In this document: one piece after another, positions 1 through 64,000 of the stretch
How the letters are laid out: each line of letters begins with the position of its first letter
How positions within the stretch are numbered: position 1 is the first letter of the stretch
Assembly (NCBI GenBank): GCA_023662905.1
Contig: JAMPIJ010000002.1
Coordinates: forward strand, 123,104 to 187,103
DNA length: 64,000 bases
Reading direction: 5' to 3'
Source: Fusobacterium sp.
GTDB lineage: Bacteria > Cyanobacteriota > Vampirovibrionia > Gastranaerophilales > Gastranaerophilaceae
Notes under the pieces: model-generated
Database searches by the model: none
The model's input: only the letters and a program-made list of their open reading frames with translations
What the model was told of the DNA's origin: nothing
Position numbers and translations under genes: made by a program

Positions 1-80
1 CATCGCTGCTTGTTTAGTCGGGCGGCTCAGCAGGCTCCCCCCCCCCCTGTCAATGACGATACATTTTTAATCAAGTTCAT
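1..80 (-). CDS. Truncated ORF with poly-G tract near its start
   Basis: An ATG at 80-78 (minus strand) follows a good ribosome site (GGAAGGG, about seven bases upstream). The first codons read MNLIKNVSSLT and then enter a run of 11 G (37-47). With 11 G the frame closes at a TGA at 29-27, giving 17 codons. With 12 G the frame stays open to the window edge (GGGGSLLSRPTKQAAM and on). It could be a phase-variable gene, a homopolymer assembly error, or chance. The product is not recognised and the rest lies outside the window. Confidence 0.4.
37..47. repeat. Homopolymer tract C11 (G11 on minus strand)
   Basis: Eleven consecutive C on the plus strand, inside the start of the minus-strand ORF described above. 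In DNA of this base composition such a run is unexpected. A second tract (C12) lies at 45027-45038. Confidence 0.9.
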
Positions 81-236
81 ATATTTACCCTTCCTTTCTA
101 CGTTTATTATGTAGCATGTTTTCCATCATGTCAAGACTTAATAAAACTTTACACAAAAACAATAATCATGACAATCTTGGGCCGCAAAATAACTTTATAT
201 ACATGTAAAGGTTTAATTTTTAAGGTTGGTAGAAAA

Positions 237-659
237 ATGATTGGTGAAATGTATACTCCTCCTATGCACAGAGATTTGATGTCTTCGGGAATGCCTATGT
301 ACGAATTTGACCCTGATATGATGGGAATTGGTTCTATGTACGGCCCGATGGGTATGGGAATGGGCATGTATAACACAAATTATCTTGGCGGCGTAAGCCT
401 AAAACCTAACCTTAGCCGCGACACCGTTAATATTATGCGCCATAAAGACAATGAATGCAAAAAAGATATGATAAGTTTTGGCAAAATTGCGCTTGGCGTA
501 ATCGGTTTGAGTATGCTCACAGGACTTTTCAAGGGTAAAAAGACACCATTTTATAAAAAAATTGGCAACTGGATGAGCGGCCATACTCCATCTAGGCCTA
601 CAGGCGCAAAAAGCTGGTATAAACCGTGGACTTGGTTGAACAAACCGGCTACACCTTAG
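237..659 (+). CDS. Met/Gly-rich hypothetical protein
   Basis: About 140 residues starting at the ATG at 237; an in-frame ATG at 168 exists but its extension looks like non-coding sequence. The N-terminal third is rich in Met, Gly, Pro and Tyr (MGIGSMYGPMGMGMGMY). A single hydrophobic stretch (IALGVIGLSMLTGLF) could be a membrane segment. The C-terminus is basic and rich in Trp and Pro. No family is recognised. It may be a small membrane-anchored protein; function unknown. Confidence 0.55.
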   Translation: MIGEMYTPPMHRDLMSSGMPMYEFDPDMMGIGSMYGPMGMGMGMYNTNYLGGVSLKPNLSRDTVNIMRHKDNECKKDMISFGKIALGVIGLSMLTGLFKGKKTPFYKKIGNWMSGHTPSRPTGAKSWYKPWTWLNKPATP

Positions 660-669
660 CAGATTTTTA

Positions 670-678
670 TGTTATAAT
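670..678 (+). promoter_or_regulatory. Extended -10 promoter of yajQ-like gene
   Basis: TGTTATAAT is a perfect extended -10 element. Transcription would start near 685, giving a leader of about 22 bases that holds the AAGGGGG ribosome site before the ATG at 707. Confidence 0.6.
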
Positions 679-706
679 CCCTTTAGTTAAATAAAGGGGG
701 TTAATT

Positions 707-1207
707 ATGGCAAAAGATTGCAGTTTTGATATTGTGTCTGAGTTTGACAGACAGGAACTTGTCAACGCGGTTGATCAGGTTAAAAGAGATGTAGCTTCAC
801 GTTTCGACTTGAAAGATTCAGGTTCAGAAATTGATTTGGACGCGGACAAAGAAATCGTTGTAACAACAAAAGACGATATGAAATTGCGCAATATTTATGA
901 TATTTTGCAATCAAAAATCAGTAAACGCGGTTTAAATATCAGAATTTTAGACCCGCAACCTGTTGAAAATGCGCTTGGCGGAAACGTAAGACAGGTTTAT
1001 AAACTCAAAAAGGGTCTTACTCAAGAACTCGCGAAAAAAATTGTTGCTGATATTAAAGATTTAAAAATCAAGGTTCAAGCATCTATTCAGGGCGATCAGG
1101 TAAGGGTTTCCGGCAAAGACAAGGACGATTTGCAGGCTGTAATCAAAGCGTTACGCGAAAACGAAGCGAAATATGATTACCCGCTACAGTTCACAAACTA
1201 CAGATAA
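707..1207 (+). CDS. yajQ: YajQ family nucleotide-binding protein
   Basis: 166 residues, the usual family length. The N-terminus (SFDIVSEFDRQELVNAVDQ) and the RFDLKDSGSEI segment match the YajQ/UPF0234 family, a two-domain protein reported to bind cyclic di-GMP or other nucleotides in some bacteria. It ends in the typical LQFTNYR. A strong ribosome site (AAGGGGG) precedes the ATG. It is a single-gene unit with its own extended -10 promoter and a shared bidirectional terminator downstream. The molecular role in this organism is not known. Confidence 0.92.
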   Translation: MAKDCSFDIVSEFDRQELVNAVDQVKRDVASRFDLKDSGSEIDLDADKEIVVTTKDDMKLRNIYDILQSKISKRGLNIRILDPQPVENALGGNVRQVYKLKKGLTQELAKKIVADIKDLKIKVQASIQGDQVRVSGKDKDDLQAVIKALRENEAKYDYPLQFTNYR

Positions 1208-1237
1208 GACGCCTATAGTATCGAAAAGAAACTAATT

Positions 1238-1262
1238 AAAAGCCACGTTATGCGTGGCTTTT
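1238..1262. terminator. Bidirectional terminator between yajQ and rdgB
   Basis: Perfect 10-bp stem AAAAGCCACG/CGTGGCTTTT with a five-base loop. A-tract and T-tract flank both sides, so it can act in both directions. It overlaps the last codons and the stop codon (1250-1248) of rdgB. Confidence 0.85.
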
Positions 1263-1835
1263 AAGGTAATTTATCACTTTTTTGAGTGCATTTGCGCGGT
1301 GCGAAATGGTGTTTTTTTCAACATCAGACATCTCTGCAAGCGTTCGGTTTTCACCGTCAGGAATGAACACAGGGTCAAACCCAAAACCGTTAGAACCCGC
1401 ATGGTTCAAGGCGATTTCGCCATGGCATTCGCCGAGTTCTACAGTTAAAATTTCACCGTTTTCGTCCAATAAAGTCATCGCACAGACAAATTTTGCACGG
1501 CGATTTGTTTTGCCATCCATTTCTGCAAGAAGCTTTTCGATTTTTTCGTCCTGAGTATCGGCATAACGCGCAGAGTGAAGCCCGGGGCGGCCGTCAAGCG
1601 CCTCAACACAGAGTCCTGAATCATCCGCAAGCGTCATCATGCCTGTAATCCGGTTTGCTTCACGTGCTTTTATCAAAGAATTTTCTTCAAAAGTTACGCC
1701 GTTTTCGTCAGGGTCGAAAGGTTTTGGCGGTGTCGAAAACTCAATAAAATTCGCGTCACCTGTGACGAGTTCTGTTATCTCTCTTAATTCTTCTAATTTA
1801 TGTGCGTTTCCTGTTGCAAAAACTATTTTTCTCAT
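1248..1835 (-). CDS. rdgB: RdgB/HAM1 non-canonical purine NTP pyrophosphatase
   Basis: 195 residues. It hydrolyses dITP, XTP and related damaged purine nucleotides to the monophosphate, keeping them out of DNA and RNA. The substrate-binding N-terminus (IVFATGNAHKLEEL), the LADDSGLCVEALDGRPGLHSARYA block and the GFGFDPVFIP motif are all present. Its ATG overlaps the uppS stop codon by four bases (ATGA), so it is the last gene of the trxA-uppS-rdgB operon. It ends in the shared terminator with yajQ. Confidence 0.95.
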   Translation of the reverse strand: MRKIVFATGNAHKLEELREITELVTGDANFIEFSTPPKPFDPDENGVTFEENSLIKAREANRITGMMTLADDSGLCVEALDGRPGLHSARYADTQDEKIEKLLAEMDGKTNRRAKFVCAMTLLDENGEILTVELGECHGEIALNHAGSNGFGFDPVFIPDGENRTLAEMSDVEKNTISHRANALKKVINYLKSHA

Positions 1836-2545
1836 TTACCAAATCTCCGCTGCCTGTGTTCAAATTCCATAATTGCGCTTGCGAGTTCTTCTTTTCCGAA
1901 TTCCGGCCAAAACTTTTGCACGACAAGGATTTCGGCATAAGCTATCTGCCAGAGTAGAAAGTTGGAAATCCGTTGTTCACCGCCCGTACGGATTAACAAG
2001 TCAGGGTCTGGAACCTTTGCAGTGTAAAGGTTTCGGCTGATTAATTCCTCCGTAACTTCTTTTTCGCCGCTGTCAACAATTTTTTGCAGCGCATTGACAA
2101 TTTCCGCACGCGCGCCATAGTTGAACGCGATTTGAAGATTTACACCGGTATTATTTTTTGTGACTTCCACCGCGTTTTTTAAAATCTCTTGCAACTTAGC
2201 GCTTAATTTTGTCGTATCACCGATAAAGCTTATAACAACATTGTTTTCGTGCATTTCGGCAAGCTGATTTTTGAGCGTTTCTCCAAGCAGGTTCATTAAA
2301 AACTCAACTTCCTCGGGTTTTCTGTTCCAGTTTTCGGTTGAAAACGCATAAACCGTTAGGTATTTCACCCCGAAATCGTCGCAAGCACGCATTGTTGCTT
2401 TTAGCGCGTCAACGCCTTTCTTATGGCCGACCATCGAAGGCAAATTTCTTTCCTTTGCCCAGCGGCGGTTTCCGTCCATAATTACAGCAATATGTTTCAG
2501 GCCGGTGGTTTTCACCACCTCTTTTATCTTTTCATCTTCCAGCAT
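1832..2545 (-). CDS. uppS: Isoprenyl transferase (undecaprenyl diphosphate synthase)
   Basis: About 237 residues when started at the ATG at 2545, four bases after the trxA stop codon; an in-frame ATG at 2578 inside trxA is possible. It condenses isopentenyl diphosphate units to make the lipid carrier for peptidoglycan. Family signatures: IAVIMDGNRRWAKER (catalytic Asp of DGNRRWA), YLTVYAFSTENW, PDPDLLIRTGGEQRISNFLLWQIAYAE. The C-terminal HRQRRFGK corresponds to the family's RRFG end. Middle gene of the operon with trxA and rdgB. Confidence 0.93.
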   Translation of the reverse strand: MLEDEKIKEVVKTTGLKHIAVIMDGNRRWAKERNLPSMVGHKKGVDALKATMRACDDFGVKYLTVYAFSTENWNRKPEEVEFLMNLLGETLKNQLAEMHENNVVISFIGDTTKLSAKLQEILKNAVEVTKNNTGVNLQIAFNYGARAEIVNALQKIVDSGEKEVTEELISRNLYTAKVPDPDLLIRTGGEQRISNFLLWQIAYAEILVVQKFWPEFGKEELASAIMEFEHRQRRFGK

Positions 2546-2549
2546 TAAA

Positions 2550-2876
2550 TCACACCAAATGTTTCTCAATATTTGCAATTATGGTTGATTTTGAAACCAT
2601 TCCGACCATTCTTTCAAGCGCCTTTCCGTCTTTGAATACCAATACACTCGGTAGCCCGCTGATTGAATAATCTTTCGCAACTTTCATATTATCGTCTGTG
2701 TTAATTTTTACGAACTTAATTTTATCACCAAACTCGTTTGCAACTTCGTCCAACAACGGAGAAAGCTTTCTGCAAGGTGCGCACCAAGTAGCCCAGAAGT
2801 CAACCAGCACAGGAACTTCTGAATTCAAAACTTCTGTTTCAAACGTAGAGTCAGTTATATCAATAGGTTTTGCCAT
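2550..2876 (-). CDS. trxA: Thioredoxin
   Basis: 108 residues, the standard length. It is a cytoplasmic dithiol reductant with the active site WCAPC and the cis-proline loop SGLPS. VLVDFWATWCAPCRKLSPLLDE is unmistakable. Ribosome site AAGGAGAG lies before the ATG at 2876. First gene of trxA-uppS-rdgB. Its 5' leader contains a GC-rich hairpin repeat (2892-2956) related to one at the end of korA. Confidence 0.96.
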   Translation of the reverse strand: MAKPIDITDSTFETEVLNSEVPVLVDFWATWCAPCRKLSPLLDEVANEFGDKIKFVKINTDDNMKVAKDYSISGLPSVLVFKDGKALERMVGMVSKSTIIANIEKHLV

Positions 2877-2891
2877 AATTCTCTCCTTATT

Positions 2892-2956
2892 TTAGACAGC
2901 GCAGCCACGGGTTGACCTGCGGGAGCAGGGCAAGCAGGTGGCGGAGTACTGCTTTT
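2892..2956. repeat. GC-rich hairpin repeat, family A, copy 1
   Basis: Begins TTAGACAGCGCAGCC and ends GCGGAGTACTGCTTT; both 15-base ends are identical to those of the copy at 53162-53224, while the centre differs. The centre can fold (ACCTGC with GCAGGT). It lies between the trxA ribosome site and a probable extended -10 (TGTTACAAT, 2976-2968 minus), so it should be transcribed as the trxA leader. Confidence 0.75.
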
Positions 2957-2991
2957 CATTTTGTTATATTGTAACATAAATTTTGTTTTTA

Positions 2992-3000
2992 TGCTATCAT
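2992..3000 (+). promoter_or_regulatory. Possible extended -10 upstream of exonuclease gene
   Basis: TGCTATCAT fits an extended -10 with one mismatch in the hexamer. It lies 27 bases before the ATG at 3028. No clear -35 is seen. Confidence 0.4.
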
Positions 3001-3027
3001 TGAGGGGGAAACCAACAGGGTATAAAT

Positions 3028-3954
3028 ATGGCGAGAAAAAAAGTAATCGAGATTGTTTTAGATACCGAAACCACAGGGCTTGACTTTACAAGAGAGAGAT
3101 TGGTTGAATTTGCTGCAGTAAGACTTGAAAACGGAAAGATTAAGGATGAGTTTCAAACTCTTATTAATCCTGAACAGCACATTAGAAAATCAAGTATTGC
3201 AATCCACGGCATTACTCAGGAAATGGTTGAAGACGCGCCGACTGAAGCCGAAGCAATGCCTAAGATTATGGAGTTCATCGGAGATTACCCGATAGTCGCT
3301 CATAACGCAATTTTCGACTATTCGTTTCTTAACGAAGCCTCAAAACGCGTTTTTGGCAAAGAACTCGAAAACCCGAGAATTGATTCGCAGCAAATGTTCA
3401 GAGAATGTTTTCCTGATTTGGAATCACACGGGCTTGACGCGTTAAGTAAAAAGTTTTCGGTGGAATTAATCAACCACCACCGCGCAATGGCTGACACAAT
3501 GGCATTGGCGCTTTCTTATCCAAAATTGAAAAAGCTTTTCAACCAGAAATACGACTGGGAAATGAAACAGCTTGAAAACGTTGAATATCTTTTTGAAAGA
3601 TATCTCCGTATCCAAAACACTGTCACAACCTTGCAATCAGAACTTCAAGATTTGAAATCAGTGTTCAAAATATACTTTGAAGAGGGCGGAACTCCTATCG
3701 TTTCACAAACAGGCGAAACTCTTGTCTACTCTTCAAAACAATCCTTTGGCTATGACTTTGACAAAGTAAAAGACGTCCTAATCGAAGTTGGCGCTTTATC
3801 AAAAGCAATCAAGCTTAACAACGGATTTTTAGACAGGCTCGCTCACGGCCACGGTTTAACCGATGAGCAAAAAGACATCCTTTGCAGCGCAAGGCTGGAA
3901 GTATCAGAAAACAGAAATGTACAAGTAATAAAGGCGAACAATTATGGCAAGTAA
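3028..3954 (+). CDS. DnaQ-like 3'-5' exonuclease (DEDDh family)
   Basis: 308 residues. The N-terminal ~170 residues are a DnaQ/PolC-type exonuclease domain: Exo I VLDTETTGLD, Exo II AHNAIFDYSFLNEA, Exo III HHRAMADTMAL (the HxAxxD signature of DEDDh enzymes). The domain could be a proofreading or repair nuclease. The C-terminal ~140 residues are of unknown fold, possibly partly coiled coil (LRIQNTVTTLQSELQDLKS). The last 11 bases overlap the transporter gene that follows, suggesting translational coupling, although a functional link is not obvious. Confidence 0.85.
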   Translation: MARKKVIEIVLDTETTGLDFTRERLVEFAAVRLENGKIKDEFQTLINPEQHIRKSSIAIHGITQEMVEDAPTEAEAMPKIMEFIGDYPIVAHNAIFDYSFLNEASKRVFGKELENPRIDSQQMFRECFPDLESHGLDALSKKFSVELINHHRAMADTMALALSYPKLKKLFNQKYDWEMKQLENVEYLFERYLRIQNTVTTLQSELQDLKSVFKIYFEEGGTPIVSQTGETLVYSSKQSFGYDFDKVKDVLIEVGALSKAIKLNNGFLDRLAHGHGLTDEQKDILCSARLEVSENRNVQVIKANNYGK

Positions 3955-5320
3955 ATTTTTTGAATTTTTTAAGGAACCGCCGTCACAACCGGTAATCGAA
4001 GACAAAGCAAAAGTAGACAGTATGTATTCACACTGGAGATGGAGAATATTTTATTCTTGCTTTATCGGCTACACAGTTTTCTATCTTTGTAAGAAAAACA
4101 TCGCAGTAGCACTCCCTGGGTTGAGTGAAGAATTCAACTTCACCAACACCGAACTCGGTTTATTGGGCAGTTCACTCTATTTGACTTACGGTATCGGTAA
4201 ATTTGTAAACGGCGTTTTGGCTGACGGCTCTGACGTTAGAAAATTCTTACCGACAGCGTTAATTATGACAGCTATCGCAAACCTTTGCTTTGCGTTGTCA
4301 GCTGTTTTCATCACTCCGGGGGAATTCACATTCTTCGGACTTCCGACTAACACAATTATCTTGTGGTTATTCGTATTTTTCTGGGGCGCAAGCGGTTGGT
4401 TCCAATCAGCAGGCTTCCCTGCAGTTGCAAAGAGTTTAACCTACTGGTACTCAAACTCTGAACGCGGTACTAAATGGTCATTATGGTCTTGCTCTCACCA
4501 GATGGGAACATTCTTGAGCGTAATCGTTTCAGGTTTCCTTGTTGCTCACTACGGATGGAGAATGGCATTCTTCGTTCCTGGTACAATCGCAATCCTCGTT
4601 GCAATCTGGCTTTACAACAGATTGAGAGATAAACCGCAATCACTCGGACTTCCTGACGTTGAATCTTACCGTGAAGAAGTAGCGGTTAAAAAAGACGCAG
4701 GCTGCGAAGTTGATAACAGAAGCTACCTCGAAGTTTTCAAAGAAAACATTTTATTTAACAAAACTATCTGGCTTCTCGCAATCGCTTACGTATTCGTTTA
4801 TGTAATCAGATTCGGCGCAGAAGACTGGATGATTAAATACTTGAGCGAAGCAAAAGCAAACAGCCTTGAACTCGCTTCATTGAAATTAAGTTCATTGCCG
4901 CTAGTCGGTATTGCAGGTACAGTTTGTGCAGGCGTAATCTCTGACAAAGTTTTCAAAGGCAAACGCGCACCTGTTAACCTTATCTACTTAATTGGTGTTG
5001 TAGTTTGTTTGGTATTGTTGAAATTCAACACAATCAGCACACTAGACTTTGTTCTCATCGGCTTGCTCGGTGCGTTCACATACGGCCCGCAAATGATGAT
5101 TGGCGGACTTTGCGCAGTAGAAAGCAGTTCTAAAAAAGTTGCGTCAGCCGCAACAGGTTTCACCGGAACATTTGGCTACGTGGGTGCAGTGCTTTCAGCA
5201 ACAGGTACCGGCTTTATGGTTGATAAATTCGGTTGGAACGGCGCGCTTTCGTTCTGGATTGCGTCAGCTGTAATCTGTATCGTAATTTGTATTATGCTAT
5301 GGCAAAACGAAAAGAAATAG
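3944..5320 (+). CDS. MFS transporter of the GlpT/UhpT (OPA) family
   Basis: 458 residues with about 12 membrane segments. The N-terminal WRWRIFYSCFIGYTVFYLCKKNIAVALPGL and the AVAKSLTYWYSNSERGTKWSLWS segment match organophosphate:phosphate antiporters, which exchange glycerol-3-phosphate or hexose phosphates for phosphate across the inner membrane. Exact substrate cannot be told from sequence. Overlaps the preceding exonuclease gene by 11 bases. Followed by a GC-rich repeat and a terminator. Confidence 0.88.
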   Translation: MASKFFEFFKEPPSQPVIEDKAKVDSMYSHWRWRIFYSCFIGYTVFYLCKKNIAVALPGLSEEFNFTNTELGLLGSSLYLTYGIGKFVNGVLADGSDVRKFLPTALIMTAIANLCFALSAVFITPGEFTFFGLPTNTIILWLFVFFWGASGWFQSAGFPAVAKSLTYWYSNSERGTKWSLWSCSHQMGTFLSVIVSGFLVAHYGWRMAFFVPGTIAILVAIWLYNRLRDKPQSLGLPDVESYREEVAVKKDAGCEVDNRSYLEVFKENILFNKTIWLLAIAYVFVYVIRFGAEDWMIKYLSEAKANSLELASLKLSSLPLVGIAGTVCAGVISDKVFKGKRAPVNLIYLIGVVVCLVLLKFNTISTLDFVLIGLLGAFTYGPQMMIGGLCAVESSSKKVASAATGFTGTFGYVGAVLSATGTGFMVDKFGWNGALSFWIASAVICIVICIMLWQNEKK

Positions 5321-5461
5321 CACTGCTCGGTGTGCGCGGTGTTGACACGCGTGAGCGTGGCAAGCAGGCGCACATTACGTCACCGCCGTTGCGACAAAGG
5401 CGCAAGCCGGCGGAGCGGACAAATTTTCAAAAGCACTGCTTTTAGAAAATTTGACAGGCGG
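5319..5461. repeat. GC-rich intergenic element, possibly related to family A
   Basis: A GC-rich island starting just before the transporter stop codon, in otherwise AT-rich sequence. It shares a GTTGAC..GCG.GAGC..GGCAAGCAGG pattern with the copy at 2892 (about 22 of 28 positions) and ends with a variant of the family end (AAAAGCACTGCTTTT). No convincing coding capacity was seen. Confidence 0.5.
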
Positions 5462-5474
5462 ATAATTATATAGA

Positions 5475-5503
5475 AAAAAGGCGGGTTTAAAACCCGCCTT
5501 TTT
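5475..5503. terminator. Bidirectional terminator
   Basis: Stem AAAAAGGCGGGTTT / ACCCGCCTTTTT with A- and T-tracts on either side, between two convergent genes. Confidence 0.88.
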
Positions 5504-6560
5504 ATTGAACAACTTTTTCTAAGCCTTTTGGCTTATCGACGTTATGCTTTAATCGCAGAGCCATCTCCAGCGCAAACAGTTGCGAAATTACCACTACCGC
5601 AAACGATTTCACAAGCGGACTTTCGATACTTACGTTAATATTAATGTTCGCGTTAATCTTATCGTTTGAATTTCCCACAAGGAAAATAAACGGCTTATAA
5701 TCCTTTTTGATTTTGTTCAAATTCTTGGTTGAAGTGTAGTTCAAATCGCTCGTCGCAATATAAATCATCGCTGATTTTTCGTTCAAAACCGCAACGTGAC
5801 CATGCATAAATTCACCAAGAATATATGAAGTTATATTCAAATAGGTAGTTTCTTTCATCTTTAGGGCGGTTTCACGCGCAAGTGCGTAAGCCATTCCGTC
5901 CGCCGTGATTACAATATTTTTGTAAGTCAAAAGAATTTTCGCATATTTCTTTATGTTCTGACGGAGCGCAAGCGTATTATTCAGCGCCGGCGGCAAAGTT
6001 TTGAGTTCTTTCAGGTAGAAAGAAACATCAATGTTTTTCAGCTGCGCATATTTTAACACCAGAAGCGCTGTGCAAAGCATTTGAGCGGTCAAAGATTTGG
6101 TCGCCGCAATGCTTTTTTCCTCGCCCGCGTGACAATTAATCTGGTAGTCTGCAAGTTTCCAGATAGAAGAGTTTTCATAGTTAGTGATACAAAGCGTTTT
6201 GAGGTTGTATTCTTTCGCTTTCATCAGTGCCTTGTTAGTGTCTGAGGTTTCGCCTGACTGAGTGATGAAAATATACAACATCTTATCGCTATGCGGAATG
6301 ATAGATTTCAAAAGAAATTCGCTGGAATATACAGAAGTTGCTTCAATATTAGCGATTTTATCAAACAAATCCGCGCTAAAACGTGCGCAGTTGTAAGACG
6401 AACCGCTTGCGACAAGCACAACTTTTTCGATATCGTGAGGAATATCAAAGTTGATTTCTTCATCTTTTACATAGCATTCTAAAATATCACTTACGATTTT
6501 TGGCTGCGCAAAGATTTCACGCTCCATAAACGTTTTTTCTCTTTTAGTTCTGAAAAACAT
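5502..6560 (-). CDS. SIS-domain protein, GlmS isomerase-like, no glutaminase domain
   Basis: 352 residues starting at the ATG at 6560, which has a strong ribosome site (AGGTAGGAAA); an ATG at 6527 (MEREIFAQP) aligns better with the family's usual start. Two SIS domains: VASGSSYNCARFSADLF and FITQSGETSDTNKAL, then a second domain with EFMHGHVAVL. It matches the isomerase half of glucosamine-6-phosphate synthase but the N-terminal glutamine amidotransferase half is absent. Such stand-alone proteins include sugar-phosphate isomerases, deaminases and deglycases. Follows gatB by ten bases, so probably cotranscribed. Confidence 0.85.
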   Translation of the reverse strand: MFFRTKREKTFMEREIFAQPKIVSDILECYVKDEEINFDIPHDIEKVVLVASGSSYNCARFSADLFDKIANIEATSVYSSEFLLKSIIPHSDKMLYIFITQSGETSDTNKALMKAKEYNLKTLCITNYENSSIWKLADYQINCHAGEEKSIAATKSLTAQMLCTALLVLKYAQLKNIDVSFYLKELKTLPPALNNTLALRQNIKKYAKILLTYKNIVITADGMAYALARETALKMKETTYLNITSYILGEFMHGHVAVLNEKSAMIYIATSDLNYTSTKNLNKIKKDYKPFIFLVGNSNDKINANININVSIESPLVKSFAVVVISQLFALEMALRLKHNVDKPKGLEKVVQ

Positions 6561-6570
6561 TTTCCTACCT

Positions 6571-8016
6571 TTACGCGTCCAAGAAACCTTTTAACAATTC
6601 ATTAACAGTTTTAGGGTTAGCGCGACCTTTTGTTTCTTTCATAATTTGGCCGACAAAGAAACCGAGTAAGTTTGTTTTACCGTTTCTGTAAGCCTCAACT
6701 TGCGCAGGGTTTGCTTCAACAATTCTTTGAACGATTTCTTTAATAGCACCCTCGTCGCTGATTTGGCTCAAACCTTTTTCTTCAACGATTTTTGAAGCCG
6801 CTTTGCCGGTTTGCATCATTTCTACAATAATTTGTTTACCGATGTTGTTAGAAATTGTGCCTTTTTCGATTAAAGAAATTAACTCTGCAAGGTTTTCAGG
6901 TGTTAATTTTGTTTCGCCAAGTTCGAGTTTTTCTTCTTTCAAGTATGCCGCAATTTCGCCCATAATGAAGTTTACGGCTGTTTTTGCATTAGCGCCAAGT
7001 TCGAGAACCTTATCGAAGAACAAAGCAAGTTCCATTTGCTCAACAACAACGTTTGCGTCGTATTCGCTAAGCCCTAAACCTTGATATCTTGCACGTTTTT
7101 GTGACGGAAGTTCAGGCATTTTTTCTTGAATTTCCTTAACCCATTCGCGAGAAATAACAAGCGGTTTCAAGTCAGGTTCAGGGAAATATCTGTAATCGTG
7201 AGCGTCTTCTTTGCCTCTCATTGAGCGGGTTTCTTTAGAGTTGTCGTCCCAAAGACGTGTTTCTTGAACGACTTCGCCGCCCTCTTCAACGATTTCGATT
7301 TGGCGGTCGATTTCAAATTCAATCGCTCTTTGAAGCGCTGAGAAGCTGTTTACGTTCTTGATTTCAGCACGTGTACCAAAAGTTTTAGAACCTTTCGGCA
7401 TAATAGAAATGTTAGCGTCACATCTCATAGAACCTTCTTCTAAGTTACCATCGCAAACGCCGATGTAACGAACAATATTTCTAAGTTCTTCCATATAAGC
7501 GCGCGCTTCAGCGGATGAGCGCATATCAGGTTCAGAAACGATTTCGAGAAGCGGAGTTCCGGCTCTGTTAAGGTCAACAAGTGAGTAGCTTGAACCTGCA
7601 AGGCCATCAGCGCCTGCGTGAACAAGTTTTCCCGCATCTTCTTCAAGGTGCGCTCTTGTAATACCGATTCTTTTGCCGTTAATATCAAGATGTCCGTTTA
7701 CACAAATAGGTTCATCGTATTGAGAAATCTGATAACCTTTCGGCAAGTCAGGGTAGAAATATTGTTTTCTGTCGAACTTGCAACGTTCAGGAATTTCGCA
7801 GTTCAACGCAAGACCTGTCAAAATACCCATATTAACAACTTCTTTATTCAAAACAGGTAATACCCCTGGCATACCTAATGTAATCGGTGAAGTTTGGCTG
7901 TTCGGTTCTTGGCCGAATTCTGTTCCGTCAGGCGCAAAAATCTTTGATTTTGTTTTTAACTGAGCGTGAACTTCCAGCCCAATAACCACTTCATACTTAT
8001 CTCTTAATGTCTCCAT
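6571..8016 (-). CDS. gatB: Asp-tRNA(Asn)/Glu-tRNA(Gln) amidotransferase subunit B
   Basis: 481 residues, full length. GatB is the kinase subunit of the GatCAB complex, which converts Glu-tRNA(Gln) and Asp-tRNA(Asn) to the amidated forms. The signatures [39 protein letters not shown] and the C-terminal YqeY-like tail ([23 protein letters not shown]) are clear. gatA and gatC are not in the window. Ribosome site AAGGAG precedes the ATG at 8016, with an extended -10 (8049-8041) upstream. Confidence 0.96.
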
Positions 8017-8040
8017 AAATTTCTCCTTATTAATGCAATT

Positions 8041-8049
8041 ATTATAGCA
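8041..8049 (-). promoter_or_regulatory. Extended -10 promoter of gatB
   Basis: On the minus strand TGCTATAAT, a perfect extended -10, 24 bases upstream of the gatB ATG, with ribosome site AAGGAG in the leader. Confidence 0.65.
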
Positions 8050-8058
8050 TAAAAATTC

Positions 8059-8655
8059 CTAACGTTTATAGATTGAATCCTTATCCACAATCCTCTCTTT
8101 TCCACGGTAGGACAATAAATAGTTAATAACCTCTTCAGGTGTTTTCGCCACATAATACAATTCGCGGCAAGTTTCGTTCGCAAAATGCTCTTTTATCATG
8201 TGGTCAAAAAATTCTATAAGTTTATCGTAAAAATTGTTAGTGTTCAGAATTACAATGGGTTTTGCGTTGTAACCAAGTTGTTTTTGAACAATCATTTCGG
8301 AAAGTTCTTCTAATGTCCCGAACCCGCCGGCAACTGCAACAACAGCGTCTGACATTTCATCAAGTTTTGCTTTTCTAGTCCGCATAGTTTCTGTGATATG
8401 AAGTTCATCGCAAACTTCACTTGCTTCAGGGCCGAGAATATTATAAAGCTTTTCGGGCATAACTCCGTAAACATCTGCACCTTCAAGCTTTGCGGCTTTA
8501 GCACAAGTCCACATAAGTCCTAAATTGCTTCCACCATAAACCACATCAAAATTCGATTTTCCTAACAAACATCCTAACTCTCCGATTTCTTCATAATAAA
8601 TTTCGTCTAAAAAGTTACTAGAAGATGCAAAAACACAAACTCTAACTTTATTCAT
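8059..8655 (-). CDS. LOG-family Rossmann-fold protein (TIGR00730)
   Basis: 198 residues from the ATG at 8655, five bases after a GGAGG ribosome site; a TTG at 8658 is less likely. It matches the LOG/YvdD family, nucleoside-5'-monophosphate phosphoribohydrolases that release free bases and in some organisms make cytokinins. Motifs: VVYGGSNLGLMW and VAVAGGFGTLEELSE, the latter a variant of PGGxGTxxE with Ala for Pro. The start overlaps the preceding gene by eight bases, so it is probably the last gene of the rny-led operon. Confidence 0.88.
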   Translation of the reverse strand: MNKVRVCVFASSSNFLDEIYYEEIGELGCLLGKSNFDVVYGGSNLGLMWTCAKAAKLEGADVYGVMPEKLYNILGPEASEVCDELHITETMRTRKAKLDEMSDAVVAVAGGFGTLEELSEMIVQKQLGYNAKPIVILNTNNFYDKLIEFFDHMIKEHFANETCRELYYVAKTPEEVINYLLSYRGKERIVDKDSIYKR

Positions 8656-9289
8656 CAAAGCCTCCGCCTATTATATAATAATATGAACAGTTGATTCCAA
8701 GCCCCTGTTCGGAACAATCCACTTTCAACTCCGGAATATCAAACTGTTTGCCAAAAGGTTCTATATGCCCCTGACTGTAGATGTTTACCCCAAAAATATC
8801 TTTACCCCAACGGTTTGGCGGAAGAAGTCCGTTTAAATCAAACATCAGCATAAACATTGGATCACTGTCGCGTTGCTGTTCCAAATCCTTAATCCCGATG
8901 ATTGTATTGTTTTCTGCAAAATAAAAATCGTCAAAATAATAAGTCTGATCTTTTGCAATACGTGAATTATTCATATATTTAGGCCTATAGCGCTTCACCG
9001 GAACATTGTTCGGCGAAATTCTAAGATACGGCTGCATTAATAGTATCATCAGCCTGCTTTTTTCTTCGTTAGTAGAAGCTTTTTTCAAGCTTTTGATAAT
9101 ATCTTCGTTAGCGTGAGTGTTAAGAACTGAAAACATATAGTTCACGCGGTTGTATTTTTCATTCCAACGTGAAATAAGGCTTGCCTGTCTTGCGTTCTGA
9201 ATAGTTGTCGGCAAAAGCAAAATTACTATTGCAAATATCGCAAACAAAGTAAGCGTGTATTCAATTCTCCAGAATTTTCTGAAATTCAT
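8648..9289 (-). CDS. Pilin-like membrane-anchored protein
   Basis: 213 residues from the ATG at 9289, which overlaps the preceding stop codon by one base (TGATG). A single hydrophobic segment (YTLTLFAIFAIVILLLPTTI) sits near the N-terminus. The C-terminal half carries FDLNGLLPPNRWGKDIFGVNIY, closely resembling the DLNGxxGPNxxGKDI motif in the two type IV pilin-like proteins at 30325 and 43962. The canonical AFTMAEILLSL leader is absent. I infer a divergent pseudopilin or minor pilin. It is embedded among phosphoesterase genes, which does not suggest a function. Confidence 0.6.
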   Translation of the reverse strand: MNFRKFWRIEYTLTLFAIFAIVILLLPTTIQNARQASLISRWNEKYNRVNYMFSVLNTHANEDIIKSLKKASTNEEKSRLMILLMQPYLRISPNNVPVKRYRPKYMNNSRIAKDQTYYFDDFYFAENNTIIGIKDLEQQRDSDPMFMLMFDLNGLLPPNRWGKDIFGVNIYSQGHIEPFGKQFDIPELKVDCSEQGLGINCSYYYIIGGGFDE

Positions 9290-10143
9290 CAAGCTAAGTC
9301 CATCATTTTCTTTTCCTGAACCAATTTGTCGTAAATCCATTCAGGCACAAAGTTTTTGCCTAACACAATTTGTCCATTGAGCGAATTTGGAGCGTGGAAA
9401 TCCGAACCGCCAGTCACGATAAGCCCCAATTCTTCAGCCATAGAAGAGAAATATTCTACGCAGGCAGGAGAGTGTTTTCTGTGGTATGCTTCGATACCTC
9501 GAAGCCCGCAGGACATCAAGTTTTTGATTAATTTTTCCGCAATATCAATGTCATAAGGGTGCGCGATTACCGGAACCCCGCCGGCACCGTAGATAACCTC
9601 AACGGCTTCGTAAGGTGAAACTGTTTTTCTCGGCACATATACGTGTGATGAATCATTGATAAATTTTGCGTACGCTTCAATAACATTACTTGTTCCGCCG
9701 GCGTTTGCTATGGCTTTTGCTATGTGTGGACGCCCGATACTGCCGCCCTCTGCAACCTGTCTTTGAATATCTTCAAACTTAATTTTTATACCCTCTTTTT
9801 TGGCAAGAAGAGTAATAATCTCTTGAGTTTGAGCGATACGAGCCTGCTGTTGCGCTTTCAAAAGGTTTTTAAAATCGCTGTTTTCAGGATTCATAAAGTA
9901 ACCCAAAATATGAACTTCGTAATTTTTATGAAGTGTATTAATTTCCACGCCCTGAATTACTTCAAGTTTATCAGCCAAATTTTTTTCTTTGATGTAATCC
10001 TGCGCGACCTGATACGACAAAATATTATCGTGATCAGTCAAAGAGATTGCCTGTAATCCGACATCAATTGCGGTGTCGACTATTTTTTCAGGTGAGTACA
10101 CGCCGTCCGAGTATAGGGTGTGTACATGCAAGTCAATTTTCAT
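9289..10143 (-). CDS. PHP-domain phosphoesterase (RNase AM/TrpH-like)
   Basis: 284 residues. The PHP metal-binding motifs are visible: DLHVHTLYSDG, SLTDHDN, a central VIQGVEINT, PVIAHPYD, and GGSDFHAP near the C-terminus. This arrangement is that of the YciV/TrpH family, metal-dependent 5'-3' exoribonucleases and 3',5'-nucleotide bisphosphate phosphatases. Its start overlaps the end of ymdB by 11 bases. The operon with RNase Y and YmdB suggests a role in RNA or nucleotide turnover. A second PHP protein lies at 45176. Confidence 0.87.
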   Translation of the reverse strand: MKIDLHVHTLYSDGVYSPEKIVDTAIDVGLQAISLTDHDNILSYQVAQDYIKEKNLADKLEVIQGVEINTLHKNYEVHILGYFMNPENSDFKNLLKAQQQARIAQTQEIITLLAKKEGIKIKFEDIQRQVAEGGSIGRPHIAKAIANAGGTSNVIEAYAKFINDSSHVYVPRKTVSPYEAVEVIYGAGGVPVIAHPYDIDIAEKLIKNLMSCGLRGIEAYHRKHSPACVEYFSSMAEELGLIVTGGSDFHAPNSLNGQIVLGKNFVPEWIYDKLVQEKKMMDLA

Positions 10144-10957
10144 GTTCCTTTTTTTCCTCTAGTTTACTATTACAAGAAATCCTCTTTATAGCAACAGCAT
10201 AACCTGTGTTGATATCAATTTCAACTTCAACCGCATTAACCTGCGCCTCACTGCCGTCTGCTACGTCATAACGTTCAGGCATACTCGTCAATAATCTGTT
10301 TAATGAAGTCTGGTATTCCATACCGATAACGCTGTCGACGGTTCCGCAGAACCCCGCGTCTGTGATGTATGCCATGTTGTTTAAAATCTTTTCGTCTGCT
10401 GTTTGAACGTGCGTATGTGTTCCGAAAAACGCACTTGCGCCAAGTTCTGAACAGTATTTGCCAAAGCAGATTTTCTCTGCTGTTGCCTCTGCGTGAAAAT
10501 CAATAATTACAATCGGTGTTTCTTTTTTAATCTCTCTAATCGCCTCAACCGCGAGTTCCCACTGAGAATCCATCGGACTCATAAACACACGCCCGAGAAA
10601 GTTAATAACACCGACTTTCACGCCGTTTTCAGTTTCTAAAATTCTCCATCCGCGCCCTTTTGTACCTTTCGGATAATTAAGCGGGCGAACCAGATGTTCT
10701 GCAGTATCAATGTATTCAAAAATCTCTCTTTTATCCCAAATATGGTTGCCGGAAGTAATACAATTGATACCAAAATCTAATAAATTGTTGTAATTTTTTA
10801 ATGTAAGACCAAACCCGTGAGATGCATTTTCACCGTTTGCAACAATAAAATCATAATTTTGCTTATTTTCGTCAAGGAAAGTACGGACGGCAAGCCTACC
10901 CGGCTTGCCTACCATATCTCCAAAGAACAATATTTTTATTGTTGATTTTTCTGTCAT
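10133..10957 (-). CDS. ymdB: YmdB-type metallophosphoesterase (TIGR00282)
   Basis: 274 residues. The family is a dinuclear-metal phosphoesterase that hydrolyses 2',3'-cyclic nucleotides in characterised members. Motifs: KILFFGDMVGKPGRLAV, ANGENASHGFGLT, SGNHIWDK, VIIDFHAEATAEK and FFGTHTHVQTAD. It starts two bases after the RNase Y stop codon; rny-ymdB is a conserved pair in Firmicutes, which supports both calls. Confidence 0.92.
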   Translation of the reverse strand: MTEKSTIKILFFGDMVGKPGRLAVRTFLDENKQNYDFIVANGENASHGFGLTLKNYNNLLDFGINCITSGNHIWDKREIFEYIDTAEHLVRPLNYPKGTKGRGWRILETENGVKVGVINFLGRVFMSPMDSQWELAVEAIREIKKETPIVIIDFHAEATAEKICFGKYCSELGASAFFGTHTHVQTADEKILNNMAYITDAGFCGTVDSVIGMEYQTSLNRLLTSMPERYDVADGSEAQVNAVEVEIDINTGYAVAIKRISCNSKLEEKKEHEN

Positions 10958-10959
10958 AA

Positions 10960-12483
10960 CTACTTCGCGATTTCTGTAGTCCTAAATTCACGAACAACTG
11001 TAACTCTGATTTGCCCCGGATAATCGAGTTCGTCCTCGATACGTTTTGCAACGTCACGTGCAAGTTTTTGAGAAGCCAAATCGTCAAACATTTCAGCCTG
11101 AACGATAATTCTAACCTCACGACCTGCTTGAACCGCAAACGATTGTTTGATTCCGTCATAGCTGTTAACAATTTCTTCGATTTTTTGAAGACGTTTGATA
11201 TAAATTTCCAACGTGTCGCGTCTTGCCCCAGGTCTGCCCGCTGAAATAGCGTCGGCAATTTTAACAAGAACCGCTTCAATCGTATTTGCAACAACATCAT
11301 CGTGGTGGGCTTCAATAGCATGAACGATTTCAGGTTTTTCGCCGTAACGGTTTGCAAGTTCAACACCGAGTTGAATATGCGTACCCTCTTGAGTTTGGTC
11401 AACGGCCTTACCGATATCGTGCAGAAGCCCTGCGCGTTTTGCAACCGCTACGTTTGCGCCGATTTCAGCAGCCAACATGCCGGCAATCGCACCAACTTCG
11501 ATTGAGTGTTTCAAAACATTTTGACCGTAACTTGTTCTGTAATATAAACGGCCCAGAGTTTTGATTAATTCTTTGTTTAAGCCCATAACGCCCATTTCAA
11601 GAACCGCGTTTTCACCCTCATGCCAGATTTTTTTGTCAATTTCTTCTCTAGCTTTTTCAACGGTTTCTTCGATTCTTACAGGGTGAATACGGCCGTCAAC
11701 GATTAATTTTTCAAGCGTTAATTTAGCGATTTCACGTCTAATCGGGTCGAAACCTGAAAGAACAACGGCTTCCGGTGTATCGTCGATGATTAAGTCAACA
11801 CCTGTCAAAGTTTCAAGGGTTCTGATGTTACGCCCCTCACGGCCGATGATACGGCCTTTCATCTCATCGTTTGGCAAAGCTACAACTGAAACTGTTGTTT
11901 CTACAACCTGTTCAATCATACATCTTTGCATTGTAGTTGAGAGAATTTCTTTTGCTTTTTCCTGTGAAACCTCTTTAATTTTGGCTTCGTTTTCTCTTAT
12001 TAACTGCATTTGTTCTTGCGCCAAGTCGTTCTTGATTTGTTCAAGAAGCATTCTTTTAGCGTCATCGGCAGAAAGTCCTGAAATTCTTTCAAGCTCTTCT
12101 GTTTGTTTTTGAACAATGCTTGCCAAATAATCTTCTTTTTCTAATAATTCGTCAAGTTTTCTTTGTGCTTGTAAGTCTTTTTCGGTATATTCTTGAATTT
12201 TATCTTCAAGCATATCCTCTTTTTTTGTAAGTTTTTGTTCTAATCTTGCAAACTCCTGACGTCTTTCTCTTTCTTCTTCGTTAAGTTTTTCTCTGTCGGA
12301 TTGCAGTTCTTCCTTTGCTTTAATTCTCGCTTCTTTAAGTAAAAGCCCTTCTTTTTCGGAAATAGATTTTTTCTCAAACTCAATTTCGCTCAAGGCTTTT
12401 TTAACTTTTGAATTCTGAGAGATAAGCACTACTGTCAAAGCCATTACCGCTAAAACAGCAATAACTAATAAAACGTTAGTCAT
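10960..12483 (-). CDS. rny: Ribonuclease Y
   Basis: 507 residues. Membrane-anchored endoribonuclease that initiates mRNA decay. Order of parts: N-terminal membrane helix ([18 protein letters not shown]), a long charged coiled coil to about residue 170, a KH domain ([25 protein letters not shown]), then an HD domain ([10 protein letters not shown] with downstream HDD), with the family block [19 protein letters not shown] between. First gene of the operon rny-ymdB-PHP-pilin-like-LOG. The 245-base gap upstream holds divergent promoters shared with the amidase gene. Confidence 0.95.
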
Positions 12484-12692
12484 AAATGTTCTTATCCTTT
12501 TTCTTATTTTTTAATAAGATATACAAAGCCTGACACATGTAACCTATCAGGTTTCTCTATCAAATCTATTTAAAATTTTGTTTGATTTATCATTGCATAT
12601 ATTATAAAAAATATTATCTACTACATGTAAGAACATATTATCATATAATCCTAGTTTTGTATAGGGGTAAATTTTGATATATCTTTACATTT

Positions 12693-12721
12693 TTGCGCAC
12701 TTGATTTCGCGGGTTTATAAT
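12693..12721 (+). promoter_or_regulatory. Promoter of amidase gene, predicted leaderless
   Basis: -35 TTGCGC (12693-12698), 17-base spacer, -10 TATAAT (12716-12721). The ATG at 12729 is only seven bases past the -10, so transcription would begin at or next to the start codon. No ribosome site is seen. The rest of the 12484-12692 gap is AT-rich with no other feature I can support. Confidence 0.6.
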
Positions 12722-12728
12722 TCTTAGT

Positions 12729-14579
12729 ATGGGAAAGTTCCGTCTTATTATAAAATTCTTTTTAATAATGTTATTCATGGTTGCCCAAACAGCTTTTGGC
12801 GCAGATTTCAGGGTTGTTTCGGCTAACTACGATTTATCTAACGCGATTGTTGTTCTTAGCGCTAAGGATTCTATTGAGGGAAATATTGCTGAAAATATTA
12901 ATCTCAAAAAACTTGAAAACCCGACCAGATACTACTTTGACCTTGATTCAACAGTCTTAACAATTCCGAAACAAGACTGGGTTTTTCGCAACGGAAACTT
13001 TGACAGAATCTTAATCAGCCAGTTTCAGAATAACCCGAACATTGTCCGCGTCGTTTTCTATCCGAAAGAAGACAAAATCTTTAAGGACATAAAATTCTAC
13101 CGTATAAAAAATAATATCATAATGCGCCTCAACGGTAATGATATTCAAAACGATTACTATCAACACATCTACCGCGACGAACACGCGTCTTCAAGCGACT
13201 TCTATGAAAACCTCAAAGTCGTTTACTCAGAACCTTTGTCACCTGTAAATATGGCAGACGAAATTCAAAACGCATTCAACGTTACGCCGGCGCAACCGCC
13301 CGCACAGCAAAAGGATGAACCGGATTTCAAAAGGTTCAAACTCAACACAAAATACTATATGAACAACGTAACCGCAAGACCAAATTCTATACTTCTGAGC
13401 GGTTTCGGGGAAATGACGTTTGAAAAACCAACGGTTCTGACAAACCCGACACGATTAATCTATGATTTTCCGAACTCACTCTCCGCACCTGAGGTCAGAA
13501 ACCGCGAATATCAAATCAACGAAACTGACAAAATCGTTATCGGCCAATTTTCAATAAACAAAGTTCGCGCAGTAATCTACACCGAAAACGTTGAAAACTA
13601 TGTTCCTGTACTTGCGGCCGACAACCAATCAGTTTTGTTCATTAACCAGAAAACTTATGATATGGCACAACTTGTACAAAGCTTTGCCAAAACAATTCAA
13701 TATCAAGCACAGGAAATCAATGACCTTACGCAATCAATGACCCTAAACTTTGATGCGCCAATAGTTCACAGTATTGACCGCAAAAATAATGCTCTTGTTG
13801 TGACAATTTTTAACGCAATAAATTTCAACGAAGAAGAATTCAAATCAAACTTTGCCGGCTCGTTCTTCTGGAACGCCAAATTAATCTGTAACGAAAAAGG
13901 AGCAGGTGTAAGAATTTATATTCCGCTCAGACAGGATTCGCAGGTAAACACCTACCTCGGCGCTGACGGAAAATCCATAAAAGTCGTACTCAAAGAAACA
14001 AACAGAAGTAAAAAACAACTTTTTAACATTCCGACAAGCAAAATCCCATCAAAAACAATAATAATCGACGCGGGTCACGGCGGAACAGACTACGGCGCAA
14101 TCAGAGGCGACGTCAACGAAAAAACAATAACGCTTGACGTAGCCAAAAAAGTTCAAAAAGAACTCACTAAACTCGGCCACAAAGTCATAATGACCAGAAG
14201 CACCGACGACTATATCTCGCTTCAAGACCGCGTGGACATAAGCGCACAAAATAAAGGTGAAATTTTCGTAAGTATTCACGTAAATTCCAGCGTCAAACCT
14301 GAAATTGAGGGCATCGAAACACACTACTACCATCAGGAAAGTATGGGACTTGCACAGGTTGTTCACGAATCATTGATAAGCAACTTAAAACCTTTTGACA
14401 GGGGCTTGTTTAAGTCAAAATTTTATGTTATAAATCATACAGAAATTCCTGCAATTCTTTGCGAAATCGGATTTATTTCAAACGACGAAGAACGCAAACT
14501 TCTCGTCACTGAAAAAAGAAAACAGGAAACAGCTAAAGCTATTGTTGAGGGAGTATTGAAGTATTTTGGACAAGAATAA
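12729..14579 (+). CDS. N-acetylmuramoyl-L-alanine amidase with AMIN-like N-terminus
   Basis: 616 residues. An N-terminal signal peptide (hydrophobic stretch ending ...AQTAFGA) is followed by about 400 residues that look like repeated AMIN-type beta domains (PTRYYFDLDST, PTRLIYDFPNS), which position the enzyme on peptidoglycan. The C-terminal ~180 residues are an Amidase_3 zinc domain: IIIDAGHGGTDYGA, SIHVNSS, and ILCEIGFISNDEE with the catalytic Glu. AmiC-like; splits septal peptidoglycan in the periplasm. Cotranscribed with murI, whose start overlaps its end. Confidence 0.92.
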   Translation: MGKFRLIIKFFLIMLFMVAQTAFGADFRVVSANYDLSNAIVVLSAKDSIEGNIAENINLKKLENPTRYYFDLDSTVLTIPKQDWVFRNGNFDRILISQFQNNPNIVRVVFYPKEDKIFKDIKFYRIKNNIIMRLNGNDIQNDYYQHIYRDEHASSSDFYENLKVVYSEPLSPVNMADEIQNAFNVTPAQPPAQQKDEPDFKRFKLNTKYYMNNVTARPNSILLSGFGEMTFEKPTVLTNPTRLIYDFPNSLSAPEVRNREYQINETDKIVIGQFSINKVRAVIYTENVENYVPVLAADNQSVLFINQKTYDMAQLVQSFAKTIQYQAQEINDLTQSMTLNFDAPIVHSIDRKNNALVVTIFNAINFNEEEFKSNFAGSFFWNAKLICNEKGAGVRIYIPLRQDSQVNTYLGADGKSIKVVLKETNRSKKQLFNIPTSKIPSKTIIIDAGHGGTDYGAIRGDVNEKTITLDVAKKVQKELTKLGHKVIMTRSTDDYISLQDRVDISAQNKGEIFVSIHVNSSVKPEIEGIETHYYHQESMGLAQVVHESLISNLKPFDRGLFKSKFYVINHTEIPAILCEIGFISNDEERKLLVTEKRKQETAKAIVEGVLKYFGQE

Positions 14580-15339
14580 AATAGGGTTCTTTGACTCAGG
14601 CGTAGGAGGTTTAACAGTTTATAAAGAAGTGAAAAAACTTCTTCCGCAAGAGGATTTTCTCTACTTTGGTGACACGATCAATATGCCTTACGGCGAAAAA
14701 ACAAAAGAAGAATTAATCGAAATCGCCCGCAAAATATTTGATTTTTTCGCAGCAAAGGGGGTTAAAGCCGTTGTAATGGCTTGCAACACGACTTCTGCAA
14801 TGACCTACGAAACCCTCAAGGACGATTACGACTTCAAGATTTATCCAATAATCCAATCAGTCGCAAAAGTTATGTCAAAACTTCCGATAGAACGCCTTGG
14901 AGTATTTGCGACCCCTGCGACGATAAATTCTCACGCCTACGCACGCGAAATCAACAAACTTAACCCGTCAATGAAGATAACAGAAATCGCATGTCCCGCA
15001 TGGGTTCGCATTGTGGAAGAACATAGACTCAACCAACCGCAAAGCCTTTTGCAAATCAAAGAAAGAGTAAATGAAATGCTTCCACACGCACCGGAAAAGA
15101 TAATTCTAGGCTGCACACACTACCCTTATTTGATAGAAATTCTAAAACAATTCTACCCTGAAAAGGATTTAATCGACCCGTCAAAATACTTCGCGCAGTT
15201 CATAAAAGATGATTTGATTGCAAATACAACAGGCAGTGGTAGTGAAAAATTCTACGTTTCCTCCAACCCTGAAAACTTTATGACCGCGTCAAAACTCTTC
15301 TGCGAACTCTCAGAACCGCCAGAACTGGTTAAACTTTAA
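14566..15339 (+). CDS. murI: Glutamate racemase
   Basis: 257 residues. Interconverts L- and D-glutamate for peptidoglycan. Both catalytic cysteines are present: VVMACNTTSA and ILGCTHYPYL, along with IGFFDSGVGGLTVYKEV and YFGDTINMPYGEK. The start is a TTG at 14566, 14 bases inside the end of the amidase gene; no ATG upstream of the conserved N-terminus is available. The pairing with a peptidoglycan amidase is consistent. It converges with the dehydrogenase gene, overlapping by 11 bases. Confidence 0.94.
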   Translation: MDKNKIGFFDSGVGGLTVYKEVKKLLPQEDFLYFGDTINMPYGEKTKEELIEIARKIFDFFAAKGVKAVVMACNTTSAMTYETLKDDYDFKIYPIIQSVAKVMSKLPIERLGVFATPATINSHAYAREINKLNPSMKITEIACPAWVRIVEEHRLNQPQSLLQIKERVNEMLPHAPEKIILGCTHYPYLIEILKQFYPEKDLIDPSKYFAQFIKDDLIANTTGSGSEKFYVSSNPENFMTASKLFCELSEPPELVKL

Positions 15340-16300
15340 TAAAAGCTTTCATAATCTTAGCGTTTTTAGTGTCTTTCATTGCCTGTTCAAGTTCCTCTAA
15401 AGGATAAACCGTTGAGAGGCCGGAAACTTTCACTCTGCCGCTTTTTAAAAGATGCAATGACTGCCGCATATCGCACAAATCAGGTGAATAACTTCCCATC
15501 ACAGTCAATTCACGGTAATAAATATCATTGTTATCAAACGGAAAACTGTTTGGAGTGCTTGAGAAAACAATAATTTTTCCGCCATCACGTACCGTTTTTA
15601 TTGCGATTTCAACAGTTTTATCCGCGCCGGCAGTCAAAAATACCGCGTTCGGGCGGAAGTTTTCCGGAATACGTGTGACCGCGTCTATTCCAAGATTTTT
15701 CAAAGTTTCCACACGTTTTTCAAGCAAATCGCAACCTAAAACTTTCATCCCATCAGCCTTGAGCGCCTGCGACATCAAAATTCCGATTGAACCCAGTCCT
15801 AAAACAAGAACTTCACTTTCGGGAAGAAGTTTTGCTCTTCTCACAGCCCGCACACAGCATGAAAGCGGTTCATAGAAAGAAGCTTCCTCAACAGTCAGGT
15901 TTTCAGGTTTAAGGTAAGCGACATTTTGCAGATGTTCTTCAGAAAGAAAAACCCGTTCGCTAAACCCTCCAGGGAAAATATTTGTTTCTTTAAAGTGACG
16001 GCACATTGAAACATTTCCGTTTTTACAGTAATCGCACTTGCCACACGGAATATGGTGAGTCGTCACTATCACATCGCCGGATTTAAAATCTGTATCAGAA
16101 TCAATTTCCAAAACCTGCGCAACTATTTCATGCCCTAAAACAGTCCCCTGAGGAACTGTTTTATGATCAAATTTTATAATATCAGTACCGCACAAGCCGC
16201 AGCCTAAAACTTTTACTACCGCGCCCTTGCGGCCATCAAGTGTCACATCGGGAACTTCTATAATCCCTATCTTATCGTCAAGGACTTGTGCTGTTTTCAT
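15329..16300 (-). CDS. Zinc-dependent medium-chain alcohol dehydrogenase
   Basis: 323 residues. MDR-family NAD(P)-dependent dehydrogenase: catalytic zinc site GCGLCGTDIIKFDH and GHEIVAQV, structural zinc Cys cluster CGKCDYCKNGNVSMC, Rossmann motif VLGLGSIG. Sorbitol, threonine or 2,3-butanediol dehydrogenases are the closest groups by motif; the substrate cannot be told. Starts two bases from the pilT stop codon, so it may be cotranscribed with pilT. Confidence 0.88.
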   Translation of the reverse strand: MKTAQVLDDKIGIIEVPDVTLDGRKGAVVKVLGCGLCGTDIIKFDHKTVPQGTVLGHEIVAQVLEIDSDTDFKSGDVIVTTHHIPCGKCDYCKNGNVSMCRHFKETNIFPGGFSERVFLSEEHLQNVAYLKPENLTVEEASFYEPLSCCVRAVRRAKLLPESEVLVLGLGSIGILMSQALKADGMKVLGCDLLEKRVETLKNLGIDAVTRIPENFRPNAVFLTAGADKTVEIAIKTVRDGGKIIVFSSTPNSFPFDNNDIYYRELTVMGSYSPDLCDMRQSLHLLKSGRVKVSGLSTVYPLEELEQAMKDTKNAKIMKAFIKV

Positions 16301-16302
16301 TA

Positions 16303-17382
16303 CTATCTTTCTTTAGCTTCTTTCAATAGACGTTTAAGTTCTTCAGGTCTTGATGTTTTAGAAAGCGCATCTTCCATTGTAACAAGTCCTTTCAAACAAA
16401 GGTCTGCAAGTGAAGATTCAAGAGTCTGCATACCTTGACCTTGACCCATCTGGATTGAAGAGTAAAGCTGAGCAGATTTACCCTCACGGATAAGGTTAGC
16501 AATCGCGCCGTTAGTAACAAGGATTTCTTGCGCCATTACACGGCCTTTTTTCGTTCCGTCCGGAAGCGTTTTCGGCAACAATGTTTGAGCAAAAATTGCA
16601 ACGAGTGAGTTTGCAATCTGAACACGGATTTGTTGTTGCTGACCTTCAGGGAATACGTCGATAATACGGTCAACTGTTTGTGAAGCAGAAGAGGTGTGGA
16701 GTGTTCCGAACACTAAGTGACCTGTTTCTGCCGCTGTCAGTGCCAACGAAATAGTTTCAAAGTCACGCATCTCACCTACCAGAATGATATCAGGGTCTTC
16801 ACGGAGAGCGGATTTAAGAGCGTTTGCAAAAGAACGTGTATCCATACCCAATTCGCGCTGGTGAACAACACTTTTCTTAGACGGGTGAACAAACTCGATA
16901 GGGTCTTCGATTGTCAGAATGTGTTCTGCTTTTGTTTGGTTAATATGGTCAATCATCGCCGCAAGCGTTGTAGATTTACCGGAACCGGTAGGGCCTGTAA
17001 CAAGAACCAAACCTCTAGGAGCATTTGCTGTTCTTCTAACAACCTCCGGAAGTCCAAGTTGGTCAAAGTTAGGAACGGTAGATGTAATAGTACGGAACGC
17101 AGCCGCGTAGTTGCCTTTATCTTTATAGATGTTAACCCTAAAACGGCTTAAACCCTCGATACCATAAGAAAAGTCGAGTTCCCATTCCTGTTCAAGTCTT
17201 CTGCGCTGTTCGTTAGAAAGCATCGGAAAAAGCAAGGCTTCAACGTCTTGAGGGCTTAAAGGCGGAACATCAATACGTCTAAGCTTACCGTCAACACGGA
17301 TTACAGGTGCTAAATTGCTGGAAACGTGAAGGTCACTGCCTCCCTCTTTTACAAGCTGTTCTAATAAATCTTCTATAATCAT
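16303..17382 (-). CDS. pilT: Type IV pilus retraction ATPase PilT
   Basis: 359 residues. Cytoplasmic hexameric ATPase that depolymerises pili and drives twitching motility. N-terminal GGSDLHVSSN, Walker A GPTGSGKSTT (about residues 130-139), Asp box TIEDPIEF, Walker B DIILVGEMRD, His box AAETGHLVFGTLHT; the AxxxIREGKSAQLYSSIQ(M/T)G segment is PilT-specific. Other pilus parts are dispersed (32315-34667, 30325, 43962). Confidence 0.95.
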   Translation of the reverse strand: MIIEDLLEQLVKEGGSDLHVSSNLAPVIRVDGKLRRIDVPPLSPQDVEALLFPMLSNEQRRRLEQEWELDFSYGIEGLSRFRVNIYKDKGNYAAAFRTITSTVPNFDQLGLPEVVRRTANAPRGLVLVTGPTGSGKSTTLAAMIDHINQTKAEHILTIEDPIEFVHPSKKSVVHQRELGMDTRSFANALKSALREDPDIILVGEMRDFETISLALTAAETGHLVFGTLHTSSASQTVDRIIDVFPEGQQQQIRVQIANSLVAIFAQTLLPKTLPDGTKKGRVMAQEILVTNGAIANLIREGKSAQLYSSIQMGQGQGMQTLESSLADLCLKGLVTMEDALSKTSRPEELKRLLKEAKER

Positions 17383-17394
17383 CTTATCAATCCT

Positions 17395-17640
17395 TTAGTC
17401 TTCTGAAAATATATCTTGTTCTTTTGTAGCTCTCTCAATGAGGAGATATGTCATATATGCACCAAGCGCAACTGCTTTCGGATCTAAATCCGTTTTATTA
17501 GCCGCTTCAATAATCGCAGTATTAATCTCAGGGTTCTCTTCTTTCAAATAGTGAATCATCTTTTTGCGCCAAACCGGCACATCTTTAAACACTTCCGTAA
17601 AAATTTCTGCTGATATCTCTTCCGTAATAACAGGTAACAT
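17395..17640 (-). CDS. Small hypothetical protein upstream of pilT
   Basis: 81 residues, acidic, predicted helical (VPVWRKKMIHYLKEENPEINTAIIEAANKTDLDPKAVALGAYMTYLL split over two helices). 12 bases upstream of pilT and probably cotranscribed. Good ribosome site (GAGGGAAAATAT before the ATG). No recognised family; a role with pilT is only suggested by position. Confidence 0.65.
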   Translation of the reverse strand: MLPVITEEISAEIFTEVFKDVPVWRKKMIHYLKEENPEINTAIIEAANKTDLDPKAVALGAYMTYLLIERATKEQDIFSED

Positions 17641-17722
17641 ATATTTTCCCTCTTTTTACATAAAATTATATAAAAAAATCTCGGTTTCTACAAGGAATAT
17701 TCAATAAATCATATATTTGAAG

Positions 17723-17728
17723 TATTAT
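17723..17728 (+). promoter_or_regulatory. Possible -10 of recF, leaderless
   Basis: TATTAT lies six bases before the GTG at 17735. No ribosome site is visible, so the transcript would be leaderless or nearly so. The -35 (TTCAAT) is weak. Confidence 0.4.
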
Positions 17729-17734
17729 ATATTT

Positions 17735-18826
17735 GTGAGACTAAAGAATTTAACACTAAAAAATTATAGAAACTGCAAGTCAATCACGCTGGATTTAGGG
17801 TTTGACAAAATTTTGATTATTGGAAAAAACGCGCAGGGGAAAACAAATATTCTGGAAAGCGTCTATTTTCTCTCTGCACTGAAAAGCCCGAGAACTTCTA
17901 ATAATCAGGAACTTATAAATTTTGATTCCACAGAGGTCGAAATCCATTCCGACATAGTTAAAGCCGACACAGATATTGAACTTGCATATTTTTATAACCG
18001 TGAAAAAACACGCGAACTAAGAGTTAACACGCTCAAAACCACTCCGAAAAACTTCAAATCAGTGCTTCGCACGGTACTTTTTGCAACGCCCGACCTGCTT
18101 TTGCTGCGCGGAAACCCGTCAGACAGACGCGAATGGCTTGACCGCGCAATCTCACAGGTTTACCCCGCGTACGACGAAAGACTTTCAAAATACGACAAAA
18201 TCCGTATCCAAAAAAATAACTTACTCAAAAGCGACTACATAGACGAAACGCTTTTGCGCGTCTATAACGAACAAATGGCGATTGCCGGAAGCAACATAAT
18301 CTTTTTGCGCTTAAAATTCCTCAAAGAAATAGAACGGATTGCGCGCGAAAAACATAAAATTATCAGCGAAAGCGAAGAATTAAAAATCAAATACGACTGC
18401 TCATTCCTGAACGGCGAGGAGGATGTCGAAACAATTGCGCAGCTTTTCTCAGCGGCACTAGAAGAAAGAATGAGCGAAGAAATCCGCCGCGGCCAATCCT
18501 GTGTCGGCCCACAACGCGACGATATTTTATTTTATATAAACGAAAGCGAAGCGACAAAATTCGCCTCACAAGGTCAACAACGGACGGTCGTTCTTGCCCT
18601 GAAACTTTCGGAACTTGAAATAATCACGGATAAAACCGGCGAAAATCCTGTATTGCTTTTAGACGATGTGCTTGCAGAACTCGACGACATCCGCCAAAAC
18701 TTCCTGTTAAAATCAATAAAATCAGGTGTCCAAACAATAATAACGTCTGTTGACACCCTGCACTTTGAAGAAGAATTCCTCCGCGACGTGAAAATATATA
18801 ATATAGAACAAGGACGCATAAGCTAA
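17735..18826 (+). CDS. recF: DNA replication and repair protein RecF
   Basis: 363 residues from the GTG at 17735 (reading MRLKNLTLKNYRN, the family start); an ATG at 17717 lies before the -10-like TATTAT. RecF is a Rad50-like ABC ATPase that helps load RecA at gaps. Walker A IIGKNAQGKTN, signature FASQGQQRTVVLALKLSE, Walker B PVLLLDDVLAELD. About 9 kb from dnaN, not adjacent as in the classical dnaA-dnaN-recF order. Confidence 0.93.
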   Translation: MRLKNLTLKNYRNCKSITLDLGFDKILIIGKNAQGKTNILESVYFLSALKSPRTSNNQELINFDSTEVEIHSDIVKADTDIELAYFYNREKTRELRVNTLKTTPKNFKSVLRTVLFATPDLLLLRGNPSDRREWLDRAISQVYPAYDERLSKYDKIRIQKNNLLKSDYIDETLLRVYNEQMAIAGSNIIFLRLKFLKEIERIAREKHKIISESEELKIKYDCSFLNGEEDVETIAQLFSAALEERMSEEIRRGQSCVGPQRDDILFYINESEATKFASQGQQRTVVLALKLSELEIITDKTGENPVLLLDDVLAELDDIRQNFLLKSIKSGVQTIITSVDTLHFEEEFLRDVKIYNIEQGRIS

Positions 18827-18831
18827 AGGGG

Positions 18832-18860
18832 TTGAAAAAATTTTTGAAATAGTTTATAAT
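18832..18860 (+). promoter_or_regulatory. Strong promoter of antisense RNA candidate
   Basis: -35 TTGAAA (18832-18837), 17-base spacer, -10 TATAAT (18855-18860). There is no ORF of note downstream on this strand; the RNA would start near 18867 and run antisense to the small peptide ORF at 18920-18994. Confidence 0.6.
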
Positions 18861-18865
18861 AAAGG

Positions 18866-18985
18866 TGTAGGGCGAGAGCCTTTAAAACTTAACCGAGATT
18901 AAAGACTCTGCTTCGCACCCTACAGTTGATGTAATTTTAATGCTATTACGGTAATTGCAAAAGCCAGTAATAGCATTATTATTTT
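18866..18985 (+). ncRNA. Candidate antisense RNA opposite a hydrophobic peptide gene
   Basis: Predicted from a strong promoter and two inverted repeats: TGTAGGG/CCCTACA (18866-18872 with 18918-18924) and a perfect 11-bp stem AATGCTATTAC/GTAATAGCATT (18939-18949 with 18967-18977) followed by a T-rich stretch, as in a weak terminator. Its 3' half is complementary to the small ORF on the other strand. The arrangement resembles type I antitoxin RNAs. End points are estimates. Confidence 0.45.
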
Positions 18986-18994
18986 GTCAACCAT
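18920..18994 (-). CDS. 24-residue hydrophobic peptide, candidate type I toxin
   Basis: ATG at 18994, stop TAG at 18922-18920. The peptide starts MVDKIIMLLLAFAITV and ends KLHQL: one membrane-spanning segment with charged ends, the form of small type I toxins such as TxpA- or Ldr-like peptides. A strong ribosome site AGGAGGT (19007-19001) sits six bases before the ATG. It has its own promoter and lies opposite a candidate antisense RNA. No homologue could be searched for; the toxin role is inference. Confidence 0.5.
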   Translation of the reverse strand: MVDKIIMLLLAFAITVIALKLHQL

Positions 18995-19008
18995 AGCAAT
19001 ACCTCCTT

Positions 19009-19059
19009 TCCGTCCATTTCTTCGTAAATCGTGTGTGACGGATTTTAGCATTGTGCTAA
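19009..19059 (-). promoter_or_regulatory. Hairpins in the leader of the small peptide mRNA
   Basis: Two stems on the minus-strand leader: TTAGCA-CAA-TGCTAA (19059-19045) and TCCGTC/GACGGA (19042-19037 with 19014-19009), the latter ending two bases from the ribosome site. They could limit translation, as in type I toxin mRNAs. Confidence 0.4.
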
Positions 19060-19072
19060 GCCCTACAAAATG

Positions 19073-19101
19073 ATTATAATAAAAATTCCTACTTAATGCA
19101 A
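19073..19101 (-). promoter_or_regulatory. Promoter of the small peptide gene
   Basis: On the minus strand: -35 TTGCAT (19101-19096), 17-base spacer, -10 TATAAT (19078-19073). The -35 overlaps the 3' end of the HTH gene. Transcription would start near 19066, giving a leader of about 70 bases. Confidence 0.6.
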
Positions 19102-19305
19102 TAAATCGTCAACTTTGACGTCGAAAACTTCAGCAAGTTTTATCAATGTTGTTATCTTTGGCATAGATGCAGCTTTTTCTAAAAGGCTGACATGTTGTTG
19201 CGACATGTCCAAAAGCTCTGCCAACTGTTCCTGTTTTAAACCTTTTCGCATACGATACAGGCGAATATTCAGTGCGATTTTTTCTTGTACACTCTTTTCT
19301 TGCAT
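19093..19305 (-). CDS. XRE-family helix-turn-helix regulator
   Basis: 70 residues from the ATG at 19305 (MQEKSVQEKIALNIRLYRMRKG). A Cro/C1-type HTH: LKQEQLAELLDMSQQHVSLLEKAASMPKITTLIKLAEVFDVKVDDLL. Translations starting further upstream are non-coding in character. TATAAT lies six bases before the ATG, so a leaderless transcript is likely. It sits next to the small peptide locus and is divergent from the 74-residue gene at 19388; it may regulate either. Confidence 0.82.
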   Translation of the reverse strand: MQEKSVQEKIALNIRLYRMRKGLKQEQLAELLDMSQQHVSLLEKAASMPKITTLIKLAEVFDVKVDDLLH

Positions 19306-19311
19306 TTTTTT

Positions 19312-19317
19312 ATTATA
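19312..19317 (-). promoter_or_regulatory. -10 of HTH gene, predicted leaderless
   Basis: TATAAT on the minus strand, six bases before the ATG at 19305. No clear -35 and no ribosome site. Confidence 0.4.
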
Positions 19318-19387
19318 TAACACTTGCAAATATTTTATTACTATATTATTATTGTATTTACATATTATATTATGTATAGGAGAATTT

Positions 19388-19612
19388 ATGAAACCGGAAC
19401 GACGAGAATTAATTGCAGAAACAGACATCGCAATGAGAATATGCAGCGAAATAGAATTCATATTAACTATTCTTAGCGATTATTGCGAATACAACGAAGA
19501 TTCAAACCGAAAATTTTTAGGCGTAACTTTAATTTCCAAGCTCTTATTAGAAAAAAACCGCGGACTCTACAACCTGATAGACAAAGTTCAAAGAGATATG
19601 TTGCATTACTAA
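19388..19612 (+). CDS. Small hypothetical protein divergent from HTH gene
   Basis: 74 residues from the ATG at 19388, after an AGGAGA ribosome site. Charged helical sequence (RRELIAETDIAMRICSEIEF). No family recognised. The divergent HTH gene 82 bases away suggests shared regulation. Confidence 0.55.
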   Translation: MKPERRELIAETDIAMRICSEIEFILTILSDYCEYNEDSNRKFLGVTLISKLLLEKNRGLYNLIDKVQRDMLHY

Positions 19613-19720
19613 TGCTTAATTAAATCACTTGCTTTTTTTTACTACTTATGCAATAATAATGGTAACTCCGAGATTATAGATTTATCTATATAAGCAGATT
19701 ACCCCGGAGCAAGGGAAGAT

Positions 19721-22700
19721 ATGGCGACTGAAGAATTTAATTTTAAACTGGTAAAAGAAAAGGCAGGTGCCGGCGCTTGGCGCAGAGGTTATGAACTTTA
19801 CACTAAGGATATGGTGCTTGAAGCTTATCCGGAAAAAAACTTCTATATGGGTAAAGTTAAAGGAAATTTCCAAGCCTCTTATAACACAGACTTAATCTTC
19901 AAAAAAAACAAAGTTGAAGCACGCTGCAATTGTCCGCTTAAAGATGAATGGTGCAAACACGCCGTCGCAGTCGCAATCAAAGCTATTAACGACCACGCCT
20001 ACGAGGATTGGTTAGAAACAAAATACGGTATCGAAACTGATTACCCTGACGAAAACACAGCTTTAACAGAAGAGCCGACAGGAAGTTACATTTTCCACTT
20101 CAACTCAAAAAGAAAAGTTAACTTCTTCTCAATTCTTGTCCGCTCACGTGAAACCGGCAAAATTGTACGCCAAATCGAAAGTATTCTGCGTGCTTTGATT
20201 GAAGCGCAGCGTCAAAACCCTGATTTTGAAGTCAACAACGCGCAAAAAGTTGAAATCGCTATTTTCCAACAACTTTTGACAATCGCACGTCAGGACAAAA
20301 AAGCAGGATGGTACGATATTCCGATTACAAAATTCGGCCCGATGTTTGCATTGCTTGCAAAAGCCGATGAAGTATTGGACGAAAAAACAAAAGAACGTTT
20401 GAAATTCGTTGACGACGAGTGGGAATTACAACTTACTGTAAATTCCGGTCAGAGCGGCTCGTTACTTCTTGCACTCGAATGGCACAGACCTGACAAAGAC
20501 GATGTTTATCCGTTTGAAGAAGTTCGCTACTTCTCAAAACACCTTAAATGGGGACGTTATAAGAACATAATCTTCCCGACAAACATCGCAATGCAGTCAT
20601 TGCCGACAAATATTCTGAAATCATCTTTCACAGAACTCAAAGACGCTGAGGGCGGAAAATTTATCCACGAAGACCTGCCTGAAATACAGGAGATTATGAA
20701 AGTCGAAATCGCGGAAAATATTTCTAAATTAATGCTTGAAGAACGTCCGCCGATCAACGTCGTAACCCTCGGTATCGACTACGACCAATCGTTGAAAGCT
20801 TCTTTAGAATTTGAATATGACGGCGTAAAAGTTCCATATTCAAAATCAACAGGCGAAAAACTTCCGTACGTCACAGTCAAAAAGCCTAACGAAGATTTGG
20901 TATACTGGGTAAAACGTAACGTTAAACACGAACAAGACGCTTACAACATGCTTCTTGCCTGCCGTTTTGTACCTATGCAGACAAACAACCTTGCACTTGA
21001 AAAAGAAAACGCAATTGATTTCTACAACTATCACATTCAACAGGCCGGAGAAGGTTGGAAATTCGTCGAAAAAGATGACATGAATTTCTTCAAAATTCTC
21101 GACAATCCGTTCAAACTCTGCGCCGATATTGATTTCAGCAAAGAAACAAAAGACTCTTTCGAAATCTATCTCTACGGCCGCGCAGGCGACGAAATCGTTA
21201 GTTTTGACGAAATCTATGACACTATTCAAGGCGGCGAAAAATACAGCCGTATCAGAAGTTTAGGCTTTGTTGAATACCCTGCACAGGAAATCTACGGACT
21301 TATGCGCGCGTTCAACTCGTTTGACGTTTACCGTAACGATGAAAACAAATTTATTGTAAAAACCTACCGCGCAGGGCTTATCAACGAACTTAAAAACCTC
21401 AACGTAGAAACAATTTTAAGCAAAGATTTTGAAGAATTCTGGTCACAAATGTCCACATTCTCAACCGCTGATTCCACAGAACTTCCAAAATCTATTAACG
21501 CAGAGTTCCGTGAATATCAACAAAAAGGTTTTGGCTGGCTGTGGTTTATGTACAAATACGGTTTGAACGGAATCCTCGCCGACGATATGGGTCTTGGTAA
21601 AACACTTCAAGCCCTCACGGTTATCCAGAAAGCAAAAGACGTTGACGGGCCTATGCCGACACTCGTAATCTGCCCGACAACCGTTGTCTTCAACTGGGAA
21701 TCAGAAATTCAAAAATTTGCGCCTGAACTCTCATGCCTGAAAATTTCCGGCACAGAACGCAAAGGCCTGTTCAAGAAAATTCCTGAACACGACATCGTAA
21801 TCACAAGTTACGCGCTTGTTCGCCGCGACATCGAAAAACTCAAGGAATACAATTTCCGCTACATTGTTCTCGATGAATCCCAAAACATCAAAAACGCAGG
21901 CTCACAAACCGCTCAGGCAGTTAAAAAACTCAACGCAACACACAAACTTGCGCTCTCAGGTACTCCAATCGAAAACAAACTTGAAGAACTCTGGTCAGTA
22001 TTCGACTTCCTCATGCCAGGATTCCTCTTTGACGTTCACGAATTTAATTACCGCTACGTCAATCCGATTATGGAACGCGCTGACAAAATCGTTGAAAAAC
22101 GTCTTAAACTCCAAATTTATCCGTTCATCTTACGCCGTATGAAACGCGACGTTGCAAAAGACTTGCCGGATAAAGTCGAAAACATTGCATACTGCGAACT
22201 TACAGACGAACAAAGAGATTTTTATTTACAGGTTCTCGACAGCACAAAAGAAGAACTCTTCAAATCCATCGAACAAAACGGACTCGAAAAAAGCAGATTA
22301 TCAATCTTCTCTGCCTTGCTCCGCTTACGTCAAATCTGCTGTCACCCGCGCCTTTACGACAAAGACAATGTCAAAAATATTATTAAATCAGGCAAATTTG
22401 AAAAACTCAAAGTTATGCTTGAAGAAATTATCTCAGAAAAACACCGTGTCTTGTTGTTCAGCCAATTTGTCGAAATGCTTGACCTTGTCAAAGATTGGCT
22501 TGATCGCGCCGGAATCCCATACTCATATCTTACCGGTAAGACAAAAGACCGTCAGGGCGCAGTTGAGAAATTCAACAACAATCCACATATTCCGATATTC
22601 CTTGTCAGCTTGAAAGCCGGCGGTACAGGTTTGAACCTCACAGGAGCGGACTACGTAATCCACTACGACCCATGGTGGAACCCTGCTGTTGAAGATCAGG

Positions 22701-22900
22701 CGACCGACCGTGCTTACCGTATCGGCCAAACGAAAAAAGTTTTTGTTTACCGTCTTATCACGAAAAATACGGTTGAAGAAAAGATTCAAAAACTCAAAAT
22801 GTTCAAACGTAACCTTGTTGACAGCGTAATTTCGGTTGATAGAAACATCACGAAATCGCTCACAATGGACGACATCAAAGAAATCTTTAGTATGGATTAA
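19721..22900 (+). CDS. SNF2-family helicase with SWIM zinc finger
   Basis: 1059 residues. SWIM motif near the N-terminus (C69, C71, C78, H80 in ARCNCPLKDEWCKHAVAV), a ~500-residue middle region typical of bacterial SNF2 proteins, then the ATPase: Walker A DDMGLGKTLQAL (about residue 621), DESQ box VLDESQNIKN, motif III LSGTPIEN, motifs V-VI SLKAGGTGLNLT and DQATDRAYRIGQ. It is a DNA-translocating ATPase; the cellular role of this class (HepA/RapA-like) in bacteria is mostly unknown. Ribosome site AAGGGAAG. Single-gene unit ending in a terminator. Confidence 0.93.
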   Translation: MATEEFNFKLVKEKAGAGAWRRGYELYTKDMVLEAYPEKNFYMGKVKGNFQASYNTDLIFKKNKVEARCNCPLKDEWCKHAVAVAIKAINDHAYEDWLETKYGIETDYPDENTALTEEPTGSYIFHFNSKRKVNFFSILVRSRETGKIVRQIESILRALIEAQRQNPDFEVNNAQKVEIAIFQQLLTIARQDKKAGWYDIPITKFGPMFALLAKADEVLDEKTKERLKFVDDEWELQLTVNSGQSGSLLLALEWHRPDKDDVYPFEEVRYFSKHLKWGRYKNIIFPTNIAMQSLPTNILKSSFTELKDAEGGKFIHEDLPEIQEIMKVEIAENISKLMLEERPPINVVTLGIDYDQSLKASLEFEYDGVKVPYSKSTGEKLPYVTVKKPNEDLVYWVKRNVKHEQDAYNMLLACRFVPMQTNNLALEKENAIDFYNYHIQQAGEGWKFVEKDDMNFFKILDNPFKLCADIDFSKETKDSFEIYLYGRAGDEIVSFDEIYDTIQGGEKYSRIRSLGFVEYPAQEIYGLMRAFNSFDVYRNDENKFIVKTYRAGLINELKNLNVETILSKDFEEFWSQMSTFSTADSTELPKSINAEFREYQQKGFGWLWFMYKYGLNGILADDMGLGKTLQALTVIQKAKDVDGPMPTLVICPTTVVFNWESEIQKFAPELSCLKISGTERKGLFKKIPEHDIVITSYALVRRDIEKLKEYNFRYIVLDESQNIKNAGSQTAQAVKKLNATHKLALSGTPIENKLEELWSVFDFLMPGFLFDVHEFNYRYVNPIMERADKIVEKRLKLQIYPFILRRMKRDVAKDLPDKVENIAYCELTDEQRDFYLQVLDSTKEELFKSIEQNGLEKSRLSIFSALLRLRQICCHPRLYDKDNVKNIIKSGKFEKLKVMLEEIISEKHRVLLFSQFVEMLDLVKDWLDRAGIPYSYLTGKTKDRQGAVEKFNNNPHIPIFLVSLKAGGTGLNLTGADYVIHYDPWWNPAVEDQATDRAYRIGQTKKVFVYRLITKNTVEEKIQKLKMFKRNLVDSVISVDRNITKSLTMDDIKEIFSMD

Positions 22901-22928
22901 AAAATAGGGCTAAAAGCCCTATTTTTTT
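22899..22928. terminator. Bidirectional terminator
   Basis: Stem around AATAGGGCT/AGCCCTATT with A-tract before and T7 after, between two convergent genes. Confidence 0.88.
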
Positions 22929-23538
22929 AACCCAAACCAATCATTTTGCCTAATTTTTCAAACAAATTAAACTGTCCGCCATAATGCTGTCCTGCAATTT
23001 CCGCTTTGTACTCCAAATTACCGTTGTTAGCTATACCACCGGAAGCCCAAACATCGTCAGTCTTTAAATTAATGCTCACACCCGGATTATTACCAGTACC
23101 TTGTCGCATAGAATAGTTGATATCTTGTGCTGGTAATCCAGCTACTTTAGATCTCGATTTAATATCAACACCTTGAAATAAACCTTGTCGGTTATAATGT
23201 TCAATGGCTCTTGATTGTCCAGAAATCAAAGAACCTGCTTTTTTCTCAGGGTCTAAAGCAGCCCTTTTAATATTCATGTACGCACCATCGCGACCAACAA
23301 TATAAGTAGCATCACTTGTTAAACTATTGCCACGATAACCTTGCAACATAGTGCTTCCATCAGGCAATTTTCTTGAATAAAATTTCGTAGCCGGTTTTCT
23401 TATTTTCCCTTGATTGCCGAATAAATCGCAGGTTTCAACCCAGGTTCTTTTCTCTTTCATCAATCTATTCTGAGTGCGGCCAGCAGTAGTAAACGCATTT
23501 TTTAATTTTGTAAATCTTGATACTGCAATTGTTGACAT
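22927..23538 (-). CDS. Hypothetical protein
   Basis: 203 residues. Ribosome site AAGGGG precedes the ATG. The N-terminus (STIAVSRFTKLKNAFTTAGRTQNRLMKEKRTW) is basic, the middle has YSRKLPDGSTMLQGYRGN, and the C-terminal part is Gly/Asn-rich. No signal peptide or membrane segment is visible. No family recognised. Followed by the shared terminator at 22899. Confidence 0.6.
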   Translation of the reverse strand: MSTIAVSRFTKLKNAFTTAGRTQNRLMKEKRTWVETCDLFGNQGKIRKPATKFYSRKLPDGSTMLQGYRGNSLTSDATYIVGRDGAYMNIKRAALDPEKKAGSLISGQSRAIEHYNRQGLFQGVDIKSRSKVAGLPAQDINYSMRQGTGNNPGVSINLKTDDVWASGGIANNGNLEYKAEIAGQHYGGQFNLFEKLGKMIGLG

Positions 23539-23644
23539 AATAATTCCCCTTTTCGTTAGTGTAATAATTTCGTGTAGTGTAAAATCGATTTCCCTTACAT
23601 CTACATTAAAACACGGTCAAAAAAGAAAATGCGCCCCGCCACGC

Positions 23645-23669
23645 CATCCTATCCTATCCTATCCTATCA
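23645..23669. repeat. Short tandem repeat, TATCC-type pentamer
   Basis: About five tandem copies (CATCC, then TATCC three times, then TATCA) in the intergenic region upstream of comF, on the far side from its promoter. Confidence 0.75.
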
Positions 23670-23707
23670 GTGATTATGACTGGGTTTTGGGCATTTTACA
23701 ATTTAAT

Positions 23708-23736
23708 TTTACAATTCGTTACATTTAACTTATAAT
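23708..23736 (+). promoter_or_regulatory. comF promoter, predicted leaderless
   Basis: -35 TTTACA (23708-23713), 17-base spacer, -10 TATAAT (23731-23736). The ATG at 23743 is six bases past the -10 and no ribosome site is present. This is the clearest leaderless start in the window. Confidence 0.7.
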
Positions 23737-23742
23737 TATTAT

Positions 23743-24390
23743 ATGAAACAATTTTTTATTAACTTACTCGACTGGATTTATAAAAAGAAATGCTATTTTT
23801 GCCGCCGCTCGGACGAATGCGTTAAAATGTGTTCAAAATGCTACGACAGTCTTGAGTTTCTTAACTACGGAAAACGACTTGCTATAGATGGAGTAAGCGT
23901 TTATGTTGCAGGCGTTTATGAAAAGAACTTACAAAAACTTATTCGTGGTCTGAAATACCACAACCAGCGTGACCTTGCTTTTTATCAGGCAAAATTTATG
24001 TGGGAATACTGGCAAAACATCACTGATAACAAAGGTTACATAGTTGTACCTGTTCCACTTCACAAAAACCGCCAAGCAAAGCGGCGTTACAACCACATGG
24101 AACTCGTTGCACAAGAATTTTGCAGGCTTTCAGGAAACATGCTTAACACTAAATTAATCACGCGCGTTAAAAATACTAAACCTCAATACAAACTAACCCA
24201 ATATGAGCGCGCACAAAACTTGCAAAATGCGTTCAAAGTTGACAAATCCGCAGTGAATAAATATGATAAAATATTGATATTAGACGACATTTGCACAACA
24301 GGTTCAACCTTTGCAGAGATGATTAAAACACTCAAAGAAGACGGCATAAACGATATTACCTGTTTTGCTACAACAACACCAAAAATATGA
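23743..24390 (+). CDS. comF: ComF family phosphoribosyltransferase-like protein
   Basis: 215 residues. N-terminal zinc-binding CxxC pairs (CYFC, CVKMCSKC), a central VPVPLHKNRQAKRRYNH segment, and the PRPP-loop ILILDDICTTGST near residue 185. ComF proteins are needed for late competence (DNA uptake) in several bacteria; here a pilus system is also present, so natural transformation is plausible. Overlaps the next gene by four bases. Confidence 0.9.
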   Translation: MKQFFINLLDWIYKKKCYFCRRSDECVKMCSKCYDSLEFLNYGKRLAIDGVSVYVAGVYEKNLQKLIRGLKYHNQRDLAFYQAKFMWEYWQNITDNKGYIVVPVPLHKNRQAKRRYNHMELVAQEFCRLSGNMLNTKLITRVKNTKPQYKLTQYERAQNLQNAFKVDKSAVNKYDKILILDDICTTGSTFAEMIKTLKEDGINDITCFATTTPKI

Positions 24391-24671
24391 TTTTAAGCGA
24401 ATTTTCAAAATATATTCAAACAAAAGATAATGAAATTATCAGTAACAAATCCACGGCTGTAAACTTACTCTCAGAATGGATTCAGCAGATAATGTCTAAA
24501 AATCCAAAAACAAATGTAGAAAAAATTATACATTCTGAACTCACACTTGCCAGAAACAAATATAATGAATATTTAATAATCGGCAAATCAGAGAGCGGCC
24601 GCGTGCTTATGAACGCATTATACAATTATGCGCTAAGCTACGAACACTACGTACTGGCTAAGACTATATAA
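24387..24671 (+). CDS. Small hypothetical protein downstream of comF
   Basis: 94 residues. The ATG overlaps the comF stop codon (ATGA), so the two are translationally coupled. Helical sequence, no membrane segment, no recognised family. Ends close to the GC-rich repeat at 24688. Confidence 0.65.
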   Translation: MILSEFSKYIQTKDNEIISNKSTAVNLLSEWIQQIMSKNPKTNVEKIIHSELTLARNKYNEYLIIGKSESGRVLMNALYNYALSYEHYVLAKTI

Positions 24672-24687
24672 AAAATTTTGCTGAAAT

Positions 24688-24801
24688 CCGTGCCTCGCGT
24701 TAAACGGCAACGTTCACACTTGTCGTCGAAAGCGCGGTTTCGCCGAGCAAGTGTTCAACTGGGCGAAACACTTCGTGTTTCTTCTGCCTTTGCTCGGCAC
24801 G
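24688..24801. repeat. GC-rich palindromic repeat element, family B
   Basis: Bounded by CGTGCC (24689-24694) and GGCACG (24796-24801). Inside are ACACTTG/CAAGTGT (24716-24722 with 24748-24754) and GAAACAC/GTGTTTC. It shares GCCTCGCG(T/A)T(G/A)AACG with copies at 44892-45078 (minus) and 60331. It stands out in very AT-rich surroundings. Confidence 0.65.
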
Positions 24802-24809
24802 CAAAAAAA

Positions 24810-24830
24810 AACCTATCTGAAAGATAGGTT
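24810..24830 (-). terminator. Terminator-like hairpin facing minus strand
   Basis: Stem AACCTATCT/AGATAGGTT, loop GAA, with A-tract at 24803-24809 that gives a T-tract on the minus strand. No minus-strand gene ends here, so it may insulate the origin-like region or be part of the repeat. Confidence 0.5.
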
Positions 24831-25128
24831 AATGGAATCTGTTTTTAATTCCTCATGTGTGTAGAAGGTTAGTGTGTAGTAGGTAGTGTGTGTTAGTTTT
24901 ATATCTCGTGTTAATTTAATGCGTTTGTCGTTTAGTGTTTTGTGTTATGTCTTACATATTAATAAAGTATTTTCGTTGTATATAATTGCTATATACACCT
25001 TATTTCTTTACAATTCGTTACAAATACAAAAATCTATTGTAGAAAACTTTTGTAATTGCTGTAGAAAACATTATTGTTTTCTACATGATCCTTATGTTTT
25101 CTACAACTACTATGATAATGACAATAGG

Positions 25129-25150
25129 TTTTCTAATAGTCATTAGAAAA
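25129..25150. repeat. Inverted repeat inside origin-like region
   Basis: TTTTCTAAT (25129-25137) and its exact inverse ATTAGAAAA (25142-25150), four bases apart. Each differs from the TTTTCTACA boxes in the last two bases, so they may be weaker boxes arranged head to head. Confidence 0.6.
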
Positions 25151-25240
25151 TATTCTACAAATAATTTACAATGAAAACTATTGCTAATAGTGGCTTTCAG
25201 AAGTTTTCTACAAATATTTAGAGCTTACTATGACTATTAG

Positions 25241-25280
25241 TTTTATATATTAATTAATTTATATATATAGTAAATAATAG
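25241..25280. other. AT-rich putative unwinding element
   Basis: 38 of 40 bases are A or T, with runs such as TATATATATAG, directly after the last box. It fits a DNA unwinding element, and could also include the promoter of the gene at 25354. Confidence 0.5.
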
Positions 25281-25353
25281 AAAAAACCGCTAAGAATAAA
25301 TACTCTCCTATTGGCTTATTGTTATATACTGATTTTTAATATAAAATTTTGAA

Positions 25354-26346
25354 ATGAAAAAGCGAATTAAGATAGTTGGAAAAAATATAGCCGTAATGAT
25401 TTTGGGCCCTCTAGGAGATGTTATTAATACTTCAGGTATTTTTAAACATTTGCGTAACCTTTATCCGGATGCAAATATTTCAATAATTACAATAGATAGA
25501 GCGCTTGCTGCTGTTCAGGGTATTCCTGAAATTGATAACGTTTATTTTTTTGATAAAAGTAAATCTATTTTAAACACTATAAAATTTGGACTTTCTTTGC
25601 GTGGAAAGTTTGATACTGTAATAGTTTTGGACAATAACCTTAGAGCTGCTTATATTGCTTTTCTCACAGGTGCAAAAGTAAGAGTCGGCAGAGGCGAGCA
25701 GATGAGAGAACTTTTTTTAACAACTACTATTCCTCATCTTGATGAAGAAAAGAATTTACAGATTCATGTTTCTGAACATTACGCTAGATGTCTTATTCCA
25801 CTGGGAATTTATAAAGAGCTAGATACTTATTTTAGTTTCAAAGATGAAGATGAGAAAAATGTTTCTGAGCTTTTGAAAAAGCAAGGATTAGAAAATAAAA
25901 AACTTATCGGAATATGTCCGGCCTGTCATTTAGAATCTAAATCTTTACTGGTTCCGACAACTGCGGCTATTATTTCTAAAATTAATAAAGAAAATAAGTA
26001 TAAAGCAGTAATTATTGGCGGAAGTGATATATGCGATTATGTTGATGAGTTGAAAGAATTTTCTAATATTGAATATTATGATTTTTCAGGGAAAACTAAA
26101 TTTTTAGAAACTGCTGCATTAATAGATAAATGCGAAAAGTTTATCAGTGTTGATACAAGCTGTATGCATCTTGCGCTTGCAAGGAAAGTTCCTACTACTG
26201 CAATATTCTTTAGTAAACTTTTTAGTAAATGGGGACCTAAGGATTTGCGAAGAAACAATATAATAGTCAGCCTTGACACAAAAAACATTGATGTTGATAA
26301 AATTATGGAAAATGTTGCGGCTTTGCCTGAGAAAAATTTTAATTAA
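25354..26346 (+). CDS. Glycosyltransferase family 9 (heptosyltransferase-like)
   Basis: 330 residues. ADP-heptose:LPS heptosyltransferase fold: the N-terminal GPLGDVINTSGIFKHLRNLYP and the C-terminal FISVDTSCMHLALARKVPTTAIFFSKLFSKWGP match GT9. Likely adds a sugar to the LPS core or another envelope glycan at the inner membrane. It is a single gene between the origin-like region and dnaN, more AT-rich than its neighbours. A TATAAA eight bases before the ATG suggests a leaderless or near-leaderless transcript. Confidence 0.85.
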   Translation: MKKRIKIVGKNIAVMILGPLGDVINTSGIFKHLRNLYPDANISIITIDRALAAVQGIPEIDNVYFFDKSKSILNTIKFGLSLRGKFDTVIVLDNNLRAAYIAFLTGAKVRVGRGEQMRELFLTTTIPHLDEEKNLQIHVSEHYARCLIPLGIYKELDTYFSFKDEDEKNVSELLKKQGLENKKLIGICPACHLESKSLLVPTTAAIISKINKENKYKAVIIGGSDICDYVDELKEFSNIEYYDFSGKTKFLETAALIDKCEKFISVDTSCMHLALARKVPTTAIFFSKLFSKWGPKDLRRNNIIVSLDTKNIDVDKIMENVAALPEKNFN

Positions 26347-26483
26347 TCAGATTTTTCATTTTCAATATCGCCTGCTTTTCTTTCTTATTAGCGAAATTCT
26401 CATATACAAATAAAATTTGTAAAAAAAATTTTTGCTATTCTGTAAAAAATATTGCGCTTTCTTAATAATATCAATAGTTTTCC

Positions 26484-26513
26484 TTGTATTTTGTTTCGAC
26501 TTTGTAATATAAT
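26484..26513 (+). promoter_or_regulatory. dnaN promoter
   Basis: -35 TTGTAT (26484-26489), 18-base spacer, -10 TATAAT (26508-26513). Transcription would start near 26520. Ribosome site AAGGAG lies about 10 bases before the ATG at 26541. Confidence 0.6.
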
Positions 26514-26540
26514 TTACTTAACAAAAAGGAGTGACGAGGT

Positions 26541-27656
26541 ATGAAGTTTGTTATAAAAAAAGAGGATTTATATAACGGTATTAAAATTGTTGAAAGAGCC
26601 ACCAGTGTCAAAGCTTTACAGCCTGTTCTTTTAAACATTTATATTGAAACAGTAGGTCAAAATTCTATTAAATTAGTTGCGACTGATTTGGATATGACTA
26701 TTGTTACAACCGTTGATGCACAGGTTGAAGAAGAAGGTAAAATAACACTTCCGTCAAAAACTTTGAACGAAATCGTTTCTAAGTTGAATGACAACCTCGT
26801 AACTTTTGAAATGGCTGCCGGCGAACCTCTTGTTCACATTACCTGCAAAAAAACAAAATTCGATATCATCGGTATCTCAGCAGATGAGTTTCCAAAAGAA
26901 TGCTCAAATGTTGAAGTTGATGAAGCTAATTGCTTTGAAATTCCTGTAAAAGTTTTGACAAAAGCTGTTAAACAAGCAGGTTTTGCAGCAGCAGCTTACG
27001 AAAACAGCAATCTTTTATCAGGTATTGTTTTCAGCCTTTCAGAAAATCAGCTTGAAGTAGCTTCAACCGACGGTAACAGACTTGCACGCGTTAGAGAATC
27101 TATCGAAAATGACAAAACTAACCTCCTTATCATTCCTGCACGTACCGTTAACGAATTCGCTAAAATCTGTTCTTTCATCGACGAAGATAACGTAAAAATT
27201 TACGCTGAAACTAACAGAATCGTTATTAAATCTGAAAAAACAACAACAATTTCAAGACTTCTTGAGGGTCAATTCCCGCAATATAACAAACTTATTCCTA
27301 ACGAAAGCCCGAAAGAAGCTATCGTTAACGTTTCACAAATGATTTCAGCGCTTGACCGCGTTTCTGTCATGGTTAACGAAAAAACAAGTATCGCTAAGTT
27401 TGAATTCACCGAAAATAACTTGAACTTAACCGCTGATACTCCTGATTCAGGTAAATCTGAAGAAAATATTGATATCGATTATGCGGCTGAAGCGTTAACA
27501 ATTGCTTTCAACTACAAATATATGCTTGAAGCTTTGAAAAATATTGATAGCGAAGAAGTTAAAATCGGTTTGAATACAAGCCTTTCTGCAACTGTTTTAA
27601 GACCTAACAGCGAAGAAGATTTCGTTTGTCTGGTAATGCCTGTTCAAATAAGATAG
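26541..27656 (+). CDS. dnaN: DNA polymerase III beta subunit (sliding clamp)
   Basis: 371 residues, standard length. Ring-forming clamp that tethers DNA polymerase. N-terminal MKFVIKKEDLYNGIKIVERATS, the VLLNIYIE region, VASTDGNRLARV, EGQFPQYNKLIP, and a C-terminal LVMPVQIR are typical. It sits about 1.2 kb from the origin-like array, in agreement with cyanobacterial origins placed next to dnaN (established for Synechococcus elongatus, as I recall). Followed closely by the Cys-rich protein gene. Confidence 0.95.
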   Translation: MKFVIKKEDLYNGIKIVERATSVKALQPVLLNIYIETVGQNSIKLVATDLDMTIVTTVDAQVEEEGKITLPSKTLNEIVSKLNDNLVTFEMAAGEPLVHITCKKTKFDIIGISADEFPKECSNVEVDEANCFEIPVKVLTKAVKQAGFAAAAYENSNLLSGIVFSLSENQLEVASTDGNRLARVRESIENDKTNLLIIPARTVNEFAKICSFIDEDNVKIYAETNRIVIKSEKTTTISRLLEGQFPQYNKLIPNESPKEAIVNVSQMISALDRVSVMVNEKTSIAKFEFTENNLNLTADTPDSGKSEENIDIDYAAEALTIAFNYKYMLEALKNIDSEEVKIGLNTSLSATVLRPNSEEDFVCLVMPVQIR

Positions 27657-27676
27657 AATGTTGTCAGGAGGTTAAT

Positions 27677-28075
27677 ATGACAAAAGCAACAGATTATTTT
27701 ATGAACGGTTATTCCTGTTCTGAAAGCATTGTAAAATATGCTGTAGATAAAGGTTTGTGTCCGGCAGAACTTTTGCCTTGCGCAACAAGTTTTTCAAGCG
27801 GAATGTCAAGCGGATGTTTGTGCGGAGCAGTTTCTGCGGCTCAAATGGTTTTAGGTTATCATTTTGGCCGTGAAAACTCAAAAGGCAATGAAGTTATTGC
27901 CAGAGCAAAAGCAAAAGAATTTGTTGATGAGTTTAAAGCGCGCAACAAATTTACCTGCTGCAAAATCTTATCACGCGGCTTAGAGGGAATAGAGCGTAAA
28001 CATCATTGCTGCAAAATGGTTTCTGACGGACAGGAGATTATGGAAAATTTAGTAACGGCAGGGGTTCATGCTTAA
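27677..28075 (+). CDS. Cys-rich C_GCAxxG_C_C family protein
   Basis: 132 residues from the ATG at 27677 after AGGAGG. It matches the C_GCAxxG_C_C family (motif SSGCLCGAVSAAQMVLG, plus paired Cys TCCKIL and HHCCKM). The family is common in anaerobes and is thought to have redox or metal-related functions, unproven. Its last eight bases overlap the fluoride channel gene. Confidence 0.87.
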   Translation: MTKATDYFMNGYSCSESIVKYAVDKGLCPAELLPCATSFSSGMSSGCLCGAVSAAQMVLGYHFGRENSKGNEVIARAKAKEFVDEFKARNKFTCCKILSRGLEGIERKHHCCKMVSDGQEIMENLVTAGVHA

Positions 28076-28418
28076 CTTTATTGCTATATTTCTAGGCGGA
28101 GGTCTGGGTTCGTTATTAAGATATGCCGCAAACTTGATTTGCCCGTTTCCGACCATTCTCGTTAACATTGTCGGAAGCTTTATTATAGGATTTTTCTACT
28201 GTTATTTTATGGATAAGGCAGATGTGTCAAATTCTCTGAAACTTGCAATAACAGTAGGTTTTTGTGGTGGATTGACGACTTTCAGCACTTTTTCACTTGA
28301 ACTGTTCAAAATGTTAGAAAAAGGCGCGTTTGTGCAATCTTTCGGTTATATTTTTCTTAGTGTTGCAGTATGTTTATTATCAACAGGAATAGGAGTTTAT
28401 TTTGCCAAGAATATTTGA
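28068..28418 (+). CDS. crcB: Fluoride channel FluC/CrcB
   Basis: 116 residues with four hydrophobic segments, the size of a FluC monomer; the channel is a dual-topology dimer that exports fluoride. Motifs: GGGLGSLLRYAAN, NIVGSFIIGF, and GFCGGLTTFSTFSLE (conserved Na+/fluoride pore region). No fluoride riboswitch was recognised upstream, because the gene starts inside the preceding one. Overlaps both neighbours, so probably cotranscribed with dnaN. Confidence 0.92.
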   Translation: MLNFIAIFLGGGLGSLLRYAANLICPFPTILVNIVGSFIIGFFYCYFMDKADVSNSLKLAITVGFCGGLTTFSTFSLELFKMLEKGAFVQSFGYIFLSVAVCLLSTGIGVYFAKNI

Positions 28419-29247
28419 ATTTGATAAGTTGAATTTTTTAACAGCCGGAATGCCGAAAGCTACAAAAGGCAGTTATAAAGAAGCTTTTGAGATTATCAAA
28501 TCGCTCGAGATTGACGGAATGGAGTTGGAATTTGTTCATGGCGTAAGGATGAGCGATGAAACTCGTTCGCTTGTAAACGATACACGCACGCAGAAAAATT
28601 TGGTTTTGACGGCTCACTGTCCTTTCTATATAAACCTCAATTCTCCTGAGGAAGAAAAGGTTATAGCAAGCGTAAATAGAGTTATTGAAACGGCTGTTGC
28701 CGCAAGAGATACAGGAGCTTTCAGTATAACGTACCATGCGGCTTATTATATGGGCGGTGATAAAGAAAAAGTTTATGAACAGGTTAAAAAGTGTAATGAA
28801 ATGATATCTTCAGCACTCGAAGCACAGGGAATAGATGTTTGGGTTCGTCCTGAAACTACCGGAAAAGCTACGCAGTGGGGTGATTTGGACGAAGTTATAA
28901 GACTTTCAAAAGAGTTTGACATGGTTCTTCCGTGTATTGATTTTTCGCATCTTCATGCCAGAAGCGGCGGTGAATTTAACACTTATGATGAATTCTCAAT
29001 GATTTTTGAAAAAATAGGAAACGAACTTGGCGATAAGGCGCTGAAATGTTTTCACGGACACCTTGCGGGAATTTTATACACAGCGAAAGGCGAACGCAGC
29101 CACTTGAATCTTGAAGAATCAGATATGAATTATAAGGATTTACTGAAAGCGTTCAAGGCTTTTGACGTGCGTGGCGCTCTAACCTGCGAAAGCCCGAACA
29201 TCGAAGTCGATACAAAGATTTTGAAAGAATATTATTCAACACTGTAG
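28402..29247 (+). CDS. TIM-barrel protein, endonuclease IV/sugar isomerase-like
   Basis: 281 residues. The start is a TTG at 28402, six bases after AGGAG and 17 bases inside the crcB gene. The sequence resembles xylose isomerase-like/AP endonuclease 2 barrels: TAHCPFYINLNSP, SITYHAAYYMG, WVRPETTGK, CIDFSHLHAR and CFHGHLAG hold His, Glu and Asp residues typical of the three-metal site. Could be an archaeal-type endonuclease IV acting at abasic sites, or a sugar-phosphate isomerase. Confidence 0.75.
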   Translation: MPRIFEFDKLNFLTAGMPKATKGSYKEAFEIIKSLEIDGMELEFVHGVRMSDETRSLVNDTRTQKNLVLTAHCPFYINLNSPEEEKVIASVNRVIETAVAARDTGAFSITYHAAYYMGGDKEKVYEQVKKCNEMISSALEAQGIDVWVRPETTGKATQWGDLDEVIRLSKEFDMVLPCIDFSHLHARSGGEFNTYDEFSMIFEKIGNELGDKALKCFHGHLAGILYTAKGERSHLNLEESDMNYKDLLKAFKAFDVRGALTCESPNIEVDTKILKEYYSTL

Positions 29248-29534
29248 AAAAGTTTGCCGTCTTTATCTATACTGTTTTTCATTCCCTCGTGGTTAAGAGT
29301 TCTGTAATCTGTGACGTCAAACATATATGGTGTAGGTAAATCATCAAGTTCGGATAAAATGTTTGTTATACTCTCGTGTTTATTTGTCCAAATAGCGAAG
29401 TCAATATCAGAGCCGTTGTGATAAGTTCCTTTTGCCCGCGAACCAAATATAACAACTTTTTCTATTTCAGGTCTTTGCGTAAAATAGTTTAACAATTCAT
29501 TAATAGTTTTCTGCGGTAATCCAAAATTATCCAT
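29232..29534 (-). CDS. MNT-type minimal nucleotidyltransferase (antitoxin-like)
   Basis: 100 residues. Pol-beta-type core: VVIFGSRAKGTYHNGSDIDFAIW with GS, and the DxD of the nucleotidyltransferase family, a third Asp in FDVTDY. Lies directly after a HEPN protein with eight bases overlap. In HEPN-MNT (type VII) toxin-antitoxin pairs, the MNT protein modifies the HEPN toxin with AMP. I infer the antitoxin role here. Confidence 0.85.
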   Translation of the reverse strand: MDNFGLPQKTINELLNYFTQRPEIEKVVIFGSRAKGTYHNGSDIDFAIWTNKHESITNILSELDDLPTPYMFDVTDYRTLNHEGMKNSIDKDGKLFYSVE

Positions 29535-29925
29535 TTAATTTTACCAACCAATTTGAAAATTTTTGTAGTTCTTTAAAATAAGAAGTGCTTATTTTTTCGA
29601 GAATCAGATTTATTTTGTCCATTTTATATTCGTGTGAGGTGGCGTTCCTTGCATCAAGCATGTCAATCCAGATTTGTCCATCCGAAATGACATTTTTGTT
29701 AAAAGCTTCTTTAATCACTTGTTTGGGGAGGTAAACTAAAATACCATTTTCTGCGAGATAATCTTTCAGAACTTTCCAAGATAGTTCAAAGCAAACTTCG
29801 TAAGCCTGAACAAGTGCCATGTGTGTAAGGATGTTTTCTTTGTTTTGATTATACGCATTAACAGCTTCGTTAAAGATATCGAATGCTCTGTTAAAGTTTT
29901 CAATTCTTTCGTTTAATCTGCTCAT
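29527..29925 (-). CDS. HEPN-domain protein (toxin-like partner of MNT)
   Basis: 132 residues, helical. It contains RNATSHEY, the RxxxxH motif of HEPN RNases, and resembles the HI0074 nucleotidyltransferase-substrate-binding family. Pairs with the MNT gene by overlap of eight bases, as in HepT-MntA type VII systems. The reading frame is open and the catalytic Arg and His are present, so it looks functional. Confidence 0.85.
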   Translation of the reverse strand: MSRLNERIENFNRAFDIFNEAVNAYNQNKENILTHMALVQAYEVCFELSWKVLKDYLAENGILVYLPKQVIKEAFNKNVISDGQIWIDMLDARNATSHEYKMDKINLILEKISTSYFKELQKFSNWLVKLNG

Positions 29926-29970
29926 ACTGCAATGTTATCATATTTATTGTAAATTAACAAGTCGGGCAAG

Positions 29971-30258
29971 TTATTTGTCATCAATAATTAAAAAATCCTT
30001 TGGCAATCTTTTTTCTACCATGGAAATAAATTCACCCATTGTCATATCAAAAGAATTCGCAATTTTCCACAACGTTGATAATTGGATGTCACGTTTACCT
30101 TTTTCAATCAGGCTTAATGAGCTGCTCGGAATATCATATTCGTAAGCGTGGAGTAAAATTCCTTTATTTTTGGCTTGTCGTTGTTCCTTGATTATTTCTC
30201 CAACGATTTTAAGAACCAATGCTTTTTTATCGGAAATAGTTTTTTTGTAGGATTTCAT
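29971..30258 (-). CDS. XRE-family HTH regulator
   Basis: 95 residues. The HTH spans about residues 18-70 (EIIKEQRQAKNKGILLHAYEYDIPSSSLSLIEKGKRDIQLSTLWKIANSF split in two helices either side). It is upstream of the HEPN-MNT pair and divergent from the pilin gene at 30325, so it may regulate one of them. Palindromes at 30278-30287 and 30294-30303 are candidate operators. Confidence 0.8.
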   Translation of the reverse strand: MKSYKKTISDKKALVLKIVGEIIKEQRQAKNKGILLHAYEYDIPSSSLSLIEKGKRDIQLSTLWKIANSFDMTMGEFISMVEKRLPKDFLIIDDK

Positions 30259-30277
30259 ATTTTTATTCTATGCTATA

Positions 30278-30303
30278 TTACTAGTAAGATATGACTAATT
30301 AGT
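30278..30303. promoter_or_regulatory. Candidate operator palindromes
   Basis: Two perfect 10-bp palindromes, TTACTAGTAA (30278-30287) and ACTAATTAGT (30294-30303), with centres 16 bases apart, between the divergent HTH and pilin genes. Confidence 0.4.
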
Positions 30304-30324
30304 AATAGAGAAAGGATTAAAATT

Positions 30325-31296
30325 ATGAAAAAAGCTTTTACTATGGCGGAGATTTTACTCTCATTGACAATCATCGGCGTGGTCGCAGCGATTACATTGC
30401 CGTCGCTCACAGGTAACATTAATGAACGCACTTGGAATACTCAGCGAAAAGCTCTTTATGCGCGTATGTCACAAGCCATATCTCTAATGCCAGCGTTGAA
30501 TGGTTACGGAACTCTAACTGAGGCAACAAGTTCTGCTTCTGCTGTTGATAATGCAGCTGAAACATTTATTACGGCTGGGCTTTCTAAAGTTTTAAAGATT
30601 AACAATATTTGTTCTGACAAACTTGAGGATTGCGGAATAGTTTCACAGATTAATACTCTTGGCGGTTCTCAGATGACAACACCGGCAACAATGAGCGCGT
30701 TAAACAATAGTATGGTAGGTTCAAGGGCTAATATACACGATAAAATGAATATCGTAGATACAAAAGCCGCAGCTTTTGAAACCGCTAATGGTGAAAGTGT
30801 CATTGTTTACTATAACCCGAATTGTTTGGGAAGTTTAAATGAAATGCCTGCAGGTGGTGGTGGTGGATATTTTGTTGCACCTAAAGTTTGTGCAAATTTT
30901 GTCTATGACCTTAACGGTAACAAAGGGCCTAATACAGTCGGAAAGGACATAGGTTTTATTACGGTAATGTACCCATCTGATCCGAAAATAGTGGCACCTT
31001 ATCCGGCAACAAATCAGTTAGATACTACATATCCGATTAAAGCCTCTGCTGGTAATATGACTGCTTCTAAAGCTTGTAATGCTTATGATTCAGAATATCG
31101 TGTTCCCAATATAGAAGAAGCCATGTCTTTATTTGTTAATAAAGAGTTGTTGAAAGGTACTTCTTCTGTATTCTCTGGTATGTATGCAACTTCTGGGGTT
31201 ATTTCAAGTTTAGTAGGTTGGCGTATAGATGCTAGTGGTCAGCTTGATGACCATAATCTTACGGTTTTAGGCAAAGTATGGTGTGTTAAACGATAA
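30325..31296 (+). CDS. Type IV pilin/pseudopilin-like protein
   Basis: 323 residues. Prepilin leader MKKAFTMAEILLSLTIIGVVAAITLPSL: a short basic leader, a peptidase site before F, the Glu at position 5 of the mature protein, and a hydrophobic helix. The mature C-terminal part carries NFVYDLNGNKGPNTVGKDIGFI and a final CVKR. A strong site GAAAGGAT precedes the ATG. Its first ~55 residues are almost identical to the pilin at 43962, while the rest differs. Substrate or fibre unknown. Confidence 0.85.
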   Translation: MKKAFTMAEILLSLTIIGVVAAITLPSLTGNINERTWNTQRKALYARMSQAISLMPALNGYGTLTEATSSASAVDNAAETFITAGLSKVLKINNICSDKLEDCGIVSQINTLGGSQMTTPATMSALNNSMVGSRANIHDKMNIVDTKAAAFETANGESVIVYYNPNCLGSLNEMPAGGGGGYFVAPKVCANFVYDLNGNKGPNTVGKDIGFITVMYPSDPKIVAPYPATNQLDTTYPIKASAGNMTASKACNAYDSEYRVPNIEEAMSLFVNKELLKGTSSVFSGMYATSGVISSLVGWRIDASGQLDDHNLTVLGKVWCVKR

Positions 31297-31358
31297 CCGT
31301 CAGTTCGGTTTAAGATATGAAACCGCCTTGACCGGCGGTGGTGTGTTAAACGGTAAAT
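31278..31358. repeat. Partial duplication of the pilin 3' end
   Basis: The end of the pilin (TGGTGTGTTAAACGATAA) recurs about 60 bases later as TGGTGTGTTAAACGGTAA (around 31338-31355), with a GC-rich segment between. It looks like the remnant of another pilin 3' end left by recombination. Confidence 0.55.
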
Positions 31359-31363
31359 ATTTT

Positions 31364-31389
31364 AAAGCGGGGAATTTCCCCGCTTTTTT
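31364..31389 (+). terminator. Terminator after pilin gene
   Basis: Stem AAAGCGGGGA/TCCCCGCTTT with a three-base loop and a T run. Confidence 0.85.
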
Positions 31390-31463
31390 GTAAATTAATA
31401 GGTCGGGCAATTTTATTATCTTCTTGAATTTGTAGAATAATTCTATAATAAGAGGAGTTGAAT

Positions 31464-32318
31464 ATGAGTACATCAATTTACCGCGCACCTGTCTGTCAGA
31501 TGAAAGCGTTTAAAAATTTGTTTATAGAAATGAGTGCTAAAAATTGCAATATGAGATGCAAGCATTGTTATATTGATTTTCCGCTTTCTAAGAACGTCAA
31601 GGATTTTATTCCGGTAAATTGTATAAAAGATAATCTTGCGTTTATTAATGCCGGTGGTTTGGATTGTATTTACCTGACCGGCGCAGAACCTATGACGCAT
31701 CCGGATTTTAACGCTATTCTTAGAATGTGTTTAAAGGTTTCTAATGTTTGTATTATTACTAACGGCTCTTTTATCAATGAGAAAAAAGCAAGGTTTTTGA
31801 AAAATGTTGAGGAAGAAAGCAATTTTGAAATTATAGTTAAGCTTAGTCTTGATCACTATGACGAATTAAAAAATGACGAGGTTAGAACCCGTGGTGCTTT
31901 CCGTCAAACTTTGTCTGCAATTAAAGCGCTTGCTAAGTATAATTTCAGCCCTATTATTTCTGTGACAAATTTCTACAAAGAAGATGAGGCCTTTATGCTT
32001 GAAAAGGTTGTTGAACTCTGTAATAAAGTTGATTATGACGTAGAGGCAGACCACATTAAGATTAATCGCTATGTTGATAAGAATTCTGATAGCGAGCCTG
32101 AATACGCAACGTGGAAGAGCCTTGACTGCGAATATGGCAGAATTTTAACGACAAATGGTGTTTATGTTTGTCCGTTTCTGGCAAATGATCACCGCGGAAG
32201 ATGTGGTTCAAGTCTTGCGGATTTTTCTCAGAAAGTTGTTTTAGAAACTAACTTCTGTGAAAATTGCACAAAAAATCCCGAAATGTTTTTCGGGATTGAT
32301 TTTGAAAGTTTTAGTTAA
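31464..32318 (+). CDS. Radical SAM protein
   Basis: 284 residues from the ATG at 31464 (six bases after AGAGGAG). The CNMRCKHC motif (CxxxCxxC) binds the 4Fe-4S cluster that cleaves S-adenosylmethionine. YLTGAEPMTHPDF contains the substrate-binding GGEP-like element as TGAEP. A C-terminal Cys-rich segment (CPFLANDHRGRC, FCENC) looks like a partial SPASM-type auxiliary cluster site. Substrate unknown. The hairpin terminator of the opposing pil operon is inside its 3' coding end. Confidence 0.87.
   Translation: MSTSIYRAPVCQMKAFKNLFIEMSAKNCNMRCKHCYIDFPLSKNVKDFIPVNCIKDNLAFINAGGLDCIYLTGAEPMTHPDFNAILRMCLKVSNVCIITNGSFINEKKARFLKNVEEESNFEIIVKLSLDHYDELKNDEVRTRGAFRQTLSAIKALAKYNFSPIISVTNFYKEDEAFMLEKVVELCNKVDYDVEADHIKINRYVDKNSDSEPEYATWKSLDCEYGRILTTNGVYVCPFLANDHRGRCGSSLADFSQKVVLETNFCENCTKNPEMFFGIDFESFS
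32274..32297 (-). terminator. Terminator of the pilM-pilN-pilO operon, inside opposing gene
   Basis: Perfect 10-bp stem AATCCCGAAA/TTTCGGGATT with four-base loop, followed on the minus strand by a T6 tract. It lies within the coding end of the radical SAM gene. Confidence 0.75.
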
Positions 32319-33001
32319 ATGTCTAAATCTAGATTTAAGTCATTAGAAGAGGAGTCATCGCCTTTTGATGGTGGAACTTCTCTACTTTTGCCTGCGTTAG
32401 CATCTTTTTCAGCATAGAGGCTTAATTCCATTTTGATATTTAGGATTGATTTATCTTTTTTGTAAGGGTTAACTTCGATTGATTGGATATCAAGGAAGTG
32501 TTCGTGTTTGTAAAGGTCTTTCATAAAGCTTTGGAACTTCATATAAGATGCGAAGAGTTCCATATTCATCTTACAAACGCCGTAGGTATCTTTCTTTTCT
32601 TTGAAGAAGATATCTTCTGCAGGGTCGTAATTGTAGTTAACTTTATACATTTTAATTCCGTAGAATTTGATTAAGTCGTTGATTTCTTGAATTTCGCCTG
32701 CGAGAATATCAGCTGTAGAGTTTCCTGTGCTTTTGATATCGCGGTAGAATGCTTTAACTTCGATTCCTGCGCTGTCGAGTTTTTCCTGTCTTTCTTTGTT
32801 CTTTTTAGCAGTTTCAAGTTCTGCTCTTTTTGCCGCAAGTCTGGTTTCGCTGTCAGCATATTTTGTTTTGTTGCCAAAATATGAGATTGTTTGCGGAATT
32901 ATTTGGGTTAATAGGAAGATTGATGCTAAAAGTGCGACTACAACAATGGCGATAGCAACTTTGAACATATCTAAATATTTTTTTATTAATTCTGAATCCA
33001 T
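32315..33001 (-). CDS. PilO-like pilus assembly protein
   Basis: 228 residues. One N-terminal membrane helix (VAIAIVVVALLASIFLLTQII), a coiled-coil region (ETRLAAKRAELETAKKNKERQEKL) and a C-terminal ferredoxin-like half. This is the topology of PilO in type IV pilus inner-membrane complexes. Placed 16 bases after the pilMN gene; its family assignment rests on topology and context rather than strong motifs. The C-terminal tail is polar and acidic (SSSNDLNLDLDI). Confidence 0.7.
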   Translation of the reverse strand: MDSELIKKYLDMFKVAIAIVVVALLASIFLLTQIIPQTISYFGNKTKYADSETRLAAKRAELETAKKNKERQEKLDSAGIEVKAFYRDIKSTGNSTADILAGEIQEINDLIKFYGIKMYKVNYNYDPAEDIFFKEKKDTYGVCKMNMELFASYMKFQSFMKDLYKHEHFLDIQSIEVNPYKKDKSILNIKMELSLYAEKDANAGKSREVPPSKGDDSSSNDLNLDLDI

Positions 33002-33017
33002 TATTTATAATCCTTTA

Positions 33018-34667
33018 TTATTTTTTCTTTTTAGATTTACCTTTTGCGTTTTTGTCTTTATCATCAGCGTCAACGGTTTCAGCTTTAGGCGGATAATCAG
33101 GGTCGTTAGTGATGATGAAGTCGTAGTATTTTGCTTCTGCGACCGCTGCGTCTTCGCCGTTGGTGTTATTCATTTCCATATTTTTAAGCTGGAGTTTGCT
33201 GTTTGGAAGAGTGTTGTTGATATTTTTGTAGAAGTTGTTAATATCATCAATGCTTCCGCTTACGCCTGCGATAATAATTTTATCTTTGCTGTGGGTTTTG
33301 TAATATGTAATCCAGAGTTTTCTTGGAATTACTTCACCAATTGTTATGTAAGAAATCAATTTAGTTCTGTTGTTAGCAAGAACGTTTTTAATTTCTTCTT
33401 GCGGATTGAATTTTGTACTTGCTTCTGATGCGTTCAAATCTGTGATTTCTTTATCGAGTTCAGAGATTTGAGATTCGAGTGCTGTTATTTTGTCATTAAA
33501 CGGTTTGTTTAACGCAGGGAATAACAGGAAGAGCGGAACAAGTATTACTAATAGTACGCCTGCAACTGCTGCTGCGTAAATTTTTGCTCTGTTAGGTGTG
33601 ATTTCAAATATATGATCGCCGATGTTAAATCTAACGATTTCGTTGTCGTAGTTAACTTTCGGAGCAATTTTCAGAAAATCGAATTTTGCGATTATCGGAA
33701 GTTTGTTTCCTTGAAGCATACCGATTGTTTTGAGTGACGGTTTTAATTTATATTTAGGGTCAACAGTCGGTGCAAGCGGTAAGAATTCATCTTTTCTGTA
33801 TAAGTTATCGTCGATAAATACAACGTCTTGATATTGGAGTGAACCTGTAGAAGTTAGGGAAGTAGCAAGTTCTTCAGCACTTACCTGATCGGTTTCAGAA
33901 ACTACAACGAGTGAGCTTGCAGGGAAGCCGAGGAGGGTCAATTCAGCGGTAGAAGCGATGACGTTATAGATATCATCTGATCTTTCGTCCATAAGCTGCA
34001 TATCTTCTTGAACGAAGTCGATAATTTTATCACCCATCATTGAGAAGATAGCATATCCGCCATCGTTAACTATCATCAAGTTCCAGCTTTTATCAGGTTG
34101 AAGTTGGTTTTCGATAAGATTTGTTCTTGCAAGACCGTTGAGAATAGTTGTATAAGATGTTTCGATATCAACTATTTTTAGTCCTACTTCTTTGAACGAT
34201 TCTATAATTTTAGAAATTATGTTATCTTGCAACGCGCAGTAGAAGATGTTTCTCATGCCTGTATTTTTGCCGGTTTCAAAATCTTTCCAGTCAAAAACAG
34301 GTGTGTATCTTGAGTTGAAAATATAAGAGCCATCGATTTCAGCAAGAATTGATTGGCCTACTGCTACATCTTCAAGCATTGAAGGAAGTTCTCTGGTGCC
34401 TAACAATACTGTTGGCAGGTTAAGAACAACGTCACAAGTTGGTTTTATACCTAATTCAGTTAAAAGTTCGAGGAAATTTTCTCTGAACCTTTCTAAATCA
34501 GCTATTTCTTTTGTACTGTTATCATATTCTAAATGTTTACTCGCATATTTTGTAATATGTCCTGAGTTTTCATCTACTTGAAATACTTCCATACCCACGG
34601 ATTGAGTAACGGAAACGTAAACTTTTTCTTTTTTTCCTAAACTATTTACTAAACTGTTGATACTCAT
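33018..34667 (-). CDS. PilM-PilN fusion-like pilus protein
   Basis: 549 residues. Residues 1 to about 340 look like PilM: an actin-like ATPase fold with FYCALQDNII and LMIVNDGGYAIFSM segments. At about 364-386 there is a membrane helix (IYAAAVAGVLLVILVPLFLLFPAL), then a coiled coil and a PilN-like periplasmic domain (KLWITYYKTHSKDKIIIAGVSGSIDDI). In most bacteria PilM and PilN are separate proteins. The lysine-rich C-terminal end is unusual. Together with PilO it forms an inner-membrane platform. Confidence 0.72.
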   Translation of the reverse strand: MSINSLVNSLGKKEKVYVSVTQSVGMEVFQVDENSGHITKYASKHLEYDNSTKEIADLERFRENFLELLTELGIKPTCDVVLNLPTVLLGTRELPSMLEDVAVGQSILAEIDGSYIFNSRYTPVFDWKDFETGKNTGMRNIFYCALQDNIISKIIESFKEVGLKIVDIETSYTTILNGLARTNLIENQLQPDKSWNLMIVNDGGYAIFSMMGDKIIDFVQEDMQLMDERSDDIYNVIASTAELTLLGFPASSLVVVSETDQVSAEELATSLTSTGSLQYQDVVFIDDNLYRKDEFLPLAPTVDPKYKLKPSLKTIGMLQGNKLPIIAKFDFLKIAPKVNYDNEIVRFNIGDHIFEITPNRAKIYAAAVAGVLLVILVPLFLLFPALNKPFNDKITALESQISELDKEITDLNASEASTKFNPQEEIKNVLANNRTKLISYITIGEVIPRKLWITYYKTHSKDKIIIAGVSGSIDDINNFYKNINNTLPNSKLQLKNMEMNNTNGEDAAVAEAKYYDFIITNDPDYPPKAETVDADDKDKNAKGKSKKKK

Positions 34668-34840
34668 AATTTTGCTTCTCCACTATGATTGTAAAATAAA
34701 TTTTCGAAAAATCAAAGTTTATAATATAAATTTACATTGAATGGTGTAGTTTTTATAAAAGATATATAAACATATTGGTTTATTTATTGTTTTTGTAATA
34801 AAATGTTGAGTAATAATAGGAAAATAGGAGTATTTTTCCA

Positions 34841-35764
34841 ATGAAAGAACTTGTTGAAAAGATTAATATATTAAAAAAGGAAAAAAATGCGGTAATTCTG
34901 GCGCATTGCTATCAGAATATTGAAATTGATGAAGTTGCGGATTATGTTGGTGATTCTTTGTATTTAAGCCAGCAGGCGGCAAAGACTGACGCTGATATGA
35001 TAATTTTTGCGGGTGTTTATTTTATGGCTCAGACGGCTAAAATGCTTTCACCTGACAAAAAAGTTTTATTACCTAGAATGGAATCAGGCTGTTTAATGGC
35101 GGATATGGTTAATTTGCAACAGTTGCGTGAATTTAAGGCTAAACACCCTGATATTCCGACTGTTTGTTACATCAATTCTACTGCGGAAGTTAAGTCTGAA
35201 TGCGATATGTGCGTTACAAGTTCTAATGCGCTTCGCGTTGTCGAAAGTATGGGTGCTGAAAAAATCTTGTTCCTCCCTGATACATATTTGGGTAAATGGG
35301 TTGAATCTCAGCTTAACGGCGTTGAAGTTATTACATACCCTGGCTTCTGCCCTACGCATTTAAGAATTAAACCGGAAGATATTCTAGCTGCTAGAGAAAA
35401 ATATCCGAACGCTAAAATTCTTGCTCACCCTGAATGCCATCAGTCAGTGACGGCACTGGCTGATTACGTCGGAAGCACTACAGGAATTATGAACTACGCT
35501 ATGAGAAGCGACGCAAAAACATTCGTTATCGCAACCGAAAAAGGCGTTGTTGATAGATTGAAACGCGATTGCCCGCAAAAAGAATTTATCTTAATCAAAG
35601 ACAATATTATCTGTCCAAATATGAAGTGGCACACATTGGCTGATATTTATAACGCATTAATCAATGAAGAACACGAAATTACAGTTGATGAAGCAATCGC
35701 ATCAAAAGCGGTTAAATGCATTGACAGAATGCTTGAGGTTTCAAAACCATGTCAGAAGATATAA
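34841..35764 (+). CDS. nadA: Quinolinate synthase NadA
   Basis: 307 residues. It makes quinolinate from iminoaspartate and dihydroxyacetone phosphate in NAD synthesis, using an oxygen-sensitive 4Fe-4S cluster. ILAHCYQNIEIDEVADYVGDSL, ESGCLMADMV, CDMCVTSSNA and HPECHQSV give the cluster cysteines and the His residues. Ends with 16 bases of overlap with the rRNA methyltransferase gene. Confidence 0.95.
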   Translation: MKELVEKINILKKEKNAVILAHCYQNIEIDEVADYVGDSLYLSQQAAKTDADMIIFAGVYFMAQTAKMLSPDKKVLLPRMESGCLMADMVNLQQLREFKAKHPDIPTVCYINSTAEVKSECDMCVTSSNALRVVESMGAEKILFLPDTYLGKWVESQLNGVEVITYPGFCPTHLRIKPEDILAAREKYPNAKILAHPECHQSVTALADYVGSTTGIMNYAMRSDAKTFVIATEKGVVDRLKRDCPQKEFILIKDNIICPNMKWHTLADIYNALINEEHEITVDEAIASKAVKCIDRMLEVSKPCQKI

Positions 35765-36486
35765 TTTACGGTAAAAATTCGGTGATGGAAGCTCTGGTTT
35801 CCGAAAACAGAGAGATTAACAAAATTCTTATCTCTAAAACCATTCATACCGACACTAAAATTAATAAAATCAAGGAACTTGCACGCGAAAAAGGAATTAT
35901 TTTCCAATTTGTAGGCAAGGAAAAGTTCCAGCCATACGCTGAATTCAACCATCAGGGAATCATTGCGCTTGTTGCGCCGATTGAGTACATGGAACTCGAA
36001 GACTTCCTTGAAAAACCGCACACAAATTCCTCAGTCGTAATCCTTGACGGCGTGGAAGATGTTCATAACCTCGGCGCAATTATAAGAACTTGCGTCTGTG
36101 CAGGCGTTGAAGCCATAATAATTCCATCACGCCGCAATGTTCAGGTTAATTCCGTGGTAGAAAAAATCAGCGCCGGCGCGGTTAACCATATTCCAATCAT
36201 CAAGGTTAATAGCCTCGTTAACGCGGTTCAGAAAATGAAAGAATCAGACTGGTGGATAATTGCAACGGATGCTAGTGCGAAAGATAATTATTTTGATGTA
36301 GATTATAATAATATGAATTTTGCTATAATAATGGGTGCCGAACATGCCGGAGTTTCAAAATCCTTGTTGAAAGCTTCCGATTACGTGGTTAAAATCCCTA
36401 TGCTTAAAGATTTTAATTCCCTGAACGTTTCAAACGCGCTCAGCGCAATAATCTTTGAAACTGTTAGACAAAAGCTTAAAAAATAA
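35749..36486 (+). CDS. rlmB: RlmB/TrmH-family 2'-O-ribose methyltransferase
   Basis: 245 residues. SPOUT methyltransferase that methylates a ribose, in RlmB of G2251 in 23S rRNA. N-terminal substrate domain (IIYGKNSVMEALVSENREINKI), then motif 1 GVEDVHNLGAIIRTC, motif 2 MGAEHAGVS, motif 3 IPMLKDFNSLNVSNALS. Exact RNA target is not certain. Overlaps nadA by 16 bases; likely in one operon with nadA. Confidence 0.9.
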   Translation: MSEDIIYGKNSVMEALVSENREINKILISKTIHTDTKINKIKELAREKGIIFQFVGKEKFQPYAEFNHQGIIALVAPIEYMELEDFLEKPHTNSSVVILDGVEDVHNLGAIIRTCVCAGVEAIIIPSRRNVQVNSVVEKISAGAVNHIPIIKVNSLVNAVQKMKESDWWIIATDASAKDNYFDVDYNNMNFAIIMGAEHAGVSKSLLKASDYVVKIPMLKDFNSLNVSNALSAIIFETVRQKLKK

Positions 36487-36519
36487 TTACATTTATCTAC
36501 TAATAATACGGAGAGTACA

Positions 36520-37533
36520 ATGAAGAAAGAACTTGAAAAATTACCATTTATGACAGACGATATTTCTGACGAGAATGTTGATTTCAACAGTCTTGAACAG
36601 CAAGAGCTTGAACATGATGAAGAAGAAGTTCTTGAATGTCTGGAAGAGCCGAAAAGTGCCGAAAGTTTTGCCAGCGTAAACGCTGATGATAACGTTAAAA
36701 TTTATCTTCACCAGATTGGAAAAATTCCTTTGCTTTCTGCGGCAGATGAACTTAGACTTGCGCAAAAAATTCAGGAAAAAAACGATAAATTTTCTAAAAA
36801 TATGCTTGTTAACGCAAACTTACGCCTTGTTGTAAGTATCGCGAAAAAATACATAGGCCGCGGCCTTTCGTTCCTTGATTTGATTCAAGAGGGAAACGTG
36901 GGTTTGATGAAAGCCGCTGATAGATTTGATTACACGAAAGGTTATAAGTTCTCAACTTATGCAACTTGGTGGATTCAACAGGCAATCACACGCGCGATTG
37001 CGGATAAAGCTAGATTAATCAGACTTCCAATCCACATGATAGAATCTTTGAGTAGAATTAGACGTGTAACATTGGATTTGACAACAGAACTCGGACACAC
37101 TCCGACAAAACAAGAGATTGCACACCGCCTTGGTATGACAGAAAATAAACTTTCTGACATTATCAAATCAGCGCAAACAACAATCAGTATGGACACACCT
37201 GCGACTTCTTCAAAAGATGATAACGCAAAAATCGCGGATTTTATTGTTGATGAAGTTTCAGTTGCACCGGATAGTAAGGTTTCACAAGAAAACCTCTTTG
37301 TTGATATCAAAAGAATGCTGACAGTTTTAAGCCCTAAAGAACGTGATGTTTTGATTATGCGCTTCGGTATTGATAACAACGGAATCCACAAAACACTTGA
37401 TGAAATCGGAACACAATACGGTGTTTCACGCGAAAGAATCCGTCAAATTGAGAACCGCGCGATTGCAAAGTTGAAAAAATATTGCAAAAACAAAGAACTC
37501 ACACCGGATTTGAAAAACTATTTTGGAAGTTAA
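36520..37533 (+). CDS. rpoD: Primary-type RNA polymerase sigma factor (RpoD/SigA)
   Basis: 337 residues. Acidic N-terminus, then region 1.2 (NVKIYLHQIGKIPLLSAADELRLA), region 2 (NLRLVVSIAKKYIGRGLSFLDLIQEGNVGLMKAADRFDYTKGYKFSTYATWWIQQAI split across helices), region 3 and region 4 with RERIRQIENRAIAKLKK. The -10 recognition residues in FSTYATWWI are consistent with TATAAT. Short compared with long RpoD; could be a group 2 sigma, but it looks like the main sigma. Ribosome site GGAGAG. Confidence 0.9.
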   Translation: MKKELEKLPFMTDDISDENVDFNSLEQQELEHDEEEVLECLEEPKSAESFASVNADDNVKIYLHQIGKIPLLSAADELRLAQKIQEKNDKFSKNMLVNANLRLVVSIAKKYIGRGLSFLDLIQEGNVGLMKAADRFDYTKGYKFSTYATWWIQQAITRAIADKARLIRLPIHMIESLSRIRRVTLDLTTELGHTPTKQEIAHRLGMTENKLSDIIKSAQTTISMDTPATSSKDDNAKIADFIVDEVSVAPDSKVSQENLFVDIKRMLTVLSPKERDVLIMRFGIDNNGIHKTLDEIGTQYGVSRERIRQIENRAIAKLKKYCKNKELTPDLKNYFGS

Positions 37534-37537
37534 AATA

Positions 37538-37565
37538 AAAGGCGGGGTTTGAACCCCGCCTTTAT
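37538..37565 (+). terminator. Terminator after rpoD
   Basis: Perfect 12-bp stem AAAGGCGGGGTT/AACCCCGCCTTT, two-base loop, then a short T run. Between convergent genes, may act both ways. Confidence 0.88.
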
Positions 37566-37573
37566 TAGTAAAA

Positions 37574-37843
37574 CTAAGCGTTTTCTTCTTCTTGTTTGTT
37601 TAAGAGGCTTTGCAATTTTTCTTTAATCTCATCGCCTTTTTTCTGCAAGTCAGAAACTACGTCGTCTGCTTTTGCTTGAATTTCTTTTACTGTTTCGTCA
37701 GCTTTTTTTAATGCATCTACTGCGCCATCTTTTAACATTTGGCGAGTTTCTTCACCTGATTTTGGTGCTAGTAAAATACCTGCGATTGCGCCTACTGCAC
37801 CGCCGATTAAAAAGCCGCATAAAAATTTACTTGTTGTTGACAT
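37574..37843 (-). CDS. YtxH-domain protein
   Basis: 89 residues from the ATG at 37843 (after AGGAG). N-terminal Gly-rich hydrophobic segment FLIGGAVGAIAGILLAPKSGEETRQML, the hallmark of YtxH/general stress-type small membrane proteins, then a charged coiled coil (ETVKEIQAKADDVVSDLQKKGDEIKEKLQ). Similar to the protein at 38286. Last gene of the minus-strand cluster 38990-37574; function unknown. Confidence 0.8.
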   Translation of the reverse strand: MSTTSKFLCGFLIGGAVGAIAGILLAPKSGEETRQMLKDGAVDALKKADETVKEIQAKADDVVSDLQKKGDEIKEKLQSLLNKQEEENA

Positions 37844-37910
37844 GATAACTCCTTTTATTTTCATTAATAGTATATACGTGTTTTAGAAATTTTTTAATTG
37901 TTATAGACGG

Positions 37911-38267
37911 CTATCTTACGAAAATTTCTTTAACCCTTTGTACTACGTTAAAGAAGCCGGTTTTGATATTATTTTTAACGCGGTTTTTCTTTTCGTTGAT
38001 ACTTACGATAGCATTCTTAACTTTAGTTATTCCGTCTTCTGCTGACTGGGTGATTGATAGAATTGAGGTTAGGGTTTGTTTCAATTCTAAAATCGTAGGT
38101 TTTAATTCTTCGTTGAGAATTTTTGAGGTTTCGAGTAAGCTTTTTGACAGGATTGATAAGTCGATTATCAATTTAGTCAGGAAAACTCCGACTACGAAAA
38201 CTACGATTCCGACCGTCCATGACAGGAACGTTAAACTCTGATTTAAAGCGATTTGTGATGTATCCAT
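37911..38267 (-). CDS. DUF948-like membrane protein
   Basis: 118 residues. One N-terminal membrane helix (SWTVGIVVFVVGVFLTKLII) followed by a long amphipathic helix (LETSKILNEELKPTILELKQTLTSI). The layout resembles DUF948 proteins, which often pair with YtxH proteins as here. Function unknown. Confidence 0.65.
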   Translation of the reverse strand: MDTSQIALNQSLTFLSWTVGIVVFVVGVFLTKLIIDLSILSKSLLETSKILNEELKPTILELKQTLTSILSITQSAEDGITKVKNAIVSINEKKNRVKNNIKTGFFNVVQRVKEIFVR

Positions 38268-38285
38268 TCTCTCCTACCTTCTATA

Positions 38286-38594
38286 TTAACGTAAGCCGCC
38301 TTGTGCGCTTTCACGTTCTTTTGCTATGCGAAGCTTTCTTGATTTAATCATATCTGAAATATTTTTCAGCTGTCTTTCGACCTTGCATTTTACTAAATCA
38401 ACTGATTGCAAAGCTTGTTTTTTCGCTTCGTTTATTTCCGGAGAATGTTTTTCATAAAATTCTGTAGCTGCTTGTGCTAACTCTTTTCTAGTTTCTTCGC
38501 CTGGTTTTGGAGCAAAAAGGATTCCGGCAACAATACCGCCTACAACGCCCGCTAATAACCCCATCGGAAACGCTAGTGATTTATTTTCTGACAT
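38286..38594 (-). CDS. YtxH-domain protein
   Basis: 102 residues. FPMGLLAGVVGGIVAGILFAPKPGEETRKEL is the YtxH signature: a membrane segment followed by APKPGEE(T/L). Then a basic coiled tail. Precedes the DUF948-like gene by 18 bases in the same operon. Confidence 0.8.
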   Translation of the reverse strand: MSENKSLAFPMGLLAGVVGGIVAGILFAPKPGEETRKELAQAATEFYEKHSPEINEAKKQALQSVDLVKCKVERQLKNISDMIKSRKLRIAKERESAQGGLR

Positions 38595-38654
38595 AACCGC
38601 CCGCCTTTCATATTTATTATTAACTTTATCATATTTTTTCAGGTTTTACAAGCT

Positions 38655-38990
38655 TTACCAAAAAAGTTTTGCGATGTTGAAGCCTTTTTCAAAGTGTTCG
38701 TACTGTTTTTTGAACAGTTTGTGAATCAGGTAATACGCAACGTATTCGCCGAGGACGTTTCCTGACGCTTCAATTTTCTTCGCGAACTCTTCTTTCCACA
38801 TCTCGATGTACTGATGTGTGAGGGTAAAGATTTCCCGCGCTGCAGGTAGAGTTGATTTCAGCCATGCCTTTTTGGCCAGAACTTTTTTATTAAGTCTGTT
38901 CACGGCAAGGTTCAGGCCCACCACGCAGTAGAGAATTAGCCCGAGAATTATTATTTCTAGTATAAAGATAGTTATTAAAGTAGTATTCAT
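38655..38990 (-). CDS. Small membrane protein, first gene of YtxH cluster
   Basis: 111 residues. N-terminal membrane helix (TIFILEIIILGLILYCVVGL), then helical basic sequence with Trp and Phe (KKAWLKSTLPAAREIF). No recognised family. The four-gene cluster (this gene, YtxH, DUF948-like, YtxH) suggests a common envelope function. Confidence 0.55.
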   Translation of the reverse strand: MNTTLITIFILEIIILGLILYCVVGLNLAVNRLNKKVLAKKAWLKSTLPAAREIFTLTHQYIEMWKEEFAKKIEASGNVLGEYVAYYLIHKLFKKQYEHFEKGFNIAKLFW

Positions 38991-39083
38991 TTCTTTTCTT
39001 TTGTATTATATTATTATAAGCGTTCGAATAGAATACATCTGTTGGACGATATAATAGAATTATATTACAAAGAGGGAAAATAA

Positions 39084-39782
39084 ATGTTGTTAGGAGTAAA
39101 TATAGACCACGTTGCGACACTGAGAAACGCAAGAGGCGGGGCGGAACCTGATGTTTTGAAGGTTGCGTTGATTTGTGAGGAAAACGGCGCAACTTCGATT
39201 ACGGCACACTTGAGAGAGGATAGACGCCATATTAAGGACGCTGATATTTATTCACTGGCAAAGAATATTAAAACCCGTCTGAACCTTGAAATGGCGATGG
39301 CCGAAGATATTCAAAAGATTGCGTTAGAGGTTAAACCTCATTCAATCTGCCTTGTGCCTGAAAGACGTCAGGAAGTTACAACTGAGGGCGGGCTTGATGT
39401 TGCCGGAAATTTTGAGGCGGTAAGAGATTTTATTAAGCCGCTTTTGGATGCCGGAATTGTTGTAAGTTTGTTTATTGACCCTGAGGAAGCGCAGGTTAAA
39501 GCGTCTTTTGAAACGGGCGCGCAGTTTATCGAAATGCACACCGGAAGTTATTCAAACAATTGTTGCGAAGAAGAATTTTTGAAACTCAAAAACGCGGCAG
39601 AATACGCACAAAAATTGGGTTTACGCGTAAATGCAGGCCACGGGCTTAATTATGAAAATGTTCACAGAATGCACGAAATCGCAGGCCTTTATGAGTTGAA
39701 CATCGGACACAGTATCGTTTCGCGCGCGGTGTTTACCGGCATGGCGGAAGCGGTTAAAACAATGGCAGAGGCGGTGAAATAA
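39084..39782 (+). CDS. pdxJ: Pyridoxine 5'-phosphate synthase PdxJ
   Basis: 232 residues. Last ring-closing step of the DXP-dependent vitamin B6 pathway. The N-terminus LLGVNIDHVATLRNARGGAEPD, TAHLREDRRHI, LNLEMA, CLVPERRQEVTTEGGLD and GHGLNYENV are typical. TATAAT at 39050-39055 and a GAGGGA ribosome site lie upstream. Overlaps the next gene by one base (TAATG). Confidence 0.95.
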   Translation: MLLGVNIDHVATLRNARGGAEPDVLKVALICEENGATSITAHLREDRRHIKDADIYSLAKNIKTRLNLEMAMAEDIQKIALEVKPHSICLVPERRQEVTTEGGLDVAGNFEAVRDFIKPLLDAGIVVSLFIDPEEAQVKASFETGAQFIEMHTGSYSNNCCEEEFLKLKNAAEYAQKLGLRVNAGHGLNYENVHRMHEIAGLYELNIGHSIVSRAVFTGMAEAVKTMAEAVK

Positions 39783-40102
39783 TGGCGAAAAAAACTGAGC
39801 AAGAAATTATTGAAGAAATGCAGTTAGTTGTTGAGCAAATGCGGCTTGATGATATCGAGGACGATCCGTCAAGCGCGGAAGAGTGTTTCGATTGCGATTG
39901 CTGCGGACAAAATAAACCTTTTGCCGGCTCAATTGATTATAACGGTTACAGACTTTGTAACGACTGCGTTTTGTTGGCGGAAACGGGTTTTGCGCTTGGC
40001 AAAATTAAGAATACAGACGACTTGATACAATTTATTGAAGATAAAAACCTTGAACGCCTTTGCGACTTCATCAAACAGGAAGAAAAACGGGAAAATAATT
40101 AG
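39782..40102 (+). CDS. Small zinc-ribbon-like protein
   Basis: 106 residues. Acidic helical N-terminus (EQEIIEEMQLVVEQMRLDDIEDD), then two pairs of cysteines CDCDCCGQ and CNDC as in a zinc ribbon, and an acidic C-terminus. Overlaps pdxJ and rex by one base each. Function unknown. Confidence 0.65.
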   Translation: MAKKTEQEIIEEMQLVVEQMRLDDIEDDPSSAEECFDCDCCGQNKPFAGSIDYNGYRLCNDCVLLAETGFALGKIKNTDDLIQFIEDKNLERLCDFIKQEEKRENN

Positions 40103-40716
40103 TGAATGCCAAAATTTCTGACAAAGTAATCAACCGCTTGACGCTTTACCACTGCATTTTGCAGGAGTTTTTGGCACGCGGTGAAGAATTTATTTCAAGC
40201 AAACAGATTGCGAAACTCTTGCATATTGACGATTCTCAGGTGCGCAAAGACATTTCTGTGCTGAACAATTCTGGCAAATGCCGTGTGGGATATATTGTGA
40301 AAGAATTGAAATCCTGTATTGAAAAGACGTTAGGGTTCAAAAAACAAAAAAACGCGTGCATAATCGGCGCGGGAAATCTGGGTTCTGCGCTTGCGAAATA
40401 CGACAGTTTTGCGAATTACGGCCTGAACATTGTTGCACTTGTGGATACTGATAAAAAGAAGATTTCCGGCATGGTGAACGGGAAAAGGATTTATGATTTG
40501 TCAGATTTTGGCCAGATGTGCGCAGAACACGGAATTGATATCGCGATTTTGACGGTTCCGAAAGAGTTTACACAAAGCACGGCGGACATTGTTGTTGCGT
40601 CGGGCGTGAAATATATCTGGAACTTCGCGCCCGTGGTGCTGAATGTTCCCGACGACGTTCAGGTCTGGAACGAAAATTTGGTAGGAAACTTCCTACAGTT
40701 TACGTATAGTATTTAG
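40102..40716 (+). CDS. rex: Redox-sensing transcriptional repressor Rex
   Basis: 204 residues starting at a GTG that overlaps the preceding gene. N-terminal winged helix (SKQIAKLLHIDDSQVRKDISVL) and a Rossmann domain with GAGNLGSALAKY, VALVDTD, and a C-terminal swapped helix (NLVGNFLQFTYSI). Rex senses the NADH/NAD+ ratio and controls fermentation genes in anaerobes; the KOR operon at 51.8-54.5 kb and other genes could be targets, but I did not identify a convincing Rex site. Confidence 0.92.
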   Translation: MNAKISDKVINRLTLYHCILQEFLARGEEFISSKQIAKLLHIDDSQVRKDISVLNNSGKCRVGYIVKELKSCIEKTLGFKKQKNACIIGAGNLGSALAKYDSFANYGLNIVALVDTDKKKISGMVNGKRIYDLSDFGQMCAEHGIDIAILTVPKEFTQSTADIVVASGVKYIWNFAPVVLNVPDDVQVWNENLVGNFLQFTYSI

Positions 40717-40940
40717 TCTTCAAAAAATTCTTTAAGTTGAGTTTTGAATAAAACGCAAAATTTGCATAGTAATGTCATTGAAAATAATACTTTGGCATTT
40801 TCAATTTTACGTATGTAATCCCTAGAAACGCTTACAGCCTCGGCAAGCTCTTTTTGCGTTAAGCCTTTTGCTTTGCGAAATTTTCTAAGGTTTTTGCCAA
40901 TTAGTTCTAGTTTTGGTTTGTATTTTTCTATGTCTTTCAT
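40713..40940 (-). CDS. XRE-family HTH protein
   Basis: 75 residues. Cro/C1-type HTH: NLRKFRKAKGLTQKELAEAVSVSRDYIRKIENAKVLFSM. Overlaps the rex 3' end by four bases (convergent). A candidate operator is upstream at 40964-40979. Confidence 0.82.
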   Translation of the reverse strand: MKDIEKYKPKLELIGKNLRKFRKAKGLTQKELAEAVSVSRDYIRKIENAKVLFSMTLLCKFCVLFKTQLKEFFED

Positions 40941-40963
40941 AATATGTGTTGTGTAGTTTTATT

Positions 40964-40979
40964 AAGCAATGTGTTGCTT
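40964..40979. promoter_or_regulatory. Candidate operator palindrome
   Basis: AAGCAA-TGTG-TTGCTT inverted repeat 24 bases upstream of the HTH start codon, between two divergent small HTH genes. Confidence 0.4.
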
Positions 40980-41065
40980 TTAAATTAATAATATAGCTCT
41001 ATAGTTATTATGTTACTAAATTATTAAAAATATGTCAATATAGTTAATTAATAGGAGATATAATT

Positions 41066-41275
41066 ATGGGTGTTAGAGAAGATATTAAAGCTATATTGGC
41101 ACTAGAAAATAAAACACTTGCTGATGTTGCAAAGGAAATGACAAGAATTACAGGCAAAAATTATTCAGGGCCAAACCTTTCACAGAAAATGTCACGTAAA
41201 ACATTAAAATATGAAGAAGCGCGATTAATCGGCAAAATTGTGGGATATAACTTATGTTTTTGTAAAGAAAAATAA
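41066..41275 (+). CDS. Small HTH-like protein
   Basis: 69 residues. Starts MGVREDIKAILALENKTLADV; resembles a small Cro-like fold (phosphotransferase LLM-type) but the HTH is weak. Ribosome site AGGAGAT. Divergent from the HTH gene at 40713. Confidence 0.6.
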   Translation: MGVREDIKAILALENKTLADVAKEMTRITGKNYSGPNLSQKMSRKTLKYEEARLIGKIVGYNLCFCKEK

Positions 41276-41292
41276 TATACTTTTTTAATTAA

Positions 41293-41320
41293 AAAAACCG
41301 CCTTTTGTGAGGCGGTTTTT
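41293..41320. terminator. Bidirectional terminator
   Basis: Stem AAAAACCGCC/GGCGGTTTTT with an eight-base loop, between the convergent small HTH gene and gyrA. Confidence 0.87.
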
Positions 41321-41324
41321 AGTT

Positions 41325-43877
41325 TTATTCTTCGTTGCTATCAAGCAGGCTGCCCTGTTCGACGTTCGCTTCCGGTGTTGGCGCCGGTTCCGTCGCCGTG
41401 CCTTGGAATTCCTCGTCCTCATCAGGGTTTAGAATTTTGTTTACTGAGCATACAAGGTCGTTGTCCACAAGGTTTATTGCCTTAACACCCGTTGCAGGTC
41501 GGCCTTGGCGTGAGATTGAACCCGCGTTGATTCTTGTAACTATGCCGTTCGCCGTTACCATCATAATGTCGTCGGTATCTTTCACAATCGTCAATGCAAC
41601 AAGTCTTGATGCGCTTGATTTGAATTTAGTCGCAATCAAACCGATGCCGCCGCGGTTTTGGGTTCTGAATTCTGAAATCTTCGTACGTTTGCCAAAACCG
41701 TCAGAAGTCACAACCAGTAAGTCTGCGTCGTAATCTTTCGGAACGATGTCGCAGCCGATGATTTCGTCGCCTGAGCGTAATTTCATTGATGTTACGCCGC
41801 GTGCGCTTCTGCCGAGTGGTCTTAAATCCTCAATCGGGAATCTTATCGCCATACCGCAAGAAGTTCCAATCAAAATTTCGTCTTTCGCGGTCGCAAGTTT
41901 TACCCAGCAGAGTTCGTCGTCTGCTTCAAGGCCAATCGCGATGATACCGTTTCTTCTGATATTTGAGAAGTTATCAAGTTCGATACGTTTGATGTAGCCT
42001 TTTTTCGTAAGCATTAAGAGGTTCAAATCATGTGAGAATGTGCTTACAGGAACGACTGCCGTAATTCTTTCGTCTTGTTCGATTGGGAGAACGTTCACAA
42101 TCGGCAAGCCTTTTGCCTGACGTCCGCCTTCTGGGAAGTCGTAAACATTCAAGCTATAAACTGTTCCTTTTGAAGAGAAGAACAGAACTTTATCGTGCAT
42201 CATTGCGGTGAAGAAGTGTTGAATATCGTCGTCTTCTTTTGTTTTAATGCCTGATTTGCCGCGTGTTGCACGGTTTTGACGTTCGAATGTGTCGAGTGAA
42301 ATTCTCTTCAAATATCCTTGGTGAGTGATGAAGACTGCCATTGGTGTGTTTGGCGTTAAGTCCTCGATGGTTACTTCACCTTGTTCAGGAAGAATTTGGG
42401 TTTTTCTGTCGTCGCCGAATTTTTCTTTGTCTTCGGTCAATTCTTCTTTGATGATGTCAAGAATTTTTTGACGGCTTGCGAGAATTGATTCGTATTCTTG
42501 AATTTTCTTCAACAATTCGTCGTATTCGGCTTTAACTTTGTCTTGTTCCAATCCTGTCAATCTTCTTAATTGCATTTCGAGGATTGCGTTAGATTGGTCA
42601 ACGTCAAGGCCGAAGCGTGACATTAAGCCGTTGCGTGCGTCGTCGGTTGTTTTTGATTTTTTGATGAGTTCGATAACTTCGTCGATTGAACCCAGTGCGA
42701 TAATCAAGCCGGCCAATATGTGTGCGCGAACTTTAGCTTTTTTGAGGAAGAAAATAGTTCTTCTTGTAACGATTTCAACACGGTGTTCAACGAACTCTTC
42801 GAGAACCTGTTTGAGGTTTAAAAGACGTGGCTGTTTGCCGCAAAGAACGACATTGTTCACGCCGAAAGTTGTTGAAAGTTGTGTGAATTTGAATAAATTA
42901 TTTTTAACGACATCAGGTTTCGCGTCGCGTTTAAGTTCGATAACGATACGCATACCGTCGCGGTCAGATTCGTCGCGGATGTCGGAAATTCCGGTGATAC
43001 GCTGTTCTTTAACAAGGTCAGCGATTTTTTCGATAAGCATTGCTTTGTTAACCTGATAAGGAATTTCAGTGATAACGATAGCTGTTCTTGCTTGACGTCC
43101 GCCGCCGCCTGCGATTTCTTCAAACCCTGCAACTGCTTGCATTTTGATAGAGCCGCGGCCTGTTTCGTAAGCCTGTTTGATATCAGAAAGCCCGATAATT
43201 GTTGCCGCTGTCGGGAAGTCAGGGCCTTTGATGTGTTCCATCAATTCAGCAATAGTGATTTGCGGGTTGTTGATAAGCGCGATTGTGCCGTCAACGACTT
43301 CGCAAAGGTTGTGAGGCGGAATATTTGTTGCCATACCTACCGCGATACCTGAAACGCCGTTTAACAATAGCATAGGCAAGCGAACAGGAAGAACTGACGG
43401 TTCTTGAAGCGAGCCGTCGAAGTTTGGTTCAAACTCAACAGTTTCGCAGTCGATGTCGGCGAGCATAGACGGGGTAATTTTGTTCATACGAGCTTCTGTA
43501 TAACGCATTGCAGCCGCGCCGTCACCGTCGACAGAACCGAAGTTTCCGTGACCGTCAACTGTCAGGTAACGTGTTGAGAAGTCTTGAGCCATACGAACCA
43601 ATGCTTCATAAACCGCAGTATCGCCGTGCGGGTGGTATTTACCGAGAACTTCCCCAACGATACGGGCGCATTTTTTGAACGGTTTGTCAGGTGCCATACC
43701 GAGTTCGTTCATAGCGTAAAGAATACGTCTGTGAACTGGTTTTAAACCGTCACGAACATCCGGCAATGCACGTCCTACGATAACGCTCATCGCATAGTCG
43801 ATATACGAACGTTTCATTTCTTCTCTAATATTAACCGGAACGATTTTGCCATCGTCAAAAATATTTTGCTGACTCAA
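41325..43877 (-). CDS. gyrA: DNA gyrase subunit A
   Basis: 850 residues. Introduces negative supercoils with GyrB; GyrA cuts and rejoins DNA. The start is a TTG at 43877 after AAGGAGAG, four bases upstream. [69 protein letters not shown], the [11 protein letters not shown] segment with the catalytic Tyr, and the C-terminal beta-pinwheel blades with the GyrA box (RQAKGLP, RGGIGL) are seen. The position equal to E. coli Ser83 is Thr here, a natural variant. Confidence 0.96.
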
Positions 43878-43918
43878 AGTTCTCTCCTTTTTCCCCTAAT
43901 CAATTCTAATATGCCTAT

Positions 43919-43927
43919 ATTATAGCA
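43919..43927 (-). promoter_or_regulatory. Extended -10 promoter of gyrA
   Basis: TGCTATAAT on the minus strand, identical to the one before gatB. Transcription would start near 43912; leader about 35 bases. Confidence 0.65.
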
Positions 43928-44891
43928 TAAAAGTTTTATTTTTGGAGAAAATAAAGAAATGTTAACGTCTAATACATCTAGTAAAAGTTGTATTAACCTC
44001 TTTTTTCGAGTGAGTATATTTTAAAGGCGCAGCACTCGAGCTTTGTATTCTCCAAGCTTTATTACTATTTTTTTCATCAGTAGTTCCAGACCAATAAAAA
44101 CCTCCTGCTAGAAAATTAAAGAGCTGCTTATTTAAAAGTAGAGAAGCAAGTTCATCGACATTTGGTAATCTGCTATCGTTTTCATCGTTTCTACAATACT
44201 TTACGGCATCTTGCCAGTTAGAGGTTGTATTACTGCCTATTGTAGTTGATGGCATCGGGGCAACGATTATAGAGTCTATAGAGTTAAAAACGGTCATTAT
44301 TCCGATATCCTTGCCGGCAGTATTTGGCCCCTTGCTTCCGTTAAGGTCATATATAAAATTAACGCAAATTGTTGGTGCCAGTAATTCTGTATTCAAATAT
44401 TCAGTATGGCAAATCGGATTATAATAAGCAACGATACTCTCGCCATTGGCGGTTTCAAAAGCGACAGCTTTTGTGTTTGGGGCGTAATAAGACCAACGTG
44501 AGTATGTCATATTAAAGGCGCCATTTAATGAGTATAGATTTGTAGGGATATTAACATTGTTGCCGATAATGTCCTTTACTTGAGAAACTATGCCGCAATC
44601 TTTAAAGTTATCTGTGCAAATATTGTTAATTTTAAGAACTTTGGCAAGTCCGGCTGTGACAAAAGTTTCGGCTGCGGTGTCGGTAATACTTCCCGAAGAA
44701 TCTTGACTATATGTTCCAAATCCATTGAGCGCTGGCATAAGCGATATTGCTTGTGAAAAACGAGAGTAAAGCGCTTTACGTTGTGTGTTCCACGTGCGCT
44801 CGTTAATGTTGCCTGTTAATGACGGTAGTGTAATCGCCGCAACTACACCGATAATTGTGAGGGATAGTAAGATTTCTGCCATGGTGAAGGC

Positions 44892-45078
44892 CAAGCCGAG
44901 CGGAGCCACGGAGCGGAGCGAAGAGTCGAGCGCGCGACGCGGTAGACCGCGTTCTTCCGCGCAAGCGCGAGCGGTGGCGTTCAACGCGAGGCGCAGTACC
45001 AGCGGTGCGTTCTGTGTTGACTCATACCCCCCCCCCCCGTCTCAAAAGGGCCTTATTACAAGGGTTTCCGGTTCTTTG
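44892..45078 (-). repeat. GC-rich repeat insert in pilin leader, family B
   Basis: 187 bases between codon 3 and the old codon 4 of the pilin gene. It shares CGCCTCGCG(T/A)TGAACGCCACCGCTCG and TCCGTGGCT(C/T)CGCTCGGC with the element at 60331-60396, on either side of a different hairpin (here ACGCGG-TCTA-CCGCGT). The insert adds the coding-like MNATARACAEERGLPRRALD segment. Confidence 0.7.
45027..45038. repeat. Homopolymer tract C12 (G12 on minus strand)
   Basis: Twelve C on the plus strand, in the 5' part of the pilin gene. One base fewer restores the frame. Confidence 0.9.
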
Positions 45079-45111
45079 CTTTTTCATAAGTTTTATCCTT
45101 TCTTTTTTATA

Positions 45112-45140
45112 ATTTTAAAATATTTTTCACGAGTTGTCAA
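45112..45140 (-). promoter_or_regulatory. Promoter of interrupted pilin gene
   Basis: Minus strand: -35 TTGACA (45140-45135, perfect), 17-base spacer, -10 TAAAAT (45117-45112). Transcription would begin near 45105 with a short leader carrying the AAAGGAT ribosome site. Confidence 0.7.
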
Positions 45141-45175
45141 TAGAAAGGCGCTAGTATAGCAATGCTTTCCTATTA

Positions 45176-45847
45176 TTATGCGGGTTTAACAGGTTTCTTT
45201 TTTAGTTTAATAGGTTCTAGTGTTTCTTTGTGCAAATCTGTGCCGCCGGTTTTGATTAGTCCGTGCTTGTCAGCGTATTTGATTACGTGTTCGCGTTTGT
45301 GGAACTTGATTATTCCGCGTAATCTTCCGTACGGGTAGTAGCATTCGGCGCCATCAAGTCCGAGTTTTTTCATTTTTGCAAAAAGGCGGTCAAGGCTTAA
45401 TGCCCAGTAACACGCAGGGTGTGCAACAACTGCGATTCCGCCTGCCTCGTGAATCGCGTCGATAAGTTTTTTCAGGTTACGGGTTGGCAAGAGTCTGATT
45501 ACGTTGCGAACGGTTTCGTATTTGTGTTTTGCAAAAAACGGTTTGATTGCAGGGTGGTTGTAATCTATTCCATACGCAAGCAAATGGCAGAAAACATAGC
45601 CACACCAAACATCAAATTCGCATGCCGGAATTAGAAAATCTTTTTGGATTCCGGTTTCGATATAGCCGTTCATTGTGTTATGGTCAGATATCGCGATGTA
45701 TCTGTAACCCTTTTCCTGTGCTTGATTTACGATGTCGGCAAAGTCACCGGTTCCGTCCGAGTGGTTGGTGTGTATATGTAAATTTACTAAACTCTTTGTA
45801 TAATCTTCTTCTGTAAACGAGGAAATTAATTCCCTTATGTCAACCAT
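45176..45847 (-). CDS. PHP-domain phosphoesterase
   Basis: 223 residues. PHP metal sites: NLHIHTNHSDGTG, YIAISDHNTM, the central PACEFDVW, VVAHPACYW, and GGTDLHKET. Similar class to the protein at 9289 but shorter. Likely hydrolyses phosphate esters of nucleotides or other small molecules; substrate unknown. Divergent from the membrane protein gene at 45912. Confidence 0.83.
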   Translation of the reverse strand: MVDIRELISSFTEEDYTKSLVNLHIHTNHSDGTGDFADIVNQAQEKGYRYIAISDHNTMNGYIETGIQKDFLIPACEFDVWCGYVFCHLLAYGIDYNHPAIKPFFAKHKYETVRNVIRLLPTRNLKKLIDAIHEAGGIAVVAHPACYWALSLDRLFAKMKKLGLDGAECYYPYGRLRGIIKFHKREHVIKYADKHGLIKTGGTDLHKETLEPIKLKKKPVKPA

Positions 45848-45911
45848 TTTCTTTTTTCCTGATTTGTTATAAAATAATTATAGTATAAACATAACAAAAT
45901 AAAGGGCGGTT

Positions 45912-46874
45912 ATGAAAAATAGTAATAATTTTGTTAACATTTTGTTTAAAAGTTTGCAAATGTATTTGTCAAATATTCATAAATTTATTGCCTATATGAG
46001 TTTTCCTGTGCTTGGTCAGGTGTTGGGATTGGGGTTGATTTTCGCGCCTGCTTTGTATTTGAAAGATGTTTTGCCTCAGCTTGCGGACAAGTACGAGTTT
46101 TTTGTCGAACCGTCAAAGCAGTTGGCGCTTTTGCTTCTGGTAATTTTACCGGGGCTTGTGCTGATGATTTCAGCGTTCTGGAAATACCTTGTTGCTTACG
46201 CGGCGTTGAACTCTATGACACACAGCGCGCTGACTTCCGGTAAAGTTTATGATTTTCCGGCACATAACGGGGTTGTTAAAAGACATATCTGGTCGTTTGT
46301 TTTGTTATGGCTGATGATTTCTGTTCTGGGGCTGGTGGCGTTTAACCCGTTTTTTATTGTGTTCGGTGCAATTTTATTTATATATTTTATACTTGTGTTT
46401 CAGGTGTTCACGTTTGAAACCGACGCCGGCGTGGTGAATTGTTTTACTAAAAGTTTCAATCTGGTTAAGGGAAACTTCTGGAAAACGGTTGCGCTTGCTG
46501 CGATTATGGTTGTAATCGCGTGGGGGCTGACAGAACTCTGTACTTTCGGGCTTGGAAAGGTCGTTGATTCAAAAAGTTTCCTTGCGAATGTTTCGTGGCT
46601 TGTTGTGGCTACCGATTATGTAAATATGCTGAACGATAAACTTCCGCTTGCCTTGCAGATTACGCCGGAATTTATTTCACGTGCGCTGTTTGGAAGCCTT
46701 GTAAGCTTTATTGTTTTCGGTTTTACGCTTCCATTGAGAAGTATTTGTTGGACTCTCTGGTATAAAAAGCTTCTTGGCAAAGGCGGAACAAAAAAGAAAG
46801 CACGCAAAGGTAAAAAACAGTTAGATCCTGAAATTTTGCGCAGGGCTAACTTAAAAGACGATGAGGAAGTATAA
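45912..46874 (+). CDS. Multi-pass membrane protein of unknown function
   Basis: 320 residues with about six hydrophobic segments (VLGQVLGLGLIFAPALYL, LALLLLVILPGLVLMISAFW, FVLLWLMISVLGLVAFNPFFIVFG and others) and a basic C-terminal tail (GGTKKKARKGKKQ). SFNLVKGNFWKTVALAAIMVV resembles the membrane repeats of DUF7847/YciC-like families. Two bases before the next gene, so they are probably cotranscribed. No function recognised. Confidence 0.65.
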   Translation: MKNSNNFVNILFKSLQMYLSNIHKFIAYMSFPVLGQVLGLGLIFAPALYLKDVLPQLADKYEFFVEPSKQLALLLLVILPGLVLMISAFWKYLVAYAALNSMTHSALTSGKVYDFPAHNGVVKRHIWSFVLLWLMISVLGLVAFNPFFIVFGAILFIYFILVFQVFTFETDAGVVNCFTKSFNLVKGNFWKTVALAAIMVVIAWGLTELCTFGLGKVVDSKSFLANVSWLVVATDYVNMLNDKLPLALQITPEFISRALFGSLVSFIVFGFTLPLRSICWTLWYKKLLGKGGTKKKARKGKKQLDPEILRRANLKDDEEV

Positions 46875-46876
46875 TC

Positions 46877-47092
46877 GTGTTTAAATGTAAGAACTGTAAA
46901 ACTGTTGATAGATTTGAACTAATGTTTGCGCCTGATTATCGCGGAAGCCGAACTTTTGATATGCAATATAATCAAAAAGGCGAAATTGAAATTACTGTCG
47001 ACGGTTATAAATTTGTGCCGGACTTGGCGTTTATGAACGGCCACGCGGTTTGCAAATATTGTGGAGCTATTTATAAATGGGATTATTCATGA
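46877..47092 (+). CDS. Small zinc-ribbon-like protein
   Basis: 71 residues starting at a GTG at 46877. Two CxxC pairs, CKNCKTVDRF and CKYCGAIY, as in a zinc ribbon. Directly follows the membrane protein and precedes rph by seven bases, so it is probably in the same operon. Function unknown. Confidence 0.65.
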   Translation: MFKCKNCKTVDRFELMFAPDYRGSRTFDMQYNQKGEIEITVDGYKFVPDLAFMNGHAVCKYCGAIYKWDYS

Positions 47093-47099
47093 GGTGACA

Positions 47100-47789
47100 A
47101 TGAGAAACAGAAAAAATAATGAATTAAGAGAAATAAAATTTACACCAAACTTTACCAAACACGCGTTGGGATCTGTTCTGGCAGAATTTGGCGATACGAA
47201 AGTTATAACAACGGCGTCTGTTGAGGTTGGCAAACCGAAATGGATGGGAAAAGAAGACAATCGCGGTTGGGTTACGGCGGAATATTCTTTGCTTCCATCT
47301 TCAACCAGCACCCGTTGCCAACGTGAACGCACGAAGATTTCTGGCAGAACTCAGGAAATCCAACGCCTAATCGGCAGAAGCCTTAGAGCCTGCGTGGATT
47401 TAGAAAAAATGCCGGAACTTACAATCACAATCGACGCAGACGTAATTCAAGCGGACGGCGGAACACGTACTGCAAGTATTTGCGGCGGATTTTTGGCGCT
47501 CAAAATCGCGGTTGAAAAGCTTATGGCCGAGGGAAAACTCGCCGAAAACCCTATAATTGAGCCAATCGGTGCGATTTCTGCCGGAATCGTTGACGGCGAA
47601 GTCAGACTTGACCTTGAGTACGAAGAAGATTGCCGCGCGCAGGTTGACGCTAACATTGTTTTGACAAAAAGCGGTAAAATTATTGAGTTTCAAACAACAG
47701 CAGAGGGTGCACCTTATGAAGAAGCGCAAATGGGCGAGATTTTTGCCGTTGCGAAAAAAGGTATAATGGAAATCATTGAGAAGTATTGA
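47100..47789 (+). CDS. rph: Ribonuclease PH
   Basis: 229 residues from the ATG at 47100 after GAGGTGAC. Phosphorolytic 3' exoribonuclease that trims tRNA ends. RKNNELREIKFTPNFTKHALGSVLAEFGDTKVI, the TRCQRERTKISGRTQEIQRLIGRSLR basic loop and DADVIQADGGTRTASICGG are the family signatures. Followed by a small secreted protein. Confidence 0.95.
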   Translation: MRNRKNNELREIKFTPNFTKHALGSVLAEFGDTKVITTASVEVGKPKWMGKEDNRGWVTAEYSLLPSSTSTRCQRERTKISGRTQEIQRLIGRSLRACVDLEKMPELTITIDADVIQADGGTRTASICGGFLALKIAVEKLMAEGKLAENPIIEPIGAISAGIVDGEVRLDLEYEEDCRAQVDANIVLTKSGKIIEFQTTAEGAPYEEAQMGEIFAVAKKGIMEIIEKY

Positions 47790-47793
47790 TATT

Positions 47794-48105
47794 ATGAGAA
47801 TTTTTGTTTTATTTTTAGTGATTTTGTTGTCTTTTAACGCAGCCTTGGCAGAGTCTTCGTTCCCTATTGACGAAGAGTTTGTGACGGATTTTGTCGAATA
47901 TGACGTAAAAGAGGCAAAGGCGCTGGAAAAACAGCAAAAAGCGCAGGCCAAAATCGACAAAAAACGTGCAAAACTTGAAGAAAAAAAGGCCGCACTGGAG
48001 AAAAAGCGCGACGCCGGAATCGAAAATTGTGAGCGAAATCAGGTTTATATCGAAAAATTACGTGCAACGATTGTTGAGCCGAGTGACGTTGAAGAAAATC
48101 TTTGA
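47794..48105 (+). CDS. Small secreted coiled-coil protein
   Basis: 103 residues from the ATG at 47794. N-terminal signal peptide (IFVLFLVILLSFNAALA, cleaved after Ala) then a charged helix (KEAKALEKQQKAQAKIDKKRAK). Unknown function; its position between rph and ilvB does not suggest one. Confidence 0.6.
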   Translation: MRIFVLFLVILLSFNAALAESSFPIDEEFVTDFVEYDVKEAKALEKQQKAQAKIDKKRAKLEEKKAALEKKRDAGIENCERNQVYIEKLRATIVEPSDVEENL

Positions 48106-48119
48106 TGTGGTAAACTAAA

Positions 48120-49736
48120 ATGGCAATGCAAGTTACGACAAAGACCCTCACGGGCGCAAAAATTTTAGTAGAAACCCTTAAAAATATAGGAGTAGATACG
48201 ATTTTCGGCTACCCTGGCGGGATTGTGCTGAAAGTTTATGATGAATTATTTGCGCAAAACGAGATAAAACATATTCTAAGCCGGCATGAACAGGCGTCTG
48301 TTCACGAGGCCGAGGGTTATTCTAGAACATCAGGTAAGGCCGGCGTTGTCCTTGTAACTTCAGGCCCAGGGGCTACAAATATTGTCACAGGGCTTGCAAA
48401 CGCTTACCTTGACGGCTACCCGCTGGTGGTTTTGACCGGTCAGGTTTCTAAAGAATTAATCGGCAAAGACGCGTTTCAAGAGGTTGATATCGTTGATATT
48501 ACGCGTCCTTGTACGAAAAAAGCGTTTCAGGTGACTGACGTCCGTGAACTTGAAAAAACGCTTGTGGAAGCTTTTTCAACCGCGCTTTCGGGCAAAAAAG
48601 GCCCCGTTGTGGTCGACCTTGCGAAGAATATTTTCACTGAAACAGCAGAATTTGAGGGTTTGAAGTTGTCAGTTGCGCAGCCAAATTCTGAATTCGACAA
48701 GATTTCTGATATTTTGTCGTTACTGAACGATGCGAAACATCCCGTAATCGTTGCGGGAGGTGGTGTTGTGCATTCCGGTGCGGCGAAAGAGTTGGCACAG
48801 TTTGCGCAAATGACGAATATCCCAGTCGTTTCTACGATGATGGGACTTGGAGCTTTTTCACAAGAAAATCCGCTTTATTTCGGTATGATTGGACTTTTCG
48901 GCTCGTTTAGCGCTAATCAGATTTTGCGCGAAAGCGATTTGATTATTTCGCTCGGTGCGCGCTTTAACGACCGCATTAGTTGCTGTTTCCCGAACGGTGA
49001 ACTAGAACGCAATTTAATCCAGATTGATATCAACGAAAATGAGATTTCCCGTGTTCTTAACGCCAGACTTGGCGTTGTCGGCGATATTAAAGAGATTTTG
49101 AGTGCCATTTATGTAGAAAAGAATTTCATCGGCTGGGCAAACGAGGCACAAATCCTAAAAAGCCGCAATCGCAAACCTGAGAAAAAATCCGAAAAACTTC
49201 ACTCATTTGAAGTAATTGAGGCGGTTAATAAGTTTTCCGGCGCCAGAAATTTGATTGTTACAACAGAAGTTGGTCAGCACCAACTCTGGGCGGCAAAGGG
49301 GTATAAATTTGACCACGCGGGGCAGTTTGTGACTTCCGGCGGCTCCGGTACTATGGGGTTCGGGTTTCCTGCGGCAATCGGCGCGAGTATTGCGCAAAAT
49401 GGGGCGCCTGTTATCTGTATCACAGGTGACGGAAGTTTCCAGATGAATTTACAAGAACTTGCAACCTGTGTTGAGTACGGCTTGCCTGTGAAAATTCTCG
49501 TTTTAAATAACGGATATCTCGGAATGGTTCGTCAATTGCAGGAAAGAATGTGCGAAAAACGCTATTCACAAACGCAAATTCACAACCCTGATTTTGTTGG
49601 TGTGGCAAAGGCTTACGGTGTTGAGGCGCTACGCGTTGAAAATCTTTCCGAAATAAACCACGCGCTTGAGAAATGTTTTGCCTCATCCGGCCCATTCCTT
49701 ATTGATTTTGTCGTTGAACCAATGGAAGTGGTTTAA
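48120..49736 (+). CDS. ilvB: Acetolactate synthase large subunit (IlvB-type)
   Basis: 538 residues. TPP enzyme that joins two pyruvates (or pyruvate and 2-oxobutyrate) in branched-chain amino acid synthesis. TPP-binding GDGSFQMNLQELATC...NNGYLGMVRQLQ, the catalytic Glu in SRHEQASVHEAEGYSRTSG, and FGYPGGIVLKVYDEL are clear. No small regulatory subunit (IlvN) and no ilvC follow, so it might be a catabolic synthase or lack its partner. Confidence 0.9.
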   Translation: MAMQVTTKTLTGAKILVETLKNIGVDTIFGYPGGIVLKVYDELFAQNEIKHILSRHEQASVHEAEGYSRTSGKAGVVLVTSGPGATNIVTGLANAYLDGYPLVVLTGQVSKELIGKDAFQEVDIVDITRPCTKKAFQVTDVRELEKTLVEAFSTALSGKKGPVVVDLAKNIFTETAEFEGLKLSVAQPNSEFDKISDILSLLNDAKHPVIVAGGGVVHSGAAKELAQFAQMTNIPVVSTMMGLGAFSQENPLYFGMIGLFGSFSANQILRESDLIISLGARFNDRISCCFPNGELERNLIQIDINENEISRVLNARLGVVGDIKEILSAIYVEKNFIGWANEAQILKSRNRKPEKKSEKLHSFEVIEAVNKFSGARNLIVTTEVGQHQLWAAKGYKFDHAGQFVTSGGSGTMGFGFPAAIGASIAQNGAPVICITGDGSFQMNLQELATCVEYGLPVKILVLNNGYLGMVRQLQERMCEKRYSQTQIHNPDFVGVAKAYGVEALRVENLSEINHALEKCFASSGPFLIDFVVEPMEVV

Positions 49737-49748
49737 TTTTATTTTTAA

Positions 49749-49757
49749 TGCTATAAT
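49749..49757 (+). promoter_or_regulatory. Extended -10 of histidine kinase gene, predicted leaderless
   Basis: TGCTATAAT; the ATG at 49765 is seven bases past the -10. No ribosome site and a weak -35. Confidence 0.6.
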
Positions 49758-49764
49758 CTAAATT

Positions 49765-51501
49765 ATGGAAGATAGAGAAGTCAGTATAACAAAACAAAAC
49801 AAGCTTATCATTGCGGGACTTTTATCAAGTACGTTTTTGATTGTAGGCATAGGGATTTTAACCTGTTTTAATATTCAAAATAATCTTAAAGAAAGCTACC
49901 AGAACTATGGCGAAATTGTTGCGCAAACAATCGCGGATTCGTCTGCGAAAATTGCACAAAAAAGCGAACTCGGTGATTTCTTGAAAACAATAATTTCGGA
50001 CAGTGATAATATTCTGGCGATAAAATATGTCGATGAGGCCGGAAATCTCGTTTTAAGCGAGGAAAACAAGCTTCAAGATAATGGCAAAACTTTCTCTATT
50101 GTGACTCCGCGTAAGTCCGGAGGAACTTTGACGATAGTTTTCAGCGCGAATGTTTTGGATAAGACTTTTTCAGCGACGCGTTTTTCAATCTTTTCAGTTT
50201 TTGCGCTTGCATGGCTAATCTTTGCATCCGTAATCCTTATCAGTACCTATCTTACAACCCGCGAACTCCGAATGTTGAAAGACGGCGTAGATAAGATTAC
50301 GACGGGTGAATTCGGCTATCAGATTGAAAGACAGGAAGTTAGCCGCGAAGTTCGTTCGCTTTTTAACGCGTTTAACGAAATGTCAGGCAAACTTCATGTT
50401 TATGAAGAGCAAAATATTGAACAATTGACGCTTGAAAGAAACAAGTTTGAAGCCGTGTTGATGAGTATTGCAAACGGTGTTGTTGTTTGCGATAACAATG
50501 ACAACGTTGTCCTAGTTAACCCGCACGCGCAAAATCTTCTTGAACTCGACAATGAACAAATTTTAGACAGTAATATTCAGGACTATATCGACACAGAGGG
50601 TAATTTCTGTTTCCGTGAAAAAATTCAGGAGTTCAACGCGCTTCCGATTGAAGAACGTGAAAAAGCGCCGTCTGTTTTCAATATTCAGGTTGATAAAAGA
50701 GTTATCAAATCTATTGTGTCCCCGATGTTTACGCGCAATCACGACTATCTGGGCTACATAATCGTTCTGATTGATATCACTAAAGAAACCGAAATCGACA
50801 CAATGCGTTCTCAATTTATTTCGAATGTTTCACACGAACTCAGAACTCCTGTGACGGTTCTCAGAAGCTATATTGATACGCTTTATAATTATGGCGAAGA
50901 GTTTGACGCCGCAACTCAAAAAGAGTTCCTCGGAACCCTCAATCAGGAAATTATCAGACTTAACAGTATGGTTAATGATATTCTTGATTTTTCAAGACTT
51001 GATTCTGACTACGAACTCGAAATGCTTCCGAACAATATCGTTGAACTCGTCGAAACCGCGACAAAACAGGTTCAAATTCTTCTTGAACAAAATAATATCA
51101 AGATGGTTGTTCAAAAATCCGGTGAAATTCCAAACTTTATGTTCAATTACAACAGTATTCAGCGTGCATTGACGAACTTGCTTTCCAACGCGATAAAATA
51201 TTCGCCTGAAAACTCAACGATTACGGTGCGTTTGGAGCGCGAAGACGAGGATGTTAAAATCAGCGTAACCGACGAGGGCTGCGGAATCGCGCCGGAACAT
51301 TTGAAGAAACTTTTCGACAGATTTTACCGTGTTGAAAACGCGACCCATACGATTAAAGGCACAGGCCTCGGGCTTCAACTGGTTAAAACCACTATTGAAA
51401 AACACCACAGCGGAAAAGTTTTTGTAACCTCCGAAGTCGGCGTTGGTTCGACGTTCGGGTTCACCTTACCGCTTAGCGCAAAAGTTGCACAGCTTAATTA
51501 A
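49765..51501 (+). CDS. Sensor histidine kinase (PhoR/VicK-like)
   Basis: 578 residues. N-terminal membrane helix, a periplasmic stretch, a second helix (FALAWLIFASVILISTYL), HAMP, a PAS-like domain, then the kinase: H-box FISNVSHELRTPVTVLRS with the phosphorylated His, N-box NLLSNAIKYSPE, G1 DEGCGIAPEHL, F-box FDRFYRVE, G2 GTGLGLQL. Autophosphorylates and passes phosphate to a response regulator; no such gene is adjacent, so its partner is elsewhere. Possibly envelope or phosphate related. Confidence 0.92.
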   Translation: MEDREVSITKQNKLIIAGLLSSTFLIVGIGILTCFNIQNNLKESYQNYGEIVAQTIADSSAKIAQKSELGDFLKTIISDSDNILAIKYVDEAGNLVLSEENKLQDNGKTFSIVTPRKSGGTLTIVFSANVLDKTFSATRFSIFSVFALAWLIFASVILISTYLTTRELRMLKDGVDKITTGEFGYQIERQEVSREVRSLFNAFNEMSGKLHVYEEQNIEQLTLERNKFEAVLMSIANGVVVCDNNDNVVLVNPHAQNLLELDNEQILDSNIQDYIDTEGNFCFREKIQEFNALPIEEREKAPSVFNIQVDKRVIKSIVSPMFTRNHDYLGYIIVLIDITKETEIDTMRSQFISNVSHELRTPVTVLRSYIDTLYNYGEEFDAATQKEFLGTLNQEIIRLNSMVNDILDFSRLDSDYELEMLPNNIVELVETATKQVQILLEQNNIKMVVQKSGEIPNFMFNYNSIQRALTNLLSNAIKYSPENSTITVRLEREDEDVKISVTDEGCGIAPEHLKKLFDRFYRVENATHTIKGTGLGLQLVKTTIEKHHSGKVFVTSEVGVGSTFGFTLPLSAKVAQLN

Positions 51502-51721
51502 AATAATCACATATAAGTTTTTGATTTTTAGGCAGAAAACGTTTTACGCGGCCAAAAAATGTGTCGCTATTCAACTCTTCAAGCTGTTTTCTTAACACAG
51601 CTTTTTCGATTAAAACTTTATTAAATAAATTTGAACAAACAGGGTTTTTATCAATCAATGGTGCAAGTTTTGCCATCTGCATTTCTTTTTCACGAATTGA
51701 TTGTTTTAGCTTTTCTTTCAT
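51494..51721 (-). CDS. Small hypothetical helical protein
   Basis: 75 residues, mostly helical and basic (KEKLKQSIREKEMQMAKL), ending FLPKNQKLICDYFN. Converges with the histidine kinase gene, overlapping by eight bases. No family recognised. Confidence 0.5.
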   Translation of the reverse strand: MKEKLKQSIREKEMQMAKLAPLIDKNPVCSNLFNKVLIEKAVLRKQLEELNSDTFFGRVKRFLPKNQKLICDYFN

Positions 51722-51838
51722 AATACCTCATGAATCCAATATTTAGCCAAGGATGTCTTTGTTTAACTTAACCTTTCACACTGTAAATCATAGTATCTTT
51801 TTGAAAGAGATAAATCCGCTTTTTAGGTGATTTATGAT

Positions 51839-52384
51839 TTAAACTGCCAATAAATCATACTCATAGCCTAATTTTAGGGCTTTAAAGTTCATTGGTAAAA
51901 GATTTTTTCTATGAGGCGGAAGAACGGTGTCTAACGCTTGTTCTAACAACTCAAGGCTTTCTAATTTAAGTTGTCTTGCAAGTAGACCAAGTGAGAGAAT
52001 GTTTGCCATTTTAGCGTTTCCGAGTTCTGCTGCGAGTTCGGTAATCGGTGCAAACACGTAGTTGATTCCATCGATTGGCTTAATTTTTTCAACAAGTGTT
52101 GAATTTGCGATGACTGTTGCGCCTTTTTTCAATTTTGGTAAAAATTTATCAAAAGATAACTGGTTCAATGCTACTAGGAAATCGAGATCTTTTTTGTTTA
52201 CAGCACTGACTTCTTCGTCACTTGTAACGATTTCGCAGTTAACTGTTCCGCCGCGCATTTCTGCACCGTAGCTTGGATACCAAGTAACGTGTTTGTCTGC
52301 AAACATGAACGCGTTTGCAAGAACTTCACCTGCGAGTAGTACACCTTGTCCGCCAAATCCGGCGATTATAAAATTCTTTTCCAT
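51839..52384 (-). CDS. korC: 2-oxoacid:ferredoxin oxidoreductase gamma subunit (KorC-like)
   Basis: 181 residues. IIAGFGGQGVLLAGEVLA is the signature of the gamma subunit of KOR/VOR/POR complexes, which helps bind CoA. Six bases after the beta subunit. Last gene of korD-korA-korB-korC. Confidence 0.9.
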   Translation of the reverse strand: MEKNFIIAGFGGQGVLLAGEVLANAFMFADKHVTWYPSYGAEMRGGTVNCEIVTSDEEVSAVNKKDLDFLVALNQLSFDKFLPKLKKGATVIANSTLVEKIKPIDGINYVFAPITELAAELGNAKMANILSLGLLARQLKLESLELLEQALDTVLPPHRKNLLPMNFKALKLGYEYDLLAV

Positions 52385-52390
52385 AAATTT

Positions 52391-53146
52391 TTATCCTACG
52401 TTAGCTGTAATGTCTTTGTACACGCCCGGAACGAAAACTTTCATCATTTCGTTTCTGACTCTTTCGTGCGCTTGTTGAGGTGTCATGTGCCAGTTGGTCG
52501 GGCAGGTTGAAAGAATTTCAACAAATCCGAAGCCGAGGCCTTTTAATTGAACTTCAAACGCTTTTTTGATAGCTTGTTTTGCTTTTCTGATGTTTGCAAC
52601 GGTATCGAGTGAAACCCTTGCGCTGTAAGCTGTTCCGTCACAGAGTGCAACATGTTCGGCAATTTTTATCGGGTAGCCATAGTTTTCGACGGTTCTTCCC
52701 ATTGTTGAAGTTGTCGTCACTTGTCCGACCAGAGAGGTTGGCCCCATTTGGCCGCCGGTCATGCCGTAAGTTGTGTTGTTAATACAAATTGCGCTGAGTT
52801 TTTCACCGCGAAGCGCTGCGTGTAAGCTTTCTGCAAGCCCGATTGACGCGAAGTCGCCGTCGCCTTGATATGTGAAAACGAATTTTTCAGGGTGAGCGCG
52901 TTTGATACCTGTTGCACTGGCAAGCGCTCTGCCGTGAGGCGCTTCTACCATATCTACATCAAGGAAATTGTACAAACATACAGAACAGCCGATTGATGCC
53001 GGTGCTACGGTGTTTTCTCTCAATCCTAATTCGTCTAAAACTTCTGCTACGAGTCTGACAGCTACGCCGTGGTCGCACCCAGGGCAGAATGAGTATCTCA
53101 TATCTTTTTTTATTGATTCTGGAATTTTAAATGTTTGTACTGCCAT
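52391..53146 (-). CDS. korB: 2-oxoacid:ferredoxin oxidoreductase beta subunit (KorB)
   Basis: 251 residues. TPP-binding subunit with a 4Fe-4S site: FCPGCDHGVAVRL, GCSVCLYNF, then the TPP motif YQGDGDFASIGLAESLHAA..NNTTYGMTGGQ. Works with KorA, C and D to convert 2-oxoglutarate or branched-chain 2-oxoacids plus CoA to acyl-CoA, CO2 and reduced ferredoxin, reversibly. Its ATG overlaps the korA stop codon by one base. Confidence 0.92.
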   Translation of the reverse strand: MAVQTFKIPESIKKDMRYSFCPGCDHGVAVRLVAEVLDELGLRENTVAPASIGCSVCLYNFLDVDMVEAPHGRALASATGIKRAHPEKFVFTYQGDGDFASIGLAESLHAALRGEKLSAICINNTTYGMTGGQMGPTSLVGQVTTTSTMGRTVENYGYPIKIAEHVALCDGTAYSARVSLDTVANIRKAKQAIKKAFEVQLKGLGFGFVEILSTCPTNWHMTPQQAHERVRNEMMKVFVPGVYKDITANVG

Positions 53147-54273
53147 TATTTCATCCTCTCATTAGACAGCGCAGCCGTATGCGACCCGCGGTTTAGCGGG
53201 GCGGAGGCGGCGGAGTACTGCTTTACTTCTTCTATAATTGTTTCGACATCAATTGGTGCGCCGACAGGCTTGTTAATCTGTTCGACTTCTGCTGCGCCGT
53301 TGATTGCAAGACGGACATCTCGAACCATTTGACCCATATTGATTTCGATAACAACAAATTTTTTAACTTTTTGAGCAAGTTCCGCCAATCTTTTAGACGG
53401 GAATGGGAACAGGGTTATCGGACGGAAGAAGCCAACTTTCAAACCTTGTTTTCTGAGTTCTTTTACCGCTGATTTAACGCCGCGTGATGGGCTTCCGAAA
53501 CTCATAAGAACGATATCTGCGTCTTCTGTGTCAAATTCTTCCCATTCGGTTTCGTTTTCTTCGATTTTTTTGTATTTTGCAAAAAGGTTGTGAATATGTT
53601 CACATTGTTTATCCGCGTCAACCGCAAGAGATTTGATAGAACGAGCCGGTCTGCCTTTAGCGCCTGTTAAAGCCCAGTCTGAGTGGTCGATTTCTTCATA
53701 CGGATAAGGTTTAAATTCAACAGGTTCCATCATTTGACCCATCAAACCGTCTGCAAGCAGGATGGTCGGGTTGCGGTATTTGTGCGCTAGATGGAAAGCT
53801 CTGTAAGTAAGGTCAACGCATTCTTGAACAGTTGATGGCGCGAGAACGATTGTTCTAAAATCGCCGTTTCCACCGGTGATTGTTGCTTGGTTGTAGTCGC
53901 CTTGAGATGGGTAAATATAACCCAAACCAGGGCCGCCTCTCATAACGCTTATTAATACAACTGGTAATTCATCTGTGCAAGCACAGGCGATAGCTTCCTG
54001 CATTAGAGCAACAGCGCAGGAAGATGATGATGTCATAGCTTTTGCGCCGGTTGAACATGCGCCCATAACCATATTGATTGCAGAAAGTTCACTTTCAGCG
54101 CAGACGAACGCGCGTCCTTCTTCCTGCATTTTTACGCTTAAATATTCTCCGATTTCACTTTGCGGAGTGATAGGGTAGCCAAAGTAGCATTCACAGCCTG
54201 CAAGAACTGCGGCGTGTGCTATTGCGTAGTTACCTTTTGTTAAAATCTTTTTTCCGATTGTTAATTCTGCCAT
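53146..54273 (-). CDS. korA: 2-oxoacid:ferredoxin oxidoreductase alpha subunit (KorA)
   Basis: 375 residues. GKKILTKGNYAIAHAAVLAGCECYFGYPITPQSEI and VMRGGPGLGYIYPSQGDYNQA are typical of the alpha subunit. The usual protein ends near EEV; here the last ~23 residues (from KQYSAASAPLNRGSHTAALS on) are encoded by a GC-rich repeat (53162-53224) that keeps the frame open to the stop codon at korB. Substrate: 2-oxoglutarate is the usual guess, but VOR activity is possible. Confidence 0.9.
   Translation of the reverse strand: MAELTIGKKILTKGNYAIAHAAVLAGCECYFGYPITPQSEIGEYLSVKMQEEGRAFVCAESELSAINMVMGACSTGAKAMTSSSSCAVALMQEAIACACTDELPVVLISVMRGGPGLGYIYPSQGDYNQATITGGNGDFRTIVLAPSTVQECVDLTYRAFHLAHKYRNPTILLADGLMGQMMEPVEFKPYPYEEIDHSDWALTGAKGRPARSIKSLAVDADKQCEHIHNLFAKYKKIEENETEWEEFDTEDADIVLMSFGSPSRGVKSAVKELRKQGLKVGFFRPITLFPFPSKRLAELAQKVKKFVVIEINMGQMVRDVRLAINGAAEVEQINKPVGAPIDVETIIEEVKQYSAASAPLNRGSHTAALSNERMK
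53162..53224. repeat. GC-rich hairpin repeat, family A, copy 2, fused to korA end
   Basis: Same 15-base ends as the copy at 2892 (TTAGACAGCGCAGCC and GCGGAGTACTGCTTT) with a different centre (CCCGC-GGTTTA-GCGGG hairpin). It lies within the 3' coding end of korA, and the korB ribosome site starts just beyond it. Confidence 0.75.
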
Positions 54274-54485
54274 TATTCTTTATAAACTCCCGTAATTGCC
54301 ATATCCGGACATCTTGTAGCGCACATTGCGCAGCCCAAACATTCGTGGTTCGGGTCGTTGAATTCTACGAGTTTCGCACCGAGGTGGTTAACTTCATCCC
54401 CTACTTTTAAAAGTTTTTTAGGGCATTCGCTAAGGCATAAGTAACAAGCCTTGCATTTTGTTTTATCAATAGTTATGTAACTCAT
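54273..54485 (-). CDS. korD: 4Fe-4S ferredoxin-like subunit KorD
   Basis: 70 residues. Two CxxCxxCxxxCP clusters (CKACYLCLSECPKKL, CLGCAMCATRCPDM) carry electrons from the KOR catalytic site to ferredoxin. First gene of the operon; its stop codon overlaps the korA start by one base. The operon is under its own promoter in the 54486-54636 gap, divergent from the coiled-coil gene. Confidence 0.93.
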   Translation of the reverse strand: MSYITIDKTKCKACYLCLSECPKKLLKVGDEVNHLGAKLVEFNDPNHECLGCAMCATRCPDMAITGVYKE

Positions 54486-54591
54486 TTCTCTACTTCCTTA
54501 TTCTATAATTTTACCACTAATATTTTTCGGGGGCATTTTTTTGCCCAAATTGTAATACATATTAACATTCTTGCTAAAAATACTATTGTTC

Positions 54592-54600
54592 TGCTAAAAT
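54592..54600 (+). promoter_or_regulatory. Promoter of coiled-coil gene
   Basis: -10 TAAAAT with TG one base before it (TGCTAAAAT). A -35 TTGCTA (54571-54576) is 18 bases upstream. Transcription near 54607. Confidence 0.5.
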
Positions 54601-54636
54601 TAACGTAGGGAAAGTGTGTAAAAAAAGAGAATAAAA

Positions 54637-57600
54637 ATGACAAGAGATTTTAATAATGTTATAGAGGTTATTGACGATTTAAAAGCCAGCAGTCTGGTTA
54701 ATGTACAGATTTTAAAAAAATCTTTGCAGGAAATAGATGCGAAGCTGGAGGAAATTTCCGACGCTGACGAACTTATTCTCGTTAGGAATTCCGTTGTTGA
54801 TTTTAAAGAATCTCTTGATAATAAATTTTTTAACGTTGTTGAGTTGATAAAGGAGCTTAAAAAAGAGGCTTCCGGCGACGAACTTGCTGAGAAAAACGCG
54901 CAGGTTATACAGGAAAAGTTCCAACAGATTGCGGGAATGTTCAACACTGCGGTCGCTAATCTTATCGCAAGGGTTGACGATGTTGAGAATAAGTTTTCTC
55001 AAATGTCTGATTCGAATTTTAGAGCGGCTCATGAGGAACTTACCAATATTTTAGACGGATTGAAAATTTTCCAACAGGAATCTGTTTTCTTTGCCAAAGC
55101 CGCGCAGGAAGATAATTCGCAAAAGGTTGCAGTTCTTGCGGAAAATCTTAAACTTATCAACGAAAATGTTGTTTCGCAGACAAATTTCTACAAAGAACTT
55201 CTTGAGGGTAAATATAATTCTGTGAAAGAGCTTCTTGTATCTAATCAAGAGGAGTTGAAAGAGGATAATTCGTTCCTGAAATCTGCGCTTCAAACACAGT
55301 TTAGGGCGATTGAGGAAGCGAACACTGAATACACGAATGACCTTGAAACAATCAAAGCTTCTATTGCTGAGGCGTTGAATAAAGCTGATAAAATTCCGGC
55401 TGTTACGTCTAATGTTTTGCAGAAAAATTTTGACGCTATAACAATTTCTGCAAGTGATACCCTGCTTGAAATCAAAAAATTGCAGGACGCGGCAGGGCTT
55501 ATTAATCAATCGGTTAACACTGTTATCGGCTACACCGAGCAAAACCAGAATTCTGATATAATCGCTGCAATGCAGGAACTCAATATCAGCAAAAATATCG
55601 CGGATTTGTTTGAACGCGTCGATGTTTTTAACAATAATTTCAATATCAAAACCGAGTTTCTTGAAGAGCAAATTTTGCAGTTGAAAAGTATTTTCGCTGA
55701 CGTTGCGATTGATATTCAAAATAAAGAAGCGGAACTTCTTCAAAAAGAATCAGAAAGGCTTCAACAGTATTTTAATAAAATCAGCGTTGTTGCCGAAGCT
55801 GTTGTGAATCTTGAAGAAAGACTTAAACTCTCAGGACTTGAATATAAAGAACAAATCAGCAATCTCGGGCAGGATTTGAACGAATTAATCACAGGATACA
55901 ATAATGTTTATTCTGAAACTTCAACTGCGGCGCGTGAGGAATTGGGTAAATCTTTCGGCGAATTGAAAGAATTACTGCAGGAAAATTCACTAAATTACAG
56001 CGACAAACTTGTTATTATGCAGCAACAGTTTACGCAGTCATTCAGAGAGTTGTATGAAATCGTAAACGTGAATAATCAGCGACTTATTGAAGCTGGTATT
56101 CAAACAACCGAAATCAGCGAAGCCAGCCTTAAACTGATGGAAAGCCTTAACGCTAAGCTTGATGTTATCGCCGGAACAGATTACACAATCAATTTCGAAG
56201 AGCTTTCTATCCAGAATGAAGAAACTCAGGAACTTGTTAAAATTCTTCAAACAAAAATCGACAAAATTCTGATGATAGATTTTGACGCGTTCCCACAGGC
56301 GCAAAAGGTTGTTAACTCACAGTTCTTGGAATACTTGCAAAAGTTGAGCGAAAAGACCTCGCAACTTACAGAAACTACTGAAAATATTCGCGATACAGAG
56401 ATTCTGGAAGTTAACGAAAAAATCGTTGCGCTTATCAACGAACTTGACGCAAAAATCGACGTTCTTGCATCAATTGATTATGAAGATAATTTCGACGAAC
56501 TTCTTGATAAATCTCTCGAAACTCAGGATTTAGTAAAAGAAAACAAAAAAGCAATTGACGAAACAACTCAGCAGGTCGTCGCAAACCGTCGATTTATCGC
56601 TGAAAACCAACAATTACTTTTAGAAAATAAAAAACTCGCAACTGACAATGGCGATATGCTTTTGCAAAATAATCTTGCGGTTAGCGAAAACAAAGAATTG
56701 CTTCTCGGCAACAGAAAGCTTCTTGTTGATAATAGCGACATGCTGATGAATAGTAATCTTGCCGCTAAAGAAAACAAAGAGTTACTCCTCGAAAACAAAC
56801 AACTTTTAGATAAAACAAACGATCTGCTTTTGACAAACAGTCTTGCAGCGTCTGAGCAAAAAGATCTAATCGTCGAAACTCAGGAGATTATCGACGAAAA
56901 CAGCGAAATGCTTTCCGGTAATCGTGATTTGTTGAAAGAACTTCACGCAAAACTCGATGTTTTTGTTGCAACAAGCGACAATGCGGCGCTCGAGGATGAA
57001 CTTGAAGAAATTAAAGAACTTATCCTTGAACAGCAAGAGATTCTCTCTCAAGAAGATAACTCTGAAAACGAAAGAATTTCTGCAAACATCGACAAGCTTT
57101 TAGAGCGAATTGACGGAATCTCCAAAACAATCGACGAACACGATGAAAATTCTGCCAAAATTAAGGAAGATTTGGTTCACACTGTCGTTTCAGTGTTCAG
57201 CAACTCAAACTTTGTTGAAGAAACCGAAGAGATTAAGGATTTCGTTGAAGAAAAAACCGGTGAATTAAGCAAACAATTAATCACCGTTCAATCTCAAATC
57301 CAAACGATTAAACAAAACGAAATCGCTGATTATTCCTACACTCTGGCGGACGTCGAAAGCGATATCGCGAAACTGCGTGTAGTGTTGAATGATATTTCTT
57401 CTTCAACATCATCTTCTGAAATCAACCAGATTTCACGTAATATTCACAACCTCACCTCCTCAATTGATTCAATCAGCAAAAACCTTACACCGGCTGAGAT
57501 TTATCAGTTGAAAAATAATATTCTGAAACTCAACGATGATATTTTGAGTATCAGTTCAAGAACAAACAAACTTCTTTTGAACTCGGATGAAGCGCAAAAA

Positions 57601-58095
57601 ACGATTTCCGAAGGGCTTCTTGCGTTCAGCCACATGGCGTTCAACCTTGAAGAACGTATTTCTGAACTCTCTAATAAAGAATTCAACGCAGAACTCGCTG
57701 AAAAATTGGAACGTATGACCGCGATGCTTGATGCTTCTGCTGAAATGGATAAAACTTTCCATCAGGTAATGATGTATCTTGGCGAATGGGTTGACGCGGC
57801 CTCTGATACTTTCGAAAGCATTAACGACAAAGCAAATGAAATCAATGAGGTTTCTGAGGCGCTTTCAGAACTCAGAAAAGCAGTTCCGGAAAAATTCGCA
57901 CTCATTGACCTCCTTGAAGAACGTTTTGAAGAACAGCAATCAAGAATGGACAGGCTTGAAGCCAAAATCGACGAACTTATAGAACAAAATGCGCTCAACA
58001 GTAATATTTCTGTTGTTCAAAAAGTGGACAAAATGGAAAGAATGCTTGCTGTGATGAGCAATAGCATAGAAAAATTAACCTCTTATGTTGACTAG
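54637..58095 (+). CDS. Very long coiled-coil protein with 28-residue repeats
   Basis: 1152 residues, acidic, almost entirely predicted coiled coil with no signal peptide or membrane segment. Residues 657-768 hold four tandem 28-residue repeats (four heptads each) with consensus NKELLLENRKLL.DNSDMLL.NSLAASE; the units are about 40-60% identical. It ends with a coiled SMC-like tail (AKIDELIEQNALNSNIS). It has no motor or ATPase motif, so it is more likely a scaffold or filament-forming cytoskeletal protein than an SMC protein. Overlaps the next gene by 11 bases, and is divergent from korD. Confidence 0.75.
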   Translation: MTRDFNNVIEVIDDLKASSLVNVQILKKSLQEIDAKLEEISDADELILVRNSVVDFKESLDNKFFNVVELIKELKKEASGDELAEKNAQVIQEKFQQIAGMFNTAVANLIARVDDVENKFSQMSDSNFRAAHEELTNILDGLKIFQQESVFFAKAAQEDNSQKVAVLAENLKLINENVVSQTNFYKELLEGKYNSVKELLVSNQEELKEDNSFLKSALQTQFRAIEEANTEYTNDLETIKASIAEALNKADKIPAVTSNVLQKNFDAITISASDTLLEIKKLQDAAGLINQSVNTVIGYTEQNQNSDIIAAMQELNISKNIADLFERVDVFNNNFNIKTEFLEEQILQLKSIFADVAIDIQNKEAELLQKESERLQQYFNKISVVAEAVVNLEERLKLSGLEYKEQISNLGQDLNELITGYNNVYSETSTAAREELGKSFGELKELLQENSLNYSDKLVIMQQQFTQSFRELYEIVNVNNQRLIEAGIQTTEISEASLKLMESLNAKLDVIAGTDYTINFEELSIQNEETQELVKILQTKIDKILMIDFDAFPQAQKVVNSQFLEYLQKLSEKTSQLTETTENIRDTEILEVNEKIVALINELDAKIDVLASIDYEDNFDELLDKSLETQDLVKENKKAIDETTQQVVANRRFIAENQQLLLENKKLATDNGDMLLQNNLAVSENKELLLGNRKLLVDNSDMLMNSNLAAKENKELLLENKQLLDKTNDLLLTNSLAASEQKDLIVETQEIIDENSEMLSGNRDLLKELHAKLDVFVATSDNAALEDELEEIKELILEQQEILSQEDNSENERISANIDKLLERIDGISKTIDEHDENSAKIKEDLVHTVVSVFSNSNFVEETEEIKDFVEEKTGELSKQLITVQSQIQTIKQNEIADYSYTLADVESDIAKLRVVLNDISSSTSSSEINQISRNIHNLTSSIDSISKNLTPAEIYQLKNNILKLNDDILSISSRTNKLLLNSDEAQKTISEGLLAFSHMAFNLEERISELSNKEFNAELAEKLERMTAMLDASAEMDKTFHQVMMYLGEWVDAASDTFESINDKANEINEVSEALSELRKAVPEKFALIDLLEERFEEQQSRMDRLEAKIDELIEQNALNSNISVVQKVDKMERMLAVMSNSIEKLTSYVD
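56605..56940 (+). repeat. Four tandem 84-base repeats in coding sequence
   Basis: Encode residues 657-768 of the coiled-coil protein. The repeats are clear at protein level (NKELLLGNRKLL, NKELLLENKQLL) and partly preserved at DNA level (AAACAAAGA and related). Confidence 0.8.
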
Positions 58096-59470
58096 CGAAA
58101 AATTAACTGAATATTTGTCAAAAGTTTTACCCAAATCTAATATCCTAACCGGTTTGGAAGAGCGCTATGCGTATTCACAGGACGCTTTGAATATTCGAGA
58201 GATTAAGAATATCGCTGACGCTGTAATATTTGTAGAAAACATTGAACAAATTCAAGCGGTCGTAAAACTCGCGAATAAACATAAACTTCCGATTATCTGC
58301 CGCGGAGCCGGAACCAACGTTGTCGGCGCCTGCCTGCCTGAGAAAAACGGAATTATCTTGAACTTTTCTAAGATGAACAAAATTCTTGAAATTAATCCTG
58401 CAAATATGACCGCAAGGGTTCAATCAGGTGTCGTTGTCGGAGATTTGCAAAAAGAAGTTGAAAAATTCGGGCTTTATTATCCACCAGACCCCTCAAACCT
58501 TGCGGTTTCAACGGTTGGCGGAAGTATCGCACAGGCGTCAGCGGGTGCAAAAGCTTTCAAATATGGTTCAACAAAGGATTATGTACTTGATTTGACGGTC
58601 GTGACCGCAAACGGTGAGGTTTTGAAAACAGGTTCCTCTACTATCAAAAACGCGACAGGCTACAACCTCAATACACTTTTTGTCGGTTCTGAGGGAACTT
58701 TAGGCATTGTCGTTGAAGCAACATTGAAACTTATTCCGCGCCCTGAAACAAAGGTCGTTTTGATGGGGTATTTTGATTCCGTTGAAGCCTCAATTCAGGC
58801 GGTAAATTCTATCATTGAACACAAAATTACGCCTGCAACCATTGATTTTATGGATAAATTTGCGATTCAAACAGTTGAAGAGTTTAAACACGCAGGGCTT
58901 TTGACGGACAAGGAATGCGCGCTTATAATCGAGGTTGACGGACTTTCTTGCGCGGTTGATTATCAGAAAAATATTATCGAAAAAATCTTGATGAATTTTG
59001 GCGCGGCAGAAATTCAGGTTTCCGGCTCTGACGCTGAATATGAAAAAATCTGGGCGGCAAGACGCGCGTCAATGGCGGCCTGCACACGTTTGAAGCCGAA
59101 CGTTACGACTGATGATTTGATTGTTCCGCGCGAAAACCTTTCAAAATTAGTACTTGGAACCCGCGAAATCTGCGAGAATTACGGGCTTACGGTCTGTATG
59201 GTGGGACATGTTGGTGATGGAAGCGTTCACCCGCAAATCCCGATTGATTACAGCGACGAGGAAGAATATTTGCGCTTCAAAAAGGCAAAGGGCGAAATCT
59301 ATGAATTAACGGCGCGTTTGGGCGGGCTTCTCTCCGGCGAACACGGAATCGGAATGCTTAAACGTGAGGCAATCGGCCTTGTAATCAACGAAACCGCGCT
59401 TAATTATATGCGTGAAATCAAAAAAACTTTTGACCCGAATAACATTTTGAATCCTTATAAGATATTTTAA
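58085..59470 (+). CDS. glcD: FAD-binding oxidase, GlcD/D-lactate dehydrogenase family
   Basis: 461 residues. VAO-type FAD enzyme: LPIICRGAGTNVVGACLP and STVGGSIAQASAGAKAFKYGSTKDYVLDL are FAD-binding, GSEGTLGIVVEATLKLIP, and the C-terminal GHVGDGSVHPQI and GLLSGEHGIGMLK are family signatures. Oxidises glycolate or D-lactate; GlcE/GlcF are not adjacent, so a D-lactate dehydrogenase role with electron-transfer flavoprotein or other acceptor is possible. Confidence 0.88.
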   Translation: MLTSEKLTEYLSKVLPKSNILTGLEERYAYSQDALNIREIKNIADAVIFVENIEQIQAVVKLANKHKLPIICRGAGTNVVGACLPEKNGIILNFSKMNKILEINPANMTARVQSGVVVGDLQKEVEKFGLYYPPDPSNLAVSTVGGSIAQASAGAKAFKYGSTKDYVLDLTVVTANGEVLKTGSSTIKNATGYNLNTLFVGSEGTLGIVVEATLKLIPRPETKVVLMGYFDSVEASIQAVNSIIEHKITPATIDFMDKFAIQTVEEFKHAGLLTDKECALIIEVDGLSCAVDYQKNIIEKILMNFGAAEIQVSGSDAEYEKIWAARRASMAACTRLKPNVTTDDLIVPRENLSKLVLGTREICENYGLTVCMVGHVGDGSVHPQIPIDYSDEEEYLRFKKAKGEIYELTARLGGLLSGEHGIGMLKREAIGLVINETALNYMREIKKTFDPNNILNPYKIF

Positions 59471-59471
59471 T

Positions 59472-60278
59472 ATGCTTAAAGAACTTGATAAAAAAGCGCT
59501 TATAAAATATTTTCGCTCACTCGGACTTGAAGTGAACACTTCTACTGCCGCGCGCGGCCATCAGGGATTTTTTCTCAAAAACAGAATCGATATTTCAAAA
59601 AATGTGTCCGAAGAGCGGTTTATTCCAACGCTTTTGCATGAATTCGCGCATTTTATTCATTCTCGTATCGAACCCGATCTCAACCGTTCGGGCGGAACCC
59701 TTGAAAAAATTTTTAATTCCTCAAACCCTTTTTATGAAAAAGAACTTATCCGCGTAACGCAGTTTGTGGACGAAAGTTCGCGACTCGTGAAGCTTTACGA
59801 AATGCGCGACAAAATTCGCGTAAAAATTAAACAGCAAGAACTTATTATCAAAGAGGATTACCCTGAGTTTCAGCGTTCAAAGCCGTTCAAGCCGTTTGAT
59901 AAATATATCAGAAAATCCGACGCGCGCTATCTTCTCAAATACGACCGCGTCAAGATTACGGGCGGTTTCTGGCATGCGAAAACCCGCGTAATTACAATTG
60001 ATACAATCGAAAAAGATTTTCCGGACATGCCAGAGGCCTTTGCTGCCTGCATTCGGCTGAAATCCTTGCAGAGAAAAGGTTCGCGTGTATCTGCGCGGAT
60101 TAATCGTTACAAAAAATACTACGAGCGTCCAGCCGAACTCTTTGCCCGCCTCGTTGAGGGGTTGTATATTGATGAAGAATGGGTTTGCGCCCTCGCGCCC
60201 CAAACAACAGAAAAGTTCTACGAACTGTTGGAAAAAGGATACTACGCTGAGTTAAAAGACATAATAAAAAAGGACTAG
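59472..60278 (+). CDS. Zinc-metallopeptidase-like protein
   Basis: 268 residues, starting two bases after glcD. LLHEFAHFIHSRIE contains HExxH, the zinc-binding pair and catalytic Glu of zincin peptidases, and a later RPAELFARLVEGLY supplies a candidate third ligand Glu. Basic and helical between. I do not recognise the family; could be a peptidase or a non-catalytic DNA/RNA-binding homologue. Ends near the GC-rich repeat at 60331. Confidence 0.65.
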   Translation: MLKELDKKALIKYFRSLGLEVNTSTAARGHQGFFLKNRIDISKNVSEERFIPTLLHEFAHFIHSRIEPDLNRSGGTLEKIFNSSNPFYEKELIRVTQFVDESSRLVKLYEMRDKIRVKIKQQELIIKEDYPEFQRSKPFKPFDKYIRKSDARYLLKYDRVKITGGFWHAKTRVITIDTIEKDFPDMPEAFAACIRLKSLQRKGSRVSARINRYKKYYERPAELFARLVEGLYIDEEWVCALAPQTTEKFYELLEKGYYAELKDIIKKD

Positions 60279-60330
60279 CCTTGTTTTTCAACAAAACTAA
60301 TCCTTTCTGTTTGACTATATTTATTTTTTA

Positions 60331-60396
60331 CGCCTCGCGATGAACGCCACCGCTCGTGATTGCTACGCAATCTCCGTGGCTTCGCTCGGCGGTTAA
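60331..60396. repeat. GC-rich repeat, family B
   Basis: Starts CGCCTCGCGATGAACGCC, has the hairpin GATTGC-TAC-GCAATC and GCCAC/GTGGC, ends CGCTCGGCGG. Same ends as the insert in the pilin leader (44892-45078) and left part of the element at 24688. Confidence 0.7.
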
Positions 60397-60596
60397 TTAT
60401 TACTCATAACAAGTTTGAGTGCCAACAACGAACGAACTGAAAACATTGTATGTTTATAGTGTTGTTCGTGAGCCATATCCATAATTCTGATGATTCTTGA
60501 AATCTCTTCTAAGTCTTTTCTTGTTTCGATTTTATATACATTTTGAATTGGATCTGTCACAACTGACATAATAGTGTTTAATTCCTTTTCGTTCAT
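60393..60596 (-). CDS. Small hypothetical protein
   Basis: 67 residues, helical (KDLEEISRIIRIMDMAHEQHYKHTMFSVRSLLALKLV in the second half). The last few codons lie at the edge of the repeat at 60331. Ribosome site AAGAGGAC. No family recognised. Confidence 0.5.
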   Translation of the reverse strand: MNEKELNTIMSVVTDPIQNVYKIETRKDLEEISRIIRIMDMAHEQHYKHTMFSVRSLLALKLVMSNN

Positions 60597-60691
60597 TGAA
60601 TTGTCCTCTTTTCCTTACCCTTATATAAAGTATTTTTTCTTTAGGAAATTGCTTTTTTGAAACGAGGAAACTTAACACTTGTTTACAAAAC

Positions 60692-60722
60692 AAAAACGCC
60701 GAACGAGAGTTCGACGTTTTTT
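60692..60722. terminator. Terminator after rpsU
   Basis: Stem AAAAACG-C-CGAAC / GTTCG-A-CGTTTTT with one mismatch and a four-base loop; T-tracts on both sides. Confidence 0.75.
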
Positions 60723-60738
60723 GTTATATTTATTAAAT

Positions 60739-60909
60739 CTACTTGCGTTTTCTAGCCGCTTCAGATTTGCGTTTCCTTTTTACGCTTGGCTTTTCGTATC
60801 TTTCGCGTTTTTTGATTTCAGAAAGAATACCAGCTTTTTGAATTTTTTTCTTGAAACGTCTTAATGCGCTTTCGATACTTTCGTTTTCGCCTACTTTAAC
60901 TTCTGCCAT
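60739..60909 (-). CDS. rpsU: 30S ribosomal protein S21
   Basis: 56 residues from the ATG at 60909 after AAAGGTGG; the GTG at 60924 (MVKNK) lies inside the ribosome site. [28 protein letters not shown] and the basic C-terminus [14 protein letters not shown] are typical S21. Single gene with its own terminator. Confidence 0.95.
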
Positions 60910-61085
60910 TTTGTTTTTCACCACCTTTATAGCAATTTAAGAGTGTAATATTTTTGTTTATATTGTTATTGTAGTATAAACATGAAAAAAATCAAATTTG
61001 CTAGCGTATAAATAATTTATAAAGAAATCTTAATTCGTCAATTTTTGGTTTTATAATTATAATATAAGATTTTATGGAGATAATT

Positions 61086-61379
61086 ATGGAAACTGTAAAC
61101 GAAATTTTATCTAAATTAGACACAGCTGACAACACAAATAAGAATGAATTAGAAAATAAATTGGTTAGCCTTGGTGATAAAGCGCTTCCGCTTCTTGTTG
61201 AAGAATTGCAAAGCATCAGAGGTTTGAAAAGAGGTATTATTGCTATGACTCTTATCAGACTTGGCCATAAATCTGTAAAATATTTGGAAGAAGCAGCAAG
61301 AAAAAATAAAGATTTCCAATGGATTGCTGATTATTTGATTCGTGAGATTGACGGCTCTAGAGCTGTTGCAGTTGCGTAG
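61086..61379 (+). CDS. Small helical protein
   Basis: 97 residues from the ATG at 61086, after TGGAGA; ATG at 61074 also possible. Two helical halves, the second resembling a HEAT repeat (RGIIAMTLIRLGHKSVKYLEEAARKNKDF). Precedes the patatin gene by seven bases and probably shares its transcript. Function unknown. Confidence 0.6.
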   Translation: METVNEILSKLDTADNTNKNELENKLVSLGDKALPLLVEELQSIRGLKRGIIAMTLIRLGHKSVKYLEEAARKNKDFQWIADYLIREIDGSRAVAVA

Positions 61380-61386
61380 ATATTTT

Positions 61387-62583
61387 ATGAAGAGAGAAGA
61401 GTTACAGTACGCGTGTTTATTTGGCGGCGGAGCCATAAGAGGGCTTGCGCATGTTGGTGTTGTGCGCGCGTTAAAGGAACTCGGGATTGGACTCGGAACC
61501 CTTGCGGGTTCTTCTGTTGGTGCATTAGCAGCTGCGTTTTTGGCTGTCGGCTATGATGATAAAGAGATTGAGAAGCTTTTTATTAACGTAGATTTTGAAC
61601 TCTTCCGTGATATTGATTTTGGCAAAACTGTTGCGCTTAGTAAGGGCAAAATTTTCCTTGAATGGCTGCGCGAGGTTATTGAGGCTAAGTTTTACGGGAT
61701 TAATTATGTTAAGGGTAAGAATCCGCCTGTAACTTTTAAGGATATCGAAAAGAATCTAGTTGTTGTGACGACGGATTTGACGAATTTTACCTGTCGTGAG
61801 TTTTCTAAACATACGACGCCTGACTTTGAGGTTGCAGAGGCGGTTAGAATTTCTGCGTGCATGCCGGGGCTTATGCGGCCTGTGGAACTTGAGGAATGTA
61901 CGCTTGTTGATGGTGATTTGCAAAAAAGCTGGCCGATGTGGAAGCTTTGTGAAACGCTTTCGGGTTTGAATGAGAATGTTTTAGAAGTTCGGCTTGAGGG
62001 AACTGTTTCTGAAAATCTTGCGAGTCCGGTTAGTTTTATCAACTCTGTTTATAGCTGTGTGACGTCGGTTGCGAGTGATTTTGTTGTTGATATTTTCAAA
62101 AATGATGAAAAACACGACTGTCTTGTAGTGAACACGGGTGATGTTGTTATCGTCAACTTTCAGATGAAAGAGGCCGAGCGTAAAACTCTTATACAAAACG
62201 GCTATGAGCAAACGCTTGAGTATTTTAAGAATTTATTGCCGGTGAAAAAGGCAAGACATCTTGATCATTATATTAAAATTCGTAATTTCCTTGTCGATAC
62301 GCGTGAAATGATTGGGAAAGATAAAGTTAGTGCCGCACAGGTTCGGTTTGCAAACCTTCTGGCGCTTTTGTGCGAAGTGCGTTATGATATTGATGAAAAT
62401 ATTTATACTGAAATTATGGCGCTTTCGGGTGAAATTCTTAATAATTCCGGCACAACAATTTTCTTGAAACATACTTATCTCAAGGATTCCAGAAAAGTTT
62501 TGAAAAAGATTGATGAACTTGAAGTGCTTTTAAACTCTAAAATTTCGGCGCTTGAAAAATTCATAGAGATTGTGGCGTCTTAG
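61387..62583 (+). CDS. Patatin-like phospholipase
   Basis: 398 residues from the ATG at 61387. The patatin acylhydrolase domain spans about residues 8-200: CLFGGGAIRGLAHVGVVRAL (oxyanion hole GGGxRG), AGSSVGALAAAFLAVG with the nucleophile Ser of GxSxG, and LVDGDL, a variant of the DGA/G catalytic Asp site. Hydrolyses lipid acyl chains, perhaps membrane lipids. The C-terminal ~190 residues are helical and of unknown role. Confidence 0.88.
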   Translation: MKREELQYACLFGGGAIRGLAHVGVVRALKELGIGLGTLAGSSVGALAAAFLAVGYDDKEIEKLFINVDFELFRDIDFGKTVALSKGKIFLEWLREVIEAKFYGINYVKGKNPPVTFKDIEKNLVVVTTDLTNFTCREFSKHTTPDFEVAEAVRISACMPGLMRPVELEECTLVDGDLQKSWPMWKLCETLSGLNENVLEVRLEGTVSENLASPVSFINSVYSCVTSVASDFVVDIFKNDEKHDCLVVNTGDVVIVNFQMKEAERKTLIQNGYEQTLEYFKNLLPVKKARHLDHYIKIRNFLVDTREMIGKDKVSAAQVRFANLLALLCEVRYDIDENIYTEIMALSGEILNNSGTTIFLKHTYLKDSRKVLKKIDELEVLLNSKISALEKFIEIVAS

Positions 62584-62589
62584 AATATA

Positions 62590-62598
62590 TGTTATAAT
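62590..62598 (+). promoter_or_regulatory. Extended -10 promoter, predicted leaderless
   Basis: TGTTATAAT; ATG at 62605 six bases past the -10. No ribosome site visible. Confidence 0.6.
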
Positions 62599-62604
62599 CT
62601 TAAT

Positions 62605-63081
62605 ATGAAGAAGATTTTTGTATGTTTACTCCTACTTGGAATTACCCTATTTATGCCGCAGGCTTACGCTGATAGTTTGGATATAAATTATCTCTTGCAA
62701 ATGGCGAAATCTAATAATATTGATATCAATGAAGTTATGAAACGCTCTCATATCGGGCCATCTTATGACAGCATAAAAAATGGCAAGAAACCTTTTTTGA
62801 TTGTGTTTGCGGATTTTACAGATTTGCCTGTCGCGGCGAAATACGTAAATAACGGATATCAGGTTTATAGTAATTTACAAAACGAATACGGGTTTGCGGC
62901 GTTTAACACAAAGAATTCTGAAAATTCTGCGCTAATGACAAAATTTAAGATTAAGACGGTTCCGTGCTTGTTGATTGCGAACCCGTATCGTAACGAAGTT
63001 GTGCCGGTGAAACCCGCGCTTTATGATAACCCGCAAAGACTCGTTACGCTATTGCGGGCATATTTGCGCAGAACCCGTTAA
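62605..63081 (+). CDS. Secreted thioredoxin-fold-like protein without CxxC
   Basis: 158 residues. A signal peptide (KKIFVCLLLLGITLFMPQAYA) then a helical stretch. The C-terminal part looks thioredoxin-like: FLIVFADFTDLPVA with no CxxC, and KTVPCLLIANP resembling the cis-proline loop. Probably not a disulfide oxidoreductase; may bind a partner. Converges with the MCE gene, overlapping by four bases. Confidence 0.65.
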   Translation: MKKIFVCLLLLGITLFMPQAYADSLDINYLLQMAKSNNIDINEVMKRSHIGPSYDSIKNGKKPFLIVFADFTDLPVAAKYVNNGYQVYSNLQNEYGFAAFNTKNSENSALMTKFKIKTVPCLLIANPYRNEVVPVKPALYDNPQRLVTLLRAYLRRTR

Positions 63082-63944
63082 TTTTTCACGGGGGTTCCGA
63101 ACATCAATCTTGCGGCGCCCATTCGCTGTTTGAGAGTGTTGCCGATACCTTTGACAATTTCGTTTACATTGTCAAGTAAGGTTTTCAGGCTGCAAATCGT
63201 CGCGTTTACGGCCGGAAGCGTCGTTGTGTTTATGATTTGGGTTGTTCCCTCGAAGTTTTTGGTTGTTGTGTGAACATTCGCGATTGAATTTCTGAGATAT
63301 TTTTCGTCAATAGAATCGTTAAGCTTTTTGCTCATACTGTTCAGGTTTCCGCAGGCGGTTGATATTTCGTGCGCCGCGGTGTTTATGTCAGGCTGAATAT
63401 CTTTGAGCATAATATTAAGCTGTTTTAACAGGTCGCTTACATCTTTTGCAGTGCTGTTAAGGCTTGACATAAGGTTGTTGGCGTTGCCTTTGAGTTCGTC
63501 AAACCCGCCGCCGTCTGTCACGTTGTTGATTAAGTCGTTCCAATCGTGAGAAATTTCACCCTCGATTTTGTCGCCGTATCTTATGCGCGCAAGCGCCGGC
63601 GAACTCGGATAGATTATTTCCATATAGTCAATATCAGAATCCTTGTGACGCTTTTGCACTTTGGCCTTAATGTTATTCGGCAGGTTGTAACTCCAACTGT
63701 CCAGAACTATTGTTACGCGCGTTGTGAGAAAGTCTTTACTTGGTACGACTTTCACCGCGCGGCCTATTTTGAACCCCTTGTAATACACGTTAAGATTTGA
63801 AAACGGTTCGAGTTCTGTGAAAACAGCCGTTATTCTCATGTGTGTGAGTTCGATGGCTTTTAGAATTAGTAAGCCTGTGAAAAATACGATAAGTACAATT
63901 TTAAATTTTTTGAGTAGTCCAAATAATGCGTTTTTAATATCCAT
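63078..63944 (-). CDS. MCE/MlaD-family lipid transport protein
   Basis: 288 residues. N-terminal membrane helix (IVLIVFFTGLLILKAIELTHM), an MCE domain (VYYKGFKIGRAVKVVPSKDFLTTRVTIVLDSW) and a C-terminal coiled helix (SLNSTAKDVSDLLKQLNIMLKDIQ). MlaD-type proteins form hexamers that carry phospholipids between membranes with an ABC transporter. The transporter genes are not in the window. Start at 63944 with GGATAT-like upstream; the region 63945-64000 is AT-rich with no feature I can support. Confidence 0.82.
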   Translation of the reverse strand: MDIKNALFGLLKKFKIVLIVFFTGLLILKAIELTHMRITAVFTELEPFSNLNVYYKGFKIGRAVKVVPSKDFLTTRVTIVLDSWSYNLPNNIKAKVQKRHKDSDIDYMEIIYPSSPALARIRYGDKIEGEISHDWNDLINNVTDGGGFDELKGNANNLMSSLNSTAKDVSDLLKQLNIMLKDIQPDINTAAHEISTACGNLNSMSKKLNDSIDEKYLRNSIANVHTTTKNFEGTTQIINTTTLPAVNATICSLKTLLDNVNEIVKGIGNTLKQRMGAARLMFGTPVKN

Positions 63945-64000
63945 ACAAATATTAAAAAATATCGCTATATTGTTCTCAATTGCCTTACAGGTTAGGCGTA

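Follow-up and report, generated by a model that had tools for sequence, protein, structure and literature searches.

A likely T6 DnaA box at a probable dnaN-linked replication origin in Gastranaerophilales, and a Lys433 DnaA

Upstream of dnaN in a 64-kb stretch of DNA (the window, C22:123104-187103 in a 1.74-Mb genome), a nine-base word, TTTTCTACA, is repeated several times at close distance. In this array, it has T at position 6, where the canonical DnaA box TTWTNCACA has C6. The locus raises the question of whether it is the chromosomal origin of replication and which protein reads such a box.

Box array and gene neighbourhood

Five exact copies of TTTTCTACA were located within 175 bases (25038-25212), in both orientations. 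Boxes 1 (25038-25046) and 2 (25060-25068) lie on the minus strand, and box 3 (25077-25085), opposite to them, box 4 (25097-25105) and box 5 (25204-25212) lie on the plus strand. Relatives within the genus keep the place and strand of box 1, the 22-bp spacing between boxes 1 and 2, and box 3, and the counterpart of box 5 is the same box at 12-14 nt before the DnaA-trios described below. Between boxes 4 and 5, a sequence scan gave a one-mismatch box, TATTCTACA (25151-25159, plus strand), next to a box-like inverted repeat (25129-25150) made of TTTTCTAAT (25129-25137) and ATTAGAAAA (25142-25150). Conservation of the repeat within the genus is only partial, and its arms are possibly weak DnaA sites. 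The five boxes, the near copy and the inverted repeat agree with a preliminary description of this DNA, which also claimed a 38-of-40 AT stretch and a gene-free setting before dnaN. The best 40-nt stretch (25235-25274) is indeed 38/40 A/T, scanning of the array region for genes gave no convincing one, and dnaN starts at 26541, 1.33 kb beyond the last box.

In the 64-kb window, nine copies of TTTTCTACA were observed vs. 1.33 expected, a number reached by 0 of 100 shuffles, and canonical TTWTNCACA boxes were not enriched (7 vs. 10.2 expected). Genome-wide (1.74 Mb), there are 50 copies, fewer than those of the reversed control word (63), and the array is the sole dense cluster; the genome-wide clustering check proposed earlier gave no second one. 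By a Poisson estimate, ~5e-8 such five-copy clusters within 175 bases would arise by chance in a genome of this length. Since the array region is AT-rich, the array could have been an artefact of chance or of low complexity in intergenic sequence, but a chance origin is ruled out by the shuffle control and by the conservation of the array in dozens of species, and the genome-wide control is also against it.

Just left of the array, a G/T-rich stretch with repeated TGTGTAG/GTAG motifs (24852-24898) adjoins a possible terminator hairpin (AACCTATCT GAA AGATAGGTT).

A glycosyltransferase family 9 gene (25354-26346, plus strand; PF01075, E=2e-23) lies between the array and dnaN, the sliding clamp gene (26541-27656, plus strand), which was identified by its Pfam DNA_pol3_beta domains and a TIGR00663 match. 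The window also contains recF (17717-18826, plus strand; RecF/RecN/SMC domain), a typical origin-neighbourhood gene, and gyrA, named from its translation. The dnaA gene is unlinked: in this genome (G000), it lies at C21:9104-10459, with a full-length call by TIGR00362 (E=1.5e-137). With regard to DnaA autoregulation, the ~1.4 kb preceding dnaA in this genome contains no TTTTCTACA. The distance between array and dnaN is 1.2-2.0 kb in this species, L001 and G203, but elsewhere in the genus it is 0.2-0.4 kb. The former carry extra DNA between an unchanged array and dnaN and, since the enlarged distance is limited to few members of the genus, an insertion or a deletion has occurred directly at the origin.

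The nearest dnaN, 99% identical, comes from a metagenome-assembled genome (MAG) labelled "uncultured Candidatus Melainabacteria bacterium", followed by those of Candidatus Gastranaerophilus phascolarctosicola and Gastranaerophilales MAGs. These relationships identify the host as a gut-dwelling, non-photosynthetic relative of cyanobacteria (Gastranaerophilales, Melainabacteria). Elsewhere in the window, two pilin-like proteins (30325-31296 and 43962-44984) share a nearly identical N-terminal stretch (FTMAEILLSLTIIGVVAAITLPSLTGNINERTWNTQRKALY).

Strand asymmetry and a candidate unwinding module

GC skew was computed on contig C22 (248,502 bases, joined from 20-kb pieces), one of the 54 contigs of the genome. 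The cumulative curve falls steadily to a minimum at 147,920 and then rises, and the array (contig positions 148,141-148,315) lies ~0.2 kb from this minimum. Skew is -0.063 across the 148 kb on the left side and +0.067 across the 100 kb on the right. The proposed sign change, with C>G on the left and G>C on the right, is thus confirmed over the 248-kb contig, and the cumulative minimum falls at the array as had been anticipated.

On the plus strand, box 5 is followed by a 12-nt spacer, AATATTTAGAGC (25213-25224), and by the DnaA-trio repeats TTA CTA TGA CTA TTA (25225-25239; 3'-AAT GAT ACT GAT AAT-5' on the other strand), which were detected by a search blind to the box. The order in the window is TTTTCTACA - AATATTTAGAGC - TTA CTA TGA CTA TTA and then the 38/40 A/T stretch, a candidate unwinding element. 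The third trio is TGA and not NTA; this middle triplet (ACT) interrupts the run, so strictly two consecutive trios fit. Most relatives have 4-5 unbroken trios after the same box, and runs of at least three consecutive trios are found there. The spacer of 12 nt fits the usual peak of 10-13 bp between DnaA box and trios in other bacteria (PMC8287927). The oriC parts listed in the preliminary description were borne out, and the adjoining trio module, absent from it, is an addition.

The features of an oriC found here are a box cluster in gene-free DNA, a skew minimum, an AT-rich element, a link to dnaN/recF-type genes that is kept in relatives, and a full DnaA encoded in the genome. Since the array lies upstream of dnaN in relatives and is accompanied by trios and an AT-rich element, the locus is very probably the chromosomal oriC. 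We infer DnaA binding and unwinding of the following kind. DnaA would bind the five TTTTCTACA boxes via domain IV, load from box 5 over the 12-nt spacer onto the trios and, once loaded, open the AT-rich stretch. Box 5, the trios and the AT stretch, which make up the right half, would thus work as a basal unwinding system of the DnaA-box/DnaA-trio type. Base 6 would be read by residue 433, with which the recognition helix starts; in most of the class, Lys433 and T6 stand in place of the usual Asp433 and C6. To this whole explanation, an oriC with box-trio basal unwinding whose T6 box is read by a K433 DnaA, a probability of roughly 0.85 is assigned.

Conservation in the class and relation to known origins

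The comparison covered the loci of 38 dnaN hits and ~100 genomes of the class and phylum. Most Gastranaerophilales genera, together with families f27, f29, f30, f32 and f34, have a TTTTCTACA array upstream of dnaN, at a distance of 0.1-0.5 kb, so the synteny of box array and dnaN holds across the order and beyond, a point that had been put forward for checking. In f30 and f34, dnaA immediately precedes dnaN and the boxes lie in between. This arrangement suggests that the dnaN-side origin was probably kept while dnaA would have moved away in Gastranaerophilales.

In some AT-rich regions, TATATA repeats swamped the unbiased k-mer discovery. The core TTWTNNACA was therefore used for counting sites, and the result was checked by a trio-first search, in which the box sequence is unused. 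This search placed TTTTCTACA 12-14 nt upstream of trios in f1, f27, f29, f30, f32 and f34. A hand count of box-n10-15-trio modules in 117 genomes of the order gave TTTTCTACA (T6) at 64 places in 59 genomes; other bases at position 6 were C (TTTTCCACA, 2), A (TTTTCAACA, 9) and G (TTTTCGACA, 2). A clear T6 module was not found in f28, g4, g56, g62, f33 and f35, and the strict trio-pattern search gave nothing above control level in f35, f33, g4, g56, f31 and f36. The boxes of f31, f36 and f2 were read from alignments after the strict trio pattern.

The suggestion that this lineage keeps the dnaN-linked origin and has changed its box therefore stands for the kept origin and the changed box, but not for a lineage-specific change. 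The change is common to most of the class and must be old. Throughout the class, one letter of a near-universal start signal seems to have been exchanged, along with the DnaA residue expected to read it.

In the cyanobacterial oriC (Synechococcus, Anabaena, Cyanothece), a box cluster adjoins dnaN and there is an AT-rich stretch (PMC4674748). The present locus shares the dnaN-side cluster and the AT-rich stretch, and its box is identical to the cyanobacterial TTTTCCACA at 8/9 positions, the one-base departure recognised earlier being at position 6; it differs in T6 and K433, in contrast to C6 and D433 in cyanobacteria. With the basal unwinding system of B. subtilis and many other bacteria, it has in common the proximal box, the 12-nt spacer, the middle-A repeats on the other strand (here interrupted once) and AT-rich DNA (PMC8287927), but the T6 box gives no exact match to a TTWTNCACA search. 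The likeness to the R boxes of E. coli oriC (TTWTNCACA) lies in the nine-base box, its two orientations and, as predicted here, DnaA domain IV as the reader, whereas C6 belongs to the E. coli consensus (PMC5835720) and is T6 here. A precedent for a class-wide change of the box together with domain IV changes is found in Epsilonproteobacteria, with the box core TTCAC (PMC5043019). There, in contrast, base 5 is fixed as T and C6 is kept, residues 433-434 are described as highly conserved, and variation is found at 435, 438 and 439 (PMC5043019).

The type of system is known, and the new elements are the class-wide T6/Lys433 variant and a possible recognition code. Among the matches listed, searching the literature with the motif TTTTCTACA brought up only unrelated ones, and no paper on the Melainabacteria DnaA box or the Gastranaerophilales replication origin was found in the open-access library searched. 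C6 of the DnaA box and Asp433 are treated as near-universal and origin-finding programs look for TTWTNCACA-like boxes; a T6/Lys433 class would be mis-scored by such programs. The class also offers a comparative system for how an essential initiator and its many sites shift specificity together.

Residue 433 of DnaA and base 6 of the box

Residues were numbered via a domain IV alignment to E. coli DnaA, and the numbering is consistent with the E. coli and M. tuberculosis domains of known structure. For the E. coli sequence used as ruler, the length and the residues at 399, 423 and 433-436 served as a check. The DnaA of this genome has Lys433 in place of the canonical Asp433 before His434; the comparison of domain IV recognition residues recommended beforehand thus revealed a replacement of D433 by K. 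Residue 433 is D in 33/33 DnaAs from oxygenic cyanobacteria and same-phylum families outside the class, while within the class it is K in 51 members, N in 12, and T, G, R or Q in others. It is among the DnaA residues contacting bases (PMC7561715), and 433-434 form a highly conserved dyad over Proteobacteria and Actinobacteria (PMC5043019). The other contact residues R399, H434, T435 and Y439 largely match those of cyanobacteria, and changes at P423 do not follow the box.

The box usually differs where residue 433 differs, which suggests a one-residue/one-base recognition code. In family f1 sites, base 6 is T141/A21/G7/C3 for K433 genomes and A26/C33/T1 for N433 genomes, site and genome counts not being independent of descent. 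The trio-proximal box is TTTTG(A/C)ACA with N433 (genus g64), TTATTGACA with R433 (3/3 f36 genomes; G140 by alignment alone), TTATCAACA with Q433 (one genome) and TTTTCCACA with D433 (one cyanobacterium). The observed pairs would fit ordinary hydrogen bonding, in which acids and amides pair with amino bases, Lys pairs with a keto base and Arg with G. K433 genomes also have some A6 boxes, and G198 is an exception that keeps T6 with R433 and P435. Nor is a change at position 6 by itself enough to describe family f2 (L192-L198, L084), which has Thr433 and a trio-proximal box of about TTWCTTACA that differs at position 4 too.

When domain IV was left out of the DnaA tree, the N433 genera grouped as a single clade. 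An independent-pairs test on the tree was consequently underpowered, with few independent switches available, and in a simple covariation scan the z value of residue 437 was slightly above that of 433. It is very likely that TTTTCTACA is a recoded DnaA box read by the host's own DnaA and, with less certainty, we infer direct contact, residue 433 probably being the reader of base 6. The data suggest a recognition code that is well supported descriptively, on few independent switches. We lean slightly towards the broader view that initiator and origin repeatedly co-changed via one contact in Melainabacteria, with a natural code of Asp-C, Lys-T, Asn-C/A, Gln-A and Arg-G. If true, the 433/base-6 code would illustrate a route by which a protein and a DNA site that are essential partners can be rewired.

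Other explanations of the array were weighed against this reading. DnaA box clusters outside oriC are known, such as datA (PMC5835720), and the array could be a DnaA-binding regulatory or titration site for dnaN or local genes, with the true origin elsewhere. This is improbable, since the GC-skew minimum falls at the array, the trios and the AT-rich element adjoin it, the genome has no second TTTTCTACA cluster, and the array structure is kept even with a gene between array and dnaN. A somewhat smaller chance is given to TTTTCTACA being the site of another protein, either a different initiator or a transcription factor. The word does depart from TTWTNCACA at an otherwise invariant position, and DnaA binding is a prediction here, but it is one base off the cyanobacterial DnaA box, it shows DnaA-box geometry and the trio spacing of other origins, and the same lineages carry a DnaA change at a base-contact residue.

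The most serious competitor, although still unlikely, accepts an oriC bound by DnaA and denies that T6 is caused by residue 433: both would be old co-inherited traits, and specificity would come from other domain IV changes or DNA shape. Most variation does follow clades, N433 being one of them, columns 437, 401 and 423 score about like 433 in the simple covariation scan, and A6 sites are tolerated in K433 genomes. However, among the base contacts in the literature, consistent differences from oxygenic cyanobacteria are confined to 433 and 423, and residue 423 is free to vary (P, E, S, T, Q) in K433 genomes with mostly the same TTTTCTACA box. In addition, the N, R and Q lineages each have a different base 6.

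Some lineages show further changes in domain IV. In f33 (L135, L137, L182, L256), most base-contact residues are lost (R399 to N/K, H434 to N, H439 to N, motif RGNSS), and the DNA upstream of dnaN gave no box array at these four loci; replication in these bacteria may begin at a very different box or independently of DnaA boxes. Several f1 genera (L205, L207, L098, L105, L106, L214) have Pro (KKHPT) in place of Thr435, which is key to specificity in E. coli DnaA. Among the P435 genomes of f1, others (g4) have no TTTTCTACA array near dnaN and some keep theirs. The f2 loci have a conserved TACATGTA palindrome further upstream. Finally, the N433 genera g59 and g64 (L107, L109, L216-L222) carry, besides the trio-proximal site, a row of boxes spaced at exactly 11 and 22 bp, which lies ~0.7-0.8 kb upstream of dnaN.
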